Source of the DNA: Bugulina stolonifera
Taxonomy: Eukaryota > Bryozoa > Gymnolaemata > Cheilostomatida > Bugulidae
DNA length: 64,000 bases
Direction: 5' to 3'
NCBI GenBank assembly: GCA_935421135.1
Contig: OW285190.1
Location: 10,240,501 to 10,304,500 of the forward strand
Under the pieces are notes generated by a model. That model ran no database searches, was not told the DNA's origin, and saw only the letters and a list, made by a program, of their open reading frames with translations. The position numbers and the translations under genes are program-made. Every line of letters begins with the position of its first letter. Within the stretch, counting starts at the first letter, position 1. Shown here in pieces: positions 1-64,000 of this stretch.

Positions 1-439
1 TACTACTAGTCTAGTGCTCCCATAATTATTGGGATAACTGTTTTATATACATGTACATTTCATAGTTTCTAAATCTTCAAGTCTTGACTCTTTATTATAT
101 TCTCCATCTCCTTATTGCTGACATTTGTGACCATTGGTCAGGCCACTACTCTCCTTGTCAAATCTCAGATGATTTGAAGCTTATCAGCTCATTTCTCTAG
201 TCAGATATATGTAATATGTTACATGTGACTTGAATTGAATTGAAATCTTTATTTTAGGCAGATCAAACTTGAAATCGGGACCCATCAGATCATATCGACC
301 TCGGTGGTTGTATAGTACTGAATTCTGTAGGTATAATGGACAGTATTTTGAGCAGAATGTTTGCTAGCTAAGAAGAAGTTGGGTTTTATGCCGGAATATA
401 ATAGCAGTCTTAAAGCCCCTAATCTATGTTAGACTGGAG

Positions 440-3400
440 ATGGTTTCAACAGCCGATAATTTCAGGTTAGAACACATGTCTTATATCTCTGAACTATATT
501 GGTTGAGTTTTTGGTGTACTGTTTCACACATGTGTTATTATGAGTTTTATGCAGGGATAACATAAAGCAAGATAGACAGCATCATAATCTATCTCCCCAG
601 AGCCGTTGATTGTGAGAGTTACGCCACCAGAAGTATACAAGAGACCATATTAGACCCATGTAACAAAGGATTACATTGGTCAAATCCTTCTATTGACAAC
701 TTTGATTGGTTCTATGGGCCCAAAATGGCATCTGTAATGTTCTCCCGGTGACACAACTCTCACAATAAACGGCTCTGTATCTACCTATTACTATGGCTAT
801 TATTTAAATACACAACTATTAGAACAAGTCAAGAGTGATGTTACTCACCACAATAAGCTTCATAGAAAGAACCAAGATGTTTTCTACGCTGTGTTTTTCC
901 TCCTTTCCACTGTCTTGAATATTATAAACCTGTATTTATAATTAGAAAACATGTTTTCATCATGTAGAATTCAATTTTACTTTAGTTTAATTTTTGGCCT
1001 TTGGTAATTCTTTTCTAGAGATATAAGTGACATCAAAGCACACCTGTCCAGCCTGTCAACTCCTGATCAGACTGACTCCACAAACAATGACTCTTACGAC
1101 CAGCTGCTCAAACCCGAAGCTATTCTACTCCGTCAGCGACTGCAGACGTTATGTCGCAATGTATTGCTTAACAACCTTGAGTCTGCCCTTGACCTTAAGA
1201 TAGAAACTGATCTGTAAGTTTTAGATTATAGGACAGTTTACACTTGTTGTGGTTCACACAAAAATACATAATGTGACAAGATTTGCATTACATAGATTGA
1301 ATACTGTATGTAAAGCGAAAGAGAACTTTGGTATATTTACGATACATTTTGGGAGTTTTAGTCTCTGGTTAACTAAGTTCTAATCCTTGCAGAAGGAAGG
1401 CTGATGTATCTTCATTTGTGCTTCTGGCACACATCTGTTCAACATAGCTTTGAGCAGCTTTGAATTCTTGATTTTAGTGTTCATGCCATAATAATAATAT
1501 GCTAAAAGTCACCTAATTGGTTTACTCTGTTTTGCATTGAATAGTTGGAACTTTGCTTTCAAAGCACAGATAACTGCGTACCAGCAGGCGAGGCAAGTCA
1601 AATCATCCAATACTAAGAGAGCTGAGATCCAGGCTGATTATACTCTGTTTCTGGAGAATGCTCTTGGTTTCTACATACAGGTAATGAAGTCTGGTCCACA
1701 ACTCATCGAGTCAATAGTGCCTTCCCTTAGTCTATTTATTGTGCACGCTGTGAATAGTTTTATTTGAGCTGAAGTATGGTCACAGTTCCTTGTTACTTTA
1801 TTACTGAGTTGCATCTAGTATGTTTGATGTAATCAAGTAAAGTGATACCAAACTTTTGGAGGTTTATTTTATCTCATTTTTACTTTCTCATATTTGAAAT
1901 GACCCGAATATTAGCCTGTTTGACATGTGTATAAATACATCTGATGTCTATTTATAGTTATTGGAAGATATTTGTGAGACGTTTCACCTCCACCCCCACT
2001 TTCGCCGAAAATACTCTTCATTTGGGATAATACAAGGTAGATGTCGTGCTATGTTACTTACATGTATGGACATTACTTTGTTTATCTCATTTATCAAACA
2101 TAGCTTAGGGAGAGACTAGCTTTGTAGTGCTCAATACACTGTAGGTAATAACAGTTTATGTGTTGTGAATTGTTGGATCTGAAGCATTTATGACTCTGAG
2201 AGTGTGGTTTTAAATACATTAACGATTGTATGTACATTATAATGTGCTGTGTATTCCCAGGTCGGTCAGAGCAAGGAAGGAGAGGACAGGCTAGGGCTCC
2301 AAGCAAGGCATCTAGTATGTATATATGTCAGTATTGTCTGGTTCACCTCGGAGATATCGGTGAGTAGACACTACATACGTAAATAGTTATTGCCATCGTA
2401 ATTATTACATTGTTCTTGGGGTTACCATATAGTTTGCAGATTCATAGTGCAATAAAGTAAACGGGCAAATAACAGTGTGTTATGTATGCCATTCATTGAC
2501 ATATAACCATCATGACTGTAATCACTCTTAATTCAAAACGATTTGTATTTTATTGTAATGCATGTCACATTTTATTCGTTGTAGCCCGATATCTGCCTAA
2601 GATATCATTGGCTGAGAACTATTACAATCTTGCTTCCAGATACGTACCATCCAATGGTAAGTATATAATATATACATAACCATCCAATGGTAAGTATATA
2701 ATATATGCATAACCATCCAATGGTAAGTATATAATATATACATAACCATCCAATGGTAAGTATATAATATATACATAACCATTCAATGGTAAGTATATAA
2801 TATATGCATAACCATTCAATGGTAAGTATATAATATATACATAACCATCCAATGGTAAGTATATAATGTATACATAACCATCCAATGGTAAGTATATAAT
2901 GTATACATAACCATCCAATGGTAAGTATATAATATATACATAACCATTCAATGGTAAGTATATAATATATACATAACCATCTAATGGTAAGTATATAATA
3001 TATACATAACCATCCAATGGTAAGTATATAATAATATTGTATACCTACCATGTATATATTATATACATAACCATCCAGTGGTAATTATATAATATATTGC
3101 AATACAGTGTACATGTACATGGTATGTGTGTATGCATAGACATGATATAGTGTATACTGTAATATACTGTAATGTAGTGTATGCTGCAATATACTGTATA
3201 CTGGTACACATGACACGGCCATTGATATGAAGGATTACTTGATGGATTATTTAATTAAAGAACTCAGTATCCAGGGTCGTCTTATAGGCAGATTAATTAA
3301 GGATTATGTAGATAATTGAATGCTAATATAATGTAATATACAGTAGGCTATATACATGTACATTTTATGTCACAGATATAGTTTTTCCTAGCCTAGTCTG

Positions 3401-6400
3401 CTTTATTCTAACAGCTTTCTATACATTTTAAAAAAACAGATTATGTAAAAGAATCTATTGGGTTTGTGTTTATGCTCCCCAGTATGTTAGTGAGAGTGAC
3501 TGTAATCCTCCTGTAGCTTATAGGCCATATTATGGTCTCTTTCCAAGGGACTCATTACAGTCAATGACTCAATTTTCAAGCAGTAATAATTATGAGAATA
3601 TAACCCTTTGCACTCCAAATTGATCACTTTTATCATGGGATTTGAATTATTTAGGTCAACCATACAACCAATTAGCAATCCTGTGCTCATCAAGGTCAAA
3701 TAAGCTAGCTGTTGCTTACTACTACATAAGAAGTATTGCTGTGAGATCTCCCTTCCCTGTTGCACCAACTAACTTGGAGAAACTCTACTCTAAGCAGATC
3801 AAAGAGTGTGAAAACACTAAGTGAGTTATTTGTTTGGATAGTTCATGGAAGGACTAGTCTTTATATTGATCATACATTGTCCAATTGATAGAACAACTCC
3901 CAATTGTTGGATGCATTGATTTTATCTACAAATAGACGGATTTATATAGAATGTACATATTCATTTGTGCATACATATAAGCATGCATGTATGCATACAT
4001 ATATGCATGCATGTATGCATGCTTATATGTATGTAGACACGTGGACTCAAACTGGGTACAGTCTTACTGTTTCGTGTAATGTGTATTTTTACATGTACTT
4101 TCTCTACATGTGATTGTGTAATAATGGACCTGATTTGTATTTATATTTTCTCTTTTTTATTTTAGTTTTATTTCCAAGAATAAATGGACCCACAATGAAG
4201 TTATCACAGCTTTCCTCTATCTGCAATCTATGGTTCACTTGGAAACAGGTGAGTAGACATCATTTAGTCACTATGGTTACATGCTTATTCAATGTGCCAG
4301 TTATACTGACCTTTATTATTCACGGACACACAGTAAAGGTGAAAACAGACTAGCGAATATATTCGTCACGCTAGGGCGAAGCGATGGCAGCGTGCCAACG
4401 TTTTTCGCGCCAAACGAAGCACACAGGCGATTTTCCATCGCGAAAACGTTGTAGTCCGAGTATACATGTCGAAACAGGCAATTATTCTTATATTGATATT
4501 AGGGCATATTTTAATATCGCGTGTGCCACAACTCGGCTACTAACAGAACTTTTGGATTCATTAAAATATAGAATCTTAAAATAATATAATAATTTAAAAT
4601 AACCATTGCTCAAATTCACTTGTTATGGATGAGTACCAATTAGCAGCCGGCTTGCTTTTTTTTACGTCAGCGTTTGTTGCTCTGAATAGAAGAAGAAATG
4701 CTCGGAGACGACGAGTTAGAAGATGGTGGACTCACCCCATTAATCTAGTCCGGCCAGAGGAAGGAGCTTGGACTCTTTTGATGGAAAGATTTAGGGTTGA
4801 GTTTCCTGACAAGCATGAAGCCTGTTTAAGAATGAATAAAGATAAGTTTGACTTAATATTAAACTATGTTCAGCCAAGAATTGAAAAAGTGGATACCTAC
4901 TTGAGAAAAGCAATACCTAGTTATCAGAGGCTCTGTGTTACACTTTATTATTTAGCTACTGGAGACTCATTTAAGACTTTGTCTCTTTTCTTTCGAATGG
5001 GAGAGTCTACTATCAGAGAAATAGTATATGAGACCTGTCAGGCAATCTGGGACTCAATGCATTCAGATTATTTAAAAACTCCTTCATCTGCTGAAGACTG
5101 GGAAAAAATTGCTACTGATTTCTCCCATCTTTGGAACTTTCCACATTGTGTCGGTGCGATTTACGGCAAACACTGCACTATTCAAGCCCCTCGCAATAGT
5201 GGCAGTGAATATTTTAATTATAAAAAAACATTTAGTATTGTTCTAATGGCTGTTTCAGATGCAAGGTATATGTTTACATACATAGACGTTGGAACACCAG
5301 GTAGATGGAGTGATGGTGGCACCTTCGATCAGTGCAGTTTAAACCAGGTTCTGTCAGATGGTAGACTTGGTCTCCCCCCAAATGCTTCTTTGCCAGGTAA
5401 AGAAAAATAACTATCTTGTTAACAGTGCTGGTGCATCTTTATCTCAAATAGAAGTCACGGGTTTGCTTGATTGGAGAGGGGGTAGTGGTAATGTCTGTTA
5501 GTGTTATTTTTCTTTTGGTTCAAGAGTTGCAGCCCTCTGGCTTGGCTGCAAATCTCTATTATTATATACCATGCTAGTACCTTGTTTTAGGCAGCAATAA
5601 GATCGCTCCATTCACTTTTGTGGCAGATGAAGCATTCCCATTGAAAAACTGCATCATGCGCCCATTCCCTGGTAGAGCGAATAGTTTGGAGAAGCGCATT
5701 TTCAACTTTCGACTATCTGGAGCCCGCCGCACAATTGAGGTGAGTTAGTTCAACTATCTATATTTATTGTTTATATGCGATTCTAGGCTTGCCATATAGA
5801 TTATTGTATTTCTTGATGGCAAATTGGCTTTTGGTACATCAAATTATTCTTTTATAACTTAGTAGTCTAAGAATTTCCAGCTTGACGAGAGCAATATCTA
5901 ATTAACTTTTTTCAAAATTGAAATGAAATTCTGATTCCAAGTCGACAACTTTTCATTAATATATAATCCCTGATTTTACTTTCCAAACTTTCATGAGGCT
6001 GAATGTATATTTTAGAATGCTTTTGGAATAATGGTTTCGAGGTGGAGATGTTTGAGGAGCCACTTACACATGTCACCAGATCATGCCACATCAATAATAC
6101 TTGCCTGCTGTGTGCTTCACAACTTCCTCCGTGAGCAGAAATGCGAGAACTACTGCCCACCAGGCTATGCAGATGCCATGGACATGAATGGCGAAGTTGT
6201 ACAAGGTGGATGGAGAGACAACGGTATAGGAGCTGTGCTCGAACCTATAAATCCAACTGCACATCGTAATCCACCTGCTACTGCTACACAAGTGCGGGAT
6301 ACCTTTATGTCATATTTTAACCAAGAAGGTGCGTTGCAGTGGCAAGTCGCTCATATAAATAGAACATAGAACACACTGTGATTTCATAAATATTATTTGT

Positions 6401-9400
6401 CAGTAATACTAAGTAAGCTACCATGCAATATACCCTTATGATGTAATTTTATTTTTAATTTCTTCCACATGTGCATGTTTTAAAACAATCCCTACTTCTA
6501 GTAGTATGTATGCTTATGTTTAGTAATAATTAATTAAATTCATGCCTGCTTCTGAATATTATATAATTATGCTTCTTTGCTACATGACTTATAAATATTA
6601 TAATATTCTTTACATGCATGTATATTGAATATAAATAAAATCAAGATGCATGTCTCATAAAATATGCTGAAGTGAAGTGAGACTTATTTGTCATGTGCTG
6701 AAATTAGCAAAGCAAAGCACGAATAATGTTTAAAAATATATGAATGTTTAATAACGAGGCGTCATATACTTGGCTAGATAAACAAAGCAGTGTCATATCA
6801 AATATTACCACTTTTCGTCAAATCCTGAGTTTCTTCAGACTGTATATGCTGGGGAAAACTGGCATTGAAAATCAGATCACGGATCTGCCGTTTTAGTAAC
6901 TCGACAGTATACCTGTCATTTAGCTCATCCAATGCTTCAGCTACTTCCTCACCAAATCTAGCATTTTTTGGGGTGGTGGTCCGAGAACGTTGGTTACCAA
7001 TGAAGGAATCCCAACGATCGATCAGTTGCTCCTCAAACAAGCTGCTGTCACCTGACAACTTACGCTTGGCAGCCCGATTAGAGGTCCTACTTGAGGGGCG
7101 ACTGTTTACATGTGTTATTGTTGAAGAACAGGAAGGAAGCTCAGTAGATGGGGCGTTGGAGGACTGGTCATTATTAGCCGGGTCATCTATATCATCATTA
7201 TCAGATGCCTCCTCCATCTGCTCTTCTTCATCTATGATTGCTGGGAGTGTCTCAGTGCTAGGCAAGCTAGATGCTGATCTTATGCTAGAGACATTACTGA
7301 AAGCAATTTGGAGAGAGTTATTACAAAACATGTATATATTATGCACAGAAAAACATACTAATGCAGTTACTAATAGTGATGATCATCACTACTCATACTC
7401 ACCAATATAGTCTGACTCGAAACCAAAGTATTGTAACAATGCTTACATTATTTGACTTCACGCGTAAAATGTATGCATTATAGGACCACAATAAACAACT
7501 AGACCTAGTAGAAATTGCTGACTATCGGAACCTCCAGAAATTCTGGTTGATGTCACACACAGCATCAAATACTGCTGACCTTGCAGCTGTGTTATACACC
7601 GATAGTCACGCTGCAGAGGGTCATTAAGTGACAAGAGGTACATACAGTCATGAAAGAAATAGTCTTCCATGCTAACAACAGCCTTAGAGGCCTGCCTATA
7701 AAATAACATCTCAGCTTGATGCTCACCCACTCCTCGATCTATATGGCAAAAGCCATTCCATTAATGGCATCCAACACCAAGCTTTCTTTGTTGATGCTCC
7801 AGCACCTGACCTCGTCTCTTTCTCTATTTCTCTCTGCTTCCGCACAAGAGTGTCGTTCAAGTTCTTCCATGCTAACTTCAGATCTTGATCTGCAAATGTA
7901 AGTATCAACATAGAAAAAGATATGGACGTGCAAAACATCAGTTTTCATCTTACTAATTCAAGCTTAATTGAAATAACATCGACTTGAATTGAAAGAAAAT
8001 CATCAAATTATAATAATAATAATAATAATTTAATAATAGTTTAATATTAAAATTATATTATATTTTGAAATAATTTTGTATGATATCACCAATCAACCTA
8101 ATCATTTTGATTAAATCCACTAATGTACTATTACTATAATTATTTCAAGTTGAAGTTGGTTACTAAGTAAGTTAATAATGATAACAATTAATTTAGTTAG
8201 TAGGCAACTCACTCGTTCTAAATTAATTAGATCAATAGTTGTAGGCAAAAACCTTATAAATCGTTTTCAATAATCATCCTAGTTTTGATGACATCTAAAT
8301 TAAAAAAACTTTGGTATTTATATTAAATCATATTATAAACTCACACTCAATATTCATAACCTGTGCGATTTCTCTCCAGTTGTTGTCCTTAATATCGGAT
8401 CTGTGGTAATCCTTATGCTTCATGTTGAACAGGCATTCTCTCATTCTAACGTGGTCTATAAGACTTTCTATTTCATCTTTATCTAGCGTATACTTTTCTG
8501 TTTGTCTAGGCATATTGATATTGATTTGTTTAAAAAAGATGAAAGTGAAGGTAAATATTATATTATTATGAATTAAACTTTTTCGGAAACAAACATGCAA
8601 AATGGAATCGGCAGAACAGATACAAGTATAGAGTGGAATCGGTAAAAGTTTACTAGCCAATCAAAATCAAGCGTTATCGAGAGCGAAGCGAAAAATATTA
8701 AACATGCTTGATATTGGGCGAACGTGGCGTTTTTGCTTGATTTTATGACGTCCTGTGGCTCCGCCGTCAAATCGCTCCGAATAACGGCGCGAAATTCGCT
8801 AGTCTGTTTCAACCTTTACTTATTATACATCCTCATATTGGCAATAAGCCAAGCAAATGTGCTAGTTAGTTATTAGCACTGATTCGATTCAACTTGTTAT
8901 ACATCAGTCAATTTTTAATGAGCATCTAATAATTGTAATACAATGTATATCACCATTGACAGTGAATACTTTGTGCACACTAATACATATAATAATATCA
9001 CCATGTACTTAGCACATTAGCTATTCCTTTAATTAATAAAATAAGTATCCTTAATCTCTCTACGCGCAGCTAGACTGGAGTGTTGAATACTGTAGACTGT
9101 GTTCTGTTTGCAGATAAGGAAAAGGCTAGTAAGATATCAGAGCTACTGTGTAGATGTTTAGGATCTCAAGCTATTTTCTCTCTCCTCTCCACACAGAATG
9201 TTTACCACATGGTTACAATTAGTGTATTCACTCTCTCCAATATTGATGATACCGGAGGAGATAACTCTATCACCGATGATGAAAAACATTTTCGTGACGT
9301 ACTCATTGGTTTGATTGGTGAGTAAACATGCTGTGATGTACCTATTATGAGGCATGTCGGAATAGTTATGGACACAGAACGCTGTAATAGTATTCAAAAG

Positions 9401-12400
9401 TCACTCATTTTATATGATCATAGGACTGGATCCTGGTGTCATATGCTGTGCAGTCATATACATGTATATATCAACCGGTATCTCTATAACTAGAGATGCT
9501 GGTTGATATACGAGTATACGTGCACATATATACTAAAACAATCACTGACAATCTGAATTCTGTGACAGCACAGTATTTGATGCTCTTTCATTTGTCGACA
9601 TCATTTGTCTGGTGCCTGACACAATCTCTACAACCGTTATCTTTACCTGTCGATTGTATTGACAATGCTTCTAACTTAATGTTGTGTGTTTGCAGCTGGA
9701 CTGTTAGAAGTAATGATGAACCAGGCCCAGAAGTGTAACGTAAGGGAGCACGCTAGCCTACCTCATGTCAAGATTATTCTAGACTGGTTGAGTTACAGGG
9801 AGGGGTATCTGTCTAACAGCATACTCAAGAATCACAGGCTAGTGTTTATTCTAACTGTGTACCCGAGACTCTTAGACTATTGTTCTAATTGTATATGCAA
9901 GAATCACAGTCTATTATCTATTCACTGATGTACGTTTAAATGTCATGCCAAAAATACTTTTGCAATGAGTGTTTTTTGTCCAAACAGCATCTCGTACCTT
10001 AAACCCCTAAGCATAGATTCACTTGTAGCATCACAATTGGTTTGCATTATAGTATTCAAACCCATTGTAATGCATGCAATGATCTACATTAACTGTTTAT
10101 GATATTCGCTTAAAAACTTCTACTTATAATAACACCTGATGTACTGTATAGGTGCTGGCTGAATCTAGCTAAGCTACTCAATGCTATACAGAGCCACTGT
10201 AAGGACACTAACACCGTGGACTTGTCTCAGTGGAGCTCCCATCCCCTTCCTGAGGATGTAGAACTCAGGTGTTTCCTCCCTCTCAGTGATGCCCACCATA
10301 AACTGGACTTCAGTAAGTTGGTTTGTGTTATTTCAGGTTGTTGGGCATTTTTGAAGCAAGTGAACTTTGTTATTGTCACACTATTCCCTTCTGTATATAA
10401 ATGTTTTTTTCATTTGCTAGCAATCTGCTGGTTTGTTAGATACATGTACGTCATATGAGTATGCAGGTTACCATTTTAATGTATCTTCAACTTCTTTATC
10501 TAGATGGTGGACAGAGTTTAAAGATGGATTCCGCTAACATTACCCGTCTGCGGTGTCAAAGGCTGGTTGATCTTGGAAAAACTCTGACCGAGAAATATCC
10601 AAGGTGAGGTGGTAAAGAGATAATTTGCAGTCGGTGAATATATATTGTATGTATTTTATATATGTTAGGCTGCAACAAAAGCAACGGCAGAAGGCATAAA
10701 ACTATAAGTTTGTCTTCATACTTTTATCCGTGTATATTTTGTAGCCGGTGTTGTTTGAAGATTTCCTACTCGGATGGTGCTGACTAGTTGAATGGATTTT
10801 TTGGTTTAAAAATTTATATTTTTAATACTAGTATATATTAGGCGTATTCGGATATTGCACCGTGCAAGCTTATAAATAGCAATCTGCGGCAATAACAATA
10901 TATTTTATTCAATAATATAGCGCTAGCTATAACGCAAGGCAAGGCGTGCCTGGCAATAATAATAATATAAGCAAGCACTAGTCACGCCTGAACGCTCAAG
11001 TTGTATTCGGATAGTTAGACCAGTGCTATATGAACTAGTACAGTTTCCGGAATACGCCTATTATCCACTCTACTCAATTGTATTGGTATAGTTGATGGAT
11101 AGTAGAATAGTGTACTGAGCTCATTACTTACAGTCTCAACATCATAGACTACAAGGTCAACTCTAAGAACACAAAGATTATATTCTCTGCCCCAACAGCT
11201 ATCAAAGTTGAACCAACCAGACGCAAGGCGGCCAACAGAAATGTCGCTATTCAGGTATCTGTTTAGCTTTCTCTCTCATCACTTCCTGTAGTTTCCATGT
11301 ATGTGTAGAAGGAATTTTTAAAAAATATATAATCCATTGTTATGATTTGAGACAGTTATACTGGGATGCTGTATTGAATGATAAAGTTAGAGGTATATGT
11401 CCTATCTCTCAAAATGCAAACACCATGAGACTTCTGTTAGAGTTGGGTTATTTGTTATGTTTCAGTGTGTAGGTACAGAACATACAGATGTGATTGAATT
11501 TTAGGTGGAATTATTTTCGACAAAAGTAGCATGAGTATATATTGCTTCGTGTACATGTACTCGGTGCTCCCTATTGTACATGTATATATATGGACGTGTG
11601 GTTGTCCGCCTTGTAATATTATATCTTTATACTTTCACGTCCCAGTTACCTCCCCTGGTGTGTACATGTGTTCTGATCAATTCCCCTGATATACATGTAC
11701 ATGTACAAGTGTATATTATATACATGTATATCTCCCAGGCACTGCAGTCCCGTGACAGCACACCATCTGCATCAACAGCAACTCTACCCACCGCTGCCGC
11801 TGTTGCTGACTCTGTGGAAGACGTACCTGTGTGGCCTATCAATGCTGCCGGTACCTTCAGTCTTACCTCCACACCGGAGAGCTCCTACGCTACTGGTTTA
11901 GGTTAGTAATCGATTTATAGGGTATGGTAGAATATATACTCATCTTCAGCGTACTTGCTCTCCACTCCACCGTGTCTACACACTGCTGCATGTGTCTCTG
12001 TTCCATTATTTATTCCAATTATAGTTTCAATTTATAATTTTTGGTGATTTCACATCTTTTAGATAAAGTTTCTTCTTACTCATCATTTCAATCTGATATA
12101 GCACCTGTGGTGGGCGGGGTGTGCACCCCACCCAGTCTCTCACCATTTGGCCTAAGTTCTCAGCACACAGTTACAGGTAATTTGTATACAGTTGATTTCC
12201 ACTGTAGTCAGTTGTAGAATTGAATGATGTTTGGCGAATGCTGATATCTGTACTTACATGTAGTAGCATAGATCTATAGTAAGCTATTCATTCACTGCTG
12301 GACTATTGCATTACCGTACCTGTAATATGTCTCCATCATTATGAGAAACTATGGATGTACATGGATATATGGAAGTACGCGTCATAAAACATATGCAATG

Positions 12401-14381
12401 TACATGTGGTTGTGTCCACATATCCACTGTGTGTATGTTTGTTTATATGTAAATTTAATTTAAATAGCATACACTCTCAGTCAGTTTTGTTTACAATTTA
12501 AGTTTTGTTAACAGACTGTTTTGGCTCACATTGGTTGATATAATATAATTTTGTAGAGGAGTTTTTGCCTGCACATCATAACCAAAGTGGACTCCTGTCA
12601 ACCTCCCCGCACCAGACTGGTAGCCAAGGTGTTATCGGATCCAAGCTAAGTAGCAAAACAAGAACATTAGCTGAACTCATTGACTCCACAGGTGTAGTGG
12701 ACCCTGTAATGCAGTCGGTAAGTTGAGAGTTACAGTAGCTCAAGGTTCATTTTGTCGTTTTTCTTGAAATAAAAATTATTTCCGATCTACAACTCTTCAG
12801 TGCTGTAAGCAGCATGTACCTGTAATGGAGTTTTTTGCACTACTGGTTGTACTACATGTTGTCCTACTGTTGTACTACTGATAACCCTGCAAGCCATTCA
12901 ATATTGTATATACATAATACATGCACTGTATATTTATTATGAATAGTAGAACAAGACACATCTTGATCTTGATTTTTTTCCTAATATTTCAACGCTCGCC
13001 CGAGCATCATCATAATTTATAAATCTTATTTCGATATACATGTATGTCAAGGTTATGTTCCGAGAGAAACCTTATTATAGCTGGTCATTGTTATAGAATT
13101 ATCCTACTTTAGATTTACCTTACAGCAAAACTGAGTTTTAGCCTAAAAACATCATTAGTATTATGTGTATGTTGGACACAGCGGCTTTTAGTACACACAC
13201 CTCTTTCATCTCATCTCATGGTTATACTAGGTATATGCATACATGTGTGCATTATACTAGTTTGTGTAGATATCACTGATACACTCTGTATATGCGTACA
13301 TGTGTGCATTATACCAGTTTGTGTAGACATCAATGGTACACTCTGCATATGCATACATGTGCACACTATACCAGTTTGTGTAGACATCAATGAGTACGAT
13401 ATTCATTTATTTTAAATGTAGATGAACTTCTCAGCCAGTGATTCCTCTGTCTTCTCCTCTCATAGTCATGCTAATAGCTACAGTCTATTTAGTCCTACGT
13501 TCCCGACTCCCACTACAGCTGCTGCCGTTGATGTACATCCAGGTTAGTGTATCCTATCCTTCACCATGGTACGTGTGGTCAAATGATGTGTTAAATAATG
13601 GTGATCTGGTGAAGCTTACATGCATGCTGCGTGTAAATAATTTTTAGTAAAATTTGTTTAGTAAAGAGTTTTGAGTTGGGGCATATCATTTTCTAACTGA
13701 ACTCTATTAAGCAGTGATTTACCACTGTCATTTTTAAACAACCAATTCCTTATTATAGTCTCTGCTTGAAATATTTAGTGATCTGTAAATTTAAAATTTC
13801 AATATTCTAATTTTCAAATGATGATTGCATCATCTTTATATTCAAGGGGAGACAATGATGACTTTAGGTGATGGATCTCTTTCTACCACTGCCTTGAGCT
13901 CTTCAGCAAGATGGCCTGGTGCTGGTACACAATCAAATGCCTCTGCACTAGAGGTAATTAATTTGCAATAAAAATGTAGTAAACTGGAAAGGTTGAAGAA
14001 AAAATGTTATTTAAATGGAAATTGTAGCAGGTTGACAAACAGATGGCCACATTCAAACGGGCTAAACTCTTCCAGAACTTATTGTTTTGTTGATTGACTA
14101 GATTCACATTTTTATGATACAGTGTATTATGTAGGTTTTTATATACGGCATGGAGCACAGTTGATGACAATTTGAAGTTGTCCTCTCGCTCAATAATAAA
14201 GTGGAGAGAGGACAACTTTGACATATTATCAATTATTATCCAATGCCAATTAGACAACGCCATAAAATTATTATTTTCACTTGAATTTATCTAGAGCACC
14301 TGGGGCAACAAGTCAGCACTTGCCCAGCTGCTGGAGGAACAGAAGAAGAGACATCCACACAAACAGCAAGAAGGCACCTGA
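440..14381 (+). CDS. SMG7: SMG7, nonsense-mediated mRNA decay factor (19 coding exons)
   Basis: Predicted 778-aa protein. Exons: 440-465, 1019-1213, 1545-1680, 1958-2036, 2261-2359, 2585-2656, 3655-3820, 4166-4248, 9114-9317, 9696-9837, 10152-10312, 10504-10603, 11134-11254, 11739-11901, 12063-12176, 12557-12717, 13422-13542, 13847-13953, 14295-14381; all phases join. Known role: SMG7 binds phosphorylated UPF1 through a 14-3-3-like/TPR domain and recruits mRNA decay factors in the cytoplasm. Seen: YICQYCLVHLGDIA (about aa 165-178), GQPYNQLAIL (203-212), the SPFPVAPTNLEKL helix, then a Ser/Pro-rich C-terminal half and a final SALAQLLEEQKK resembling the vertebrate SMG7 C-terminus. There is no PIN domain, which argues against SMG5 and SMG6. 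The start gives MVSTADNFRDISDIK, similar to the family N-terminus. Exon 10 needs a GC donor (9838). Intron 8 contains a whole Harbinger element. Exon 1 is the least certain part. Confidence 0.9.
598..777. mobile_element. MITE with about 23-bp terminal inverted repeats, SMG7 intron 1
   Basis: Arms at 598-620 and 755-777 are inverted copies (CAGAGCCGTT then GATTGTGAGAGTT on the left) with one mismatch. The 134-bp interior shows no coding sequence. Size and structure fit a non-autonomous DNA transposon. No clear target-site duplication was seen, so the superfamily is unassigned. Confidence 0.7.
2646..3030 (+). repeat. 33-bp minisatellite carrying 12 copies of the SMG7 exon 6 donor site
   Basis: The unit contains the last 11 exonic bases (ACCATCCAATG) followed by GTAAGTATATAA and more intron sequence. 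GGTAAGTAT recurs exactly every 33 bp, with GT at 2657, 2690, 2723, 2756, 2789, 2822, 2855, 2888, 2921, 2954, 2987 and 3020; a degenerate thirteenth copy lies near 3083. Variants differ by one or two bases (CCATTCAATG, ATATGCAT, AATGTATA). The first copy is the real exon-intron border. In the exon frame each added unit reads G-K-Y-I-I-Y-T-stop. Confidence 0.95.
4625..6369 (+). CDS. HARBI1-like Harbinger transposase, first catalytic Asp replaced by Tyr
   Basis: Three exons, 4625-5396, 5591-5739 and 6016-6369, join to 424 aa, a usual length for the family. It would cut and paste the surrounding element. Seen: an N-terminal helix-turn-helix-like part (RLCVTLYYLATGDSFKTLS), then the DDE nuclease. 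The usual GAIDG..I motif reads GAIYGKHCTI; the second motif, DVGTPGRWSDGGTF, and the third, ADEAFPLKNCIMRPFPG, are intact. The Asp-to-Tyr change (TAC codon) is one base from GAC and should abolish metal binding, yet there are no stops or frameshifts. This copy is probably catalytically dead but recently so, or it carries a sequencing error. The convergent partner gene is at 6798-8513. Confidence 0.88.
6798..8513 (-). CDS. MADF-domain DNA-binding protein of the Harbinger element
   Basis: Likely exons: 8345-8513, 7727-7889, about 7580-7695 and about 6798-7296; the third junction phase is unresolved. The start MPRQTEKYTLDKDEIESL leads into a MADF/SANT-like domain (LIDHVRMRECLF, DYHRSDIKDNNWREIA, then DLKLAWKNLNDTLVRKQRE and GAGASTKKAW). 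The C-terminal exon is acidic and Ser-rich (DEEEQMEEASDNDDIDD), with a basic RAAKRKL stretch and a late helix (ELLKRQIRDLIF). In this superfamily the Myb/MADF-like partner helps the transposase enter the nucleus and bind the ends; that role is inferred here from family and position. Opposite strand to the transposase and within the same inverted repeats. Confidence 0.7.
10841..11058. mobile_element. MITE with GGCGTATTC ends, SMG7 intron 12
   Basis: Starts GGCGTATTCGGATA and ends with its complement (TTTCCGGAATACGCC), flanked on both sides by TA. The 218-bp interior has no coding capacity. The TA flank suggests a Tc1/mariner-type target, though other superfamilies are possible. Confidence 0.6.
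13231..13400. repeat. 57-bp tandem repeat, 3 copies, SMG7 intron 16
   Basis: TATATGCATACATGTGTGCA-type units begin at 13231, 13288 and 13345, exactly 57 bp apart, with a few substitutions. The array ends about 20 bp before exon 17 but does not include its acceptor. Confidence 0.8.
14175..14218. repeat. Micro-hairpin repeat (AGTTGTCCTCTC arms), representative copy
   Basis: Arms AAGTTGTCCTCTC and GAGAGGACAACTT are perfect complements around an 18-bp loop. Six related hairpins lie at 16138-16184, 17521-17567, 47271-47328, 49949-49994, 53076-53123 and 57049-57089, with similar arms but unrelated loops. All are in introns or between genes. Confidence 0.75.
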
Positions 14382-15274
14382 ACCGCTGGTCAGAATAAGA
14401 TGCAAGATATTTATAACTTGAGAGCCACATAAGCAGCATGTTGATAAATACACCTGGTTATCAACAGTATTAGAAGATGGATTGATTTCAGTGGATTATG
14501 ACCAAACTGTGATATGGCAGCCACAGCCAGACTATGTGCATAGATTAGTACAGATCAGTATCTGTATCTGTTTGAACTTTTAGTATCACTATGCATAAAA
14601 GAACTACAGTTGCATGTATAGCTAATGTTATTGTGTTTATTGATTGTACTAATGTACGCAGTCATATACATGTAATTATCTGCACAAATTTTGGACAATA
14701 GAATCAAGAAAAGTATTCAAAATTGGATTCAAGAGTTTTAAAAAAATTAATATATAACATATGGAGTATTAATAGGTATTTGTATAATAAATACATGTAC
14801 AAGTACATCCACTCTATAGTACAGATATTAAAGTTTGAGGCTGAAGGTGACAATATGTTTGTATATACAGTACATCTGTCTACATACAATGTAGTACAAG
14901 TTGAGGCTCAGTGTAACAATGTACATGTATGTATATAAGGACATCTACTAAATACATGTACATCTACTAGTGTATACATGAATGACTGATTGTTCAGAAT
15001 AAAACAACATACATGTATTACATTACATGTATATGCCATTTATATTATCCATGGAATTGTCATACCTCTGATGGACACCTGCATGCTTGGTGAAGCCCAG
15101 TGGAGTGTAATAGTATAGTACTACCCCCATTTGTTAACTGAATCAACCTATAATCGGCAACATCTCCACTACATGAGATGTAGAACACTGTCGGTCCCTG
15201 AGCTCTCAATATCAATTTGTCTCCAGGGTAAATCAACTTCATCCAGGAAATTGTCAGAGATCAGTGGTGTAAGC
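14382..15274. other. Convergent 3' flank of SMG7 and ACBD5
   Basis: No coding exon is supported here. AATAAA at 14998-15003 is a plausible SMG7 polyadenylation signal. On the minus strand the nearest AATAAA (14636-14641) would place the ACBD5 3' end inside the SMG7 3' UTR. The stretch 15150-15270 stays open in more than one minus-strand frame but has no supporting family match. Confidence 0.45.
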
Positions 15275-18200
15275 TCAGCTTCTCTGTCTGTAATACACAT
15301 GAAGCTTCATATTGAGGGTGAGATTGTGACAACAGGGGAGCACACCCCAGACATTACCAGCAAACCTCAGACATCACCAGCACAGTCCAGACAATGCCTA
15401 CACAACTAATAAGTAACTCACAAACCTTCGATTTCTCAAATAGCGATAGAGCCAGGCTACCATAACTGGCCATAGAAAGACTAGCAGAGCTGTTCTGGGT
15501 TGTAGACCAGGGAACGGCCACCATCTCTATAAACACATACATACAGTTTAGAGTTATCATGCTACCTTATAAGGTAATGGTATATGTTAATAGTAAATGG
15601 ATATATTCTAATGAATACGCAATGAAGATAGAACAGTGCATTTAATATACATTGTAATTTACTGAGCTGTTATGATGTAGTATAAGCCATCGCTGACAAT
15701 ATAATATGAGCTTATATCAGGTATACCCAATGATTATACACATTACATATACAATTTAACCTGAAGAAGTACATCAACCCAATGAATATATATAATGTAT
15801 TACGACATTAGATGACATACCATGTACTCGGAGCCTTGACTTAGTTGATGTTTCCTCTGGTTGACTGTGATTTGTTCCACAACTTTTAGCCTTTGCTCCA
15901 GCGAACTTATTTCTTGCTGCATATTTAATAGAGCCATCCTCAGTTTCTCATTAATGTCTTCAGGAGAACTCGGAGAGGGTGAAGTGTTATTCTCCAGGAG
16001 TCGGAAAGAGACTGTGAGCATAAAAACATTCTGTACCATGAAATTAGAAAGTTTATACGAAAACAATAAAGTTAATTTTCCTTAAAAGCAGTAAACACCT
16101 TGCAGCTGGAGAAGTTTTTTTACAAACTTTTAATTTAGGAGTTGTCTTCTCATGTTTAATAGAATGTTAGGAGAGGAAAACTCCACATAATTTTATGACG
16201 ACCCAATTTATCCAATTACCTACATGAAAGCTGGAGCAAGTACAGATAATTTCTGGCTATAGGATATGAATTGTGTAGTACATAACAATAATCACAGTAC
16301 ATACAGTAATACATAAAACAAGTAACACAGTAATACAGGCTTGTTTACTTCTTCAAATCAAAGCATGCGGACAAGACGTCCGTTCCTGTTATTTGTGGAT
16401 GGATTCTATTGTACCGGCTTATACATGATGTCAAAGATAAAAATTGTGTGTTGACGACTCTTTGTCTACACTTATGTGAATTTGAGTTGAAACATTCCTT
16501 AGAAGATTCCATAATATATGAGAGAACAATAGTATACAAACAGTCACCTACCACTGCGTCTATCAACTTTAGACTGAGCATCCCGCTGATTATGTAAAGG
16601 GGTAGAAGAATGGGTGGGGAGGTTGGAATGTGCTGAAGCTACACCTTGTTGACCTTGAGATGAGGCAGGGCTGTGGTTAGCGGGTGTGAAAGGACAGCTA
16701 GCCAACAAGTCTACAGTCCGCTCCTGCATATCACTGTTATTCATCTACAATAACACAGTGGAGAAATACAATGGTACCACCATACAAACAGTATTATCTG
16801 ACAGTATTATAATCAAGTGAAATTCATATGAAACCATATAATATCAACATGCGTGAATGATAAACACAATTGCGCCCTAACTGAGACTCCAGCCGACACC
16901 TTACCACTGACAAAGTCAAATCTTACTCAAAGTGAATTAGCCACAGAATACATTGGATATGTCATTCATTAGAGGGTACGGTATGCTACACCTGTTAGTT
17001 CCCAGTACTCATAACAGTAAAATGCATTACTGTTGTTATAATGATAATGTACACTAACAAGCAACCATAATTAGTGCAATAAACAGTAATTATTTACTGA
17101 GCTTCCACTAAGCAAAGAGACATTGTGTATAATGTTTCAACTAAAAATTCCCAGCAAGATATTTAATTTTAGTATACTGTTTACTAGTTTCAGTGCAAGG
17201 CAAACACTGACTAGACAATAACAGAGAAATGTTGATTTAAATCAGATATCTTACAGAGTTGTGTAGAGATAATGGCACATCAGTAGAGTCCATGTATAGC
17301 TCATCGCTGTCTGTATCGCTATCTACTAGAGTTGCGGTGTGTAAACTCTCCCTTGATGCTGCTAAAATATGATATAAATGTGTGATAATGCTCATCCATC
17401 TGATGTCTTGAAAAAATATACACTGTGTTTACTTTAAAATCAAACCGTGATACTCCATAGAGTAACTTAGAAATCAATGATTATTATAACTAGTTAGGAG
17501 GAAAGGGGTATAACAACTTTAGGAGTTGTCATCTCTGTGTACATAAGTGTAGGAGTGGACAATTCCTAGTAATATGCACCAAGTCAGTGCTGGTGTGGTA
17601 ATGGATGTTACAGAGCTAAACCTTTTAAAACACTATGTCACATCAAATAATGAATTACTCACATGAGCCAGAATTAGCCTCAGTAACATCTGGAGCTGAT
17701 GGGGGCGTCTCTTTAGCCTCCGTACCCGAATACCTGTGTTGTGCTGCTAAGTCGGATGAAACAAGTACATTGTTGGGCTGATGTTCGTGTGCAGGTACAT
17801 GCCCATTCATGTGTTTGCTATCTCCTATCATATCGGTCACATGACTGTCATATATGTCTGCGACAGCAACACTACCATTGGCTGACTCACTAGCTACACT
17901 GTCCATATGTCCAATGCTGATTGGTTTACCAGTATGAATATCGACGAGCTCGTAAAAAGAGTCTAACTCGTTCACTAATCCACCGACTTCCTCTGTCTGA
18001 GGCATCATTTCTGCTATCTAACATAGTTACATTAACATTAAGTATATAGTATTTATGCATGTACAACACATTATGTACATAACACTATGAGCATAGTATG
18101 TAATATATGTACTGCATATTTAATTGTGTACATACTGTGTATGTATGTAATGTTATAGTCAGCAAAAAATCTTAAATTTGTCTATAATTTAAATAAAATA

Positions 18201-18959
18201 CAGCGTATGCTGTTTCACATTGCCCATTATATTACATAATATAACATGCCATTACTAGCCTTCTGGCTCCGTGTTCAGCAATTCTAAACACTTTCAATTA
18301 ATAGATGCTGTACAAGTGGTAGACTGAGGCCTACTTGTAACTGTAACAAGCATTTACCTTTTTTAGTTCTGAAACATAACCTTGCATTGCCTCCTCAGAC
18401 GACATGTCACCTAGGCTGTTCCAAGCCTCCCTGAAACCATAGAGTGACTACACTATGCCATAAGATGAACAAGATAACTCAAACAGTCTAAACACGATTG
18501 ATGCATTTTTAATAATACAAGTCATACATTGCGTTCTTAGTATTAAATCAAGTAAACTTATTGACTATTAGCATATTACATTGTTCACCAACACAGAAGG
18601 TACCTACCATTTAGCTTTCCCAACCACATCCCAGAACCCGGGTTTAGCTGCCTTACATCGACCTAGTGTGGCTTGCTTATAGTAACAATAGAACTTCAGC
18701 ATCATTTCATTTGAAGGCTTAAATGAACCTAAAGTATTGATACAGCAACAATACAAAGTCATGAAAACATATTAAAATATACTACACACATAATGTAGTT
18801 TATACCAAAATATCAGACTGTTGTGTCATTCACAAAGTTCAATGCTGTCAATGGTAATCAAGTGTATTTTTATTTGCTTGTACCATCTTTTGGTAGATTT
18901 TGGATGACCTTCACAGCAGCATCAAATTGTCTCTGGGTTTTACTTCTGCCGTCAGCCAT
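15275..18959 (-). CDS. ACBD5: ACBD5-like tail-anchored acyl-CoA-binding protein
   Basis: Exons 18884-18959, 18608-18728, 18358-18430, 17663-18017, 17255-17361, 16552-16744, 15821-16011, 15426-15526 and 15275-15287 give 409 aa. Residues about 8-92 form an acyl-CoA-binding domain ([50 protein letters not shown]). An acidic stretch, [15 protein letters not shown] (222-236), resembles the FFAT-like VAP-binding motif of this family. A coiled coil spans about 327-357. WWPF followed by a hydrophobic helix (about 385-401) and basic RNRRQRS form a tail anchor. Known family role: peroxisomal membrane protein binding very-long-chain acyl-CoA and tethering peroxisomes to the ER. The last intron is uncertain; without it the protein ends [10 protein letters not shown] with a stop at 15398. 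ACBD4 is a possible alternative name. Confidence 0.88.
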
Positions 18960-20193
18960 TTTATTAAACTATTAGATCAGTAATTAAGCCATAAACAGTC
19001 AGTGAAGGGAAGGTTGAGTTAACGGCATTCTGAAAAAGCACATGATAAAACATTACTAGTAAAATTTACTAGTGTAATACGCTTTTTATCTAAAATACCT
19101 GATATGAAAATAACTACACCTATCATCTTTTGATGTACTGTCATGCAGATATTGCAGTTGTCACCTTGACAATCGTTATTCAAAACCAAGTATATATTGT
19201 ATATCAGGTATTTTAGATAAAAAGCGTATTTATGTTTCGCAACTAGGCTAATACGAATGTGATGTGGGTGGAGTGAAAGGAAAAAAGTTCAATAGTAGGT
19301 TTACTAGTCTACAACAATGTGAAGCTAATTTGCAGCAATACATTGGTTTATAATATATTTTCATGATTACCAATACATATTCAAATTACATGAGTTGGTG
19401 GAAGAGATTTGGGTTAGAAAGTTATGCACATATTGGTCAAAATTATGCATAAAGCGAAATTTTAGTTGAAGTAGGATACCAAATATTAGGTGCTTTCACA
19501 TGCAACAAAGTTCGTCGTACTTGTTAGCTAAGTTAGACACCATAACCTAATCTTAATAATCACATATCTTGAACATTTATGTAACTGTATTGCTTGCATA
19601 CACACGTACAACTGCATGTTCATTATTGTATAATTACTGTCTACTTATTATGCAGTACTGTTGTACATGTCCACTAAAACCTACCTGGTATTTATGGTAA
19701 TGTGTCTTTGACATGTGTGCTCTAACATTTTCGACATTGTATTATGATTGTGAAGCACTTACAGTTATGTTGTATAATTTTTATCCCATTCCAAGTCCTT
19801 TTTGGAAATACTCCCAACTCTAATTGTATACGCGATACTGATGCAACCTACAACCCCAGTCCGGAAATGGACAGGCATTTTTAGTATAAGCAACTCCCTG
19901 TTTTCAATTGCTTGTGGGCTGGTAATGAAGTAACTTCTCTCACTCTATACACGTGACCTTGTAGGCCTACTGGTAAAGTTAAAGACATACATGCTAGCTA
20001 CTCATAAACTTGGGTTTCAGGCGCAGTCCGGGGATTACCTAGGACTGCTACTAAAACCCATACGTAACTACTATATAATAGGCACCACACCTATCAGGCT
20101 GTAGGCACCCCAGTCTAATACCCATGCTGTCCTCAGTCTCATGTCGGGGCCGTGTCTTCAGTAGGCTAGTGTAGAATTCCGCGATCCACTCAT
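18960..20193. other. ACBD5 upstream region and retrotransposon 3' flank
   Basis: Contains the ACBD5 5' flank with a 155-bp MITE (19076-19230). On the minus strand about 19990-20193 reads like the 3' untranslated tail of the retrotransposon fragment that follows, because it abuts that fragment without a visible break. No gene seen. Confidence 0.4.
19076..19230. mobile_element. MITE with perfect 30-bp terminal inverted repeats
   Basis: Arms 19076-19105 and 19201-19230 are perfect complements (AATACGCTTTTTATC at the outer end), separated by 95 bp. The element lies about 115 bp upstream of the ACBD5 start codon on that gene's minus strand. Thirty identical positions suggest recent insertion. Confidence 0.8.
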
Positions 20194-20254
20194 CTACAGG
20201 GGTTACAGCAATCTGCTGTTGATTAGTAGTTGATGGTGCTACGGTAGTCCTCCT

Positions 20255-21013
20255 TTACAGGGGGGTTGGACTACAGCCCTCTGTTACAGGTAAATGCTGC
20301 GTTCTGCTTGTCACGGTTGTGTTCACTCTGGTGTCTCTTATGGTTCTCGGTAGGAAACTACCATGGTATATCTGTGAGGTCGCGGAGACCGATGTCAACT
20401 CGCCACGGGCAGCCGATCTGGTGGTCATCGTCATACTTTTGCGGTCTCTAGTAATCTCATCATATGCCAACGAAAGCGCTGAGTGGCGTTCTTCTTCCTG
20501 CAGGATTTTCATAAGGAGAGCTAGCCTGTGGTTCCTACGCCTTTGTTTGAGGGGCTGTAGACCAAGTTCGGAGCATGCCTCAGTGACACTCTCTCGCCCC
20601 CTCAATCTGGCAATAAACCTAACAGCCCTGTGCTGTATCATTTCGAGTGACTCAATGTCTTTGGCTAAGGTCGGGTCCCACACGGTGTCCGCATATTCCA
20701 ATATTGGGCGACACAGGCTAGTGCAAGCTAGTAACCGACCTTCTTTGGGGGCTCCATGCAGAATGTGCTTGATAGCTCCCAGAGTTCTGGAGGCCTTTTC
20801 TTTCTTGAGCGCCATATGTTGGTCAAATTTAAGGTTTGACTGCATGACCACACCGAGGTATGTCGTTTTGTCAACCCATTCCATCACAGTTTCACCTAGC
20901 TTGTATGTTGGTCTACTATTTTGGTTCCCGAAGGCTATGACTTTACATTTCTTGTCATTGAATGGCATTTTCCAATCAACAGACCATTTGTGTATGGCAT
21001 CAATGTTATACAC
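20255..21013 (-). pseudogene. Non-LTR retrotransposon reverse transcriptase, C-terminal fragment (left arm)
   Basis: 252 codons open to a stop. Shows the thumb and post-catalytic part typical of animal LINE reverse transcriptases: IHKWSVDWKMPFNDKKCKV, YLGVVMQSNLKFDQH, RPILEYADTVWDP and IESLEMIQHRAVRF. The catalytic FADD region, the endonuclease and all upstream sequence are missing, so it is 5' truncated. The coding sequence runs through the palindrome spacer (YNIDAIHKW), so this arm is the more native copy. Clade not assigned; CR1, L2 or Jockey-like are all possible. Confidence 0.85.
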
Positions 21014-21115
21014 AAATGGTCTGTTGATTGGATAATGCCATTCAATGACAAGAAATGTAAAGTCATAGCCTTCGGGAACTAAAATAGTAGACCAACATAC
21101 AAGCTAGGTGAAACT

Positions 21116-21748
21116 GTGATGGAATGGGTTGACAAAACGACATACCTCGGTGTGGTCATGCAGTCAAACCTTAAATTTGACCAACATATGGCGCTCAAGA
21201 AAGAAAAGGCCTCCAGAACTCTGGGAGCTATCAAGCACATTATGCATGGAGCCCCCAAAGAAGGTCGGTTACTAGCTTACACTAGCCTGTGTCGCCCAAT
21301 ATTGGAATATGCGGACACCGTGTGGGACCCGACCTTAGCCAAAGACATCGAGTCACTGGAAATGATACAGCACAGGGCTGTTAGGTTTATTGCCAGATTG
21401 AGGGGGCGAGAGAGTGTCACTGAGGCATGCTCCGAACTTGGTCTACAGCCCCTCAAACAAAGGCGTAGGAACCACAGGCTAGCTCTCCTTATGAAAATCC
21501 TGCAGGAAGAAGAACGCCACTCAGCGCTTTCGTTGGCATATGATGAGATTACCAGAGACCGCAAAAGTATGACGATGACCACCAGATCGGCTGCCTGTGG
21601 CGAGTTGACATCGGTCTCCGCGACCTCACAGATATACCATGGTAGTTTCCTACCGAGAACCATAAGAGACACCAGAGTGAACACAACCGTGACAAGCAGA
21701 ACGCAGCATTTACCTGTAACAGAGGGCTGTAGTCCAACCCCCCTGTAA
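21116..21748 (+). pseudogene. Inverted second copy of the reverse-transcriptase fragment (right arm)
   Basis: Same reading as the left arm from EWVDKTTYLGVVMQSNLKF to the shared C-terminus EGCSPTPL. Upstream of 21116 a CAA-to-TAA change (about 21080) interrupts the frame. Other differences include ILHG to IMHG, LLACTSL to LLAYTSL and SAARGE to SAACGE. It stops at the palindrome edge without the longer 3' tail of the left copy. Confidence 0.8.
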
Positions 21749-22105
21749 AGGAGGACTACCGTAGCACCATCAACTACTAATCAACAGCAGATTGCTGTAA
21801 CCCCTGTAGCCAAACACATTGCACACTGTTAGCCAAATGAGGCACTCCTTTATACACTTAGTGTTCCTGAGTGTCCGATGACGTCAAAGGTATCAAAGGT
21901 ACTGATGCATAGCTACAAGCTACTCTCGCAAACAAAAGATAGATAAGGGATGTGAGGTTGGCCTTCCTCTAGCGATAGCATTAGGGTTGGCCTTACTCTT
22001 GGCAGAGGTGTTCTGTTGTACGGCAGTGCCTCTGCCTCCCTGAAACAATGGACCTTCGCTTGGACTCCCTAGAATCCTCCCAGCCTCGTACCCCAGTGGG
22101 ACGAG

Positions 22106-22275
22106 TTAGGTGCAGAAGTGGAGAAATTTGAGATAGCCTTTGTTCTTCGCCAAAACTGAAGCAGGAGAAGTTGTCTTCTCTATATTTTGCTGGTTGACCG
22201 CCCTTACCCCAAACCCCAACCACAATGACAAACAAGGAACTAAGACCATCTAAATTTCTCCACTACTGCACCTAA
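22106..22275. mobile_element. MITE family copy 1 (GGTGCAGAAGTGGAG ends)
   Basis: Starts TTAGGTGCAGAAGTGGAG and ends with its near-complement ACTACTGCACCTAA, about 24-bp terminal repeats with TA at each border. The interior matches 59555-59711 in reverse orientation, including GAAGCAGGAGAAGTTGTC. Two copies in 64 kb point to an active or recently active family. Confidence 0.78.
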
Positions 22276-23304
22276 TACTAATTGAGTGGGACTGGATGGT
22301 GAGTCTGGGTGTGGTGTTGTGACTCACAACACTTATATACATAGTGATAGTTATATTAATATTAATATAACATTAATAATATAAATATAATATTATAAAT
22401 ATAGGGCCTGGACTGGAGCAGGAACGGTCCTAGCTTAGCTTAGGATTTAGGACGCATGCACAGCTACATTGCTTTTTGCCAAAAAGTTTTTGGGATACGT
22501 CAGACCTTTTGTCACTTGTAAAAGTGGTAAACCAACTCTTATTTGCATTAGCAGATCCTACTAGCAGATACCTAGTATCAAGTAGTATGTACTAACTTTG
22601 CTTATACTCCACTGCAGTGGTGTGGTTTGAATTGAATCACTGAACTTTGGATGCTTTGTAAAGATCTCTTCATTCTTTTCCAAGTATATTATTCATAATA
22701 TGTATTGGTGGCTGAGAGATATCAAGTGACTACACTTTTTCGGTATTTGGATCGAGCGATTAGAAGCGATCTCTACTCCCAATAATCAATCGTAGAATTC
22801 GATTTGACTGCTAAACTTAGTGACCAGCTGTGATAACATGTCAAGGTTGATAGCGGTCAAGGACACTTGAAGTAGCGAATTTAAAATCCAAGCCAAACTT
22901 TTAATTTCTATTCTAAAAATCACATGTCTTTCATTTTCTGTAGGCCTACTATGAATTAAAACAATAATCTAAAATCCATACCTCTGCTATAATTTAATAA
23001 AATACCTGATGCATGGCCATGGCGTTTTTTATACACTCAATGGTTTACCAAACCTCCTGAACATTACATTGGATTGAATTGTTGTATAAATAATATAATT
23101 CAATAAATTAAATAAAATAAATATTTATATTAATATTAATGTATCATATTGTTATGGATTTCTATTCAACTGTCATTCCATAAACCTTTTCCAGGGTTGT
23201 CTAGACACTTGTATATCTAACTTTATTAACACTTCAACTTCTCTTCCACTTTCTCTCTACTTACTCTACTTCTCCTTTTTTGTATATAAAAATCCCTTAT
23301 ATAT

Positions 23305-23370
23305 ACGTATACAACATAAGTTAGCTACATGCAGCTAGAGCTACATGTAGCTAACTTATGTTATATACGT
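23305..23370. repeat. 66-bp near-perfect palindrome
   Basis: Arms 23305-23336 and 23339-23370 pair at 30 of 32 positions with a 2-bp spacer. The core repeats TTAGCTACATG and AGCTACATGTAGCTAA. No adjacent coding sequence; it could be a cruciform-prone site or a MITE reduced to its ends. Confidence 0.8.
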
Positions 23371-23657
23371 AAAAAAACAACAGCTTCCCTAGCCTTACAA
23401 CACCAGCTTGTAAAAACACTTCTACAATCCACCACAATATTTACTGTGAATGTTGCTGTAATTATTATTAATATTAAATATAATAATAGTCGGTCATAGG
23501 ATAGTCTAAGTATAAACACAATTTCAATTTGCTTTAAGTTTTATTAAATTATTATTTAATTCCTTGTACCTTGCGTGTACAAACTAGCTTGATGGAGAAA
23601 GTTTAAAATAAATTTTTTTATTATATTATGTAAAAACAATAATAATAATAATAATAA

Positions 23658-24000
23658 GACGGACCATGTTATAGAAGCAAGAAGGCCAGACATAGTGGTG
23701 GTTGATAAAGAGATGGATCATGTGTGGGTGATAGATATTGCAGTGCCTGGAGATGGCAGAGTTGGAGAGAAAGAAAAGGAAAAGCAGGAAAAGTATCAAG
23801 ACCTTGCGAGAGAGATTAGGAAACTGTGGAAGACTTCCGTGAACGTTATTCCTGTTGTGGTTGGAGCCCTGGGAGCAGTAGCAAATTTAGAAGAGAAATT
23901 GTCGAAACTATAAATAGGAAGAAAGGAAATAGACAGGGCACAATTCTCTGCCCTGTTAGGATCTGTGAGGATTTTAAGGAGAGTGTTGGATATCTGAGGT
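23658..24000 (+). pseudogene. Decayed non-LTR retrotransposon C-terminus, copy 1
   Basis: Begins directly after an (AAT)n run (23638-23657). One frame reads EARRPDIVVVDKEMDHVWV, then DIAVPGDGRVGEKEKEKQEKY, VIPVVVGALGAV, a stop, and LLGSVRILRRVL. This is the conserved C-terminus of animal LINE ORF2 proteins that follows the reverse transcriptase. Stops at about 23911 and 23995 show it is broken. Heavily 5' truncated. Confidence 0.78.
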
Positions 24001-24211
24001 CAGGGGACCTGACCGGATACCAACATCCAACCAGCTGAAGAGCTGAGATAAATCAACACGTAAAATAATAAGGATAACAATGCTTGCTTCCCTCCTACCT
24101 GGCTGGATTGCTGAGCGAGGGTTGCGAGGTAAACACCCCCACCACCTCTCTGAAGGTGTGCGATTAGCCGATTACTCACATAATAATGATAATAGGCTAA
24201 TAATAATAACA

Positions 24212-24559
24212 GTTACACAGATTATGTAGCAGAGATAAGAAGGCCTGATATAGTAGTGGTTAGAAAAAAACACCATGGAGTGTGACAATAGATATAGCTG
24301 TACCTGGGGATGTGAGAGTCCAGGAGAAGTCTGAGAAGTATTAAGATTTATGTAGGTAACTTGGTAGGTGAAATGTGTGGTGATACTTGAGATTCTTGGC
24401 GCCTTAGGAACTTTACCTAAAAGGCTGTCAGCATATCTTAGCATTCTAGACATGAACATCTCTGTAGAAACAATACAGAAATCTGCCATCTTGGGATCGG
24501 TGAGAATTCTGCGTAAAGTGTTGGAGAAGAGAAATGAATTGGGCGTGTCTAGGTTGTAA
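24212..24559 (+). pseudogene. Decayed non-LTR retrotransposon C-terminus, copy 2
   Basis: Same family as copy 1: AEIRRPDIVVV, then shifted frames with DIAVPGDVRVQEKSEKY, and finally VVILEILGALGTLPKRL with SAILGSVRILRKVLE. Several frameshifts and stops. Preceded by TAA-rich sequence (24178-24210). Confidence 0.75.
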
Positions 24560-25176
24560 GACGCAATCCGCCCTCATTCTAATCTCCTGCAGTACGCAAT
24601 GAGAACAGAAAATAGGTTTAAGTATAATAATCTATATGTAAATCTAAATTTGTTTCAATACAGCTTTATCTCTATAACAATATAAGATGTTCGCTCCTCA
24701 AAACTAACACTCTTTGTTTGCTGATGGGTTTTACGCATTCTCAAGCTAGGGTTTGTAGTAGATCAATTATATGTTGACATAACTAACTGACTACACAATT
24801 GAACCAGAAAGGCAGTGTAGCGTACTCACTTGTGCAGATTATTCTCCTCAAGCAAACGTCTTGTAATGAGGCAACAGCTTTGCAAAGTAACGATAGTTGA
24901 GCTATTGGCAATGTTGTACTGTTATGGGTATATGTCATTGTAAGGGAAAGTTATTGAAGAGGGTCTTGAGGAATGTTCTCATGCAGACTATCAAATAGGC
25001 CCATCAGCCACATGCAGTTTGAAGATATGACATTTTTATTATATTTGCACTATTTATGTTAGCTAGATAGTAGAATTTGAAGAGATGAATTTGTGAAAAA
25101 TATCAAAACGCAGGTGATTGTCAATCTCGACAATTTTATATTTTCTTGTTGTTAATATGATGTGTCTTCGCACCAG

Positions 25177-28100
25177 ATGGAACAAGTTGATAGCACAGTG
25201 TTGGTGCCATGTGCAGGGATAGTCACATGTGTAGAGTGCTCGCCATTTGATCACTGTAGCTCATTGCTATGCTATGTCAGCCATGTTAACTCTGATACTG
25301 GCTTATCCACACATAACATCACTATAGCCAAGATCCATCCAAAGCGAGAAGTAGGTGTGCTCATATTATAGAAATTGTGTGATAGGTCTAACTTCTTGTG
25401 ATTCATATAATGTTGTTTAGTTTTCTTCATATTTTTTGTTTATAATATGTATAGGCCTATTGTTTATAATAAATTATATTGTAACATTTTAGCATTTCAA
25501 TTATTGTCATATACATGAAATTCACAGGAAAACAAAATATTGGAAATACTGAAGGATTATCAGCAAGATAGACCGGTCACATGCCTGGCTTGGAGTCCTA
25601 GAACGTATATAGAATCTCTCCCTTATGAAGTCGTGTAAGCTCTTAACATAATAGATGAATCGAACTATTCCTAAGTAGAATGTACCTGTTGTTGGAATTT
25701 GCTAACTTTTTACTTTTTGTTAATTGCTGGCATCACCCTAGAGAATGTAGACGATCCCTTTTGATAAACTATTTTAGATACTGTGCAAACTATGCCAGAT
25801 TTGTACAATTTGTTAATAATAAAAAACGAAAAGAAATCTAGGCATACTAATGCTATAAGATGAGTATTTATACTGAAGGACTAATATAAGGTAATACGTA
25901 ATATGAGATATTATACTGTGAAATGTTTACCCTGTGAATATGGTGAGAATGGTATTTAGCTAGGCTTTGTAGTTTATATAATGGTGACGTAACCACATCT
26001 GTTTTTACAGGCTGTGTGCTGGTACTATTGATGGTCAAGTGAGTCTAATAACAACAGATCTGAGGCAAAGCAATGAGATGCAGGTACATTGGTATCAGTA
26101 TTGATATAAGGTGGTGTAAAACCTCAGTTTCAGCTTTTTGGTAAGAAGAGAAGACGACTCTAAAATTTAGTTTATGTGCTAGAGAACACAACTCCCTTTA
26201 TTTCTTCAGTGCTACAATTTATCAACTGGGAGATGTTATGGTTTGGGCACCATTTGTACCTGATGATGAGAATTTGTGCAATATCAACTATACAAGTGTA
26301 TATACGTTTGCAAACTGAGCAGTCAGTAAACAACACCTAATGAGTTTTTTATGAATTCATTCTATCTGATTACAGTGATAAGCATCTTCGGTCAGCGAAC
26401 AGCATAGGTTAATTGCTTGTCCTTTCATAGCCCCCCTCCCCCCCTTCCTGAGTTCGTATCAACTTTGGCAGAGGCTAAGTCTGTGAATCTGAAACTGATT
26501 TTTATTGCTGTTAGTTTATTTAGTTGTGAGTGACCGCTAGACCAATTAAATTGGCACCAATCATTCACTGCTATCCGTTTCTCAAAACAGACCAGCATCT
26601 TACTGACTACTACTATACTGGTGGTTCTACCAAACCTTTAGTAGGTCAGCACCTCCATAGCTGTACGACTTTTTATTTATGTTGGTATTAATATGTTTCC
26701 AAGAATTATTTATGTTAATGATTCCAGCCCTCATATTTCAACCACTGTGTTTGCCAGATTCTAGGCAACCATGATAAGCCGATAAATTCCGCTGCATTTG
26801 ATAATGACACCGGGGAGCTTCTAGCGACGGTGGGAGACGATTGCAGGTGTCACGTCTGGAATACACTATCTGGTGATAGACGTTGTACATTCCCTCTCAA
26901 GTCTGCAGGCGTCGATGTGCAATTCAACTATCATGATAACACAAAGGTATGTTATAATCACTTCACATAATGCATTCTCTTTACCACCAATACCAAGCTA
27001 TTATCAATGCAATATCCAGGTACGAGTTCCACTTTTTTCTTGAACATAAAATTGTATGTAACTGCTAATCAGTATTAGAAAACTACTTAATGAGGTTGTT
27101 GACCTGCTATTGTTATGTTATGTCAGTCACAATTAATCATTCCTCACGTCTTTCCTGGTATCATATTATAAGCAGATATTGTCACAACTTCACATTGTTA
27201 TTGTTACTTGCTTCAACGTACACTCCATGACGCTCATCACACTTGCACATATTTTAGTTAAAACCGACTGTCCTTTTGTACAGAATGACAGTGTTGGCAG
27301 CACTTGTAATGTAACATTTTATTTATGGAATAAATCAAATAATAGTCACTTTTTGTCTGCCAACGCGTTACGTCAACTGCTTGGGTAAGGCTTCCAACTA
27401 TTCACGTTCACAACTTCGTCACCTATATACTGCTGTAAATGTGTTGGACAATCATCACATTGTGAGCATGCATATAATACACGTAGGTAGCCACAAGCTG
27501 GGCTATATTTCTCCTGTATGGTTGTGTTGGTTGACTAGTGGCTGCCACCATGTAATAAAATGGTGGCTGGTAACTGTATATAAACAATCAAGTCACTTGT
27601 AGCCTGTACAAAGGGCTTAGACAGCTAGGACACTTCATCGTCCAGTGACAGAGTGATATGGTGTATTTTACAGTTGGTCGTAGCTGAAAAGTGTGGTATC
27701 ATTAGATTTTATGACATAAAGTCTTCATCAGCGTTCATGTCTGTGGAGACCGGAAAGTCGGCTGTCCTGAAATGTATTGATTGGTCAATAGATGACATGG
27801 CTAAGTTAGACGCTTTGTGCGGGTCTCAACTCTTGTCCTTCAACACAACAATTTCCTGGTTAGTACTTCCTCTATTCTGTCTCTGTAGACTTAATCTTCT
27901 CTGACGATATTGTAATTGTATTACCATCTCCAAGTTTTGTTTTTGTGTATTTAAAATAGTTGTTGGATATGGTAATCATGACTGTGGTAACATCTACTTA
28001 TAAGTGATTGTTGGATTGTACAGTATTCATATAGACTGTAGTCCGTTGAGCAACTTAGAACTTAGTCCTACATGAGTCGGGGCCATTAATCATCAGCTTA

Positions 28101-28802
28101 TTATGTAATCAATCCAACTTGTAGCTACACTGTTTAGAAGTGGAACATGTGGAATGAAATATATTATGTATCTCTAATAAGACTGTACATATAAATGAAA
28201 GAGATGGTTATAGTTGGTCTAGTTCATATTGTTTTAGTTTACCAGTTAGTGCTATGACTGTATCCAAACCTGACGATGTTCTCAAATATGGCAGAAGGTT
28301 ACGAGTATCAAAGATGAACTCTGACTTTATAGCCGTGTCTTGCGGCAAAGGAAGTGATGTCACCATAGTAGATAGAAGATCAAGTGATTCAGAACAGGTG
28401 AAGACATCTCATGCATATGACTGTCTGTTATACATACACAATATGCACTACCTGGCGATCAGTTAGCTTGTTAGCCTATTATAGTAAATTTACTTGTTAC
28501 CTCAGTGATGACAAGACATAGCTATACTCGTAGTCTAGAAAAATACTGCAAGCCATCATTTAATTATTTTTTTGTATATACATATAAATTTTCTTCTGTA
28601 CCCAGTTTATGTTTTTTGGTGTAATAATTGCTGTAGAAACCAGTGTTGTTTACGTGACTTGTTTATGGAATTTTTAAAACTGTAGGGGTCACAGACTATT
28701 TCAAGACATCTCGGATCTGGCTTCTCTTGGCTACGTGACCAACCATACCTCATCTGCGGTGGTGATAGTGCTCTTATAATGAAGTCATTAGTGACATCAT
28801 GA
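25177..28802 (+). CDS. NUP37: NUP37, WD-repeat nucleoporin of the Y-complex
   Basis: Exons 25177-25350, 25528-25634, 26011-26083, 26758-26946, 27674-27858, 28238-28397 and 28686-28802 join in phase to 334 aa, close to the usual length (about 326). Known role: a beta-propeller bound to NUP160 in the outer ring of the nuclear pore, also at kinetochores. Seen: VTCLAWSPRTYIESLP, INSAAFDNDTGELLATVGDD followed by HVWNT (a WD-type blade), LVVAEKCGIIRFYDI and the C-terminal GSGFSWLRDQPYLICGGD. The last two align by eye with family signatures. The start was chosen as the first ATG in frame. AATAAA at 29108-29113 is a likely polyadenylation signal. Convergent with TUFM. Confidence 0.87.
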
Positions 28803-29938
28803 ATTATGTGCTGAATTGATACAGTGCTGGACATGTCACCATGGCTACACCATAACAAATAGTTTCTTATATCCTGTTTTTATAATCCAATCTATTTCAG
28901 TCAATGACCGATACTTAGAACTGGTTGCAGATATTTAGTTGAAAGCTTACTTTGAACTACGAATATTGCTCTGCGTAGGACGTAATCCTTGTTTTATGTG
29001 GTAACAATGGTTTGTAGAAGTCGGCCACCTCCTACCATAAACATAGTCATATCGGCTCAACTTTGTATATCTGGTGTATGGAATCTCCAGTTCTGCTCTA
29101 CTCTCCTAATAAAATATTCTACTTTCATACAACCTTCTGTGTTATAACTTCGGTTAAATTCAGAGCTGCAGTTTGCCCTATCCTCCATCTGTTTCTCTCT
29201 AGCAACAAAGTGGCCTTGGTAGATAACTTTCAAACTATGAGGTTGACCGATTTTTACATATTATGATAAGGGAGTTTAGTGAACAGCTTCTCCATTATAC
29301 AAGTATAGGCGCAATGTATAAACATAAATCATTAACACGCATTCAAAAAATTAGCCGTTACCAATATTGTTTGTAAACAACAACTTGCTTGCTAACAGTA
29401 AAGAAATTACTGAGAGAATTATTAATTTATACATGAATATGAACAATCATCATTATCCCAGAGAGATCTGAAATCTTTACCAGTGAATGATTCACAGATA
29501 GCAACATATTTTTCAGCAAATAATTTGAAGGAATTCAATGGAGAACTCTTTTATTGTACTACAGTGTGATACCAGATGAAACAATGATGAAGTAAAAAGT
29601 CGAGAAAGAACTCCAAACATTAATTAATATTTTGCACTTCAAACTAGGGCATTTATTCGGGATAGTATAACATAATTATAACTTGCTATAAGAATTTATA
29701 GTATATACAATGTAATAATGTAGATATAAAAATTATGTGAGTTGGCAGTTTGATTGCTAATCATTTTAGACTTGAGTGTCATAGGACGAGTTATTTACAA
29801 AACTCTAATGTGTCCTGCATAAACTTATACCAAGTTACCAGATACATAATTACAAAAACAATCACTGAAAGGAATTGGTGAAAATAACTCATAATATATT
29901 TTTCTACACCAAAATAGCAATGCTGCTAGCCAAAGTTA
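28803..29938. other. Convergent 3' flank of NUP37 and TUFM
   Basis: No exon seen. A NUP37 signal lies at 29108-29113. For TUFM, AATAAA on the minus strand at 29652-29657 is 282 bp past the stop. The remainder is unremarkable AT-rich sequence. Confidence 0.45.
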
Positions 29939-32900
29939 TTATTTCCGTTGTTTAATACGAGAAAGTTGAGCCTCTGTAAGGTTGCTTGTAACTGCCCTAG
30001 GTGTATAATTAAAGCCACTAAGTTGCTCGGTATGTGATTCCGCTTCAGCTGTCATTATTCCGGTAAGGGATGTAAACTTGTTTTCTCTCATTGAAAACTT
30101 CTGGCCCTGCTTGATAACCATAGGTTTACGAAGCCATATCTTGGCAGAGCAAGTATCACCTGGCATTACTAGAGGTGTTGTCTCATCCAATAGCACGCAT
30201 GCATTCAATGTCCATATCCCACAAAACATCTGTTGTATGTATTTATGAGTTATTGGTTTGCTTCTGCCACCTTCAGCAGTCTTCAGAACATAAATTTGGG
30301 TGTCAAATGTGTCCAGTTGTTTCACAGTGTCCCTTTCAGCTAGCACCATACCCCTGCAAACACAATAACCTCCATATTCATGTAATTCCCTAATACTCTG
30401 TAAGTAATATACGTGCAAGTGTATAACTAAATATAGACCTGAAACACTTGTGTATGCCATATTGATTTGCATTTCAGGTATCCAACATAATGAGGGTATG
30501 TGGGGTAGAACCAGCACTCTAAGTGCACAGGCTCGATAAGCCTGTAAGAAATCATCATGCCCGCACCCCAACTCACCATACCCACCTCCCACCCCATCTC
30601 AGAGCCTGTAAGAACTGCCATACACTTTGAGCACTGGGTAGAACCACGTTACGTTAGCTCAATGTTCACCGTTATGCAATAACGGCAAAAGAAGGATTGC
30701 AGTTACAGTGTCTAAAGCATTCAGAGTCACTTCCACACAGCAGTTCGTTCACCTTTCTATGTCGGTCTACTGTGGTAATTTTACCAGATAATCACCAAAT
30801 TTAATGAGAATCTGTTGCACAATACCTGAGCTTCAACTTTAACCACACCCACCAATGGTTTCCTAATGTACATTATGTACTTTTAAGTTGCATGTACTTT
30901 TAAATTACATGTACTTATGAATTGCATTATAAAGACTTAGAAATGGGTTAGATTGAGCAATTGGCGGCATTTTAGCAACTCCAACAATCACAATGAAATG
31001 AATCACTGTGATACTCCAGTGGGTTGGACCATTGAAATACCTTGGGTGTATATTTCAGCTATTACCTATGAGACTGGCACTGATTTCTAAGTGATTAGGT
31101 TAAACTTTATAAAGAGCATAAATTTCAAACTGCTTGCACCTGGTAAGGTATACAGTTGTGTATGGCTGACCATGCTGATTGCCGGGATGTGCGTGGTCAG
31201 GACATGAGTTTATGTGTGCTACCCTTCCTTAGCCCTACATTGTGTGTCAGTCCTAAACTAAAATTAACTCAATCGTAAACTAACTAATCCACATTAGAGA
31301 GATTAGCCAACTTACGTGTGAATATGTAAGCAAATAATCGTAATCTACCACAAAAATATACCTGACTTGGAATTTGTAGCCAGCAGGAAGTTGTCGATTA
31401 GAACACTAAAATAAAACCTAACTTACTGTATTCACACTCTGAAGTTAAAATTTATGCATTTCCAAAAATGTATCTTCAATATTTACTGGTAATAAAAACT
31501 TAATATTGAAGCGCATTGTCCCCTATTGATCTGTTCACTCCATGCTCCGAAATTTTTCTGTTTAGCTTTGAATTCTGTAGACAATACTATTCAAAATGCT
31601 TCAAGCCAGCAACAATTTCTTTCTGCTTTTTCGTCTCATTTTCACTGCTATAAGTTATTATTATGTTATTAACAATATGCCTTAAGCACTGCTATGCATT
31701 AATTGCTGTTTTATTCACAAGCAGGTCCTGATTTAAAATTCTAGAAAAGTGGAATGAATTAATTTCAAGATTTTACCTCTCAATAAAAGATGGCTTCACA
31801 CCCTTCAGTAGAATACCAACATTTTCCCCAGCTTGCGCTGAAGGTACAGATCGCTTGAATACCTGGACATCAGAAACTGTGCTTTTCATTTGACGCCCAT
31901 GACCGATCAACTCAACTTGCTGTCCTTTTTTTATTATACCTATGATCATAAATAGAATTTTATTGCATCACAAAAACATACGCATATATCCATTTAGATA
32001 CAGTGGAAGGCAAAATGATTAAATAGAGAACAACCTTTCATACCAAGAAGAGATCATTAATGCCCCCAATAATCAAGACTGTACTCTTTTACTGGTGATA
32101 TACTACTAGTATGTTTCCAATAGTCCGAACCATATGTATGAACTAACATAGAGGCAAAGTAAATGTATAAGGCTACATCACAAACCTGCCTCTATGGTAC
32201 CAATGGCCACAGTTCCCCTGCCAGGGACTGTGAAAGCAGTTTCTAGTGGGAGAAATAGTGTCCCATCAACATTTCGAACGGGATCTGGAACATAACGATC
32301 TAAGGTGTCACATAATTCCAAAATAGATTGCTCGCCAATTTCTGGTCTTGTACCATCAAGAGCACATTTAGCAGACCCATGTATGAATGGTATAGAGTCA
32401 CCATCAAATCCATACTCATTAAGAAGATCTCGAAGCTCAAATTCTACAAGCTCAACTGTTTCTTTATCAACTATATCGATCTTGTTGATATAGACTACAA
32501 TATGTTTAATACCAATTTGACGTGCTAGTAACAAGTGTTCTCGAGTTTGTGGCATTTGCCCATCGGTTGCTGCCACAACTAATATTGCAGCATCCATTTG
32601 ATTGGCACCACATATCATATTTTTGATATAATCAATATGTCCAGGGCAGTCTGTATGTGCATAACTCCGTTTCATAGTCTCAAAATTAACATGGCAAGTG
32701 TTAATTGTTATGCCACGGGCTTTTTCATCAGGAGCTCGATCAATATCTTCATATGTCATTGCAACAGTTTTGTTGGACTTATCACCTCTTCTTGACAGAA
32801 TCGTAGTGAGAGCTGCTGAGAGGGTTGTCTTGCCATGATCAATGTGACCAATCGTCCCCACATTACAATGGGGCTTAACCAATTTCAATTTAGATCTACT

Positions 32901-33173
32901 TTCCTGATTAAAATATCTACTAGTGCTTAAATTTCGACAGCTTCTAATGAACATACTGCGATTTCGAAAGTTTGACCAAATTCCCTGAGTTAAATGCATG
33001 TCAATGCCGGTATACTGAATATTCTTGCTCGCCCAAGGTAAAATCTCTTGTATCTTACGAGCAACAGCAGTGGGCTGAACATTTACGTAAGCTTTGGGGA
33101 GTGTACTTAAACAAAGTTGCAGTTGCCTGCTGAGTCTGTTATCAAAACTAAACTGTGGGAGTTTATTTAACAT
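29939..33173 (-). CDS. TUFM: Mitochondrial elongation factor Tu
   Basis: Exons 32186-33173, 31777-31939 and 29939-30353 give 521 aa. Known role: GTP-dependent delivery of aminoacyl-tRNA to the mitochondrial ribosome. Seen: a long basic N-terminal leader (about 100 aa, consistent with a targeting peptide), G1 GHIDHGKT (109-116), switch I ARGITIN, G3 DCPGH (175-179), G4 NKID (230-233), G5 GSAKCAL, then domain 2 ([23 protein letters not shown]) and domain 3 ending in a basic extension. After the conserved TG near the C-terminus there are about 39 residues against about 20 in vertebrates, ending [20 protein letters not shown] carries Ile where Ala is usual. The first exon holds nearly the whole G domain. 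Confidence 0.93.
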
Positions 33174-36100
33174 AGTGAAGCCTTACGATGAAACCTGTAT
33201 ATCAGCAAGATCGAAGATGGGAACAAAAGTGGAATGAAGCTGGGAATTTTCTTTTTGCGGGCGCTGACATATTTGATTTAGTCTTGAAAAAATGGGATAA
33301 ATAAACCAACGTCTTTTTCTTTCTATCTACTTTAGAACTTTGTGTATTCTTTACATAGTTTTATTGTTAAATATTGATTTTTAAAAATAATAAAAATAAA
33401 GTAGTATAATTCATAGCTACATAATATAGAACATAAAACCGCGTTTTATAGATTATACAGTGTTCTAAAGAACATGATTGGCTACACATATGTTATATAG
33501 GTCACTCTGCCCTATTATTCCATTGCCGAGGTCATCGACCCAATCTGTGCCAAAGATATTACTGTTGTTTGATAGTACCAAAGATATTGGCTATGCAATG
33601 CATCCTATTGTAGGTTTCGTTTACTTTAGAGCTGAGGACTGAAGTACCAAGTGACATTATAATACAAACCCTTCATCGCATCAAACCACTTTAGTGTAAG
33701 CTGTAGACATTATATACTGACATCAGATGAGACATTTTGTAAAAGAAACAGAAAGACACTAGAGTAACAGTACTCATCGACTCATGAACCCGGCTGTACA
33801 GCAGACTATTGTTTTATTCTATTCTCCTCTACATCTAGTTAACATTTTAATTTACTAGAACAAACCTACCACCTGGCTAGTAGCATGGTATCTCAACTTC
33901 AGATCATGATTTTATAGAAGGGAAAACCGACAAACATTTCTTTCTATTTGGTAAGTAGGCCTATACATTTTTATCATCAATATAAATATTTAGTTGATCA
34001 TAACTGAAATTCAATTGCAATTGGGCCATTAATTATTGTAGTTTATTGTATCATCTTCGAACAGAACATCCAAGCTTTTGCGCTATGCTATTACCTAAAC
34101 ATGCCCTATCACTATAAAGACTGTAGGGACTATAGATAGTATGTAGTTATTTATTTACTAAAAGTATCGAAATTTAAATTAAGTTATTATGTTGGACTAT
34201 CTATTTTATTGTCACTACCAATTGTTTCATATATGAAAGCACCATTATGGTCAACCAATTTAGTTGTATTAATATACATGTAGCTTATGAGAATACATTG
34301 TGTACTGCAATTTTGCTTGGTGAAAATTATTATGAAGTTAGGCTTAATTTACATATCAACATGTTAGGTATCAGAGTCCAGTGTGCAAGTAAAAAACATA
34401 TAGTGTAATATAACAAGGCCGCAGGAGGTTGGAGCAGTAGTGATTATAGTATGAATTTCACTCCAGCATCATGTGGGTCAGCTACATGTAGGCATACGTA
34501 TTTGAAAATTAAAAGTTTCAAAGATTATTACAAATATTATTATAGACAACTGTTATAATATAGTGTGTCCTATATTATTAGGACGACTATTAAATAATTT
34601 AATAGGCTTATAAACAACTACATTTATATATGCCTATTCTACATGTGCATGTAGGCCTACATGTATATTGTTATATTACATGTACATTGTATGTAGGCCT
34701 ATATCTTATATTGTTATAATTATAGACAACTATAACTTATGCATAACCTATATTGTTATAGGCCTAATAAGCTTATTTAGATGTTTCATCCTGTATTACC
34801 ATAATAGTTCTGTCTATATAAAATATCTTCTTCCAAATTTCTCCAAGAGCAAAGCATAGCTCATATTCGCCCCGGTAGTATCTCAATGTTCTACATATAA
34901 GCCTGCGTCGTAGCGTAGAGAGGCCTGGAGAGCCTGCAGCAGACATGTGCATGTATATAATTATTATAGTAGGCTACATGGTCCTGCTGCAGGTGTTCTG
35001 TGGTCAAGACTGAAATATTTAGCTCATAAGGTGTCTTCGCGACCTCTTGGACGGACCGGGGTCGCAAATAAAAATCACAAGATGGCTGTCCGACCCAGGT
35101 CAGAAGGACTATTGGCCTGGGATTTTGCTTGGGCGGAAAAAAACCATCCTAGCTCATCGGCACACATGATTTCTTCACGCGAAAATGAGGATTTTGCTTT
35201 TGGCCCAGGCCGGTGTGTTCGCGACCCTGTGGCAGATGTGTGCCAGAAAGTATTTTCGTAAATCTGCCTGGGTCTGAAGTTTAGGTTGCGAAAACTGAAA
35301 TATCTAGCTCATAGACCCACCCTTTAGATTAGTGTAATACCTTCAGTCTCAAAGATATTGATTGAAGTAGCTAGCTATGGATAGCAAACAGTCTGATGTT
35401 CTGTAAAAAGTGCCACAAAAAGTTCAAAACTCTTTGCATTCTACATAGGTCAACTATTAGTAGGCTATCAGTTGAGCAATTTTATAGCTTTGCCAGTGAC
35501 TGATTGCTTGTATATCTTGTTATTCTGCAAACATAGCATTTACTATTAGGCCTATTAATTTATCCACAGCTAATAGTTCATGAAGTGCATGTAGACCTGA
35601 ACTGGTATGGTAATTCTCTAAAAGTACATACAGGTGTGTTCTAAGTCTACTCATGTATGTCCTAAGTCTATTACTAGGGATGTCAGATAAGGCTTGTCAT
35701 GAGATTAGGTAACTGATCACGGTTTTACCCTAATAACTAGTTAATAGTAGCTCTACTATGTAAATCAGTAGAGTTGGGACTTTCAGTCATTTTGTACTCC
35801 GATTTCATAATCTTAAGCTCCGTGTCTAAACGCCCTGTACTATTCTCTGCTATATGCTCTACACTACAGGTTTCCAGGCCTTGACCTGCTAGTCTACTAA
35901 ATACTACTTTAGGTTCCCTGAACTTCCCAATTGCTTGCTAGATGAGAAAACATCCCAGCAGGCCATTGGACCTGTAGCCTGAGGGAGCTGTTTAGATTAA
36001 ATCAAACCTTGTAGTGAAAAAGATGCTGGAAACTCTGTTGAATAGAATAGGTGTACTGGGATAATGCATTTTAAATTTTGATGTAGCCTAACTGTTGCAT

Positions 36101-39100
36101 AATTTGATAGCCTGGACTAGTAGTAGACCTACATGTAAACTTTTAATACTGATATTTATTGTACACAGTCATTATTTCATTTTCAAGATTATGACTATTT
36201 TAAAAGTACCAAGTATATTACATAATGTACATGTGTGAATATGACAAATGATCCGCTAATAATAGACATGTGCCAACTTTGTCTATCGACTCTGAAAAAC
36301 GCTAGCAATCAATAATAGGCTTTGCTATAAGCAATCTGTTATACACTGATATATTTTCATACACAGGATAATTATATTATTACACACTACAGTTGGAGTA
36401 CATAAAACATCTACTTTTCTGAATATTGTGTGAAGAGTGTGTAGCACTAGACAATGGTGCTACATATACATGTAGATAAGTAACTTACTGACTTAGTGTT
36501 TGGATTCACTGTGACAATGCATGCATAGATGAAATATTATTGGTGACACTTTACGTATGTTCAAATGTGGAAGTATTACACGTACCAGCTCCGATGTAAT
36601 ACTTGTAGGTATGAATTACGTGCCAACTATTATAACACCACCAGTGACCACTAAGCTGCTATGTAGGACAAATGTTGCTAGAAGTGACAGAATTGGAAGA
36701 GGATGCAGTTCCGTGTTGCATAGTCAGCAATATATCAATGATAGTAAAATTGAAAATAAACATATATTATACACATCATACACTTCCCTTCACAATGAAC
36801 ATCGAGTGTCCTGATGATATATTTTCTGACCAGGCGTCGGTGTATTGAGACTCTATGTTGGGAAGGGAAGTATAAAATCCTGCCTGAACAGGCACACGTA
36901 GCAACTAGCAACGTGGTGGATTCGCAGTGATTCATAACTGATGATACATCCTAATTGGAACAGAATGTGTGAACTTGGTGAAGGCTGAACCAGTTCATCC
37001 TGTTTGTATGTTGTGTTGGTGGGTAATGTCAGGTTGCAAATACCAACCATCATCGCCTGATAACAGAAGTATCACAAACAAAGAACATACTATGTAATCT
37101 TGTATGTGGTCAACCAGGGCAGGTACAACCTCCAATAATGGATTACAAACACATTTTTCCATTACTAAAAATAATACAAGCAACATAATTTACTACTAGT
37201 ACTACAGGCAATAATAGCCAAGCTACAACTGCAGGCACATGCGACCACTTTAAAAGGACATAATATTTCTGTTCCTTATAGTCAAATGCTTGTCAATACT
37301 GCTGTTATGGATATACATGTATTTGGTACTTGCTCACCTAAGGTAAAATCTCTCAAAGGTGACTAGCAACAGTAGTGTGAATATTTATGCCTAGGGAGGG
37401 TGTTCAAACAATGCTATCAGACTCTAACAACATCAGAGTGAATTTTTTTGCAATTTCCAGCTTTGACTCTGTAACTACATATCAGATTTATATCCTGTAA
37501 TTAATTATGTATATGAGTTAAATATAAGTAGGCAAGATTGTCTGATTAAAATATGTGTCATGGCAATTTTATGGACTTTCCTATGTCTGACGACAGAGGT
37601 TTTTATGCTTGCTGTAGGGCTGAAATTCTATGCTAATTAATTGCCATGCCCTGGTATACATGTATTAAGTGGTCCAAATGTAATATGTCTTCTCTAATAG
37701 TTGCTGTGTCAGGAACTACTTGTACCAGTATGCTGCAGATTGCCATGCTCAAGTACTGGCTCACTGCGCATATACACTACAGAATGTGTTTATCAATGGC
37801 CTGTGGGGCCTATCATACTCGTGTTATGCCCTTGGGCTCTTTACCTTGTAATTGTATTGGTGAAGGAACAGTTCGAGTATAGTAGTTAAAAAGAGAACGT
37901 TCCAAAGACGTTCATTTAGAAAACAACCATTACACAACTGTGTAGATTACATAGGGGAACACAACCATTACACAACTGTGTAGATTACATAGGGGAACAC
38001 AACCATTACACAACTGTGTAGATTACATAGGGGAACACAACCATTACACAACTGTGTAGATTACATAGGGGAACACAACCATTACACAACTGTGTAGATT
38101 ACATAGGGGAACACAACCATTACACAACTGTGTAGATTACATAGGGGAACACAACCATTATACAACTGTGTAGATTACATAGGGGAACACAACCATTACA
38201 CAACTGTGTAGATTACATAGGGGAACACAACCATTACACAACTGTGTAGATTACATAGGGGAACACAACCATTATACAACTGTGTAGATTACATAGGGGA
38301 ACACAACCATTACACAACTGTGTAGATTACATAGGGGAACACAACCATTACACAACTGTGTAGATTACATAGGGGAACACAACCATTACACAACTGTGTA
38401 GATTACATAGGGGAACACAACCATTACACAACTGTGTAGATTACATAGGGGAACACAACCATTACACAACTGTGTAGATTACATAGGGGAACACAACCAT
38501 TACACAACTGTGTAGATTACATAGGGGAACACAACCATTACACAACTGTGTAGATTACATAGGGGAACACAACCATTACACAACTGTGTAGATTACATAG
38601 GGGAACACAACCATTACACAACTGTGTAGATTACATAGGGGAACACAACCATTACACAACTGTGTAGATTACATAGGGGAACACAACTCTCAGATAATGC
38701 ATTATTTTTACTTTTTAGTGTTTTCTAAGTTAGTTGCAGTAGTACAAACAAAAAAATGCATAAGCCTAACATTAAAAATAAAAATAAGTTGAAAGCTGGG
38801 AATAGGAATTTAGAGTTTCCAAATAGATGTTTTCCAAACAGACGTATTCAGAAAGTCTTGTTTTTAACTGACATTTTTTAACAGTTGCAAAGTCGTGGCT
38901 ATGTGTCAAATCTGATAAGGTCTAGTAATAGAGCTGTTATATTATATATGAAGCCATGCAAAAAACTGGCATTAAAGCCACGAAATTTTAATGAAACATG
39001 GCATATAGCCTGTTATATTTACCATTCCCATATTGTTTGTTCAGATATACATTAAATATGAATAACATTATTTGAAGTATTCTACAGAAGCTAACAAAGT

Positions 39101-39642
39101 TTCCACTCTCTTTCCCTCTAGCCTCGCTTACTTCTAGGCCTACCTGTTCTATTTCTGTGAATATTATAAAACACCCACCTACATATAGGCCTACAATCCC
39201 AGAAACAATACTTGAAAGGTAGTGATTAGCTGTCCGTGTCAGGTGCGATAAACTCTGGGAAAATAAGCTGGGGGTCATGGGCCTAAAATACAATATAATT
39301 CCTATAGACTTTTATTGGACCACCCAGATGAATAGGCCAATAATCTCTTGGTATTTGACCCTGGTGGGCCATTACCTCTTCATCATATTGTGGTACAGTG
39401 GTAGTTGGCCAATGACTGACCCCACAGAATGCATTCACAAGTCCAGGGGTCTAATCTTCCAATTACAATGTCATAATATATTATGGTAGGCCCTACATGT
39501 AAACTGCCCATTGGTCAAGGAATAGGGCTGGGTAGTTCACTGGGTCAATACTCCAATTAATCATAGGTTAACAGTATTATGCCATTCCCCCACTGTTCTC
39601 TCTTTCATTTCATAATCAGATGTACTCAACTGTCGGAGTGAG
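33174..39642. other. Gene-poor interval with a 38-bp satellite
   Basis: I find no exon with splice support. A locally GC- and CpG-rich patch at about 35020-35280 has an open plus frame but no recognisable domain; it is bracketed by two similar segments (CTGAAATATTTAGCTCATA near 35005 and CTGAAATATCTAGCTCATA near 35300). The satellite is at 37923-38688. The remainder is AT-rich single-copy-looking sequence. Confidence 0.4.
37923..38688. repeat. 38-bp satellite array, about 20 near-identical copies
   Basis: Unit AACCATTACACAACTGTG plus TAGATTACATAGGGGAACAC, repeated about 20 times almost without change. Two units carry ATTATACAAC instead of ATTACACAAC (38157 and 38271), exactly three units apart, which suggests block duplication. 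Each unit holds a short dyad (TACACA...TGTGTA). There are no unique spacers, so it is not a CRISPR array. Confidence 0.95.
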
Positions 39643-42600
39643 ATGGTTGCAGTCTCTACTGATCACTGCTTTCAAAGAGAAGATCGTTCAATCATGGCCG
39701 ACGATACAGCAGCTCCCGACGTTATTATGGCTCGTCGTTCCAGTGACGGCTACTTGACATTCGACCTCAAAATCTCACATATAATCGAACAGGTAAATCT
39801 CTACTCTGTACCTTACATTTACAACTATTTGAGTTGCATGAAGGCACTAAAAGAATTATTAGTTGGCCATTTTCTAAGAATTGAATTTGTTCATACAGAG
39901 AAAAGGCATGTCAGCATACAAGTACATGCCGTAACATGTAGCTAGTGATCAAAAACATTTCGAAGTATGTAGACTGAAGTATATTATATAATTTCAAGTC
40001 ATGCGTAAGAAGACATAGCATTGACCTGGGTGTAGAGTGGGACCACGCAGTGACTTGAATGTCAGTTTGTACAGAACTCTCTTAGCTATAGAGTTATTGT
40101 GAAATGTCAATCGGTGAATACCAGCACCAGGGGGCAGTCTAGTCAACCTTGATAAAATACTAAATAGATAAAATAAGTAGGCCTGCATGTATAGGCTACA
40201 CTACACACCTATCCCAATGCAATTTGAGGTCAAATTTTGCATAACTGTGGTGTTTATAACTGCAATAAACTTTTTAATTATTTCGTAATGAAAATATCAA
40301 AATAATAAATTGTTATTATGTATTATTATTGTTATACATTTGGTATTATAGCTTCCTTGTACGTTAACCTTTACCTTGGATCTTGTTAACTTTAGACATT
40401 AAGAAGGGCGTTCAACAGACCAGACTTTAGGAAATCTACAATAAAAGTTGTGAATGAAGCTGACTTGGCTACCAGTGATAATAACAATCTAAGTGACACC
40501 AAAAAGCTACCAAATATGAAAACTAAGGTGAGTTTTCATGACTAGCAATAAGATTGGTTATAAATACATGTAGTTAATGTTCTCATGGGAACATAATATT
40601 AAATTGCACATTTTCATTATTAATTCACAGCTTGATATATAAATCATCAATTTAAATAGAAGCACTCATTGAGAGACCAAGTGCATCACATCAGTGATCT
40701 GCTCACTCAAGCATAACAGTCATTGAACTGGTACCTGGATTGACCAGGGATTGACCTATATAACAGGAGATTAGTAAAGAATGCCTACTTTAACTATTTT
40801 TGTAGCCACTAATGTAATAATTATAATAATTATTCCAAAATCTTAATCAGATGTCACTTCCATGGTTATAAAGTGAATCATGTAGGTTAATAGAAGGTTA
40901 ATTATACCTCCAGTACTACCTACATTTTGTACTAGTAGGCTACTTACTCTAATATGTAAGCTGAGGCTACTTTCTTCAGTTTTTTTTTGTAAAACTCACC
41001 TTGTAATAAAGGCCATACTTGAAGAATTGTCTGAAATTAAAGCACAATCACTATTGGCTAATATCAACTATTCAGCTGTTACATCATGTTCAGCCATTTT
41101 GATATAATCATCGTAAACCTAGTAATGGTATAGTCAATGTTCAATGACTCGACTATAGAATACATAAATATGAATAAAAGGAGAAGAACTGCATTCAAGT
41201 AAAACTAACAACTTCATTGGTTTTAATTTCTTTTAGCGAATTAAGTCATCTCCAAGTGAGGAATCTTCAGCCATGACTCGTTCATTGAATTGTAAATCTT
41301 TAGAGGCCGTTAAGAGGTCACATTCAGAAGGTTCTTTATACACTGGAGTGTCAACTTCATCAGAATCTACGTCGTCTGCCAAAGGTATTTGTTATATTTT
41401 GATGATCACAATTAGAATAGCTATACAGAGATTATAATGTAAATCGTTGTTGCAGATGTGTATGCAATATGCAGAAATTAACATTTTTTCGGACAAATAC
41501 TTAGATGCATTGCTTATTCAACTTCCAACCTTGAATGGGTAGAACTATTTTTGTCGCTGCTGCGCGCCATTCTAAGCATTACGCGCCATTCTAAGCATTA
41601 CGCGCCATTCTAAGCATTACGCGCCATTCTAAGCATTACGCGCCATTCCAAGCATTACGCGCCATTCTAAGCATTACGCGCCATTCTAAGCATTACGCGC
41701 CATTCTAAGCATTGCGCACTGAGTCTATTCAAGCAATTAATAGAAATCACGAAAGAGGGCGTGGCAAAGAGGTCAAGTTATAGACTTAGTGCATCAGTAT
41801 CTAATCACATTAACCTTGCTAAAATAACAATTCTTTTGCCAAACGTTACAGTCAGTTTTATATAAAGTAAATAAACAACAAGGTCCTGTCTAGAAAAGGA
41901 CCATATTGAACTTTGGGTAATCTAATAATTAGCCAACCAGTGGAGCCGCTAGTAGCCACAAGGAACTGCAGTCGTGTTCTGTGTTGACTTTGCACTCAGT
42001 TGGTAGAAGAGTTTGACTGACAAACCTCAAAACTTTCTGATTTAGTCATTTGTGAAGTTGAATGCTGAACAACTAACATACATTAAAGTTCCAGGGAAGG
42101 GAGTGTAAAGCAATACAAAGTTAGTGATTCACAGAATCTCTAGACAAAGCATTAAAAATGTCAAAGGAAAACTTCTAAATAAGTTTCCGTTATTGCATTA
42201 TTTTTTGCTAAAGTCAACTTAAACTGCATGGCTTCTTCCATGATGGTGTTGACACATTCACACCTGCTGGGTTATGACATTATTATACGCCTGTCACTTT
42301 CTGGTATTTCTCAGAAACATGCAAATACCCTCTGTCCTGACACCAGAGGACCACTGCAGGTTTGACCTCTAGCAGAGGTTTATAACATACAGTGGCTCAC
42401 TATTAGTTTCTACTGGTATAGTTTGATTAATACAATTAATAAATAAATTTAATTTTGCAAATTCTTTTATGCTAAATAATATTATCATACACCTGTCACG
42501 TTCTGATATGCCTCAGAAACATGTAGTTCTAAGAAGTGCCTTGTGTTATTTATGTCTTTTATTTCATGACATAAAAATAGATAATATGGTAGGAATATGC

Positions 42601-45600
42601 CCTATCTGATGCCAAATCAAGTTTTCTCCTTGGTCCTTTTGTGACTTCAAGTTAGTTCCACAACACTTATGCAATTTTTTATTAGATAAAAAACTAGAAT
42701 TAGTCAAACAGTTGAAGGAACCATTGTCAAGTTTTTGGTAGCTGTCCTGCATGTTTTGTAAATTTGCATTATAATACCCTTTTTTGTTGGATATTTGTTT
42801 CTGAAACCATTGTGTTTAATATCCCATAGTATTATTCAGCCATGTTTGCCAAAAATTCTCTGTAGTTTGATACAGCCTAGCTAGAATAAATTATACTCTG
42901 TAGCCTACCAGCAAACAGGCCTATTAGTATAAGCAGTAACGTCAGGTTTCACAATCCCACAAGAGAGCCACAGTTCTCAAACCAGAGTTTTGTAGCCCAC
43001 CGAAATTTTACCCCACCCCCCCCCCCCTCATCTCCACCCACAAATGCTGAATGTATTGGATGAACTCTTCTTGATAAGTGCATGTATTATTATGTATATG
43101 TGGGCCTACTAGCATGTGGGCAGTGTGTGATAGACCATTCCAATGGTCTTGGTATGGGGCAGCAGACAGAGGAAATAATTATAATCAGCTGCGGTTGTAA
43201 AGATGGATATACTGATTATTTAATCCAGTAGAGGTCAATGGTAAGCCACTGTATATTATTCACCTCTTCTAGAGGTCAGACTTGTAGAGGTCTCTGGTGT
43301 CAGAACTCGGGTATTTGCATTTTTAATTCTAAAATGAAGGAAAACAACAAAATAATAAAAAAGTCATTTGGTGCAGTAGCTTTAGCATTGATGGTCAATG
43401 GCACAATCATATCATTAGACTGCAAAAACTCTCTCAATGTTTTATTTGGATTACATTACTTTACGCTACATTTATCATCTCCCACACAGTAATAGTTTTC
43501 ATGTGCAATGTATATAATCTATGGCAGACAGGTGTCGCAATGTAGAGGTCATATGATTATTATTCTACTACAATAACCACAGATTCACCCCATAGACCCA
43601 GCTCTCTAAAATATAATCAAAACAGTAAGATGTAACCTAACCTTGGCTACAGCCACAAATATTCTGTATGAAGGTCTTCATCTTGTTACTCCAGTTGAGC
43701 CAAATGTATAAATTAGTGTAGTGTAGAGTTTGAATGCATAATGGCAATTAAATTTTTAAATAGGCTATTTGCTATTTTTGCAGGAGGCCTACCTAGAAAA
43801 TAAAGTAATAAACTACCAGAGATGTACCCAAACTTTTGATCCTTTTATTATTTTTTACCATTTCTAGTTCTTATTTCTATATATAAATACTAGTTTCACC
43901 TACCTGATGACCTTCAATAATAGTAAAACATCATAGGTCGACATTACATTATTATTAATACTGATGAATTGTAACAACTATAAAATCCATTCAGAGAAAT
44001 TAGAATTTTTGGTTGCCTTTCTAGGCCCATTGTTAGTTACAAGATTAGGTGTTGATAGTCAAAAGACTATAATTTTAGACATGATTCACTTCTATCAGAA
44101 TCTAGCTAAAACATTTCTTGGCTGTCAGTGACATGTTTATAAGACAGGATTAAAAATATTGATATTTTACCCAGTTCAATGACCAGTCACTAAGTATTCC
44201 CAGACATACTTGTATTTCTTTTATTATGATTGACTCTTGTTTGCTCTTGTAATCAAGTTTGCCAATGACCTGCTATCTTAGCTGTTCTCTCTTCAGTCTC
44301 CACTTACTAACGCCAAGATTAGCAATTTTTTGTATCATTGCAACATTTAATCTATGGGGAATGCCAACTGTAGTCGTCACCATCTTAATTGGATACAAGT
44401 TAATTTCCTATGTATTTTGTTGTCCATAGTTTCATTCTCAGCCCTGGGTTTATCTAAACATGGCCATGCTTGCTTTCCTATTGGAATTCACTCAAGACTT
44501 ACATATTTAAGTAATTCACCAAAATCAGATGATTTTAATTACAACTAATTCAAATTTAAATTAGAAAATTCAATCTGTGACAATCCAATGAGTCGTAGTG
44601 TGAGATGGATCTCAAATAATACAACACAGAAGTTGTCTTCCCACAAGTCAAGCATGTATGTGGCTAAAAATAGAAATTCGTTTTCAGATAGTTACTAGTT
44701 TTCTGCTGTGGGCTAGCAATTTGTAGAGTACTTTATTTGATAGACATGTATCTTTAAAGGCACCTATTAGCTGTTAAATACTGATGAGCCTTTAAAAACT
44801 GAAACAGCACACTGTATGCGGATTGAGTAATATAATATTACAGAGCCTACAGCATAACATAATTAAATATAATACAATACATGTATATACCGCTGTGTTC
44901 TTAGGATACAGCATGGCGGCTATAGATGATGACGTCACGCAACAGGAAGCAGATCTGTTTATTAAACGTCTATGCCAGAGACGGGAGAATGAAGAACCGA
45001 TACAGGCTGAGCCTGTCAGTGCCATTCCAATAGACTGGATTGAAAGAGGTAGACATTAACAACACTTATAATCAATTATTAACTACATGAATACATATGT
45101 ACTTACTAGGATGCGTTTACATCTAAGTGCAAGTTTCACATTGTTGGGTATATATCATATATACCACATATAGGCTAGATCTGGGCTAGATGACAAAAGG
45201 CATGGCTTATGTTCTAAATATAGCATAGAGTGTGGGCACTTGAAGCAGTCTCCTGGCAACAGTTCAATGTAATTAAACCGCAAAAAATTCAATAACAGTG
45301 ATGGGAGCAATTGATCTGCATGGAGAATATTTTGTTATTTTGCACGAAAGATGTGATATATTGTGCCTGTGCCCTCTGATGCAATTGACATATTATATAT
45401 TTATTATACAGATATAACCTTTCTGATGCCCGTATTGTTACATAAATATACAGTGTATGTATAGCCTACCTACAGTATGCAAGTAAAAACGAGTAATTGG
45501 CAGCTTAATATTGGTAGAATAAATGAACAAGAAATTAACTGTAAAGGTTTTCGTTCAAAGATGCAACCTAATTGGCTGTATATTATTCTAAAATGACTTG

Positions 45601-48600
45601 TAAAATGGCTCATATAAATTCAAATCTTCTCTATGGCAAGATTAAAGCAGTTTGTTAGTTTGATACCAAACCCGGAGGGCACCGTCTTGTATGTGTCTGA
45701 TTTCAACTTCCTGAAGTTTCTAACTCGGGTGGACAACTCCGAAATATATGGACTTCTCTACTAAATTTACAATATACAGCAGAACTAATAATAACAACAC
45801 TAGGAATACTAAGTAATGTCAATCAATTAGCTGAAAGATGTGATTGATAGAAATGGTATTTCCTGTTCTCAGGTTTCGGTGTATTGATAGAAATGATATT
45901 TTCTGTTCACAGTACTTGGTGTATTGATAGAAATGATATTTCCTGTTCACAGGGTTCAGTGTATTGATAGAAGTGATATTTCCTGCTCACAGGGTTCAGT
46001 GTATTGATAGAAATGATATTTTCTGTTCACAGGACTCGGTGTATTGATAGAAATGGTATTTCCTGTTCACAGTACTCTGTGTATTGATAGAAATGATACT
46101 TTCTGTTCACAGGACTTAGTGTAGAAGAAAAGAAACAGTTTCAAAGATCAATAGCTAACGCTTCTCTTTGTCCTTATGAGAGAAATAGGAGCTTGGATAG
46201 AGTAGAGAGTAAGTGGATGCGCTATAATACTAATTATTAGGAGAGAGTAAATGCAGTCTATATTCTTTTACATGTGCATGTGTACATGCTTTATATGGAG
46301 TAAGTAATCTGATATACATGTACATGCACGTACTTACATGATAATGTACGTACATACTGTAGTGTAGCCCTATGTTACTAGGAAGTAAGTTATTGATTAA
46401 CAATTACTGACTGTATTGAATCACACATAAGTAGGCATCTACAGACAGTGTTTAAAAACTACTAATCGATTTAATCATAGACACATGTGGTAATTACATC
46501 ATGGAGTGACGAGTGTAACAGAAATACTTTAGGTTCCGCCTCCTACAATATTTACACAATATTACACACATTAGCAGCAGCTAGTAGCTTACTGTTTTGT
46601 TACTAGTTTGTACTGTGGAGGTAATATGATTGTTGCAAAAAGATTCTAAAAACTATAGTATCTTCCAATTTGTTCAAATAGTGCAAGAAATTTAGCATGT
46701 GACATTTAATATGTTTCAAAGTTTTTGCCAGTCTTGTCTCAATATGTCAATATAAACAACAGAACCCCTTTAGGCCAGGCTATGGAAATGGCTGAAGAAG
46801 GTTTAATTTTTTTTTAAAACTGAGATAATATGATGAAGCAAAACAAACTACTCTAGTGATACATATAGAAGCATTTCAAACATGTATGTCAAACCAGTAG
46901 CTCTTGGGGAGTTCTGTGTGTGGGTAGTTAGTATACCTCAGACCTCAGGCTGTTTACACATTACGCAATAGAGTTGCCTAAGTGAATATCTTGCACCATG
47001 AAATTGTGTAATCTTTTATTGCAATGCTAGCCAAGATTTCCTTATTCTCTGATATATCCATTTCCTGTTATGCCCCATTCAATCAATCAATGACATGGCC
47101 TATGTCAACTACCTCCTTTTACACAATATACATATATATACATTTTGCTATTTCCTTTGGAGATCCATATAGATTTTAGCCCACAGGCTACTGTATACAC
47201 ATAAGTGTTGTGTAGGGAGCTCAAGGACTCTAGCAAATGCTGTGAGCCTTGAATGGGTTATTCTAATACTGAAGTTGTCCTCTCTCTTTCCTATTGAACA
47301 CTCATTTGATGTGAGAATGGACAACTCCAAAGTTATAGTTTGATTTTGTACATAAAATTATTTGTTTTATAGGTCCAGGCCCAATCATTGAATGCCTGGA
47401 TGGAGAGTAGACAATATATTTTAGGTAATTATAATGCAGATGCTTGCATTGCCTAGTTGAATTTGCTTCATAGCTTAAGCATCTAATAAATATGCTTAAC
47501 TTGTTGTTCATAATCGCTAGTAGCTTTTATTTCCTGCAATAGGCATGTACTACGCCATAAAACTAAATAATAAGTTGATACTTATGGTAGAAAAAGGATT
47601 CCCTTAATATTAGCAGGCTGAGCTGCCTCTTAATATGTTGTGGTTCCTAGTATTATGTATAACAGTTTGCTTGGTTGTTGTAATATTTAGCTTTCTGTGG
47701 AATTGTCTCCACAATTCAGATCTGAAAACAGCTGTCCACTTTGACTGACAACAAAAATTAACATATAGGCCTAGACTACATACTTCTACAACAAACTGAA
47801 ACACGTGCTGATCAAGAAGGTGGAAGTTGAAATAACCTTATACGTGTTTCTGGATATACAAGGGTGTTTTATTAAACATCATGGCATACAATAAGTATTA
47901 GTTTATGTTATGATTTCACATCCTGATCAGAATGTTCCGAAAAATACCATTTCGTTTACTGGTAGAGTTAATAACTTTCAACATATTACTATTGCTATTT
48001 ACATGTAGCCTGTGTTGATTGTTGTGATGAATTACATTCTATCTCGCACATAATGTGAGCACATTTTTCACTGATTGTGTGACCTAGAAAATGCATCGCT
48101 GTATTATATTGACATGCTATATTGAGAAAGCTTCACCAGTATAGGGTGAGAAAATATGTCCCATTGCTATGATGGTGGGTCTGAAGTGGCCATATACATG
48201 TACATTGTATATATTATGTACATGTATGTAGGCTACAACTACATGTATATATACATGTACATTGTATATATTATGTACATGTATGTACATGTATATATAC
48301 AATGTAATAAACACATATACTATGAACAGAACTTTTTTGAGATGAAACTAAGCTTACATTTGTTTTACGTACAGCATTATCAAGGGTTCATTACCTACTC
48401 TCTTTTCAGGAAGGTAAGAACTGTAAGCATAACTTCACTATGTTTTGCTTGCAGAACAAACTGTTGGAGGTACATGTATATCACCAGAGAGGGACAGATC
48501 TCCAGATATCGAGGTAGATGACCCTTTTGAAGATCCAGTAGATCTTCCATCGTCTGATGATCAAAGCAGCAACCATTGTTCTGAGAGCTCCGTCTGCACT

Positions 48601-48798
48601 TCAACCGCTCCTCAACTTTACATACCTGAAGACTGCAAGAGAAGTGTCACTGAAAGTGTCGCTGAGAGTGAGGCTGTCAGTGTGTCATCGTATTATTCAC
48701 TGGCAGATGACATCACTGAACAGGTTTCTTTAGATTCATTCAGTGGTCACATGTCTGATCACATGCGAAGCTTGGCAGACGATGCTTTTATTTCCTAG
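39643..48798 (+). CDS. Unrecognised protein, six coding exons
   Basis: Exons 39643-39792, 40396-40527, 41237-41384, 44905-45048, 46113-46208 and 48455-48798 join in phase to 337 aa. I do not recognise the family. Seen: an N-terminal segment YLTFDLKISHIIEQTLRRAF that may be helical, a basic and Ser-rich middle (KRSHSEGSLYTG, then Ser/Thr runs), an acidic helix-like stretch DDDVTQQEADLFIKRLCQRR, the motif AIPIDWIERGLSVEEKKQF, then an acidic Ser-rich C-terminus (EVDDPFEDPVDLPSSDDQ). No signal peptide or membrane helix. A second start at 39694 (MADDTAAPDV) has a strong context and may be the real one. Intron 3 (3.5 kb) could hide an exon. AATAAA at 49662-49667. Confidence 0.6.
41565..41713. repeat. 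19-bp tandem repeat, about 8 copies
   Basis: GCGCCATTCTAAGCATTAC repeated head to tail, with one C-for-T variant (ATTCCAAG) and a decaying last copy. It lies in intron 3 of the unrecognised gene, about 180 bp after the donor. Confidence 0.92.
42321..43318. mobile_element. About 1-kb element bounded by about 95-bp inverted repeats
   Basis: Arms 42321-42416 and 43225-43318 are imperfect inverted copies (GCAAATACCC outer end, CTGACACCAGAG, TGACCTCTAG, ATACAGTGGCT, CTACTGG inner end). The interior has no convincing coding sequence. A related direct repeat (CCTGTCAC..TTCTG..ATTTCTCAGAAACATG) occurs at about 42290 and again at about 42492. Likely an old non-autonomous foldback element. Confidence 0.6.
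45840..46112 (+). repeat. 40-bp minisatellite carrying 7 copies of an exon 3' splice site
   Basis: The unit reads GTGTATTGATAGAAATGATA then TTTCCTGTTCACAG and a few exonic bases (GACTTA-like). AG dinucleotides end at 45872, 45912, 45952, 45992, 46032, 46072 and 46112, exactly 40 bp apart. The last is the acceptor that joins in phase to exon 5 of the unrecognised gene. Each unit also holds a branch-point-like ATTGATAG and a pyrimidine tract. Confidence 0.93.
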
Positions 48799-51700
48799 TT
48801 CAAGAAGTAGCAGGATTATTCTTCAATTTGCTTAAATCAAAAATTTATTTTTTATTTTAGCAGACTTCCACCGATTATGCTTCTTCACCTTTTTGATCTC
48901 ACAATTGTCTAATTTTTATTATTTTAAGTTACCATTTAATTATTAATTTAACTTAATTGAAAACATATTCTTTGTTGGTAAATCAAAATTATTATAAGAC
49001 AAAAAATAACTGTATTACTAACACATTTACATTTCATCAAAATCAATCTCTGAATAACTAGAGAAAATACGAAAAAAATCAATAGGATGGCAATAAAATT
49101 TGTGTCGTAGTCGCAGGTAATATGACTGCAGGTGATATCTACTGCAGTGCGTGTGCCATTTGATATTTTACTGAATTATTCTGATAAATTTGGATTATTT
49201 AGTCAGACCTTGAAGCCAAGCTGTAATAATATTATTTATTAATTACATGTACATTAAGTTTTAGTTTTGCAGTTGTCAGTAATGGCCTCCCTAAAGGCTG
49301 CTACAAAGTAAACTATTTTATTTTTGTTCAAGTATGAATTTCCCTTATCTAATGCCCAGTTCTATTATTTAAGTCTATACCAGTTGCGTTTAAATTTTTG
49401 ACCACATTAATATTCTCAAAGTCAACGATATTACTATCAATATTATTTTCATGTAATTAATAATTATATATTACACTAAAATCTGTTGAATTTTATAGTG
49501 TAGAAATTTTAAATACTAGAGTTTTCTGTACCAAAGTACTCAATTGCTTTATTAGAAACTGTAGACTAACGTTGCCATGTTGTATTATAAAATACAGTGC
49601 ACAGTATACAGGTAATATACATGATTGTATATGTTGTACATTGGTATACTTGTTGACCTGCAATAAACTTTTTAAATATTGAAAATACTGTTAATGTAAA
49701 TAATAATATATATTTATAAAAACTGTAAACTTTATTAAACGTTTTATATAATTGAGTTGTTTATTGCCAATAAATTCAAGTGTAGTGTTAATTGCTATGC
49801 TGTATTTATATTCAAGAATAATCTATTGCCTGTAGCCAGTTTATGGCATAGAGCTGAGTGATTTGGTGCCATATTGCTTGTGCAACTTTGTAAGTTGTGT
49901 AAATATTCCCATGTCTAAAATCTAGTGACTCTTACTTTGATTATAATTAGAAGTTCTCCTCTCTTAATTTAGAAATTATGAGAGGACAACTTCTAATGAT
50001 ATCATTGGCTTATGAGTACCATGTAGATAGAAAGGCTTATATTATCTAGGTTAAGCGTGTTCTACACTGACGTGACAGCAATGTGTCATGTTATTGAGAT
50101 AGATTGTAATGCAAAGTTATCCACTCCCAATAGGCAAGGAACAATTTTACATTGTAATCAATAGCAGTAGGAGAGAATGGTGCAAAATGCAGGGCGAACT
50201 GAGCATGCTGTGGTGACCATCAGTTCTAAGAGGGTCAGCGATACCTACGTTACAGCGTACTATGTGGCCCCCATTTTTAGATCTTTTCCAACATTGTATT
50301 TGACTAGATTCATTGTCAACAGTATAACATGCATGAAGGCTGTCCGCTTTTAATAACAACATTCATATTTATAGTAGCTTGAAATAAAAAGGACCATTGG
50401 AGTTTGTGTTGTGTTTGTATTTGCTGATATTTTCTTACTAGTAATGGTATCAACTACGTGTACATGTAGCATGCTAACTGAAAGACAAGCATTGATTGGT
50501 CCATGTGACTACAGCTATATTACCTGCCAATAACACGTGGATGTAAGGTGCTGTCTGCTCACCTTTAATCTCAATCTCTACAATGTTCATTTCTCAGCCC
50601 TCTTTACACACAAAGTGTGACAACTCCCATGAAAGGGATATTTGTCCATTTTATATGTATATTACTGCACCCAACAGAAAGAACTGATTATCCTTTGTGT
50701 TAGGGTGTTTGGAAATTTTTTATATATATGATGTATATGTTATAGACAAGGAATTTATTTTTTGAGCAGTTAGAGACTTGCTTCGCATCCATGAAATACT
50801 CAAAAACACTCAAAAACCATTTTGACTGCTCAAAACCCAGTCAGGGACTAGTATTTTCAATGGTGTGAAGCAAGTCTCTGACTGCTCAAAAAATTAACTC
50901 CTTGTCTAAAAGACACATCATAAATATTGTACCTTTTGATTACTGACTTCACCAGCTGGCAAGCATAATATGATAATATTATTATATAAAAACACACATA
51001 CTCAGTTCAGGAAAAAGTTTTAACATATCCAATCATTCAAATGATATACATGTAATATTCACCAAATCTGTAAAATAGCTCAGATAAATTCCAGAAGATG
51101 GATACTGGCAATAAGAAGGCAACTCTAAGATAGTGATATTGTAATAAACCACAGCTTACTTGACACAAAATAATCTAGGTATAGCTAGAACCCACGGTCA
51201 GTCATGGGCTACTGGTCCTAATAAGTTTTTCCTAATTTGGGAGAGAACAACTCCACATAACTGTTGACCAATGCTGTCAGTCTTAGAGCCACATCACATC
51301 GGTATAGTAACATTATTTAGCATGTAGCATAATAGTTTAAAACTGAGTTAGCATGTGTACATGTAGGTATGTGATAATAATAATAACAGATATAAAATTA
51401 ATGAGTGACCATAAATATTTCTACAACACACAATCCTTCATCCCTTTATCAAATAATACTCAAAAAGATTCACAAAAAAATATTATTTTCATAAATAGCC
51501 ATAACAAACACTTATGCCCGTTTTAGTTTTAATCCACCGTGTAAGAGCAACATATATATCATAAGATCAAAATAAAATTCACTCTTCTACAACTAAAATA
51601 ATATTTTACTGTAGCTTGGATAACATAGTAATTAGTAACACTGCAATATAGTGCTTAATTTCACCAAAAACTGAAGAAAACTGTATCACTAATCGGCTTC

Positions 51701-51954
51701 AAACATGAATTTAAAGTTTCATTCCCTTGTCGGTATTAAGGTTTACGTGTTGGAACCAACCAACCAAGTCTCATTCTAAGTTACTGTACCATTGTTAACT
51801 AGCACTGTTTCGTAAGGTACATGTATATGGAGAGCTTTGTTGCTACTAAATTGCATGTGTTTCTTCTGTAGATTTAACCTGCTACATGTCAATCAGCGTA
51901 AGATGAGAGATGGTCATCTATGAACACTCAACACTATAGAGTTCATCTATATAA
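48799..51954. other. Interval between two genes, MITE and hairpin
   Basis: No exon supported. Contains AT-rich 3' flank of the unrecognised gene, a micro-hairpin (49949-49994) and a TA-flanked MITE (50745-50906). Confidence 0.45.
50745..50906. mobile_element. MITE, 162 bp, about 45-bp inverted repeats, TA target
   Basis: Starts GACAAGGAATTTATTTTTTG and ends with the near-complement (CAAAAAATTAACTCCTTGTC); the arms continue through GAGCAGT(T/C)AGAGACTTGCTTC. TA on both sides fits a Tc1/mariner-type insertion. The interior also contains repeated CTCAAAAAC tracts. Confidence 0.8.
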
Positions 51955-54900
51955 TTATTTCTTAATTGCTTCTTCTTCATTTATAGTTGGTGGAATATTT
52001 GTCATCTTTAGCGTACTCTGAGGTTGGGTCGCTGCCGCACTACTCGTACCTGAAACACTGGGCTGCTTGGTAGTACTTGAACTGGAATGCCTTCCTGTAA
52101 TCTGAGTGGATGGTTTAGTGGTGCTGAGAGTTGGTTTTACGGATATACTTGACAGTCTCGGTTTGGGAGTCGGCTTCCCACCACTGACAGACTCAGAGAT
52201 ATTACTCCTCTTTGTTTGTCCATCTGTATTTGTTGATAAAGCTGACCTTGATGTACCAGCTTCAGATGTGGATGCTCCTTGTGACACTTTATCGTTCAAT
52301 GTAGAGGGACCTGCCAAGGTGGCAGGCTCAGCTATGTTTGCATTCAAACTATCTGCAACTAAATTATATATAACAGCATGTAAGCACTTTTTCTGTTTGT
52401 GCTATTTATTGTTACTGCTGGTACTTGCCCTTCTTCAGTTTACCTTGGTTTTGCATCTGGCATAGATACATGTATAATAATATTGTATACATGTATTTAT
52501 ATCTATGGTGTTTAGTATGAATGCATATTACATACTTCCCAAGTTCTCCTGGTGCAAATGAGGGAGATTTACATGTAGCATTTGGTTGGGTAGTGTGCTG
52601 TTTGGGGGGGGGGAGGGGTATCTTACATGTAGTTGATATTTGGGAGTCTCGTGCGGAATCAGGGAGATTGATCTGATTCTACATGAGGCTTGGACAGGAC
52701 TTGGCAAGAATGAATGTATAGTTAATACCCCACTCTTGTAGTAGCAATAATTTTAAACAAGTCAGTCACTGCAGTATAAAATTATAGGCCTACCTTGCTT
52801 GTGTGTGTAGCCTGAGCTCCTGTCATGACCTGAGTCTACATGTACAACAGAGTAGCACTTGCTAAGTACTTACACTTAGATGTATTGTATGCACAATGTA
52901 TAAAAGATAATAAACATGTACATGTACATACATGCACATACAGTTATGGGTTGTGTGGATCACCTCTCAAACTAAAACCAACAACCGGCTTGAGTTAGAG
53001 GGAGTGATACTTAGTCCGAGGTCGTTTATACATCGTACTTGTACCTGTACATAATATAGAATGTGTATCATAATAAGAAGTTGTCTTCTCTCAATCTGTC
53101 TCTTTAGAGAGAGGATAACTTCCTATTTTCATCCATAGTTTTTGACTTTGGCCATTCATGCAGTATTATACTGTATGTGTACATACCATCTTCATTTGCT
53201 CTAGACGAAAGCTGGCCTTTGTGGTCTTGCACCACATAGGTGCTATGGTCCATGTTGTGTGCTCCGTTGACGTATGCTCCATTATTGTATGCACCAGTGT
53301 TGTGTGCACCAATGTTAGCTGCCTCATGACCTGCTCCATCTGCTCTCTGATCCACTTCAATGTTTTCGTCTACCAAATGCAATGTAGGTGTTGAAAAGCA
53401 TTGTAGTTGCAGAGTATAGCCTACGTGCACAGGTTTCATGTGATATCTATATGTATATCTCGGTGGAGTAAAGAAGGGAATTTGTAATCCGTCAATTACC
53501 TGTGTGCCCAGAGCAATACTCTACAGGTGGATATCTAATTTGTTTTGTTATGCATTAAGGCTCTGCGAACATTAAAATCCGGTGGTGACCGCAATCATGA
53601 TATTAACAGTGAACACATGCATAGTACCGGCCACAGTGGAAGCAAATGTACATGAGTCATGTAATTTACTAACCGGGTGAGGTGCTAAAGGGCAGTTCAC
53701 AATATCATTATAACCTTGACATTGATGAATACTAATTACAGTAATGACATCTCGCTACTAGAATATCTGATTAACATTTACTACCAAGATTGCCACGAGC
53801 ATCAAAGCGGTTGACACGGTGGTTGCCACGGTGGTTGTCCAGGTGGTTGTTGTTACCAGCATTCAAGTCGTTTCTATTTTCCCGCATACCTAAAATTGTG
53901 ACATAAATAATACTATGTGTCTAGAGAATATAAAGTTCAGCATTCATCAGGCTAGTGATTAGGCCATCTTAGGTTTTAAACATGTTAACAATCTAGTATG
54001 TTTTTTTATTTTAGAATTAACTAAGGGGAAGCTAAAAATTCCGTCTTGCAAAAGTTTGAACATCTCGGAATAAGTTATTTTAGCCATCCTAATTTAGTCA
54101 ATTTTTTCTGGTTTCCATGCACCAGTAAAACAAACATGAGGCAACATCAATATGGCTTCAACATTCAAGCAAATAAAATTACACGCATGACAAAGATTCT
54201 CTGCTTTGAAAATTGTCTTGGGATACTTACAAATACATTGACATCGGTGGCGCAGCTTGTGACGTCTCCTCCATACGAAATATCCAATTATTACGAGAAC
54301 CATCAGACCCAAGAGAACACCCAGTACAATAGCAACAGTGGTACTTGATTTTTGAGATGGTGCATCTGACATAGTTTCCACCGTTGTACCTGCGATAGAG
54401 CAAGTAAAATCACACTGCGCTATACCGCAAACCTTAGCAGTTAACATCTCATTGATTCGATCTTCTCCCTTCTCATTGGCTATATAAAACTTTGGCTCGC
54501 TTGTTGATTGGGCTATGATCTCGTCAGAAATTTGAAAATTGACGTTTGCTTTGAACTCGTATATCTTGTTGTAGACGATTTCAGTACCAGAATATTGCAT
54601 GGAGAATACTTCGTACCCTCCTATTCCATCGTAGTTTGAGTTGAATGATTTTAAGATTCTATCACTACTCTCATCGGATTCTGGAATTTCAGCATTCAGG
54701 ATTTTCTCTTTCAATAGTTGCGAGGTTGATAAGCTTCGTTCATAGACTTTGTTGCAGCGAGCTGCTTCCAATATGGAGCATTGTGAATTGCCATAATCAT
54801 AGAAACCATATGCAAATGCATACATAGCTTTGATGGTGAAGAGCGCATAGATCTCTATTGTTTGGACTTTTTCGACTGAATAGACTTCATCCCAACAGAC

Positions 54901-57900
54901 TGTTGAGTATGAGCTGGTGAACGAGCCTCTCACTTTGCACCGTCTTTCATTTTGGTACATCTGTGTGAACCACGGGTTTATATCGTTGGAATTTGGTCGA
55001 GACGTTCTCAGGTGTTCTTGATATCTGCTGACCTACATTAGAAGGGATAACTTGTCATCAGATTTTCAACAAACAACAATTTGAATAAAACAATGACATT
55101 ACTACATAAAGTTCAATTCTAGAAATCACAGTGTTTGATACTTCATTATCAGGTCGGATAAATTAGGAGATAGGCTAAGCACATGGTGCATACAGAATAC
55201 TTGAGCGGCCGACAGTAATCTGAAAGGGCTATAACTGACTTTGGCCTCCGATTAGTGGAACTATTCATAAAATTCTGCTATTATATAGATGGCGATTGAC
55301 TTTCTCACTTGAAATTCTGGTGTTATTTTGAAGGTCAAAGATCCCCTAAGTAGTTCACCATATTCCTCCAAGAGCTCAGGCCTGTCCTCCCAAACCTCTG
55401 TCATAATAAATATGCTGCCACTCTGTTTCCACCAGTCTTCCTTTTTTAACTTGAGCCTGTTGAGTAGACTCCTTACAGCCTGGAAATGTGACCACAGTCA
55501 GTTTATGTTCACTGAACTTTAAACGCCACTGCTAGCTAACCTACGCCAGCTAGAGTACAGTATCATGGTTAACAATATTGTGGTTAGCCACCGTCAGCAA
55601 TCTGAAAGGGCTATAACTGACTTTGACCTTCAGGAGTTGTCTTCTGGTTGATGTGGACACACATCTGTACAGATATGCACTGACTATACCACAAAAATAA
55701 TTGATATACAAGGAGAGAGGACTTTAGACCAAGAATAAGACATACCCTCTCTTCACCGTTGTACACCACTATGGTGCCTTCCTTGTAGCTCGTTGACAGG
55801 GTTGTCCAGATGTCATCATAAAAGTCTGTCTCTTCAATGTTATACGTTAGTTTAAATTTGTGGAGAAGGCAATATTTGGCTTTAGCAAAATTTTCCTCCA
55901 GTTTCTATAAAGAGAATAAAAAATTACTATACTGTAACAACCATTTTTGCCTTAATTCAGCTAAAATCTGATTGTGTCGCATGGTATTGGTTTAGGGGGT
56001 TTGATATAGTGCTGTCTACCAGTGTAGGTGCTTACAACGCATGATATTATTAACACTGTACTACATCTTACCACACATCACCACCACACTGTACCACTCT
56101 GCTGCACTACCCTACACTGCGCTACGCTACATTACTACCACACCACACCGCACCGCACTACACCGCACTACACCGCACCACACCGCACCGCACCCACCAC
56201 ACCACACCACACCACACTACACCACATTACACTACGCTTGTTTACATATACATGTATGTTATATGTAACAGCCATATATAGTTACCGTTGCACCACTTTG
56301 GCCATACTCAGAGTTGGTGTGGATCAAGACATAAGAGTTGATGTCCGCTTTCCCATTTAAAGTCAAGGTTTTGATCAGTTGTAGGAGGTTTAACGTGGCT
56401 CTGGTGTTTGTTGGGTGCGTCCGCAAGAAATGGGTATTTGTTAGGATCTTATCATCTAGTTTCCATGTAGCCGCACCGTAAGCTACATGGATTAGATCAG
56501 CCGGCATCATTAGCTGTTGTTCCTGAAGACAAAAACAACACGCCGTAAGAACGTCAATCGTTATCATAGGGTAGACTATTGAAGACCATGTAGATGTTTT
56601 TGAAGCCATAATTGCTGTACAGGGATACATACACCTAACGCAATGTACATCCACATGTATGTGTGTTTGTGTGTTTACTGTTTCACAGTTAATTAAAACA
56701 GTAAAATCTCCAAGAGAAGTAGATCACGATAGGTAACCATGGTAACTAGTAAGCATTACAGAAACAGCGTACTTTTGCCAAAAAGATCTCATTTGGTTTT
56801 AACTTAGAGTCAAACACAATAGCTTTTGGATGAAAGCACATGCACGCGTATATCAATGCAAGGACGATTCCTGTAAAATAAATATGTGCCTAAATAGTAA
56901 AAATTATTGCACCCGGGAGGAGATAATATTTAATAAGCTTATGCTACATTAAAAGGTTACTGAGCTTCTTAGCAGTTTGTTATAAACAAGTTTGTCAATT
57001 GGATGCTAGGCTAATTTGAAATTAGTGGGATATGGAACTTATCAAGCTGAGTTGCCCATCCTTGTTTATTCGTTTGGGTGGACAACTCCATGTCAGCAGA
57101 GTAATTTTAGAGTACTATTACTCACAGCAACTGTGATGTGACTAGAATAGTCTCCCACTAATCCAACTATCTTTGTTCGGTTTAGACAATCCCCTTGGTC
57201 GTTACAGTAGACTGTGGTCCCATTCAGTACGTCTGTTAAAAGTCTCTGAGTTCGAGCAGTATTAAAGCATGTATCCAGAATGAGTAGTCCAAAGTCTACA
57301 TTAAGAAGTTCCTTCAGCCTCTTTCTTGCAAAAATGGCCGCTTCTGCTCTTATAGAAGCCCCATTGTTGAAATCTTTGCAATTCCACAAGTTTGGGTACG
57401 CTGGAAACCTACGTAGATATACTTAAAAGGGTACTAATGGTTATTTTTTGTTAACAATTAGTACTCCTTTAATGACCTTGAAATCCAGTCAAATATTCAA
57501 ATACATGTATTTATGGTATTTAGGCTTCTAGTAGTAATTCCAACAGAATTCTAGAAATTTATGAGACACAAAACAGCGACTGTAAAGAGAAACCATGTAG
57601 AATGTAGGTGCATTACACTAACGGATATACACGAAGTGTATAACATTATAGTATAAAGTATTGCAATTATAACATCTAAAAAGTAGCGCAATACGTTGCA
57701 GGTGTTATAATATTTTTCTTTCTCTATATTTGTGAGCAGTCAAGAACTTGGTGCCAAAACTGTAGTTAAACTAGCCCAACTCTGAAAAGTGGTAGAGCTC
57801 GAGGCTCTGTTATAAAAATACAGTGGAATTTGCTTAAATCAGCCTCGGATAATTCAAAAACTTGTTTAGTTCAAACTATATTAGCCTTGGTCCCTGCTGA

Positions 57901-59088
57901 ACACTATAGTATAATGACTTCAATTAAGTGAAGCAATCTTACAATTCAAACTCAGCCCTAATTCAAATCAATTGTGGCGATCTCTTGGAGTTTGAATTAA
58001 GTAAGTTTTACTGCATTTATAAAAAATTAATCTTCAGGTTGCATGAGACCTAACCTGTCATGTATCGGCATAGTGACGATGATAATAAAATCTCCTGGCA
58101 AATAGATATAGTCTTTGCGCGGGATCTGTTGACTACATTTCTTCCTGCATCCTTCGTTGGTACACCAATATTTACTGTCACCTTGTGTTGATATTCCTTG
58201 ATCCCAGCCAGCAATAGAATCATAGTTGGCTCTCTGTAGAATGAGTAGACAATTTTGGACGTATACAGTACGTAGCAAAGTGAAATGTGGGGCTCAGATT
58301 GTCAGCCACCAAAAATACGAACCAATTGGAGACGCAAGTAACTTTTTTATTTGAAAGTCTCATAGTCTCTTCTTCATTTCTAGACTATTAAATAACGTCA
58401 TGGAGTTTGAGTCTTGATCATGTCATACATCTAAAGCCATTTTTGACGATTCTAATGATGCCAAAAGAAAGAATAGAATAATTGCAAAGTTATAGCCCAT
58501 ACAATATGTAGTATTAGCTGTCAACTTTCATATACATTGCTACATATTATGTACCAATGCGTAAATATGCACACAGGTGAACATACATGTACACAAACAT
58601 TCCCAGGCATAAACACATTCTCGCATGATTTAAATCTACCTTTATCTTTTATCCTATATCCGAATATATTAATGCACACATGCCATAAAATAGTTATCTT
58701 ACACTAGCTCCTGAGAGAGATAGAATCGGCTGCCGTGGTGAACTTTCCAATTGTCCACCAATAAACCGAAGTTGACCTTGATAAGGGAACCCTGAGACAT
58801 TACGTTGATAATTGACTACCAATGAGCTTAGTTTAGTGAGCATGCTCTGTTGAATATTGCTACAGGAAGTGATGTCATCACCACATTCTCCCTTCACCAC
58901 ATTCTTTACAGCCTCAGCTCCCATATACAAAGTAGACACCAGCTGGTCAGCATTAGGAGATGGTGATTCTTCAGCTTGGTAACGGCTCATAACATACACA
59001 GTATCCCCACTGTTTGCTTCTACCGAAATCCTAGTTAAAGTTGAGATTATCCAACTAAGTGTTCTAGCCCCAGAATGCTTCAAGTTTT
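51955..59088 (-). CDS. Venus-flytrap receptor-like protein with one transmembrane helix (5' incomplete)
   Basis: Exons 58703-59088, 58055-58233, 57126-57408 (or from 57400), 56286-56522, 55746-55904, 55309-55479, 54231-55032, 53785-53889, 53187-53369 and 51955-52358 give about 968 aa without the start. The ectodomain reads as an ANF/class C receptor ligand-binding fold: YLPGDFIIIVTMPIHD, IVGLVGDYSSHITVA, LIHVAYGAATWKLDDK, IHTNSEYGQSGAT, RPNSNDINPWF and IKAMYAFAYGF. Then a Cys-containing juxtamembrane, one hydrophobic helix (VAIVLGVLLGLMVLVIIGYF) and a basic stop-transfer RRRHKLRHR. The tail is low complexity (GAHNTGAYNNGAYVNGAHN, NHRGNHRVNRF) with PTPKPRLSS. No 7TM, kinase or cyclase domain follows. 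The first exon resembles the end of another flytrap lobe. It resembles NPR-C in layout; ligand unknown. Confidence 0.78.
56072..56238. repeat. CCACA/CCGCA-type simple repeat, receptor intron
   Basis: Strand-biased run of CCACA, CCGCA and CTACA pentamers with almost no G except in CCGCA, in the intron between the exons at 55746-55904 and 56286-56522. On the gene's strand this is GT-rich (TGTGG)n. Confidence 0.85.
57821..58013. mobile_element. Pogo/Tigger-like MITE remnant, receptor intron
   Basis: Begins CAGTGGAATTTGCTTAAATC and ends with the complement of CAGTAAAACTTACTTAATTC (15 of 20 positions shared). The interior contains CTCGGATAATTCAAA and TTTGAATTAAG, the style of sequence at pogo/Tigger ends. 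No clear TA duplication; old and degenerate. Confidence 0.5.
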
Positions 59089-59554
59089 CTACAATCAGTG
59101 TTCGTTTGTTTCATACATGCCATATTTCATGATTTGACTGTGTACATGTCTGTTGATGTCAAACAATAGTATAAAATTTAAAGAGATAAAACCTACGTCA
59201 CATACAGTATATTACTCGTATATTGTCAGGTTATTGCATTGTTTTTACTCTATTAGCAAAGGCAAAATAATAAGAGAACTGACAACTTGGTGTACAACAT
59301 AACAAACAAAATGGATAATATAATACCTAAATAGGTATAGTCCGGTAGCAGGAGGCCAAAAAAGTGCTTAGTCTTTGAAACTCGTAAAAAAATTTCCTTG
59401 AGACATACCAAGAGACTTTTCAAGGGTAACTTTTTGGTGCTGAAAATGATGGCGGGGGTCTGCCGCAGCGTAACCGCGCCGATCACCCTCTATTAATGAA
59501 AGAATCTAAGGCTATATATTTATATAAAATTACCATATGCATGATAATATACTG

Positions 59555-59711
59555 TTAGGTACAGTAGTAGAGAACTTCAAATAGCCTTAGTTCCTTGTTT
59601 GTGGTTGGGGTAAGGGCGGTCAACCAACAAAATATAGAGAGGACAACTTCTCCTGCTTCAGTTTTGGCGAAGAACAAAGGCTATCCCAAATTTCTCCACT
59701 TCTGTACCTAA
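59555..59711. mobile_element. MITE family copy 2 (reverse relative to copy at 22106)
   Basis: TTAGGTACAGTAGTAGAGAA at the left end and CTCCACTTCTGTACCTAA at the right. The interior matches copy 1 in reverse (GGTAAGGGCGGTCAACCAAC is shared except for small changes). It is flanked by other degenerate repeats. Confidence 0.75.
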
Positions 59712-62572
59712 CCCGATACACTGGGTTGGGAACAGATGTCAACTGGTTACAAAAGGTTTGGTAGAGTTAAAGCAACTGAAAATTTAGGGAACTTCGATAT
59801 TCACTTTTATTTTTAGGACCTAAGGCTACGAAATTTGGCTCCGTGTGGTTCAACAGCCAGTCAAAGACAGTAAAAAGTTCCTTTGCAAACTGGCTTAATG
59901 TAGTATTTGACTATTTTTTCTGGTAGAAATTATGGCAGATCTGCCATAACATTGTCGTGCGTGCCACCTGTTATTAATAAAGGAACTTAGGCTATACATT
60001 ATAATGATGCAGTCAAGATGCACATCAATATGTGTATTCTGTATGTACATGTAGTTCAACTAATTCAACAAAGCGCAGTAGGGTCGAGGAAATTCCTTTT
60101 TGGTGCTGCTTTTGGAAGCCTTGATCACCATTTTCAGCATTTTGTAAGATTACAAACCCGTTCTAAGAACTTGGGTTATAAATTTTATGATACAGCAAGT
60201 AGCACACATGCAAATGTACTCAAACTTTATATACATGTACATGTAACTCCAAAAATTTGTCTTTCTAAATCCACGTCTTTGAACCTAAACTATTGCAGAG
60301 AGCACGCAACAGTTCACACATAAATCAAAGCTATTAGTCATAATTCCAATTAGAAATAGAGAGAAAGTAAGAAAAACTTAGACTTGGTTTTGTATGTAAT
60401 TGAAAGTTATTATTTTGATTCCAAATTTTTTGCACAAAAATACCATGTATACGTAATATAATATGGGCCTTCCAGTAGCAGTAATGTCGCCAATAATTTG
60501 TCCAAAATGAAGTTAGCGGCCTACTATAATGCTCAACAGTAATCACTACTGACAGTATGACACACTTAGTCTTGGTCTTTTAGCAAAGACTGTACAAAGT
60601 AGAAAAAACGGTTTATCACATTTCTACATGTAGTTATCTAGCAATATTCTACCAATCTTACAATAGATACTGGGATAGATTATCACTAATGCATAGGCCT
60701 ATTGCTGTCTGATAAATCATCAATAGTCAGTCATCAAAGCGACGTAGCATGCTGCCATAAGTCTCATGCCTGCTTCACCCTTTCTGTAGCTTACATGGTC
60801 TTCCTTGATGCTGTCCTAAATTAGAAATTATTTCATAGTTCAGTGCTAGTCTTTTGGTCCTGAAATTCAAGATTTTCAACTGGTTGTGTTTCAGTTATAG
60901 ATTGATTATTAATTCTGATGAGATGCAACATTTTGCACACTGTACACTGTAACTCCTATCACTTGACGCAAGCTGAACCCATCTCAGCACCACCATTTTA
61001 TTAGATATTTACAGTGATCCATAGTGATCCCAGCCTACATGTTGTTGCAATATACCAACAACCCTACCAGGATTATGCAAATTCAAAATACCCTGTCCAA
61101 TAGTTTTTCTACCCCAAGCATATATCCCTGCAGCCACAAAATAATGTAAGGCAGAACAGCATTGGCAATATATTTGAATAAATTGGCAGGCCGACACTGG
61201 TGGCCAATGGGTTGTACAAAGTGAAGTAAGCCCAATATCTATTCAAGAAGAATTGTGACAAAGAGCAGCCCCTCCGCTCCACTCCATCTCCTAGGCCTAA
61301 ACACTACAGCATAGCCCTAATATCAGTAGACCTATAATAGCAGGCAACAGCCTTATCACATGACTTTATGTTAACCACGTACCACACTTACATGTAAATA
61401 CTTCTGCCATCTTTAGGTAGGTTTGATCCATGCTCAACTACATATCTTCTGTAGAACAGGATTCGTGAGAGAGAACATTGCCTAGATCTTGGTCATCTGG
61501 CACGCCCACCATCAGCAAGTTTGAGATTTATTCGATGGCCTTCAAGAAATATAATATGTTACATACATACATGTACATACATGTACATGCATTCACATAC
61601 AAATCAAATAGTCATCTAACTGCTTTTCTAGAATTATTAGAAGTAAACTTGTTGTATTATTAAACCAGACTGTTGGCCTAAGGCTACCTGCAGTGTATAA
61701 GCCCTATGGGGCCTAAAAATGCCAACTTATTTTAAATATTGCACAGATGAAAGATTATTTTACCAAACAATAATTTCCTCTTGAAACCTCTCAAATTGGA
61801 CAATCAAGCCAATTAATAGAAGCGTTATGCAGCTGTATTATGGAGCAAGGTATCCAATAATCAAATTTAAATAGGAAAATGACTTATTATTTTCACATTA
61901 TTTCTGAAGCATCAAATAGATACAGTATCAGTAGGCCTATGTAATTAAAAAATTTTAATTTACAAAAGTATAGGCATATTAAACTTAAAAATACAGACTG
62001 AAAGCATTAGCTTGTAGCAGTCAACCATGTGATTGAATCTGAATAGGTAACTCATGCCTCTCACCTTTGACTGAATTATTAGGCTGCCTTGACCGGTCCT
62101 TTTGCTTTTGACCTTTGGGTTGGTGACAGAAGAAGTGATTTAAATTAAATTAGCATTCACCCAGCAGTTTCAGTTGTAATCCTGTCCATTTGTCACATTT
62201 TATTGGAGAATTATTATTTATTCATAAATATAACTTTAAAGTAACTTTCTCATTTCGAAATTTTAGGACTGTTCTGTTGAGTTCACTTCATCTGGTGGTC
62301 ATTTGCATCTACTGTGCTTCTGACTCTGACATCCATTCCAAGCCATTATAAAAGTCTTTGGTTTTTATTTACAAGCAACTGCAACTCAGTAGAATTTTTC
62401 AACTTATTAGATCCTCTACCATTTGGAATCAAATCTGATTCATAAATAGTTTTGTAACTAGAATAATATTACTTAGAAATTGAAATTAAATTTCCAACTT
62501 TGCTCAAACAAGTAGGAAATGATAACAAAAAGTAGAAAGTACTGCTGAAAGAATACCCCAAGGCCTTTGTTA

Positions 62573-62795
62573 ATAATCCTTTCGTTTGGTGTGCACTAAG
62601 CCCGTTATTAGTTTTAGATCTTGGGCAAGAAAAGATCACACAAAGTGGTACAATTGTACCACTTTGAGATCACATGGGCATAAAGAATTCCTTAGAAAAC
62701 GATAATCCTTTCGTTTGGTGTGCACTAAGCCCGTTATTAGTTTTAGATCTTGGGCAAGAAAAGATCACATGGGCATAAAGAATTCCTTAGAAAAC
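62573..62795. repeat. 94-bp tandem duplication, one copy interrupted by a palindrome
   Basis: Copy 1 (62573-62700) and copy 2 (62702-62795) are identical as far as I can read, except that copy 1 has 34 extra bases: a 26-bp perfect palindrome plus a second AGATCACA. Copy 2 shows the uninterrupted site. Confidence 0.9.
62641..62666. mobile_element. 26-bp perfect palindrome with 8-bp target duplication (hAT-like minimal insertion)
   Basis: CAAAGTGGTACAA followed at once by its complement TTGTACCACTTTG. AGATCACA lies immediately on each side (62633-62640 and 62667-62674), while the neighbouring duplicate copy has it once. An 8-bp duplication and ends starting CA fit the hAT superfamily; the insertion would be just two 13-bp terminal repeats with no interior. 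Confidence 0.7.
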
Positions 62796-63196
62796 TATAT
62801 TTGCTAAAGCGAGAGAGGACAACTCCGCAAAAAAACGGGTTTTAAAAGTTAAATTTTAAATTGCAAAATTTATGGTCACCGGCACACTTATATCGTGGCA
62901 GGTTGTTATATTCGTGATCAGCCAGTGTTCGAATTGTGGTTATACGGGAGTATACGGCGTGTACCCACCTCAATTTTGGTGGGTACACTGTCAGCAGGCG
63001 TGTACCCTCATGGTAATTGACTAGTTTTGCTGAAGACACGGCAGTTTTCGCAATCGAAATAGGTTTACTGGTTGCTGAGTGACTGCTGATCGTAAAATTT
63101 CCCTCTAATTTAGCGATCGTTTGATTGATAGCAGCGTGTTAAGTCAATCCCGAAATGTCAAAGTAAGTTTATAGTAGCTTGGACCAGCAACCTGCA

Positions 63197-63356
63197 CACA
63201 AATAAATCCTTCTGCTTTACTAACAAAGTTAGTCATTGTATCAATGGTTTCATAGGACTTGAATATGGGTTCCACTTTCTTTAGTATTTTCAGCTTTCCG
63301 AATGCGTTTGCAGAGCCATGAAAACTTTTTGATGAGGACAGTGGCCAAACAGTTGA
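63197..63356 (-). other. Possible isolated coding exon
   Basis: One minus frame stays open over AT-poor sequence and reads DSTVWPLSSSKSFHGSANAF, then KLKILKKVEPIFKSYETID and SKAEGFICVQ, with TTTTAG before it and CAG|GTTGCT after it. No family recognised. It could be an upstream exon of another gene or of the receptor, or chance. Confidence 0.2.
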
Positions 63357-64000
63357 ATCTAAAAGTTTTTTATCTCTAAACCTAAATCTCAAAAGTAATT
63401 TGTTGTACTCTACTGGAATTTGACGTTTGACTGAGTGATAAATATCGGAGATAGTTGTATTTTTCTTACTTTGCTAATAAAATATGAAATACAAAAATTA
63501 AAAATAAATATTAATTTAATATCTAATATGATCATCCATGATGTTGTATATAGCAATAACATAAATATTCGTATTTGTTAGATTATCACTAGAGAAAGAA
63601 TCTGTATTCAAAAATATAACATATACATAATAAATCAAACATTATATTAATTATGTAAAAAAATAAATAATTATTTATTATTTATAGTGATTAATTATTA
63701 TAAATAATAATAGAACTAGAAGTGAATCAATAGAATTAGATAATCAAATGCTAATCATATCATAATGATAACCATAATTATTTATATTTTCATTAATTTT
63801 TATATGAAATAAATTATTTTGATAATAATTGTTGTAACAATATGCCTGCATCAAGTAGGCCCTATAAATAAAAATATTGCTTACTGGATTGTTACAAGAA
63901 CAAAAGTCGATATTCAATAAATAAAAATGAAAATATAAAATAGAAATAAATTGTTTTTAATAGAACAGGGAATTAGATAATTGATTTATATTTAATGATC

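Follow-up and report, generated by a model that had tools for sequence, protein, structure and literature searches.

In the SMG7 gene of the bryozoan Bugulina stolonifera, an intron begins with a minisatellite whose twelve units each contain a copy of the exon-intron border, donor site included. This array probably arose by tandem duplication of the SMG7 border itself, to 12 copies, and is of the kind described in amphioxus as 'mirages'; its eleven extra donors are likely passengers that would be spliced out as part of the intron, and not a switch that regulates the gene. Table 1 lists the coordinates, which refer to the window, i.e., the whole 64,000-nucleotide stretch of DNA that was analysed; the window is positions 10240501–10304500 of chromosome 4.

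Table 1. Features of the two border minisatellites in the window and of the SMG7 exons around the first. A slash marks a splice junction.
Feature	Position	Strand	Evidence
SMG7 exon, ending …RYLPKISLAENYYNLASRYVPSN G/	2585..2656	+	human SMG7 1ya0 alignment, translation
Last 11 exon bases, ACCATCCAATG, exonic part of repeat unit 1		+	11-base exonic suffix also in unit 2
Minisatellite, 12 units x 33 bp, ACCATCCAATG/GTAAGTATATAATATATACATA	2646..3041	+	TRF, unit comparison
12 identical donors ATG/GTAAGTAT, first 2656/2657, last 3019/3020, every 33 bp	2654..3027	+	
TAA in the SMG7 frame, unit 1; included by every donor except the first	2677..2679	+	translation
Decayed relic of a unit, with GGTAATTAT in place of the donor	3070..3097	+	TRF, reading
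Following SMG7 exon, G/GT CAA CCA TAC (GQPYN…)	3654..3820	+	homology, translation
Second border minisatellite, 7 units x 40 bp, acceptor in each (…TTCCTGTTCACAG/GACTCGGTGT)	45843..46123	+	TRF, reading

The SMG7 border and its copies

An earlier, sequence-only reading of this DNA had named the gene SMG7, and homology bears this out: 278 residues from seven exons match human SMG7 (1ya0) with an E-value of 9.5e-63, and the translation contains the Pfam domains EST1 and EST1_DNA_bind. As VPSNGQPYNQLAIL aligned to 1ya0 straight across the junction (VPSN-G/…QPYN), homology fixes both the first donor, which is in phase 1 (AAT G/GT), and the acceptor at 3653/3654. Unit 1 is likewise the coding copy by homology; the authentic border is the one nearest the exon, and the other copies are intronic. 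An SMG7 intron also holds a Harbinger-like transposon at 4332–8820, with DDE_Tnp_4 pieces on the plus strand, a MADF-domain piece on the minus strand and 27-bp terminal inverted repeats that are 93% alike; we take it to be of the Harbinger type. SMG7-like exon sequence, read by eye, seems to restart past the transposon, near 10.1 kb.

The same reading had described a repeat unit that crosses the exon-intron border and twelve identical donors spaced 33 bp apart, and both descriptions hold. Each unit contains 11 exonic bases and a donor (G/GTAAGTAT), unit starts run from 2646 and 2679 to 3009 at a constant spacing of 33, and the donor 11-mer ATGGTAAGTAT is present in 12 of 12 units (2654 to 3017) and absent from the opposite strand of the window. 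The units differ from their consensus by 0–2 bases, except for the last unit, which differs by 6. Common to all twelve are unit positions 8–24, which span −4 to +13 relative to the donor; between donors 1 and 2, the identity extends from −11 to +17. Changes occur at −6 or −5 in the units at 2778, 2811, 2943 and 2976, and at +14 in those at 2844 and 2877. These few inter-unit changes all sit outside the donor, but chance allows this, and selection holding the donors identical is unsupported. TRF called the array at 2646–3097 with 13.8 copies and 90% matches, in which the stretch beyond the 12 units is the relic at 3070. The array donors are predicted to pair with the end of U1 at −11.0 kcal/mol, joint second among the seven SMG7 donors traced.

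In a search of the 235-Mb genome at up to 3 mismatches, the 24-base core of the unit had 13 matches, each of them at the SMG7 array, and a control had 0. A dispersed repeat or mobile element was rejected as the source of the unit, as the core is confined to one locus. Matches of about 70% to the array exist elsewhere, and the four such loci examined by TRF or by reading were other arrays with other units.

Slippage or unequal exchange probably copied a stretch that included the last 11 bases of the exon. Duplication of the border would be nearly neutral, since the exon end never loses its intact copy; copies would then pile up on the intron side, with the first copy alone staying coding. That the real array is absent or far shorter, and that the assembly or its haplotypes created it, has a negligible probability. 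The 400 bp of the array are well under HiFi read length, and comparable arrays are present elsewhere in the assembly. The assembly itself, tzBugStol2.1, has 52-fold HiFi coverage and a QV of 55.5, and an alternate haplotype (GCA_935421085.1) and RNA-seq (ERR10123683) exist for the species (PMC10213821). In favour of an artefact, one draft genome of amphioxus apparently contained a mirage that was wrongly assembled (PMC3087553). An assembly artefact is an unlikely source of the SMG7 array.

Border arrays at other genes

Copies of exon-intron borders were found in tandem on the donor side at SMG7 and at four further loci, and on the acceptor side at two. A cationic amino-acid transporter (CAT), located through its likeness to the SMG7 array, has a 30-bp donor array at the end of the exon …WTRFGVWMAIG, where the junction aligned to CAT1. 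Donor arrays also lie at the end of an exon of axonemal dynein heavy chain 10 (DNAH10; L086, E 2.1e-28), where the next exon continues DWFFPWP, and at an exon with a protein match in prolyl 4-hydroxylase alpha (P4H; L090). In one of 30 kinase loci (L055), the intron consists mostly of diverged copies of its own donor border, with TRF periods of 37, 46 and 83; the border 24-mer, set 3 bases late, recurs at 20/24 identity, compared with at most 18 in 1000 shuffles. On the acceptor side, the unit of an array at USP39 (L091), a gene on the opposite strand, contains the first 10 exon bases.

The other acceptor array is the second one in Table 1, which is present at one locus only. Its last acceptor is the start of a predicted exon (46113–46208), and an upstream exon ending …DWIER G/ would be in phase with this acceptor (predicted junction). 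No Pfam family was found for the gene behind this array, and its one distant homologue aligns with just a part of the last exon. Two further arrays were also seen: a second one in the prolyl 4-hydroxylase intron (L095, about 291–670, on C1), with a 21-bp period by eye (CTACTTACTGTGACCTATATA), and one of 2.5 kb at L009:1490–4024 (C11:1964489–1967023), ATGTAAGTATATA-like on the minus strand with a basic period of 13 bp, in which many units contain the donor-like word GTAAGTAT.

In this genome, GGTAAGT three times in tandem with gaps of 8–38 was matched 1940 times in forward and 1788 times in reverse orientation (3,728), compared with 100 and 59 (159) for the reversed word; this comparison uses one control word and counts matches rather than arrays. 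As a single word, GGTAAGT is about as frequent as its reverse (31 and 27 occurrences across 177 kb of loci, 14 and 18 in the window). The 100 matches listed, all forward, fall into ten array loci on chromosome 1, within its first 1.56 Mb, and all ten were fetched. Among these listed matches, an exon with a protein match lies at the array edge at five of the ten loci (L085, L086, L090, L091 and L093). Apart from DNAH10, P4H and USP39, these are a MENTAL domain exon with a weak match and a donor array at its end (L085, 22.1 bits, cut-off 22) and a kinase on the opposite strand, where the array only abuts the exon start (L093). No such exon was found at the other five (L087, L088, L089, L092 and L094); L087 has a short open stretch only, and L088 and L089 do not differ from each other over the 160 bases printed. 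Three tandem copies of TTTACAG, an acceptor word, gave 701 matches compared with 73 for its reverse. This excess is less clean than that of GGTAAGT, as TTTACAG already outnumbers its reverse about twofold as a single word (64 vs 28 in the loci, 14 vs 10 in the window) and a dispersed 25-bp family inflates the count. Among the matches listed, TTTACAGGAACGCATCAACATTACT (25 bp) forms short arrays at about seven separate places on chromosome 1 and is possibly part of a mobile element.

Tandem-repeat cover around 52 Pfam-anchored loci (30 kinase, 22 ABC) was 2.6% within the match and 1.8% up to 50 nt outside it, and further out 5.1% at 50–150 nt, 4.0% at 150–400, 6.2% at 400–1000 and 7.4% beyond; the sample is small, and as many matches hold stops, introns are counted in. 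With no rise in cover next to exon edges, these loci give no sign that the border is a hotspot of repeat birth. One of the 52 loci (L055) has a border-spanning array, and the arrays at L044 and L062 lie 28–29 nt outside the match without spanning a border. Minisatellites abound in this genome, and some of them include a border. The window also contains near-perfect, possibly recent arrays at 37919–38687 (38 bp x 20, 99%) and 41563–41717 (19 bp x 8, 97%).

The premature stop and the choice of donor

For the sequence-only reading, this array was an NMD feedback loop in waiting, with seven sense codons and a TAA after each border, a premature stop from any later donor and a period divisible by three that keeps the added units in the same frame. 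The codons and the stop are there, as reading past donor 1 gives GGT AAG TAT ATA ATA TAT ACA TAA. Use of a later donor would indeed bring in a premature stop; however, since the TAA of unit 1 precedes every later donor, divisibility of 33 by three does no work and is irrelevant to the outcome. A later-donor form would carry this TAA in the manner of a poison exon. Early stops are nevertheless common to the SMG7 introns tested: read-through of six of six meets a stop after 1–28 codons (seven donors traced), and a premature stop is therefore expected of any late donor. Reading past the first donor also stays open through all units fetched in the P4H array and for the first three units of the CAT array, whereas it meets stops in the DNAH10 and L055 arrays. 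This means that the arrays have no common stop logic.

It is therefore very improbable that the array is a feedback switch in which later donors are sometimes used, the unit-1 TAA leads to NMD, low NMD raises the SMG7 message and array length sets the gain. Any later donor would include the TAA, all twelve donors are strong and identical, and in plants SMG7 is itself an NMD target, through its 3'UTR (PMC3711448). However, similar arrays occur at unrelated genes, the stop is neither shared among arrays nor peculiar to this SMG7 intron, and the misspliced message would encode a truncated protein. Sparing that message from NMD would yield no SMG7 by itself, so that the loop stays unclosed without a second step. 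A purpose-built NMD feedback, as the earlier reading had it, is thus unsupported.

If only the first donor is used, as the passenger interpretation has it, position, exon context (exon definition) or the order of transcription would decide, and hardly local sequence. Given the identity of the donors from −4 to +13, and of donors 1 and 2 from −11 to +17, local sequence hardly discriminates between them and position must. By analogy with amphioxus, whose mirages reportedly leave splicing undisturbed (PMC3087553, PMC3902484), the first donor would be used, as it alone adjoins a real exon and is transcribed first. An unlikely alternative in our estimate is a tolerated, noisy choice, in which all donors are used somewhat, mostly giving transcripts with premature stops that NMD clears, and the array is a mild load rather than a regulator. 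The identity of 12 of 12 donors would allow this. In vertebrates, SRSF1 and hnRNP A1 shift the use of competing donors, the former favouring the intron-proximal of two and the latter the distal one (PMC5585400), and the preference of SRSF1 could mean use of later donors, against a model in which only the first is used. The reportedly normal splicing of the amphioxus Adh, troponin C and globin mirages (PMC3087553, PMC3902484) argues against noisy choice. A long shot is that near-perfect arrays of U1 sites at Bugulina exon ends are kept rather than merely tolerated. They would act as landing strips for U1 snRNP at the start of AT-rich introns, shielding these from premature polyadenylation and supplying spare donors; exon ends would be read by position alone, and the SMG7 array, folded into a single long hairpin, would be the most extreme example. 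The basis for this reading is the ratio of tandem GGTAAGT to reversed-word matches, 23 to 1.

Folding could also bear on donor choice. The SMG7 unit has self-complementary elements (ACCAT-cca-ATGGT and GTATATAATATATAC), and the predicted fold of exon plus array RNA has −166.3 kcal/mol, compared with a shuffle mean of −105.4 (z −10.3). Units predicted to pair together could hide the later donors from U1. However, the predicted local hairpin over donor 1 (−7.7) is stronger than that over donor 2 (−3.3), which is the wrong way round for local hiding of later donors. Compared with shuffles, three SMG7 units have a z of −4.9, and z lies between +0.5 and −2.3 for 11 further arrays, in a test that folded the plus strand of each locus, although the L091 and L093 genes are antisense, and that anchored L055 3 bases late. 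As only one of 12 arrays (SMG7) clearly beats its shuffles, hairpins are unsupported as a general cause of such arrays. Folding is an unlikely general route to array tolerance; it may, in these models, be relevant to SMG7.

Comparison with known border repeats

Amphioxus mirages have been described in Adh3, the globins BflGb6 and BflGb9, troponin C and PGBD5, where they span borders and vary in length (PMC3087553, PMC3902484). The SMG7 array resembles them in its minisatellite-like border copies, which occur on the donor or acceptor side and carry spare AG/GT signals in a gene that is still coding. Unlike them, it lies in Bryozoa, with 12 strong donors and a nearly self-complementary unit. Length differences and normal splicing are features reported for the amphioxus arrays. 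Internal tandem repeats at exon-intron borders also occur in human segmental duplications (PMC2812944), and these share units of about 30 bp and minisatellite expansion at borders with the SMG7 array. The human repeats are tied to new introns in recent paralogues, whereas the SMG7 flanks are conserved and no new intron was seen. Plant SMG7 autoregulation is comparable in that the SMG7 message is NMD-sensitive; it depends, however, on a long, intron-containing 3'UTR and not on donor arrays (PMC3711448).

In the literature searched, we found no report of border minisatellites in Bryozoa, mirages being met in amphioxus papers only, and no paper joining bryozoan, tandem repeat, intron and splice. 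Border minisatellites are thus already known, from amphioxus, and Bryozoa is a new phylum for them as far as this search extends. Their presence at several genes in another phylum provides material for studying intron growth or origin by border duplication. Twelve matching donors in one intron are a natural experiment, and existing RNA-seq of the species makes the question of donor use directly addressable.

Two observations concern other parts of the window. At 20255–21748, two open frames on opposite strands encode nearly the same protein (TTYLGVVMQSNLKFDQHMALKKEKASRTLGAIKHI...); they resemble reverse-transcriptase fragments, and a Pfam search of one of the frames gave no match. The window also contains a mitochondrial EF-Tu, whose best named match is that of another bryozoan, Watersipora subatra, at 74%.
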